From a virus: DNA of 21,725 nt. The stretch is taken from IMG/VR virus record IMGVR_UViG_3300021961_000724, positions 1-21,725 of that record, one strand, 5' to 3'. Below, piece after piece: positions 1 to 21,725 of this stretch; position 1 is the first letter of the stretch, and every line of letters starts with the position of its first letter. A model generated the notes under the pieces. It made no database searches and was not told the DNA's origin. It saw nothing but the letters and a program-made list of their open reading frames with translations. A program made the position numbers and the translations under genes.

Positions 1-1
1 T

Positions 2-3000
2 GCTGAAGACGCGTTTGAGTGGGTAGGTGAGACGGTTGTTGATGCCGCTGAATGGACCTATGACACTATACTTGAGCCTGTAGTTGCGGTTGGCGAAGGT
101 ATTATTCAGGGGGCTATAGACGATCCACTAGGCACCGCAATCATGATTGCTGCTGCCTCTACAGGTAATCCATTTATTATTGCCGCTGCCGCTGCCGCAC
201 GAACCGCCATCAACGGCGGTAGTGTCGAAGATATGCTTATATCCGCTGGGACTTCATATCTAGGTGCCGAAGTCGGTTCGTATGTAGGGGATTATATAGG
301 CAGTGCAGTTACTACCGAACTAGGGTCTAGTGCCGGGACTATAGCTACACAAGCTGCATCAGGTGCTACTAGAGGTGCTATAACTGCGGCAGCAACCGGA
401 GAAAGTATAGAAGACGCGGCCTTACAAGGCGCTATCAATGGCGCAATCTCTGGAGGTACGCGCGTTGCTGGAAGTTATGTACGAGGGCAGATAAGTCCTA
501 TTGAAGCTACTAGTTCCGGCGCCACAAATATAGCAGCAGATCCCGACTCATTTAACAGTACTTTCCGTACTACCTATAGTAGCGTTTCATCAGAATTAGG
601 ATCTCTAGTAGATGGGTTTGATGATTTACCAGATGTTATCCAAGACACTATAACAAGTGGCGCTGCCGCAGCTATAACTTCTTATATCGAAACCGGAGAA
701 GTTAATGAGGATCTTGTTGCTGCTCAGATGTTCAACGCGGCAGTTACTACCCAACTAGTGCAAAGCGCTACTGCTAATAGTGATCTTTTTGACCCTGAAA
801 CCATTGAAGGTCGTACCCGCGCCGCTTTCTTAGCTCGCGCTACTAACGGTGCCGTATCTGCTGCGTTTACTGGCGCAGATCCTTCTATGATTCTACCAAA
901 TGCGTTTACCGCTACAGCACTAGCTAGCCTAAATGAGCAAATTAATGAAACTACAGGCGGAGGTCTTCTCCGCGCAATTGACGAAATAACAGGATTACAA
1001 GAAGCTTTTGACTCCGCTTTTGGTAATGCTGAAGATATCGGTGATGATTTAGAGGCCGTAGGGGCTGATCTTGTAGCTTCTAGAGAACGTGGCGACCTCC
1101 TCACAGCAGAGGTTGAAGCAAATGCAAATGCGGTAGATGCTTACGTACAAAATGGTCAGACTTTAATTAACCGTGCAAATGATCTTCAGGGACAGCGTTC
1201 TCGCGCCGACGTTGAACTCGATGTTCTCTACGAGCGAAAAGATCAACTCGATAGTTTAGGTAGTTCTGGCACATGGAGTGCAGAATACCAAGCGGAATAT
1301 GATACGTTAATTAACGATATAAATAGTCAGGTAGCTACGGTTAACAGTCTTAATACCCAATACAATGAGGCCATATCTGCAGCAAATGCGTGGACCGAAG
1401 CGAATGGTACAAGTCAAGCGCCAAAGGGTGAGTACGCACGGTTATCTGCAGCATTTAAAAGTAGTATGGATGCGCTAGAGGCAGAGATAGAGACTCAAAA
1501 TTCTCTGGCCGAACTATGGACTGAGACCAATGCCGCGTACAATACTGCCGTTAATAGTGTTAGTGAAGCTGGAGACGCGCTTGTACGTAATGAAAGATAT
1601 ATAGATGACCTTATTACACCTGTTACAGATGCGGCCCAAAAAGCTGTAGTAGATACTATTACGGCCAATCGAGATACAGGCGAAGTACAGTTTAACGCTG
1701 ATGAATACCGGGAAATGTATGGTCTATCCGCAGACGAAAACCCTTATACCCACTGGTTAAATAGCGGACGTACTAACTATATCAGTGAAGCTCAACGTGA
1801 AACGGCGCGTAATGGCGCGCTACAACAAGCTGCGTATGCTCAAGTTATAAGTAATCCTGATGCTTTGGGAAGTGAAGAACAACTTAATGAATTAGCTAAT
1901 AATATCTTTGCCGGGATGTCTGACCAGCAAGTGGCAGCGTTAGGCGCAACTCCTGATAATGTTCGCGCCGCTATAGTGGGTATGGCCGAGGAACTCGGTA
2001 TTACGGCAGATAATGTTCGTGCTGAGTATGATGTTACCCGTGACACAGGGGTGACTGATGCAGATATTGCCTCTGGTAGAGCCAGAATAGATTTTGTAGA
2101 TACTGACTATATAGACCGAGTAAATGAGTTAACAGGCAAGGTAGGTATTAATTTTAGTTTAACTCCAAAGCTATCAAGCACACCAGTATTCAACCCTAGA
2201 TTAAATATGTATGTGCTCCCTATATACGATGAATCTGGGCGTGTTGCTTACCTTGATCCTACTACAAAAGAGCCAATCCAAGGAGTTTTAGATGCTAGCC
2301 TTGATGAATCAGGAATAGCCACTTGGAATAGTACAACCATAGAGATAGGGGCATTAGCGGCACCGCCTACACTCCTAGAACTTAGTAAGATCAATCCGGT
2401 TGTAGCAATTGATGCTGCCGGTAACTTAAACCTAAACGAACAAGCTATGTCGGAGTTAGATTGGGCTAGTCGGCAGCTTGTCCGGTTTGCCGTAGGAGCA
2501 AACAAACTAGTTAAGTCTATGGACGCAGCATATGATGAAATGGACCTTACCGAAGAGCAAAAGGCTGACGCTAAATATAATAACCAGCTTTTGGTTGGCG
2601 CAGTCCTTGATGCAGGTGGAGGTCTCTTAAACGCATTTAACGGTGTATCTGCTTTTATGCGAGATAGCCGTTACAACCCAGTAGATCCAAGATCTACAAA
2701 TTTAGGTCGCGCTTCTCAAGCGATTATGCAGATAGGTACTGCTACACAACCCGAAGAATACAATGCAGCAATTACAGAGTTACGTAAGAGTTTTGCCGAC
2801 GCTAAAGGGTTTTGGGGTACTGTCGATGCTATTTATGAGGGAGCCACAACCCGACCATTTGAATTTGCAGTAGAGTTTATTGGTAAGGAAGTAATACAAG
2901 AACTTCCGATTCTACTCGCCAGTGGTGGTGTAGGTACAGGTGTGCGTCTAGGCGCACAAGGGGTTTCCCGAGTAAGCCAACAAATCGCGTCTAGAATGGG

Positions 3001-4708
3001 ATCTGCGGCTGCATGGACTACTAATGCTGGGCTTCAGGTACTAGAAACAGCCGGAGGTACTGCCGCAGAAACTTATGCCGAGTTGTATGACGAAGCTATT
3101 AGAATGGGGGTATCCCCTGACCGGGCAGCAGAAATAGCTCAAGATGGGGCTATCGCTAACGGTGTAACCGCAGCCATTATTGAAGGTACGCTTGGTCGTA
3201 TTCTTGATCCTGGCGATGTTCTCGCCTCCAGAATTGGAGGTGGTAAGGTAAACTTTGGTAAAGTACTCGATGGGATAGCTACCAAATCCGCCGCTGTCGG
3301 GGCCGAAGGACTTTCTGAAGGTATAGAAGAGACAGCTAGCACCTATCTAAAGATTGCTATGCTAGCGGAACTTAACCCCGCAATCGTCCAAGAGGGTGGT
3401 AGATATGCAGACATGGGTAATGCGTTAGCCCAGTCGAGCGTGCTTGGTGCATTAGCTGGCACCGGAACTGCTAGTACTATGGTTGTAGGGGATGCAATAT
3501 ACGAAGCTATAGATAGTGGAACGTACACAGGTGGGGACGCAGAGATTCCAGTTGATTATTGGGGTACTCGACCTGCAGCTCTACCAGTTACGGACGACGC
3601 TACCGCAAACGCCGTTATAACCTTTAATCCAACAGTTAATACAGCATTCAATAATACCCAATCGGAAGACCCAGCGGTACGAGCAGCGGCTGAAACTGAA
3701 CTGCAAAACGCTCTTGGGTGGCAGCAGTATTTCGACGAGACAGGTGCAGTAGTAGATCTATCACAAGATGCTGATCGCGTTGGTGCCTATAACGTAGCAA
3801 GTAATATCCTTAATGCTGCTAATGATAACGCCTATACAACCCCCGGTGAGGTGCGAGATGCCTATGGTTCGATAGCAGATATCACCCCGATACAGCTATC
3901 TGATGCCGAATTGCTTGGATACACAGGCCAGCGTTCTGATGAGAATTTAGCTCAGGATCTTCGTAATACTGTAAACCGGGAGTACGTAAAAGATCTTCTA
4001 ATTGCAGCAGAGCTTCCTAGCACTGACGCCGACGTTACCGCAGCAATTGATGCAGCGTTTGAACAGTATGGGCTTGCTCCCGACACAGTATTAGATACTG
4101 GAATAGGTGATAGGTTAGCGTTTGAGTACAACCCTGCTCAAGCAGTAACTAGTATTATACAAAGGCAGCTAGGGCGTCAGGGTAGGACTGTCACTGAAGC
4201 CGATATTGATGCTGTTACAGGGATTATAGCTGCACAGGACGCGGCTACAGAACCTCTAGTATATACCGCAGAACAACTAGGATATGATGTAAACCAAGAC
4301 GGTGTGATTGATATTAAGGATCAAAATGCCCTGCAACAACTCCGAGGGCAGCAGACGACGGGGATCTACGCAGATATAGCCCCAGACATATCTCAGGAAA
4401 GTCAGTTTGCGCCAACAGGTGTATATGCGGCATTAGCGCAGCAGCAGGCTCAGAATGCTAGGCAGCGGCAACGATCTAACTTCCAACAGTTAATGGGAAT
4501 GCTTCAGGTTGCAGAAGGTCCAAAACTTGCTGTGGAAGGTCCTGACATACCGGGTATAGAATACTATTATAATCCTTATGAAGCTGAGAGTATATTTGCA
4601 ACACCGAAACAAGCTGGTATATTTGGCTCTGAGCTAGCTGGAGACAACCAAAATAGTGCAAATGACGACTTTCTAAGTCAGTTACGGCGCGCCACCGGAG
4701 GTATATGA
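2..4708 (+). CDS. Very large virion-type protein, 5' end cut by window edge
   Basis: The reading frame is open from the first complete codon at base 2, with no stop before the ATG at 143, so the gene starts upstream of the window. At least 1568 residues are visible. In order: Gly/Ala-rich hydrophobic repeats (about 140-500), a long predicted coiled coil (about 1040-1610), a segment resembling 'F..x.Y....... HWL..G' repeats of large secreted proteins (about 1690-1770), a second Gly/Ala-rich membrane-like region (about 2918-3380), and a single EF-hand/dockerin-type loop, DVNQDGVIDIKD, at 4286-4321. Near the C-terminus is an aromatic stretch followed by ESIFATP, which I recall from tail-associated proteins of marine phages. 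It overlaps the next start by one or four bases and heads a co-directional block of virion-like genes. A structural or DNA-ejection role is inferred. No enzyme domain is recognised. Confidence 0.85.
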   Translation, partial: AEDAFEWVGETVVDAAEWTYDTILEPVVAVGEGIIQGAIDDPLGTAIMIAAASTGNPFIIAAAAAARTAINGGSVEDMLISAGTSYLGAEVGSYVGDYIGSAVTTELGSSAGTIATQAASGATRGAITAAATGESIEDAALQGAINGAISGGTRVAGSYVRGQISPIEATSSGATNIAADPDSFNSTFRTTYSSVSSELGSLVDGFDDLPDVIQDTITSGAAAAITSYIETGEVNEDLVAAQMFNAAVTTQLVQSATANSDLFDPETIEGRTRAAFLARATNGAVSAAFTGADPSMILPNAFTATALASLNEQINETTGGGLLRAIDEITGLQEAFDSAFGNAEDIGDDLEAVGADLVASRERGDLLTAEVEANANAVDAYVQNGQTLINRANDLQGQRSRADVELDVLYERKDQLDSLGSSGTWSAEYQAEYDTLINDINSQVATVNSLNTQYNEAISAANAWTEANGTSQAPKGEYARLSAAFKSSMDALEAEIETQNSLAELWTETNAAYNTAVNSVSEAGDALVRNERYIDDLITPVTDAAQKAVVDTITANRDTGEVQFNADEYREMYGLSADENPYTHWLNSGRTNYISEAQRETARNGALQQAAYAQVISNPDALGSEEQLNELANNIFAGMSDQQVAALGATPDNVRAAIVGMAEELGITADNVRAEYDVTRDTGVTDADIASGRARIDFVDTDYIDRVNELTGKVGINFSLTPKLSSTPVFNPRLNMYVLPIYDESGRVAYLDPTTKEPIQGVLDASLDESGIATWNSTTIEIGALAAPPTLLELSKINPVVAIDAAGNLNLNEQAMSELDWASRQLVRFAVGANKLVKSMDAAYDEMDLTEEQKADAKYNNQLLVGAVLDAGGGLLNAFNGVSAFMRDSRYNPVDPRSTNLGRASQAIMQIGTATQPEEYNAAITELRKSFADAKGFWGTVDAIYEGATTRPFEFAVEFIGKEVIQELPILLASGGVGTGVRLGAQGVSRVSQQIASRMGSAAAWTTNAGLQVLETAGGTAAETYAELYDEAIRMGVSPDRAAEIAQDGAIANGVTAAIIEGTLGRILDPGDVLASRIGGGKVNFGKVLDGIATKSAAVGAEGLSEGIEETASTYLKIAMLAELNPAIVQEGGRYADMGNALAQSSVLGALAGTGTASTMVVGDAIYEAIDSGTYTGGDAEIPVDYWGTRPAALPVTDDATANAVITFNPTVNTAFNNTQSEDPAVRAAAETELQNALGWQQYFDETGAVVDLSQDADRVGAYNVASNILNAANDNAYTTPGEVRDAYGSIADITPIQLSDAELLGYTGQRSDENLAQDLRNTVNREYVKDLLIAAELPSTDADVTAAIDAAFEQYGLAPDTVLDTGIGDRLAFEYNPAQAVTSIIQRQLGRQGRTVTEADIDAVTGIIAAQDAATEPLVYTAEQLGYDVNQDGVIDIKDQNALQQLRGQQTTGIYADIAPDISQESQFAPTGVYAALAQQQAQNARQRQRSNFQQLMGMLQVAEGPKLAVEGPDIPGIEYYYNPYEAESIFATPKQAGIFGSELAGDNQNSANDDFLSQLRRATGGI

Positions 4709-5373
4709 TGGGCTGGTTTGAAGATCTTTTAGGTGACATTGGTCTAGGCGACCTAGGTATAAATGTTGGTGGTCTTGCTGGTATTGCTGGCCCAGCGTTA
4801 CTTTCTTATGGGATACAAGAATTGTTCCCCGGATTTATAGATCCACAACGCGAAATGGCGGGCTACCAAGGAGGTATACCTGAGTACGTGGTGCAACGAG
4901 AGCGTGTACCCGGAACATATGACCCTAATCGTCGCCCCGGTAGTGGAGGGCAGAGGTACTTTACTGATATACAGTATGTACCAGCCGAAGGTGCTGCAGC
5001 GCGCACTCCTCTCTCAGCAGAGCAACTAGCGGCACTTAATCTAGCTAACCCAGCACAGCAGCAGCGTATACCTATGGCCTCTCCAAACTATTATGCCGGA
5101 GGCATTGCCACCATGGCACAAGGGCGTTACTTAAATGGTGGTTCTGATGGTATGGCCGATAAGGTTCCGGCACGGATTGATGGGATGCAAGAAGCCCGAC
5201 TAAGCGATGGTGAGTTTGTTATTCCCGCCGACGTTGTATCTCATCTTGGTAATGGAAACTCAAATGCCGGTGCCGAACAATTGTTTGCTATGATGGACCG
5301 CGCACGAAAAGCACGAACGGGTACTACTCAACAGGGTAAACAGATTAACCCTAACAAAATGCTCCCAGCGTAG
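4708..5373 (+). CDS. Small phage structural-type protein with Gly-rich peptide and SDGEFVIPADVVSHLG motif
   Basis: A 221-residue protein. Two ATGs lie in tandem at 4705 and 4708. GGAGG at 4697-4701 is 3 bases from the first and 6 from the second, so 4708 is preferred. Either start overlaps the previous stop codon, suggesting translational coupling. The N-terminus is hydrophobic and Gly-rich (residues about 11-36) and the middle is Pro/Arg-rich. The C-terminal half carries GGIATMAQGRYLNGG (131-145), then DGM..KVPARIDG and LSDGEFVIPADVVSHLGNG (165-183), ending in a basic tail. I recall this C-terminal block as widespread in uncultured marine phages next to virion genes, but its function is unknown to me. 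A related Gly peptide occurs in the gene at 6344. The role is probably virion assembly or an accessory structural one. Confidence 0.85.
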   Translation: MGWFEDLLGDIGLGDLGINVGGLAGIAGPALLSYGIQELFPGFIDPQREMAGYQGGIPEYVVQRERVPGTYDPNRRPGSGGQRYFTDIQYVPAEGAAARTPLSAEQLAALNLANPAQQQRIPMASPNYYAGGIATMAQGRYLNGGSDGMADKVPARIDGMQEARLSDGEFVIPADVVSHLGNGNSNAGAEQLFAMMDRARKARTGTTQQGKQINPNKMLPA

Positions 5374-5382
5374 GAGAGGTTT

Positions 5383-6327
5383 ATGTCTACAACCAATACA
5401 ACAACTACAAGTAGTACTACAGGTGTAGCTGCTCCGGGCACCGCTACAACTACCGATAATGTAGTTGGCACACAGACTGGTTTTGAGTCTTCGCTATCTA
5501 ATTGGGTAGGTCCTTACGTTACGGATTTTCTTGGGCAAGCTCAGGCATTAGCCGGTACCCCCTATGAAGCATATATGGGACCACTCACTGCCGGTGCATC
5601 TAATCTACAGAGCCAAGCATTCCAAGGTATCGGTGGGTTGCAAGTTCCACAGACTCAGATGGGTGCATTTACTCCTCAATCATTTACCGATACGGGTATT
5701 GCTGATCGATATATGAACCCGTATCTACAGCAGGTACTAGACCCACAAATTGCAGAACTCCGTCGGCAATCAGATATTTCACGTATGGAGCAGGCTGGAC
5801 GTTTAACCAAAGCCGGTGCTTACGGTGGCGGACGCCAAGCTGTTATGGAGTCAGAGCTAGAACGTAATCTTCTCGATAAAATATCCCAAGCTACCGGGAC
5901 AGCATATCGTGATGCCTACGATAAGGCCGCGTCTCTTTTTGGTACAGAGCAAGATCGGGAACGTGTTGCTCAAGAAGCCGCTAACCGTTATGGGTTTGAT
6001 GTCCTACAACGATTACAAGACTTAGGCGCAATACAACGTGACATTGAATCAGAAGGTATTAAGGCAGATATAGGACAGTTTGAAGAAGAACGTAAATTCC
6101 CATATCAACAGATAACCTTCTTACAGTCTCTTCTACAGAATTTACCAACACAAGCACGCGACTATACATATACTCAGCCTAGTCAGCTTACGCAGCTATT
6201 ATCAGGCGCCGGAGGTATACAAGGGCTATATAATCAGCTCTTTGGTGGCGGTAGTAGCACTGATAATGATCTCATTAGCAATCTCGCGGGTAGGGTTATA
6301 GATCCTATTGCTGAGTTATTTACCTAA
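5383..6327 (+). CDS. Phage structural-type protein, Thr/Ser-rich N-terminus and helical core
   Basis: A 314-residue protein. The ATG at 5383 follows an AGGAGAGG-type ribosome binding site (5372-5379) that begins inside the previous stop codon. Residues 1-30 are a low-complexity Thr/Ser/Ala stretch. Residues about 37-60 read WVGPYVTDFLGQAQALAGTP. Residues 110-152 hold YMNPYLQQVLDPQIAELRRQ and then GAYGGGRQ. From 155 to 230 the sequence is charged and helical, and the C-terminus is Gln/Leu/Gly-rich. I recognise the general pattern (YMNPY..., GA.GG.R..., FPYQQ) from hypothetical virion proteins of marine phages. No enzyme motif is seen. Position between other virion-like genes, nine bases after the preceding one, supports a tail, neck or internal-core role, but that is inference. 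Confidence 0.85.
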   Translation: MSTTNTTTTSSTTGVAAPGTATTTDNVVGTQTGFESSLSNWVGPYVTDFLGQAQALAGTPYEAYMGPLTAGASNLQSQAFQGIGGLQVPQTQMGAFTPQSFTDTGIADRYMNPYLQQVLDPQIAELRRQSDISRMEQAGRLTKAGAYGGGRQAVMESELERNLLDKISQATGTAYRDAYDKAASLFGTEQDRERVAQEAANRYGFDVLQRLQDLGAIQRDIESEGIKADIGQFEEERKFPYQQITFLQSLLQNLPTQARDYTYTQPSQLTQLLSGAGGIQGLYNQLFGGGSSTDNDLISNLAGRVIDPIAELFT

Positions 6328-6343
6328 TTAGAGGGACGTGGAT

Positions 6344-8164
6344 ATGGCGATTGGTGGTAGCGGGATAGAATCGGTACTTGGTGGTAGGGCAGATGCTCTC
6401 GCCATGAACCCACGCGCTCAACAAGAGGCCATGCAGAAGGGCCGTCAGGATGTACGAAGAGGAGAGGTTCCGGGCAATCTATTAGACCTCCTTGCCATGC
6501 AAAAGTTAGCTGACGATAAGCAACGTGCAAAGGCTGAAATGGACGCCTCCATACAAAGCAATCCAGCTACGATAAGAGATCAGTTAGAGCAAGAACTTGT
6601 ACGGTCCACTAAAGAGGATGTAGCTAAACAAGTTGGTGGTGCTCTTAACCAACAAGCTGCCCAAGCTCAGAAACGTATGAGCCAAATTGCAAACCAACCC
6701 GCTCCCGCTCCTAACTTGTTAGCTGGTGTTGCAAGAGCCCCTGCACCGAATATGGCCCGTATGGCAGGTGGCGGCATCGTTGCATTTGCAAATGGCGGAG
6801 ATATAACTTTAGACGCAGTACTGGAAAATATTGGTCTTACAAGAGAGCAGTACGAAGGTCTATCTGATAAAGCAAAGAGCGACATACAAGCGTTAGTTAG
6901 CTCCCTACCCGAACGCTCCGCAGCTTCTAGAGAGATGATAGCTCCCAGTAACTTAAAACGGATATTACGGGCAGAAGCAGATCGTAGTATTGCTGGTGCT
7001 CCAGGGCCTATCGGATTGGGTATGGAATACCTGTTCGGAGATCAAGGTAGTTATCAAGCTGCTAGGGGCGCTCGTGAAGCTGCTACTAAACAAGCGGAAC
7101 TATTGCGTGGGGCAGCAGGTAGAAGTGGGTCAGCGTTTCCGGCTCTGGCTATTCAATCTCCTGATGCAGGTATAGCGGCTGCGCCTCGTGCCGCTCCGTA
7201 TTCTGACCCGTTTGCAGGTGGATTTCCCGTAGAAGCACCACAAGCTGCTGCGGCTACCGCTACCGCTCCGAAACCGGAAGTTGGTATACCGAGTTACCTT
7301 AAAGAAGCATCTACTATGGCTCCGGGAACACTTGAAGGACTGCAAGCACAAGGTCAGCGTATAAGAGATATTTCAGAGCAACAGCTAGCACGCGATCCCT
7401 ACGAAGAAGCGCGGAAGCGCGCTGCACTAACTGATAAAATTACTGGTAGACAAGGTATTATGGATCTTGCACGGGAAGGTAGGGAAGCTAGGGCTGCAGC
7501 AGTGGCGCGGCAGAAGGCAGGCACTCCTTCACTTGCATGGACATCCAGACTTGGTGGTATCGGCGGATTAGCTGATATAAATCGCGCTATGTCTGCAGAA
7601 AGAGCTGCTCAGAATGCAGCAGAACTTGCTAACCTCGATAAAGATCTTGCTGCACGTCAAACAGAAGCCTTACGTGCTACGGAACTAGGTAGTGAATCAT
7701 CTCGTTCAGCGCGTGAAGGTATGCAAGCGGTAGAAAGTGCTAGAGCTCAAGCGTCGGCTAACTTGGCTAAACGCTATGAAGTTGACTCCACGGCTGCAAA
7801 TAAAGAGCTTGAGCGTGCCACAACCATTGCAGTGGCTGTCTATGATAATGACGGTAAGAAGAAAGCTGCAGAGATAACCGCAGCAGCTACTAGGGCCGCT
7901 AAACAAATTCAAGCTATCACTGATGATAAAGATCGCCTATTGGAGGCAGAAAAAGCCATTCAGGAATCGATGACAAAGGCGCGAGAGAACGAAGCCGAAC
8001 AGATAGCAAATGCTCGTAATATTGAAGGGCTTGAAGGAGAAGAGCTGGAACAACGTATCAAGGATATTCGCGCCGCAACAAAACAACATAGAGACAATGT
8101 AATAGCTAGACTTACAGCGGCGGCGGGAACTGTTAAACTTCCTATCGAACGTCCTTCTAAATAA
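6344..8164 (+). CDS. Ala-rich helical virion-type protein
   Basis: A 606-residue protein. An in-frame GTG at 6338 lies only two bases after the GAGGG at 6331-6335, whereas the ATG at 6344 is eight bases away, so 6344 is taken as the start (MAIGGSGIE...). The N-terminal part is Gln/Ala-rich and charged. Residues 140-152 read MAGGGIVAFANGG, a peptide common in marine-phage virion proteins and related to the one in the gene at 4708. The middle is Pro/Ala-rich (about 240-310). From about residue 385 to 590 the protein is strongly helical and rich in Ala, Glu, Arg and Gln, probably coiled coil. No catalytic motif is seen. The composition resembles internal or ejected virion proteins, and it lies 17 bases upstream of the giant gene. 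The function is inferred only from context. Confidence 0.85.
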   Translation: MAIGGSGIESVLGGRADALAMNPRAQQEAMQKGRQDVRRGEVPGNLLDLLAMQKLADDKQRAKAEMDASIQSNPATIRDQLEQELVRSTKEDVAKQVGGALNQQAAQAQKRMSQIANQPAPAPNLLAGVARAPAPNMARMAGGGIVAFANGGDITLDAVLENIGLTREQYEGLSDKAKSDIQALVSSLPERSAASREMIAPSNLKRILRAEADRSIAGAPGPIGLGMEYLFGDQGSYQAARGAREAATKQAELLRGAAGRSGSAFPALAIQSPDAGIAAAPRAAPYSDPFAGGFPVEAPQAAAATATAPKPEVGIPSYLKEASTMAPGTLEGLQAQGQRIRDISEQQLARDPYEEARKRAALTDKITGRQGIMDLAREGREARAAAVARQKAGTPSLAWTSRLGGIGGLADINRAMSAERAAQNAAELANLDKDLAARQTEALRATELGSESSRSAREGMQAVESARAQASANLAKRYEVDSTAANKELERATTIAVAVYDNDGKKKAAEITAAATRAAKQIQAITDDKDRLLEAEKAIQESMTKARENEAEQIANARNIEGLEGEELEQRIKDIRAATKQHRDNVIARLTAAAGTVKLPIERPSK

Positions 8165-8181
8165 TCTAGGGGGCATATAAC

Positions 8182-11100
8182 ATGGCGGTATTTAAAGTAA
8201 CTGCCCCCAACGGTAAGGTCTACGAAGTAGACGCGCCTCTCGATACTACAGACGAGGCGTTAAGCTCTTACGTTATGGGTAAATATTTAGAGGACTTAAA
8301 TCGAGCGGAAGATGAGGCGCTTGACCGTCTTTATGCTGTACCTAAAAAGAAGGAATCAACTACTCTTCTTGGTAATATGTTACGAGGCACGGGTGCCGGT
8401 GCGATCAACATGCTGGAGTCTGCAGCGCTTGGTCTAGCTACACCTCTGGGCGAAGAATCTGAAACTGCGGCTCGTGACGTTATTAAAAGCGTTGCCGATT
8501 TCGTTAGGCCACGGTTAGCTAATCCCCAAGAGGTTTCGGCGAAGCTCTTTCAAGGTGTAGGCTCTATCCTTGGTTTGGCTCCGACTGTCCTGTTAGGCCC
8601 TGCTGCTTTGCCTGCCGCCGCTGCTATTTCTGCCGCTGCTGGTGCCGGTGAGGCTAGTGAACGTGCTCGTGAGAAAGGCGCATCCGAAGAAGATCGGGCT
8701 CTTGCATCCCGATTTGGTGTTATACCCGGTGCGTTAGACGTAATACCATTTGGTAGGTTTGCTCGCGCCGCAGGCGTCAATATCGGAGATATCCCTGTCA
8801 TAGGGGATATGATTAACAAGTTAGGACCAGATGCCGTCGAAGGTTTGGTCTCGCGCGTACAGCGGGCATCAATTAGTGGTGGTATCGAAGGCGCACAAGA
8901 AGTCGCGCAAGAGATCGGCCAAAACCTTATTGAACGTAATATCTACAACCCAGATGCTTCTGTTCTTGGTGGCACTCTAGAGTCTGGTCTCGTTGGTGGC
9001 GGTTCTGGTGCTATCGTTCAAGGTTTATTAGACCTAGCAGTCGGTCGCCGTGCCCGTGGCCCTTCTGCACCAGAAACTCCACAACTTCCTGCGTCAGAAG
9101 AACGGTTAGCGTTACCTGCACCAGATAGAGCCGCTCTACCTGCACCAGACCGTGCTGCTTTACCTGCTCCCGGCATTGCCGGACTGCTTGAGGCCCCTTC
9201 CTCTCCTGTTGCTAGGTTAGAGGCAGATATTAGAGAAGCAGAACGTGATGCCACTGCCGCTGCATCGCGTATTGAAGCGTTAAGGCAAAAAGAAATTGCG
9301 CCTACTGAGCAGGCTGCTATCGAAGTTGAGGGCCGTGAACAAGACCCATACTTCCGTCCAATGGAGGAAGAACTAGATACTATACGCCGTGCAGGCGAAC
9401 GGATTAGCCGTGCCAAAGAAGACATAGCCACTATAGAGGGACGCCCGGAAGAATTTGAAACTGCGAGATCGCAACAGGCACTACAACGAGAAGAAGAGTT
9501 ATTAGGGTCCGTACCTACTAAAGATACCGCCGCCGAAATTGAACGTGCAGTAGAAAGACAAGGTGCGCCCGAAACAGCATTGGGTATGGCAGCGCAACAA
9601 GCCGCAGCGCGTAGAATAGAAGAACGGGCGCCCGAACAAGCTCGTATAGCAGAAGCTGCGGCGCGAGAAGCAGAAGCCCGCGCGGCTGAAACAGCCCGTG
9701 TAGAGCAAGCCACAGCACAAGAAGAAGCTGCTTACCTTAGATCGCAGCGCCAACCCTCTATGCCCGAACCTAGAGATATTACTCCTACCGAGCGCCCTCC
9801 GGCGGCACCAATGCAGCCGTCATTACCCGGAGTAGGTAGACGATATGGAGCAAAGACTCAGCAAGCTAGGATGGATGCCGCTAGGGAGCGCGCCGCTGCG
9901 CCCGCACCACGTATTCTGGATGAGGCTACCCTCGATAAACTACGCATACCCAAAACTGCGCCCGTGCGTAAACGGGTTATGGATAAAGATTTCAATACTC
10001 CCGAAGTACGCCAAGAACTTATCGATTATGGCAACAACCCCCGCACCCCCAAAGTGCCCCAGCTTCTCATAGATCGTTTTGTAAAGGATGTTCCACCGGA
10101 ACAGTTAGAGGCATTTATGCCACGGGGGATGAAAGATGAAGCCCTATCCGTTTTTGGAGACGAAGTCTCACCTAGCACAGTTAAGCCAAGCCGAGGTAGA
10201 GCTGGCCCTGCAGGTGGTGTACGACGAGATCGACCCGCCAGAGGCGCTCCTGCCCCCCAAACTGAGGGCGCTGCCGGAAGAAGCGTGGTTAATGCTGCAA
10301 ATAATGTTATCAACGCTGTTGCAAGAGCGGGAGGACAACCCGCTCCATTAGATCAAAAAGTAGAAGCAGTTGCTGTCGCTCCTACACCAGCGCCAGTCGC
10401 AAAACCAAAAGCTGCGCCGAAACCAGCAGCGGGGCGCACTGCTGTCCGTCCGACACGCGAAGAAAAGAAGCCAGTTACCGAGGCAAAAAAACCTCCCGTA
10501 GATCTTACCCCCAAACTTAGCGCCGATGGTAGATATCGTTTACCGTTCTCAGAAGAGCAGATAGCTGAGTTTAAGCGTCGTGGCCCTGTTCTCCCTCGCG
10601 TCGAAGCTATGATGCGCCGCATCATCCCGGTCTTCCAAGATACTGGTGGGCGTACAGGGGGCACTAAAGCTATCCTTGCTAAAGACCCTCTTACCAAAAC
10701 AGATAGAGACGCAGTTAAAACCCTTCTAGAGAAGTCACATCCCAAGGGTTCCGATGCAGATGCAGCGGCCCGATTCTTTAGGGTACATGAGAGCCCCGTA
10801 ATGGGGCTAGAAGATATGGCCTGGGCGGAAATTCTTGGGAAGAAGCGTTATGCGCGAAGTATAGGTGAGACTGATATAGAAGCTGCATATATGCAGCATC
10901 AAGGTAAAGAGTATGCAGTAAAAGCCAGAAAATGGGTGGAGGCTAATCTCTCTCCAGATGCTCTAAGTTGGTATAAAGTTAACACCAATGACCACATACT
11001 CACCCTAGAACAAGAGATCGCTCGTAACTTAGAAGATAAAGCTAGGCACGACGCTATAACAAGGGGTGAAGACCGAGTCGTCTATATGGGAAGCCATGTA

Positions 11101-14100
11101 AGATTTAGGGCTCTTCCTTCTGACTCCGTTGTGCATCTTGGCTTACCTCTGCATCCAGAAGCTATACGTGGACTGGGTGCAGGTAATTTACGTGGCGCTC
11201 TTCGCATATTGTTTAGTACAGCTAATAGTGATCGCGTCTCTGACATAGCCAAGAAGCTGCTCGATGTTGTGGGTGACACCAAAGTAGAGGTGGTAGAGAA
11301 CCTAAAAAGCCCAGATGGTACACCGCTGGCAGGTTTATTCGATCCTAAAACTAATACAATAAAATTAGACTCCGTTATGGGTATGAACACCCATACGCTA
11401 CTGCATGAAGCTACCCACATGGCGGTTTCGGCGACGTTAGCTAAACCGGGACACCCCTTAACAAAACAACTTACAAAGCTCTTTGAGAATGCTAAAGGTT
11501 CTCTGGAGAACTTCTACGGCGCCCAGTCTGTAGATGAGTTCGTATCTGAAGTGTTTTCAAACCCAGAGTTCCAAGCGGAACTAGCGCAGCTTAATGAATC
11601 CGGCAAACCCGTATCGATGCTGCAACAGTTCATGAATATTGTTGGTAACTTCTTACGGCGTATGGTTGGACTACAGCCCAAGGGTATTACCTCTGCGCTC
11701 AACGCTGCTGATCGTATGATCGAAAGCATTATTGCTCCGGCCCCTGATACTCGCGCTGCTAATGAACTGTTTATGCTGTCTCGTTTCGGCGGTGCAGCTA
11801 GAGTTCTAAATGGTGCGCTTAACAATATGCCACCGATAACAAAGGATAGCGCAGAGCGGTTTGTTAACTTCATAAAAGATAGAAACATACCTCTACGTGC
11901 TAGGCAGGCGCTCCAGTACGTCACTCCTTTGCACGGTGCTACTGAGATTGCTGAGAAGTATATCCCCGGTGCAAGTAAGCTGAACGATATCGTGCGTAGG
12001 CAGAGCGGTGTAATAAACAAGGGCCAAGAGGCCATCGACGCTGTTATTAAAGGCATATCTTCTTGGGGTCGTAGCAACCCAGAGAAGCTCGCTATCTTCG
12101 ACGAACTCGTAGTGTTATCCACTAGTGGGGAAGTAGACCCAGAACTCTCTCAAACGGATGCCCAGAAGAAATACGGTAGTGATCCAGAGCGTATGAAGGA
12201 TTGGCGCGATGCCAAGCGTATGTTCAACGAGATCGGGGATGGTGGACGTACACAATACCGTACACTTCGTAATACCTATAAAGCCCTTCTCGGTGATATT
12301 CAGTCTACATTACGCAAACGCTTGCGTGACGAGGTTGGTGATGCCGAAGGGCAAGCCATATACAATGAAATAAATAAAGCGTTAGTAGCTAACGGTGCTA
12401 TCGACCCATACTTCCCATTGTTCCGCCGTGGTGATTACTGGGTAACATATACAGCTACAAACCCCCGCACTGGTAAGCCAGATTTCTTCGCCGAAGCCTT
12501 TGAATCTAAGACGGCAGCACAGACTGCCATAAAGCAACTCAAGGCTACTGGGGGCGCTACAGATATCAACGAATACACCAGCCGAGGCCAGATAGACTAT
12601 AGCAAAGCTCCATCGACTGCCTTTGTTAACGATATCTTGAAGACAATGAAGGTCAATGGCATCGAGCCGAAGAAAAAAGCTAGCGATCCAGATACACTAG
12701 CGGATCAAGTGGTGCGTTTATATTTGGACTCCATACCAGAACGGTCCATGCTGCAAGGGTTCCGGCAACGTAAAGGCACACCCGGCGCTAAGAAGGATGC
12801 GGTGCTTGCGCTAAGAAATAAGGGTATGGGTATCGTAAGGCAGCTCGCTCAGATCGAGCATGGCCGAGAGATCCAGCAATACAGAAACGAAATCGACGAG
12901 TATGTTAAGACACAGAAGCAAAAGCCAGAGGTCGATATAGAGCAGAGCGCACTGCTAGATAATATAAAAGAAGACCTAGACCGCAGGGCACGCTTCGCTG
13001 CCAGCCCAAATATATCCAACTGGTCTAAATTCGGTAGCTCCCTTGGGTTTAACTTTACTCTCGGGTTCAACGTGTCTTCTGCGTTGGTCAACCTGACTGC
13101 ATTACCTATGATCGTATATCCGTACCTAGCTGGTAAATACGGAGGTCCGGGTGTTGCGGGTACTGCTCGTGGTTATGCTGAAGCCTCTAGGGCTATGGGC
13201 AATGCAGTAAAATTATTTATGTCGAGTGGTAGAGAGCGTCAGATTGAGACGTATGGGCCTGACGGAACCAGTAAGGTAAAGCGTACCGTCAGTGCTGCCC
13301 CATCCCTCGACAACTACAACTTCGATGCTGCCAATACACCACCGGAAATAAAGATGCGTCGCGCATTAGCCGAGGTGGCAGCAGAACAGGGTATGCTCAA
13401 CCGATCCATTACACAGGACGTATTGGATATGGAGGGTATGGATACGTCTGCGGCAAGTGCCTTACAGAAAATTAATATGGCGTCTGGGTTTATGTTCCAC
13501 CACTTGGAACGCGCTCAACGCCAGATAACCCTCGATACTGCATACCAGATGGAGCTATCCAAACGAGTAGGTGTGCCTGTTAACGAGTTAGGCGCAGCCT
13601 ATGCAAGTGGTAGAATATCAGACGCCGATATGCAGGCTGCCGCCCGTGAAGCTGTATATGTAACCGAGATGACTAACGGCGGCGTACAGGCTGCAGGTGC
13701 TCCACCTATCTCTCAGAGCAACATAGGCCGCATAGCTTTTATGTTTAAGCGTTACGGTGTGTCTATGTACTACATGCTGTGGAAGCTCAGTGAGAACTCG
13801 ATCAAAGGATCTCCCGCTGATAAGGCCATGGCACGTAGGCAGCTTGCCGGAGTATTCGGTGCAACAGGTCTACTAGCTGGCGTCGGTGGTATGCCAATAT
13901 TTGGCACCCTGGCTATGATCGCTAATATGTTCCTCGAAGATGATGAGGAAGACTTCCAGACCATGACACGTCAATATTTGGGTGAGGGTGTCTACGGGGG
14001 TCTTGGTAATTACCTATTTGGTGTAGATATCTCAGCACGTATTGGTCTGTCTGAACTTATCTTCCGTGAGAACCGCATTGCCAAGGATCAAAGCGTATTC

Positions 14101-14679
14101 TTCACCGCCCTTGAAGAGCTAGGTGGTCCTGTTGTTGGTCTCGGTATGGGTATCGAACGTGGTCTTGATATGATTTCTCAGGGCGATACCACACGGGGTC
14201 TTGAAGCTATGTCTCCCGCAGCTATCCGTAATGTTATGAAGGGTATTAGGTTTGCCACCGAAGGCGCCAATACAATGCGCGGTGACTCCATCGTGGATGA
14301 TATCGGTATTGGTCACTCACTAGCTCAGATGCTCGGGTTTGCGCCAGCGGATTACTCCAGACAACTTATGGAGAACGCTGCGCTTAAGAAGATTGACCGA
14401 GCTGTAGCAAAAGAACGTACCAACATACTACGTAGGCTCTACATATCTGCACGCTCTGGTGATAGTGAAGGCGTCAGGGATGCCGTAGAACGCCTGAGAA
14501 GATTTAATAGTAGACATGCCAACGCCGCCATAACAGCGGATTCGGTGAAGCGTTCTATGAAGAGCCACCAGAAGACCAGTGCAGAGATGCACCACGGCAT
14601 TACGCTCAACAAGAACATGCGCGCCACGCTACAAGCAGAGGCTCGTGACTTCGACAAGAACGTATCTATCTGGGATTAA
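8182..14679 (+). CDS. Giant polyvalent-type virion protein with HEXXH metalloprotease and PLxRFG-like motifs
   Basis: A 2165-residue protein; AGGGGG at 8168-8173 is eight bases before the ATG. Residues 1-60 (F.V.AP.GK.Y.VDAP, then a short helix) form a compact N-terminal module. Residues 67-257 are Gly/Ala-rich and membrane-like, closing with GGIEGAQEVAQEIGQN. Three tandem ALPAPDRA units follow at 310-333, then a long charged coiled coil (about 337-523) and a Pro/Ala/Lys linker (about 697-777). HEATH at 1075-1079 is an HEXXH zinc-protease motif, with E1119 or E1122 in DEFVSEVF as a possible third ligand. PLFRRG at 1412-1417 matches the PLxRFG family signature of giant phage proteins. Hydrophobic stretches lie at about 1617-1653 and 1888-1918, then LFGVDISARIGLSEL at 1945-1959. 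The likely role is an internal virion protein delivered with the DNA. Protease activity is unproven. Confidence 0.9.
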   Translation: MAVFKVTAPNGKVYEVDAPLDTTDEALSSYVMGKYLEDLNRAEDEALDRLYAVPKKKESTTLLGNMLRGTGAGAINMLESAALGLATPLGEESETAARDVIKSVADFVRPRLANPQEVSAKLFQGVGSILGLAPTVLLGPAALPAAAAISAAAGAGEASERAREKGASEEDRALASRFGVIPGALDVIPFGRFARAAGVNIGDIPVIGDMINKLGPDAVEGLVSRVQRASISGGIEGAQEVAQEIGQNLIERNIYNPDASVLGGTLESGLVGGGSGAIVQGLLDLAVGRRARGPSAPETPQLPASEERLALPAPDRAALPAPDRAALPAPGIAGLLEAPSSPVARLEADIREAERDATAAASRIEALRQKEIAPTEQAAIEVEGREQDPYFRPMEEELDTIRRAGERISRAKEDIATIEGRPEEFETARSQQALQREEELLGSVPTKDTAAEIERAVERQGAPETALGMAAQQAAARRIEERAPEQARIAEAAAREAEARAAETARVEQATAQEEAAYLRSQRQPSMPEPRDITPTERPPAAPMQPSLPGVGRRYGAKTQQARMDAARERAAAPAPRILDEATLDKLRIPKTAPVRKRVMDKDFNTPEVRQELIDYGNNPRTPKVPQLLIDRFVKDVPPEQLEAFMPRGMKDEALSVFGDEVSPSTVKPSRGRAGPAGGVRRDRPARGAPAPQTEGAAGRSVVNAANNVINAVARAGGQPAPLDQKVEAVAVAPTPAPVAKPKAAPKPAAGRTAVRPTREEKKPVTEAKKPPVDLTPKLSADGRYRLPFSEEQIAEFKRRGPVLPRVEAMMRRIIPVFQDTGGRTGGTKAILAKDPLTKTDRDAVKTLLEKSHPKGSDADAAARFFRVHESPVMGLEDMAWAEILGKKRYARSIGETDIEAAYMQHQGKEYAVKARKWVEANLSPDALSWYKVNTNDHILTLEQEIARNLEDKARHDAITRGEDRVVYMGSHVRFRALPSDSVVHLGLPLHPEAIRGLGAGNLRGALRILFSTANSDRVSDIAKKLLDVVGDTKVEVVENLKSPDGTPLAGLFDPKTNTIKLDSVMGMNTHTLLHEATHMAVSATLAKPGHPLTKQLTKLFENAKGSLENFYGAQSVDEFVSEVFSNPEFQAELAQLNESGKPVSMLQQFMNIVGNFLRRMVGLQPKGITSALNAADRMIESIIAPAPDTRAANELFMLSRFGGAARVLNGALNNMPPITKDSAERFVNFIKDRNIPLRARQALQYVTPLHGATEIAEKYIPGASKLNDIVRRQSGVINKGQEAIDAVIKGISSWGRSNPEKLAIFDELVVLSTSGEVDPELSQTDAQKKYGSDPERMKDWRDAKRMFNEIGDGGRTQYRTLRNTYKALLGDIQSTLRKRLRDEVGDAEGQAIYNEINKALVANGAIDPYFPLFRRGDYWVTYTATNPRTGKPDFFAEAFESKTAAQTAIKQLKATGGATDINEYTSRGQIDYSKAPSTAFVNDILKTMKVNGIEPKKKASDPDTLADQVVRLYLDSIPERSMLQGFRQRKGTPGAKKDAVLALRNKGMGIVRQLAQIEHGREIQQYRNEIDEYVKTQKQKPEVDIEQSALLDNIKEDLDRRARFAASPNISNWSKFGSSLGFNFTLGFNVSSALVNLTALPMIVYPYLAGKYGGPGVAGTARGYAEASRAMGNAVKLFMSSGRERQIETYGPDGTSKVKRTVSAAPSLDNYNFDAANTPPEIKMRRALAEVAAEQGMLNRSITQDVLDMEGMDTSAASALQKINMASGFMFHHLERAQRQITLDTAYQMELSKRVGVPVNELGAAYASGRISDADMQAAAREAVYVTEMTNGGVQAAGAPPISQSNIGRIAFMFKRYGVSMYYMLWKLSENSIKGSPADKAMARRQLAGVFGATGLLAGVGGMPIFGTLAMIANMFLEDDEEDFQTMTRQYLGEGVYGGLGNYLFGVDISARIGLSELIFRENRIAKDQSVFFTALEELGGPVVGLGMGIERGLDMISQGDTTRGLEAMSPAAIRNVMKGIRFATEGANTMRGDSIVDDIGIGHSLAQMLGFAPADYSRQLMENAALKKIDRAVAKERTNILRRLYISARSGDSEGVRDAVERLRRFNSRHANAAITADSVKRSMKSHQKTSAEMHHGITLNKNMRATLQAEARDFDKNVSIWD
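9109..9180 (+). repeat. Three tandem 24-base units encoding ALPAPDRA
   Basis: Inside the 2165-residue gene, three consecutive in-frame 24-base units encode ALPAPDRA, ALPAPDRA and ALPAPGIA. The DNA copies differ at many third codon positions while the peptide is kept in the first two. This points to an old duplication held by selection on the peptide rather than to recent slippage. It probably forms a Pro-rich spacer between the membrane-like N-terminal region and the coiled coil. Confidence 0.85.
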
Positions 14680-14707
14680 AAAAGCCCCCCTGCCGAAGCA
14701 GAGGGGC
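14678..14707 (-). terminator. Rho-independent terminator of the leftward (replication) operon
   Basis: Read on the - strand, a 10-base-pair GC-rich stem (arms 14698-14707 and 14684-14693) closes a TTCG tetraloop and is followed by six T residues (14683-14678). The pair 14702/14689 is a G.U wobble in the - strand RNA but a C.A mismatch in the + strand RNA, which shows the hairpin serves the - strand. The T-run overlaps the TAA stop of the convergent + strand gene (14677-14679). On the + strand the hairpin is not followed by a U-tract, so it should end rightward transcription only weakly, if at all. Confidence 0.85.
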
Positions 14708-14724
14708 AATCAACCAAGGAGAAC

Positions 14725-14749
14725 AGACAGCGGGGAGGAAAAGCTGTCT
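14725..14749. repeat. Inverted repeat in the convergent intergenic region
   Basis: AGACAGC (14725-14731) and GCTGTCT (14743-14749) form a perfect 7-base-pair stem with an 11-base purine-rich loop (+ strand). It lies between the stop of the 75-residue - strand gene and the terminator. Neither side has a U-tract, so it is not a classical terminator. It could protect a 3' end of an RNA or be chance. The rest of 14708-14761 shows nothing recognisable. Confidence 0.5.
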
Positions 14750-14761
14750 AACCCCTATATA

Positions 14762-14989
14762 TCACGCTATTCGCCAAATGCGAATACCTAATTTTTTACT
14801 TTCTATAACTACCTTTAATATAACGTCGTAATCTAACTTTTTAGTTATCCGTTTTGCCTGTTCCAACGCTACCGTAGTGTTAATGCACGGCACAAACATG
14901 GATGTCCCTGGGCTCAATGCTTCCCAATCTAATACGACACGTAACCCGTCAGGGTTTAAGTCATTCGTCCGTATTACCCGCTGCACCAT
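14762..14989 (-). CDS. Small protein of unknown function, last gene of the replication operon
   Basis: A 75-residue protein. The ATG at 14989-14987 follows AGAGG (15000-14996) with a six-base gap, and the gene overlaps the C-terminus of the primase-helicase gene by 29 bases in another frame. The overlap with a good ribosome binding site, and placement just before the operon terminator, support it being real. The sequence contains GLRVVLDWEALSPGTSMFVP and a Lys-rich helix (about 43-53), ending in basic and aromatic residues (GIRIWRIA). It lacks Cys pairs or a catalytic motif; a single Cys is at 35. An alternating hydrophobic C-terminal strand suggests a small alpha/beta fold. I do not recognise the family. 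Its position suggests a replication accessory role. Confidence 0.7.
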   Translation of the reverse strand: MVQRVIRTNDLNPDGLRVVLDWEALSPGTSMFVPCINTTVALEQAKRITKKLDYDVILKVVIESKKLGIRIWRIA

Positions 14990-17783
14990 TGAGAGCCTCT
15001 ATAGAGCAATCGACCACTAATACTTGGGCCGGAGGTAGCTGCATGTGCGTACCCTTACTAAGCCGCATCTTTATCTTCTTAGCGTTCATCTGGTTGGTTA
15101 GATCTTGTAGAAACGAACCATAGTTTATCTGTTGATCCACACACCAATCCCGAAGCGGTTTAGGTAGTAGGTATGCGCGCTTTAGGTCTGTTTCATATCG
15201 TGCGACTAGCTTACCCCGTGGCAGCGCTTCCGGTACAATCAATGAATCCAACGCGCCACCCTGCCCTTTACGTAGATCGTCCGTGCTTTTAATCCATAAT
15301 ACGTTATTCCAATGTTCGTTTATGTAATCATTGAGAATATCCTGCACGCTCAATGACATATCAGACACAGTGTTTTGGTTTAGCTTAATCATCCAGATAG
15401 CGAAATTAAATATCTTCTGGATATCATAGTCATGGAACCCGAGTTTCTTTGCCAATATAAGTCCGGCCAAGGTGTAGGATACATGAGCGGTCCAGAACCT
15501 ATTTTGACTGGTTAGTCCCGCCTTCGCTATGACTTTCTCTTTTATACTATCGGCAAGGGCTCGGATGGTTTCCCTATTTTTGATTACATACTGCACATAT
15601 AGAGGACCAGCATGTCCGTAGTTCTCCATCACAGAAGCTAGAAACGCTTCCTGTGCCATAGTATCAGCGGATTTATGGAATAATGTGTCTACCTTTACCT
15701 CCATTATTCGCTGCGCCTCTGCTTTCGGCATGGCTTTATATGCGGATACTTTTTCTATAACGCTCATGTTACCCGTTGTTACAGAGAGAAACTTCCACGG
15801 ATCACCCCTGTACCGTTCGGTATTAGAACTACCAGCCAGACGCCCTTTCTGCTTACCACTGCTCATCGAGTAAGCTAATTGACTAACCTCGTAGGGCTTC
15901 ATCTCCGTTATCTCGTCAACGTAGAATGGTAAGTTATGGTATACTTCGGCACGGTGCAGTCTGAAGTTAAGTGTAGTATTTTGATCCATAACTATTGCGT
16001 CAGGGTCTCCCCACAATGACGCTCCTACATACATAGCCGTGGTCTTACCAATACCTGACTCCTTACTGTGTAGGTTGAGAGTGGCACAGTGGAAGGAAGA
16101 GTCTTGCATGAGGATAGCACCAAATGCGGTGCCGACTACGTATTGGTGTAGTTCAAACCCATCCCGATTGTAGAAATCCATATTCTTACGCCACTGCTCC
16201 ATAGTCCCCTTGGGTTCAAAAATAGGGAACATCGATAGCGTCTGGGAGGACGGCGGGTTGAAATTTATATCGTTCTCTAAGATATGTTGGTTGCCTAACA
16301 CAAAGGAATTGAAACCATCACCAACCCAACCAAACTGTTTGTGTGCGTCGTCTGCTTTATCGTTAGCCTGCAATTCATTCACCCAATCTAATGTGTATTT
16401 CATAAGTTCATCCACTCTAAGTAGAGCAACACCGTGCATGGACATCTGTTTACGGAACTCCTCTTTAGAAGTTACCGCTGTAAGAGGGATAGTGAACTCT
16501 CGAACACCATCCTTTGGTAGATGCAGCCTCATAAGTATAGATTCACCGATCTCAGGATCTCGGATACGCTGCACCACATATAAGTCGTTATGGTATACAG
16601 GCACTTCATCTACCGTGCCATCTGGTTGCGTGCGGCGTACATAAACCCCACCGTTAGCGCCTCGGAAGTAAGGCGTCGGATACTTCGGTATAGTGTAAGT
16701 TTTTATGGGGTTGTTAGGGAGCGTGGCCGAGGGTGCTTCTACTACAACGTCCTCATCGGATTCACGGATGCTCTGCCCTAACGATATCGGTGATTTAATC
16801 TTACCCCAGTGTGGGCACCCCGTGCAGATACCAGGCGAATACTCATCAAATGTAGCGCAACGATATGGACCCTTAATGAGATCCATCTTCTTAATTGTTT
16901 CGATTGGCGTGTATTCTGGATGCTTACTGGATATCATCTCCGCAGCTTTGGACCCATCTTCACAGAACTTCGCAATAGATAGCCCCGCACGCCACATCGG
17001 CTCGGATACTTCGGCCTGATTTTTGATAATGTTACTAAGCTGCGCGCACCCAACGTGCCGTCTGGTCTTATCTAGTATAGCCTTGAACGAACTCATCTTG
17101 TTACCAAGGAGCGTGTTCATTACAGCGTTGGCTTCCGCAGGTATAAACTTCTTAGGGGGCGCCATAAAGTCTGCGCCGAGAGCGTTGGAGAACTCTTCCA
17201 AACTAACAGGGTCCGGCAGATCCATACCGAAACCATAGACCCGTAGGGGCGGATCCTCTTTATGGTTATGAGTGTTAGGTACGCGAAGCACCCGAGCAGC
17301 GTCAGCGGTTACGGCAGGGTCTGCTAACAACTTATGGGTAACGCAACAAGCCTTGAGCTTCTCAGCGACCTGTATCCAATCATCGTACACAATGGCCTCA
17401 TCCAGAAACCAATAGGCGTGTACGCCACGACCCGAGTTAATTAACTGTGGGCGAGGTAAATTTGTAGTTACACAGAAACTTTTTAGGGCATCAATAGCTT
17501 CGGATTGGTTAGGGTAATCTTTGCTAGGACCACAATCTAAGTCCAAGAAGAACGATTGTAACTTCTTTACGTTATCAACTTTACGTGAGCCTTCTTCCTC
17601 AAATGTAGCAAGGGCAAAGTAAACATCATAACCATCAGAATTTAAGAATTGTGCTGCATCTAACAGAGACCCTACTGAATCAAAGAAACGCTGTACGCGC
17701 TTATTCTCTGCGCCCTTTGCAGCAAACAGACAGTAGTAACCGTCTGGGGCCAGTGCTCTATCCAAGAATGTCCTTGGTTCCAT
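14961..17783 (-). CDS. Archaeo-eukaryotic-type primase fused to a helicase (primase-helicase)
   Basis: A 940-residue protein, the probable core of phage DNA replication. The N-terminal region carries primase motifs of the AEP/RepB-like type: DLD at 81-83 (metal-binding acids), GRGVHAYWFL at 118-127, and D161 followed by ARVLRVPNTHNHK to 175. A possible zinc site follows: C309, C320, C323 and H325, in a context ending GKIKSPISLG. The C-terminal part is a P-loop ATPase resembling DUF927/SF3-like phage helicases: Walker A GIGKTT (577-582), Walker B LPFYVDEI (618-625) and a sensor-like SVTTGN (667-672). GGGAGG lies five bases before the ATG. The 66 bases upstream contain two predicted hairpins, one covering this binding site. 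Neighbours are a possible ssDNA-binding protein and helicase genes. It is predicted to unwind DNA and lay primers; the exact helicase family is uncertain. Confidence 0.88.
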   Translation of the reverse strand: MEPRTFLDRALAPDGYYCLFAAKGAENKRVQRFFDSVGSLLDAAQFLNSDGYDVYFALATFEEEGSRKVDNVKKLQSFFLDLDCGPSKDYPNQSEAIDALKSFCVTTNLPRPQLINSGRGVHAYWFLDEAIVYDDWIQVAEKLKACCVTHKLLADPAVTADAARVLRVPNTHNHKEDPPLRVYGFGMDLPDPVSLEEFSNALGADFMAPPKKFIPAEANAVMNTLLGNKMSSFKAILDKTRRHVGCAQLSNIIKNQAEVSEPMWRAGLSIAKFCEDGSKAAEMISSKHPEYTPIETIKKMDLIKGPYRCATFDEYSPGICTGCPHWGKIKSPISLGQSIRESDEDVVVEAPSATLPNNPIKTYTIPKYPTPYFRGANGGVYVRRTQPDGTVDEVPVYHNDLYVVQRIRDPEIGESILMRLHLPKDGVREFTIPLTAVTSKEEFRKQMSMHGVALLRVDELMKYTLDWVNELQANDKADDAHKQFGWVGDGFNSFVLGNQHILENDINFNPPSSQTLSMFPIFEPKGTMEQWRKNMDFYNRDGFELHQYVVGTAFGAILMQDSSFHCATLNLHSKESGIGKTTAMYVGASLWGDPDAIVMDQNTTLNFRLHRAEVYHNLPFYVDEITEMKPYEVSQLAYSMSSGKQKGRLAGSSNTERYRGDPWKFLSVTTGNMSVIEKVSAYKAMPKAEAQRIMEVKVDTLFHKSADTMAQEAFLASVMENYGHAGPLYVQYVIKNRETIRALADSIKEKVIAKAGLTSQNRFWTAHVSYTLAGLILAKKLGFHDYDIQKIFNFAIWMIKLNQNTVSDMSLSVQDILNDYINEHWNNVLWIKSTDDLRKGQGGALDSLIVPEALPRGKLVARYETDLKRAYLLPKPLRDWCVDQQINYGSFLQDLTNQMNAKKIKMRLSKGTHMQLPPAQVLVVDCSIEALNGAAGNTDE

Positions 17784-17785
17784 AC

Positions 17786-17833
17786 GATCCTCCCGAGGAC
17801 CCGTAGCTGCCCTCTCCCAAAGACAGCCACGGG
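17786..17833 (-). promoter_or_regulatory. Two tandem RNA hairpins in front of the primase-helicase
   Basis: In the 66-base gap upstream of the primase start, - strand RNA can form a 12-base-pair stem (arms 17833-17822 and 17811-17800, ten-base loop) and then a 6-base-pair stem (17801-17796 with 17791-17786) whose loop and 3' arm contain the GGGAGG ribosome binding site. The large stem uses two G.U pairs that would be A.C mismatches on the + strand RNA, which argues for function in the - strand transcript. There is no U-tract, so a terminator is unlikely. Translational control or RNA processing is possible. The two stems compete for two outer bases. Confidence 0.5.
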
Positions 17834-17849
17834 GAGTAATGGGCTTAGG

Positions 17850-18770
17850 TTAGTCGTCCCAAGCGTTCACTATAGCATCTAACTCGGGGTCCGTATCCTC
17901 TACTGGAGCGGCTTTTTTTGCAACCCGTTTTGGTTCAGCGGGTGGTTCATCTTCCACCTCATCTTCATCCTCAAAGACTGATGCTGCTTTCTTAGGCGCA
18001 GCTTTCTTAGGCGCTGGCTCTGGGGCTGAGTTAGGGAGCTCCCTAACATCTTTTGGTGTACCCACACTCATCTTCGTAGCCCGCTCGGTGTCTGGATGCT
18101 CTAGCATCTTAGCCACTTGGTGCAATTCGCTCTCTTCCAACGGACGCACAGGCTTAAAGAAAAGTTTTGGACCCGCGCTATCGTCGTCGAAATACATCTC
18201 AGTAACGACAGCAATAGGTGGTGTATCATGGGCATTTAAGAACCGTGCGTATGCCTGCATTGGCATCTTACCGTCCTTACCTTCACCGAACACGCTCGTT
18301 GCGGGGAGTTGTAACTGGTATATTTTATCTAGTTGGCCTTCCAGAACTACGGCTACACGTTGTTGGAACCGGCACGCGCGGCTATCACCCTGTCCTGACC
18401 CCTTAATATTCATGGTACAATCCATGCACCGTGGGGCCATACGTTGCTCTTCCGGCACGTCTGGTGAGGGAGAAGTAGTATCTGCCGACCAACAATGAGG
18501 TGCGGCTGGCTTATCGGGAGAGTATGACCCTTCGTAATACATACGGGATAGTGGAGCAGCCTGTATGATAACAATATTCATGCTGTTAGACTTACTAACA
18601 CGCATCTCCTCGCTACCAACTACCTCACGGAACCGTTTACCGCGAATACTGATGCGGCGCATACCACCACCGTTAGTCGTACCTAACAGGTTATTAGTTA
18701 CACCCTGTAGTTTCTTGAACAGGTCAGTGGATACGAGGGAGTTACCCTCAAAGATAGACAATTCAGACAT
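17850..18770 (-). CDS. Possible ssDNA-binding protein with Cys cluster and acidic tail
   Basis: A 306-residue protein. AGGAG (18783-18779) overlaps the previous stop codon and is eight bases before the ATG. The N-terminal half has alternating strands and a Cys cluster, H92-C93, C115-x2-C118 and C133, plausibly zinc-binding. The core ends at about residue 240. The tail contains repeated KKAAP/KKAAS units, two acidic stretches (EDEDEVEDE and EDTDPE) and the terminus DAIVNAWDD. A DNA-binding core followed by a disordered acidic tip is the layout of phage and bacterial ssDNA-binding proteins, where the tip recruits partners. The gene sits directly upstream of the primase-helicase. I see no diagnostic OB-fold motif, so this is inference. 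A structural or regulatory zinc protein of the replication complex is the alternative. Confidence 0.8.
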   Translation of the reverse strand: MSELSIFEGNSLVSTDLFKKLQGVTNNLLGTTNGGGMRRISIRGKRFREVVGSEEMRVSKSNSMNIVIIQAAPLSRMYYEGSYSPDKPAAPHCWSADTTSPSPDVPEEQRMAPRCMDCTMNIKGSGQGDSRACRFQQRVAVVLEGQLDKIYQLQLPATSVFGEGKDGKMPMQAYARFLNAHDTPPIAVVTEMYFDDDSAGPKLFFKPVRPLEESELHQVAKMLEHPDTERATKMSVGTPKDVRELPNSAPEPAPKKAAPKKAASVFEDEDEVEDEPPAEPKRVAKKAAPVEDTDPELDAIVNAWDD

Positions 18771-18781
18771 TTGTAGTTCTC

Positions 18782-19042
18782 CTAGAAGTCTTCGTCTAAG
18801 TTGTTTTTAGGTGTGTTATCTACGAGTTCCTCTGCTGGAACATCGTTATTCGGCTCGTCCTCCTCGGGTTTGGCTCCGTGCAGAGACTGCAGGACCGCGC
18901 CCATATTGAACCGATATGTAGTACCTACGCGAATGTAAGCCTGCGTGCCAATGTGGCCTGCTTTAACCCAACTACGCACTGTAGGTAGCGAGATATGCAG
19001 CTTACGTGCAACCTCGTCTATGGTTACGTACTCATCACTCAT
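18782..19042 (-). CDS. Small excisionase/MerR-like helix-turn-helix protein
   Basis: An 86-residue protein. AGGAG at 19053-19049 is six bases from the ATG at 19042 but only three from the in-frame GTG at 19045, so the ATG is chosen. That ATG shares a base with the upstream TGA stop (TGATG), implying coupled translation. Residues 5-52 form a winged helix-turn-helix of the excisionase/HTH_17 type: EYVTIDEVARKLHISLPTVR, then SWVKAGHIGTQAYIRVGTTYRF. The C-terminal 30 residues are acidic (EEDEPNNDVPAEEL ... DEDF) and probably disordered. It may be a transcriptional regulator or a replication-origin or recombination directionality protein. No integrase is visible in the window, so an excisionase role is not supported by context. 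Confidence 0.8.
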   Translation of the reverse strand: MSDEYVTIDEVARKLHISLPTVRSWVKAGHIGTQAYIRVGTTYRFNMGAVLQSLHGAKPEEDEPNNDVPAEELVDNTPKNNLDEDF

Positions 19043-19437
19043 CACTTTCTCCTAACTGATATGATGTATTCGGACTCGACGTTGAGCCCTGGTGGTAACA
19101 GATCAGGGTTTTCCTCAAGGAACCCACGGACTACGCCTTGATTAAGGCGCTTCTCATAAAACTCTGGAACTCCATGCTCCATAATGAATTTGTTCATGGA
19201 CTCCCAATCGCTCGTCCAGTACCGTTTCTTCTGTGTGCGGTAGAATAGACCAGCCTCTGTACGAACACTGTCGATGTCGTTTTCCTTACAGAAACCCAAC
19301 AGGTGCAGTTTGATTTTGTCCTGTTGCGCCTTCAGTGCATCGTCCTCTTTAGTGAACTCAGCCATAAGTTCGCGGCGTTTGTCCCGTATCTTGATATAAG
19401 CACTCGTCAGCTTACCAAGACGTGACTCATCCTCCAT
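19042..19437 (-). CDS. Conserved-type phage protein of unknown function
   Basis: A 131-residue protein. AGGAG (19450-19446) is eight bases before the ATG. The N-terminal 50 residues form a charged helix, probably coiled coil (KIRDKRRELMAEFTKEDDAL and onward). Then come a predicted helix and strands around FCKENDIDSVRTEAGLFYRT and a helical C-terminus ending in LLPPGLNVESEYIISVRRK. The layout (helical stalk, short beta segment with 'SVRTE.G..Y', C-terminal PPGL...Y.I.VRRK) is one I recall from hypothetical phage proteins in replication and recombination clusters, loosely like Gp157/Gam-type proteins. I cannot assign a function. It shares a base with the downstream HTH gene, so both are likely made together. 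Confidence 0.78.
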   Translation of the reverse strand: MEDESRLGKLTSAYIKIRDKRRELMAEFTKEDDALKAQQDKIKLHLLGFCKENDIDSVRTEAGLFYRTQKKRYWTSDWESMNKFIMEHGVPEFYEKRLNQGVVRGFLEENPDLLPPGLNVESEYIISVRRK

Positions 19438-19469
19438 ATCACGTTCTCCTATTTTATTTTAGTTTGCTA

Positions 19470-19498
19470 AATTTAGTTGTATATTACGCCTTAGTCAA
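19470..19498 (-). promoter_or_regulatory. Candidate internal promoter with palindrome
   Basis: On the - strand, TTGACT (19498-19493) and TAAATT (19475-19470) are separated by 17 bases, matching a sigma-70-type promoter at 5/6 and 4/6 positions. It lies in the AT-rich 53-base gap upstream of the 131-residue gene, and the -35 element overlaps the stop codon of the helicase gene. A perfect 10-base palindrome, CTAAATTTAG (19467-19476), covers the -10 element and could be an operator. AT-rich sequence gives such matches by chance, so this is tentative. Confidence 0.35.
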
Positions 19499-21026
19499 GC
19501 AATTCGTTATATAAGTCTATTATTTTTGTGTGTACGTCTATTCTGTCGTCAAGCAGTCTATAAACGTGATGCTCGACGGGGGATCCATGTAGCTGCACAA
19601 CGGTGCATTTGTTCTTCTGTCCCGACCTATGAACACGAGCGTTAGCTTGCGCGTAGGTTTCTAATGAGCTTGTAGGCGCCCACCATACAACTGTGTCAGC
19701 AGCCGTTAACGTAACACCGTGTGATGCAGCGGCGGGCTGTATGACAAGGACTCGTGGGTTATCCTGTTCTTGAAAGCGCTTAAAGATGTCAGTACGCTTT
19801 GATGCAGGCACGTCACCCTGAATGATCTCGTTAGTTACACCATCAGCCGCTAACTTCTCAGACAGTATTTTGATGGTATGTTTGAAGGGTACGAACACTA
19901 GGGCTTTACCGCTTGTCTCCTGTATGGCTTCCATCAGGACGCGGTATCTGTTCTTAATATCAAACGCTAGTGCGTCACCAGTATCGGTGTAGACTGCCCC
20001 TGCGGATATTTGCAGTAACTTGTTCATGTTAACCGCAGCGTTAACGGCGGTAACTTCTTCACCCGCAGCCTGCATGACCATACGGTCTCTAAGTTCTTTG
20101 TAGTACTTCTTTTGCTGTAAGGTCAGCTCAACCTTACGTTTGGTATAGACCATCTCCGGTAGATCGAGACACTCTTCTTTAGTAAAGCGAATAGCTGGCC
20201 GCAACGCATTGAATACCGTCTCGGTGGCGGAGTCCTTCACGCCCCATTTGAACCGTGTAATCTTATACATAACTTGATCGCGGAACGACCCAAAGAACCT
20301 CGGCACCCCCATGGGGTTAACCAATTTGGCAATGCCGTAGGCATCCAGAGGGCTCTGTGCGGCAGGCGTACCCGTCATCATCCAGAGCCATGTGTTTTCA
20401 CCCACTAATTTATTTAGGGCCTTCCACCGTTTGGTCTGTGCGTTCTTATAGTGTGTGGCCTCATCGACAATGATTAGATCAAAACCCCCTGCCGCAATGT
20501 CATCTGCTACGATCTCTACTCCGTCGTAATTTATTATGACGTAATCAGCGCCACCGTTAATTATCTTACGTCGTTTATCTGGAGACCCATACGCCACGTC
20601 CACAGATCGGTGCATGGCAAATGTAAACAAGTCTGCACGCCACGCGGAATCCATAATAGATAACGGACATATAACTAGGACACGTTTGACTGCGCCCTTT
20701 TTCATAAGAAAATCCGACGCCCAGATAGCACTGGCTGTCTTACCCGTACCCTGCTCATTAAAGCAGAATGCCTTACGGTGCTTTGTTAGGAACGCAGCCG
20801 TGGTCTTTTGATGTGCGAAAGGCTTATGTGATCCAGGCCAATCATACTGCCCCGATATAGGTGATGGCACGTCAATGTTTAGGCTCTTCAGTGTGAGAGC
20901 TTCTTCAACTCCCCACTTCACCACTACCTGATTTTCGCCCACAACCTTACTATTCGATAGAATATTTGTAACCCTGTTCGGGTTTTTAAGGTTCAGTAGC
21001 AGCGCCTTATTATTGACGACCTGCAT
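19491..21026 (-). CDS. SNF2-type DNA helicase/translocase
   Basis: A 511-residue protein. AAGGAG (21038-21033) is six bases before the ATG at 21026. A further in-frame ATG at 21074 would overlap the preceding gene and lacks such a site. Superfamily 2 motifs appear in order: HQ in PFAHQ (69-73), Walker A GTGKT (93-97), Walker B-type DEAT (188-191), TGTP (218-221), then in the second lobe ALVFVPF (375-381), the motif V region VLVIQPAAASHGVTL, and QANARVHRSGQ (461-471), which matches the SNF2/Rad54 Q..R.HR.GQ signature. Length and layout fit compact phage SNF2-like helicases without accessory domains. It probably translocates on dsDNA during replication or recombination, or displaces bound proteins. 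The neighbouring nuclease-like genes fit a DNA-processing role. Confidence 0.92.
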   Translation of the reverse strand: MQVVNNKALLLNLKNPNRVTNILSNSKVVGENQVVVKWGVEEALTLKSLNIDVPSPISGQYDWPGSHKPFAHQKTTAAFLTKHRKAFCFNEQGTGKTASAIWASDFLMKKGAVKRVLVICPLSIMDSAWRADLFTFAMHRSVDVAYGSPDKRRKIINGGADYVIINYDGVEIVADDIAAGGFDLIIVDEATHYKNAQTKRWKALNKLVGENTWLWMMTGTPAAQSPLDAYGIAKLVNPMGVPRFFGSFRDQVMYKITRFKWGVKDSATETVFNALRPAIRFTKEECLDLPEMVYTKRKVELTLQQKKYYKELRDRMVMQAAGEEVTAVNAAVNMNKLLQISAGAVYTDTGDALAFDIKNRYRVLMEAIQETSGKALVFVPFKHTIKILSEKLAADGVTNEIIQGDVPASKRTDIFKRFQEQDNPRVLVIQPAAASHGVTLTAADTVVWWAPTSSLETYAQANARVHRSGQKNKCTVVQLHGSPVEHHVYRLLDDRIDVHTKIIDLYNELLD

Positions 21027-21045
21027 GATGTTCTCCTTTGGTATA

Positions 21046-21309
21046 TCATTTCTTCCCACGTATATGCTTTGCAATCAAAGTCCGAACTATACCCGCAACC
21101 TCCAAACCACGGGCATCGGCTTCCGCTTTCAGAATGTCATAAGTTTTATCTGTAAGAAAAAGACGTACTTGCGTGCGTTTACTCCGTTTAAGTTCTCGCC
21201 ATATAGTTGTGCTAACCACTCTTTTCGTTGTGTCTAAAGTCTTAGCAATCTCTTCTAAGGAGTGCCCAGCTTCGGCCATTTCTACGGCCTGCTCTGTTCG
21301 CTCTGACAT
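21046..21309 (-). CDS. Small DNA-binding protein: helix-turn-helix plus ribbon-helix-helix
   Basis: An 87-residue protein. Residues about 5-42 look like a homeodomain-type helix-turn-helix (AVEMAEAGHSLEEIAKTLDT then TKRVVSTTIWREL). Residues 46-83 fit a CopG/Arc-type ribbon-helix-helix: strand TQVRLFL, helix DKTYDILKAEADARG, then EVAGIVRTLIAKHI. The end is basic (RGKK). The start at 21309 has only a weak upstream A/G-rich stretch, and its stop is 19 bases from the helicase start. One base separates it from the HNH-like gene. It probably regulates the early operon or binds an origin. Both assignments rest on pattern only. Confidence 0.78.
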   Translation of the reverse strand: MSERTEQAVEMAEAGHSLEEIAKTLDTTKRVVSTTIWRELKRSKRTQVRLFLTDKTYDILKAEADARGLEVAGIVRTLIAKHIRGKK

Positions 21310-21310
21310 A

Positions 21311-21595
21311 TTATTTCTTTTTCCCCTTGCTTAATGCTCCACCAGCGGCGCGGTTTCGGCTACGGCTCTGTACGCCATAACCATCTTTATTAGTCCCCCC
21401 ACGAGACAATGGCTTCTTGTGCGCGATATCTTTACCTTCACGCCTATCAGCTACACCATTATGGTTAACATCTTTACCTGTCTTATCCATCGCACGTCGT
21501 GCGCGTTGCCGCTCCATGCGATCTGCATGTTCACCACGGGCCTTCTGTTGCGCGTATTCTTTCTTGTAGGGTCTAGGTTTATTTGTGTAAGGCAT
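21311..21595 (-). CDS. Small HNH-like protein with an EF-hand-type loop
   Basis: A 94-residue protein. The start at 21595 follows GGGAG with a six-base gap and overlaps the upstream stop (TGATG). An earlier in-frame ATG at 21646 lies inside the upstream gene and has no comparable binding site. The N-terminal 35 residues are very basic. Residues 42-53, DVNHNGVADRRE, fit an EF-hand calcium loop (D1, N3, N5, G6, D9, E12). Residues 56-82, from DIAHKKPLSRGGTNKDG to SRSRNR, resemble an HNH nuclease core (H59, N69, N81) without zinc-binding Cys pairs. The C-terminus is Lys-rich. It may be an HNH endonuclease or a catalytically dead DNA-binding relative. Placement beside a Cas4-like gene supports a DNA-processing role. 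Confidence 0.78.
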   Translation of the reverse strand: MPYTNKPRPYKKEYAQQKARGEHADRMERQRARRAMDKTGKDVNHNGVADRREGKDIAHKKPLSRGGTNKDGYGVQSRSRNRAAGGALSKGKKK

Positions 21596-21725
21596 CAATT
21601 TCTCCCATTGTGAGGACATTCCAAAACTGCACAGTGCTGTCGGCACAGGCCACTAGGCCGTGGGTTCCATGTGTTGGTCTCCAAAGCCTTCTCCATTTTA
21701 GCGTAATCCGCTAACCATTTCTTCC
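21595..21725 (-). CDS. C-terminus of a probable Cas4/RecB-like PD-(D/E)XK nuclease (partial)
   Basis: The reading frame enters at the right edge, and 42 codons plus a TGA (21597-21595) are visible. The peptide ends NPRPSGLCRQHCAVLECPHN followed by GRN. Three cysteines with spacing C-x3-C-x4-C after a 'P.PSGLC' turn resemble the C-terminal cysteine cluster of Cas4/AddB-type exonucleases, which hold an iron-sulphur cluster with a fourth cysteine located further N-terminal. The catalytic region is outside the window, so the nuclease call rests on this tail and on neighbouring replication/recombination genes. The stop codon shares a base with the start of the HNH-like gene. Confidence 0.6.
   Translation of the reverse strand, partial: KKWLADYAKMEKALETNTWNPRPSGLCRQHCAVLECPHNGRN

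Follow-up and report, generated by a model that had tools for sequence, protein, structure and literature searches.

Zincin-like peptidases are the commonest domain of phage polyvalent proteins, and the zincin-like MPTase domains of these proteins fall into 12 clades (Iyer et al. 2017, PMC5512222). The same study proposed two kinds of role: the domains might cleave polyvalent proteins, be it ahead of packaging, inside the head or following injection, or they might attack host proteins. It also discussed DdrB of phage P1, which is cut before packaging. The virion RNA polymerase of phage N4 (gp50, vRNAP) is ejected (PMC12633501). It enters the capsid uncut (PMC5512222), and the recombinant protein was found to be intact, with no degradation (PMC12633501). 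Gp48 of phage PhiM1 is a tetrameric ejection protein of the capsid ejectosome (PMC11440229). Our literature search found no report of protease activity or zinc for these phage domains. Both the class of domain and its occurrence in polyvalent proteins have already been published, as have its proposed roles (PMC5512222). The novelty implied by a preliminary description of the present locus, which had noticed a metalloprotease motif within a giant phage protein, is reduced because the class was described in such proteins in 2017. The find is genuine, though for the most part to be expected.

The locus lies in a 21,725-nt stretch of DNA (the window) from the virus record IMGVR_UViG_3300021961_000724, in a gene for a protein of 2165 aa whose features are listed in Table 1. 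The ORF starts with ATG, and a plausible ribosome-binding site (AGGGGG) is present immediately 5′ of it. The LPD39 match was above the Pfam gathering score. The C-terminal tail was identified by NCBIfam with 374 bits against a cut-off of 100 (E 1e-111), and by PHROGs as a 'DarB-like antirestriction' tail at residues 1392-2153 (E 7e-63). Judged from its sequence, the protein has the architecture of a phage polyvalent protein, LPD39 plus a PLxRFG tail. This tail also ends the giant proteins of many phages, several of them named methylase, SNF2 helicase or transglycosylase, and the PLxRFG-tailed proteins of H66 and Epa33 are annotated as structural protein. In a 67-kb relative, the terminase, portal, capsid and virion structural protein genes are all located upstream in the same direction, which indicates that the polyvalent gene lies at the end of the late region. 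A search for the PF12236 connector gave no match, and neither did its control. Convergent replication genes (primase/helicase and SNF2-type helicase) were found 3′ of it in the window. A second giant, Ala-rich protein of at least 1568 aa, with its 5′ end open, is encoded upstream at 2-4708; no Pfam or PHROG match was found for it.

Table 1. Features of the polyvalent protein gene in the window (nucleotide positions of the window; residues of the 2165-aa protein).
Feature	Position	Strand	Basis or remark
Polyvalent/ejection-type phage protein gene, 2165 aa	8182-14679	+	ORF reading, domain scans
Small N-terminal module (MAVFKVTAPNGKVYEVDAP...)	8182-8286	+	Recurs as 'YEV.GPDG.VYEVEGPEGA' in full-length relatives
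Linker region, low conservation, rich in Ala/Glu/Pro, residues ~290-830	9049-10671	+	Direct sequence reading
Zincin-like metallopeptidase domain as modelled, residues 977-1192	11110-11757	+	Conservation, AlphaFold2, structural matches
Strand TIKLD (1059-1063), adjoins active-site helix	11356-11370	+	AlphaFold2 model
HEATH, residues 1075-1079: predicted zinc ligands H1075 and H1079, predicted general base E1076	11404-11418	+	
Y1112, probable catalytic Tyr, 7 residues before E1119	11515-11517	+	Tyr in 52/57 sequences
DEFVSEVF, second helix, from residue 1118	11533-11556	+	AlphaFold2, conservation
E1119, best candidate for third ligand	11536-11538	+	Within DEFVSEVF helix
Conserved linker IIAPAPDTRAANELF, residues 1183-1197	11728-11772	+	Leads into disordered stretch; candidate hinge/cleavage site (speculative)
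LPD39 (large polyvalent protein associated domain 39), residues 1247-1384	11920-12333	+	Pfam
Helical PLxRFG / DarB-like C-terminal tail, residues 1409-2146	12406-14619	+	NF032893

HEATH proved to be the only HEXXH motif of the protein, at the position and on the strand given before; by composition, 0.015 such motifs would be expected in 2165 aa. A scan of viral contigs with a three-sequence profile gave at least 361 relatives, and 80 loci were kept. HEXXH is present in 80/80 of them. The scan used two patterns, one of which contains HEXXH, and bias from fetching by motif was therefore checked: all 44 non-redundant loci which fail to match the HEXXH pattern, and were thus fetched via the second one, also keep HEXXH. 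The reading as a metalloprotease motif, which a loss of HEXXH in homologues would have contradicted, thus stands. In a set of 57 sequences with less than 80% identity, residues H1071, H1075, E1076, H1079, G1113, E1119, F1120, E1123, N1127 and F1130 are invariant (57/57), while the columns before the domain (901-980) have a mean conservation of ~0.3 (about 30%). HEXXH alone is short, and the motif might be a chance one or a decayed, functionless one. We rejected this on the count of 80/80 and regard it as having a negligible probability, given the low expectation, the complete conservation together with a matching Glu helix and the confident zincin model described below; no tool result favours decay.

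Eight relatives in bacterial contigs keep HEXXH as well, and several of these are much larger polyvalent proteins. Three loci in contigs assigned to Comamonas and Propionivibrio (L101, L102 and L103) encode polyvalent proteins of 3.8-4.3 kaa with this zincin domain, and that of L101 has three HEXXH motifs. Throughout the relatives of this zincin-PLxRFG family, the zincin domain is placed directly before the PLxRFG tail. A PF18823 inorganic pyrophosphatase domain was observed upstream of the HEATH zincin in Rhizobium phage RHph_TM3_14A (L004:4818-11741).

For the 2165-aa protein alone, Pfam, PHROG and PADLOC scans gave no peptidase name, and Pfam gave no significant peptidase match. The MPTase-PolyVal model (PF18818), which covers part of the superfamily, did not match the window domain and had one sub-threshold match among 7 relatives. 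ATLF was matched in 21 of 56 family members (best 0.0033), and lethal factor was matched at 0.48 upon a PDB sequence search with the domain profile. An independent domain profile (A3) had borderline matches to the PDB sequences 9sfn (4e-4) and 8vb2 (0.02). The strong 8vb2 match of another profile (A1) was inflated, because A1 included the PhiM1-like Rambam sequence.

We then considered the AlphaFold2 model of residues 977-1192, built from 56 sequences (pLDDT 86.8, pTM 0.84). It contains a strand at 1059-1063, the active-site helix THTLLHEATHMAV at 1070-1086 and a second helix at 1117-1126 which carries E1119. In model numbering, the strands are 58-62, 72-78 and 83-87, and the helices are 41-53, 94-110 and 141-150. 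The helix around HEATH and the strand before it had both been predicted in the preliminary description. Foldseek against PDB found no match below 0.001 for this model or for a second one of residues 980-2165; the case for the fold therefore rests on VIA-align, a search of viral models (BFVD) and the conserved residues. The top structural match was C1 of the N4 virion RNA polymerase (9pnt), with Z 8.1 over 165 residues at 3.8 Å, a Z near 8 being modest by the aligner's own note. The next matches (Z 4-5.4) were the zincins lethal factor, SPRTN, PPEP and selecase. Among viral models, the best matches were polyvalent proteins, the phi14:2 structural protein, internal core proteins and virion RNA polymerases. 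The modelled zincin fold is supported in that a single enzyme superfamily makes up the match list, in accord with the conserved residues. Sequence conservation and model together indicate that residues ~980-1185 are a genuine conserved zincin-like domain of metallopeptidase type, as had been proposed from the motif. The polyvalent-protein MPTases (PMC5512222) are alike in that the first C-terminal helix bears HEXXH and the second bears the Glu, in their three-stranded sheet and in being embedded in a giant phage protein of several domains, LPD domains among them. They differ in that the window domain has no significant PF18818 match.

The preliminary description had also suggested that the acidic motif DEFVSEVF could supply a third zinc ligand. 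Two Glu residues of this helix are invariant in the family, but E1119 is retained in all distant copies and E1123 is replaced by T, Q or other residues in cr116, Rambam, PhiM1 and KP34-like proteins. Because E1123 is lost in these distant homologues, the putative third ligand is best assigned to E1119, which is the best candidate in the conserved sequence. A Tyr is positioned exactly seven residues before it (Y-x6-E) in 52/57 sequences; Tyr1112 is replaced by R, D or F in 4/57, and the equivalent position of N4 has no Tyr. The Y-x6-E arrangement was also found in crAss-like, PhiM1-like and KP34-like copies. Lethal factor shares it, and the M34-like lethal factor and PPEP peptidases as a group combine the zincin fold with HEXXH...Tyr-x6-Glu spacing. 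The spacing between E1076 and Y1112 (36 residues) equals that between E153 and Y189, the catalytic pair in the title of the PPEP-3 entry. Y1112 is therefore the probable catalytic Tyr. In other respects these peptidases are unlike the window domain, with ~10-20% identity in fold alignments; the window protein is a phage protein, and sharing of substrates is unsupported.

The window domain is homologous to a domain in virion proteins of other phages. Profile-profile comparison with crAss-like virion proteins gave 99.5% (E 7e-23), with the window sequence absent from the second profile, and comparison with PhiM1/KP34 internal core proteins gave 97.8%. The closest solved copy is that of N4. Gp50 carries HELVH at 2228 with an NEF helix, and a large C-terminal region of helices comes after them, but it has an RNA polymerase upstream and a longer insert between the helices, and it lacks the Tyr seven residues before Glu. 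The phi14:2 gp65 and crAss-like 'RNA polymerase associated' virion proteins share HEXXH, YG and EF in the profile-profile comparison. In gp65, unlike the window protein, the domain lies close to the N-terminus (HEXXH at residue 245 of 1421) and the remaining protein differs. The phi14:2 g065 adjoins the virion RNA polymerase g066 and is annotated from virion mass spectrometry. PhiM1 gp48 and the KP34-like internal core protein have HEAAH/HELIH and Y-x6-E ahead of a helical ejection core, and the structural alignment with gp48 (PDB 8vb2) runs beyond the zincin. They are, however, about half as long, were published as endolysin-like, and have no detected downstream sequence similarity. The module thus recurs in Rhizobium phages, in the RNA-polymerase-associated virion proteins of crAss-like phages, in the virion RNA polymerases of N4-like phages and in the PhiM1/KP34 internal core protein. 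A Skulduggery tblastn match that begins inside the zincin was rejected as a zincin, since its aligned stretch is acetyltransferase-like and its own HEAFH is elsewhere.

The annotation of the PhiM1 homologue raises the possibility that the domain is instead a peptidoglycan-degrading head of a T7 gp16-type ejection protein. Residues 268-528 of the PhiM1 tetrameric ejection protein (TEP) were published as endolysin/exotransglycosidase-like from BLASTP and DALI (PMC11440229), and the position of the domain resembles that of the T7 gp16 lytic domain. The window domain, however, matches zincins and N4 C1, and a lytic transglycosylase was detected by Pfam neither in the window protein nor in PhiM1 gp48 or its KP34-like counterpart. 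In the 2165-aa protein neither Pfam nor PHROG shows an N-terminal lytic transglycosylase, a lytic domain that is also absent from P22-type gp16. PhiM1 gp48 (L091:3422-7213) itself has HEAAH at residue 385 with YGLSDTHEF, that is Y-x6-E, inside region 268-528, in which Pfam found no lytic domain. HELIH and Y-x6-E are also present in the proteins of Klebsiella phage AltoGao (L092:2963-6682) and Proteus phage RS8pmA (L094:2996-6877), which are KP34-like 'internal virion protein with endolysin domain'. A peptidoglycan-degrading role is thus very unlikely for the window domain, and the sequence motifs suggest that the PhiM1/KP34 'endolysin' region is probably a zincin, i.e. misannotated.

The model of residues 980-2165 (pLDDT 79.7, pTM 0.68) also matched N4 C1 best (Z 8.4). 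It then matched PhiM1 TEP (Z 8.1, 346 residues), in an alignment that passes beyond the zincin and in which the rigid-body difference is large, and it matched the T7 core protein with Z 6.3 over 233 residues; such Z values for helical proteins can reflect chance arrangement. In the profile-profile comparison, the PhiM1 match was confined to the zincin, with no downstream extension. A gp16-type helical ejection core in the C-terminal half is thus a lead from the model. Directly behind the zincin domain, an iLsPAPxxRxAGxLY motif is conserved in most relatives, and it leads into residues 1188-1220, where the model is least ordered. Sequence and model make this linker (1183-1197) a candidate hinge or cut site, as a speculation.

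We consider it likely that residues ~980-1185 form a zincin-like metallopeptidase in a giant polyvalent protein which is probably packed and ejected, and that it most likely performs proteolysis in cis. Analogy with the proteins above supports the suggestion that this giant is of the packaged and ejected kind; we infer zinc binding, proteolysis, packaging and ejection for this phage. Zinc would be bound by H1075 and H1079 of the active-site helix and by E1119 of the next helix, E1076 would activate water, and Y1112 would help to stabilise the intermediate. The giant protein would be packed in the capsid and ejected together with the DNA. Limited proteolysis would act in cis on its own chain, for example at the SPAPxxRxAGxLY linker, or on co-packaged ejection proteins. 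Processing in cis is favoured because of the P1 DdrB precedent and the conserved unfolded linker behind the domain. Constant self-cleavage is unlikely, because N4 gp50 is packaged uncut and recombinant gp50 is intact, and action in cis after packaging or ejection is favoured. The protease might be silent in the capsid and active during or after ejection, so that the C-terminal tail would come free of the N-terminal parts; this is the least certain step and is put forward tentatively.

The main rival to this most likely role, cis-processing after packaging or ejection, holds that the domain is an injected effector, a protease that after ejection cuts a host protein (for example a defence or envelope factor) and not its own chain. 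Polyvalent proteins combine several enzymes and are injected, and this option was listed by Iyer et al. (PMC5512222); moreover, the structurally similar zincins act on other proteins, and the catalytic residues are all invariant across diverse phages. We nevertheless regard an effector role as rather unlikely, since no substrate or host factor is known and the fixed place before the PLxRFG tail fits self-handling at least equally well. The domain could also be a structural zincin of a packaging/ejection module, without protease activity, whose motif is kept for metal-based stability. The N4 C-terminal region including the domain is required for encapsidation of the uncut protein (PMC5512222), the N4 CTD autoinhibits the polymerase, and the PhiM1 copy is located in the assembled ejectosome (PMC11440229). 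However, the general-base Glu of HEXXH is dispensable for zinc binding, yet it is invariant in 57/57 sequences and also kept in the crAss-like, PhiM1, KP34 and N4 copies. A purely structural role is unlikely. Structure prediction and fold search, which had been recommended for this segment, returned a predicted zincin fold with N4 C1 and established zincins as matches, and cis-processing after packaging or ejection is the preferred role.

Within the literature searched, what is new is the size and uniformity of the zincin-PLxRFG family, the residue-level active site and the likely re-annotation of PhiM1/KP34. Giant injected proteins must pass a narrow tail channel and then carry out a number of unrelated tasks. 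The standing hypothesis is that a protease of their own divides them up, and no activity reports were found in the literature searched. A single protease module might be common to the proteins ejected by N4-like, crAss-like and PhiM1/KP34-like phages and by many uncultured ones, silent in the capsid, switched on after tail passage and cutting the giant protein at SPAPxxRxAGxLY so that its parts work separately, but we hold this general scheme to be improbable. The family, with its at least 361 relatives, offers a clean, testable active site, and the cultured relative RHph_TM3_14A is a practical experimental model. The link to the solved ejection proteins of PhiM1 and N4 would let metal binding be checked in existing maps.
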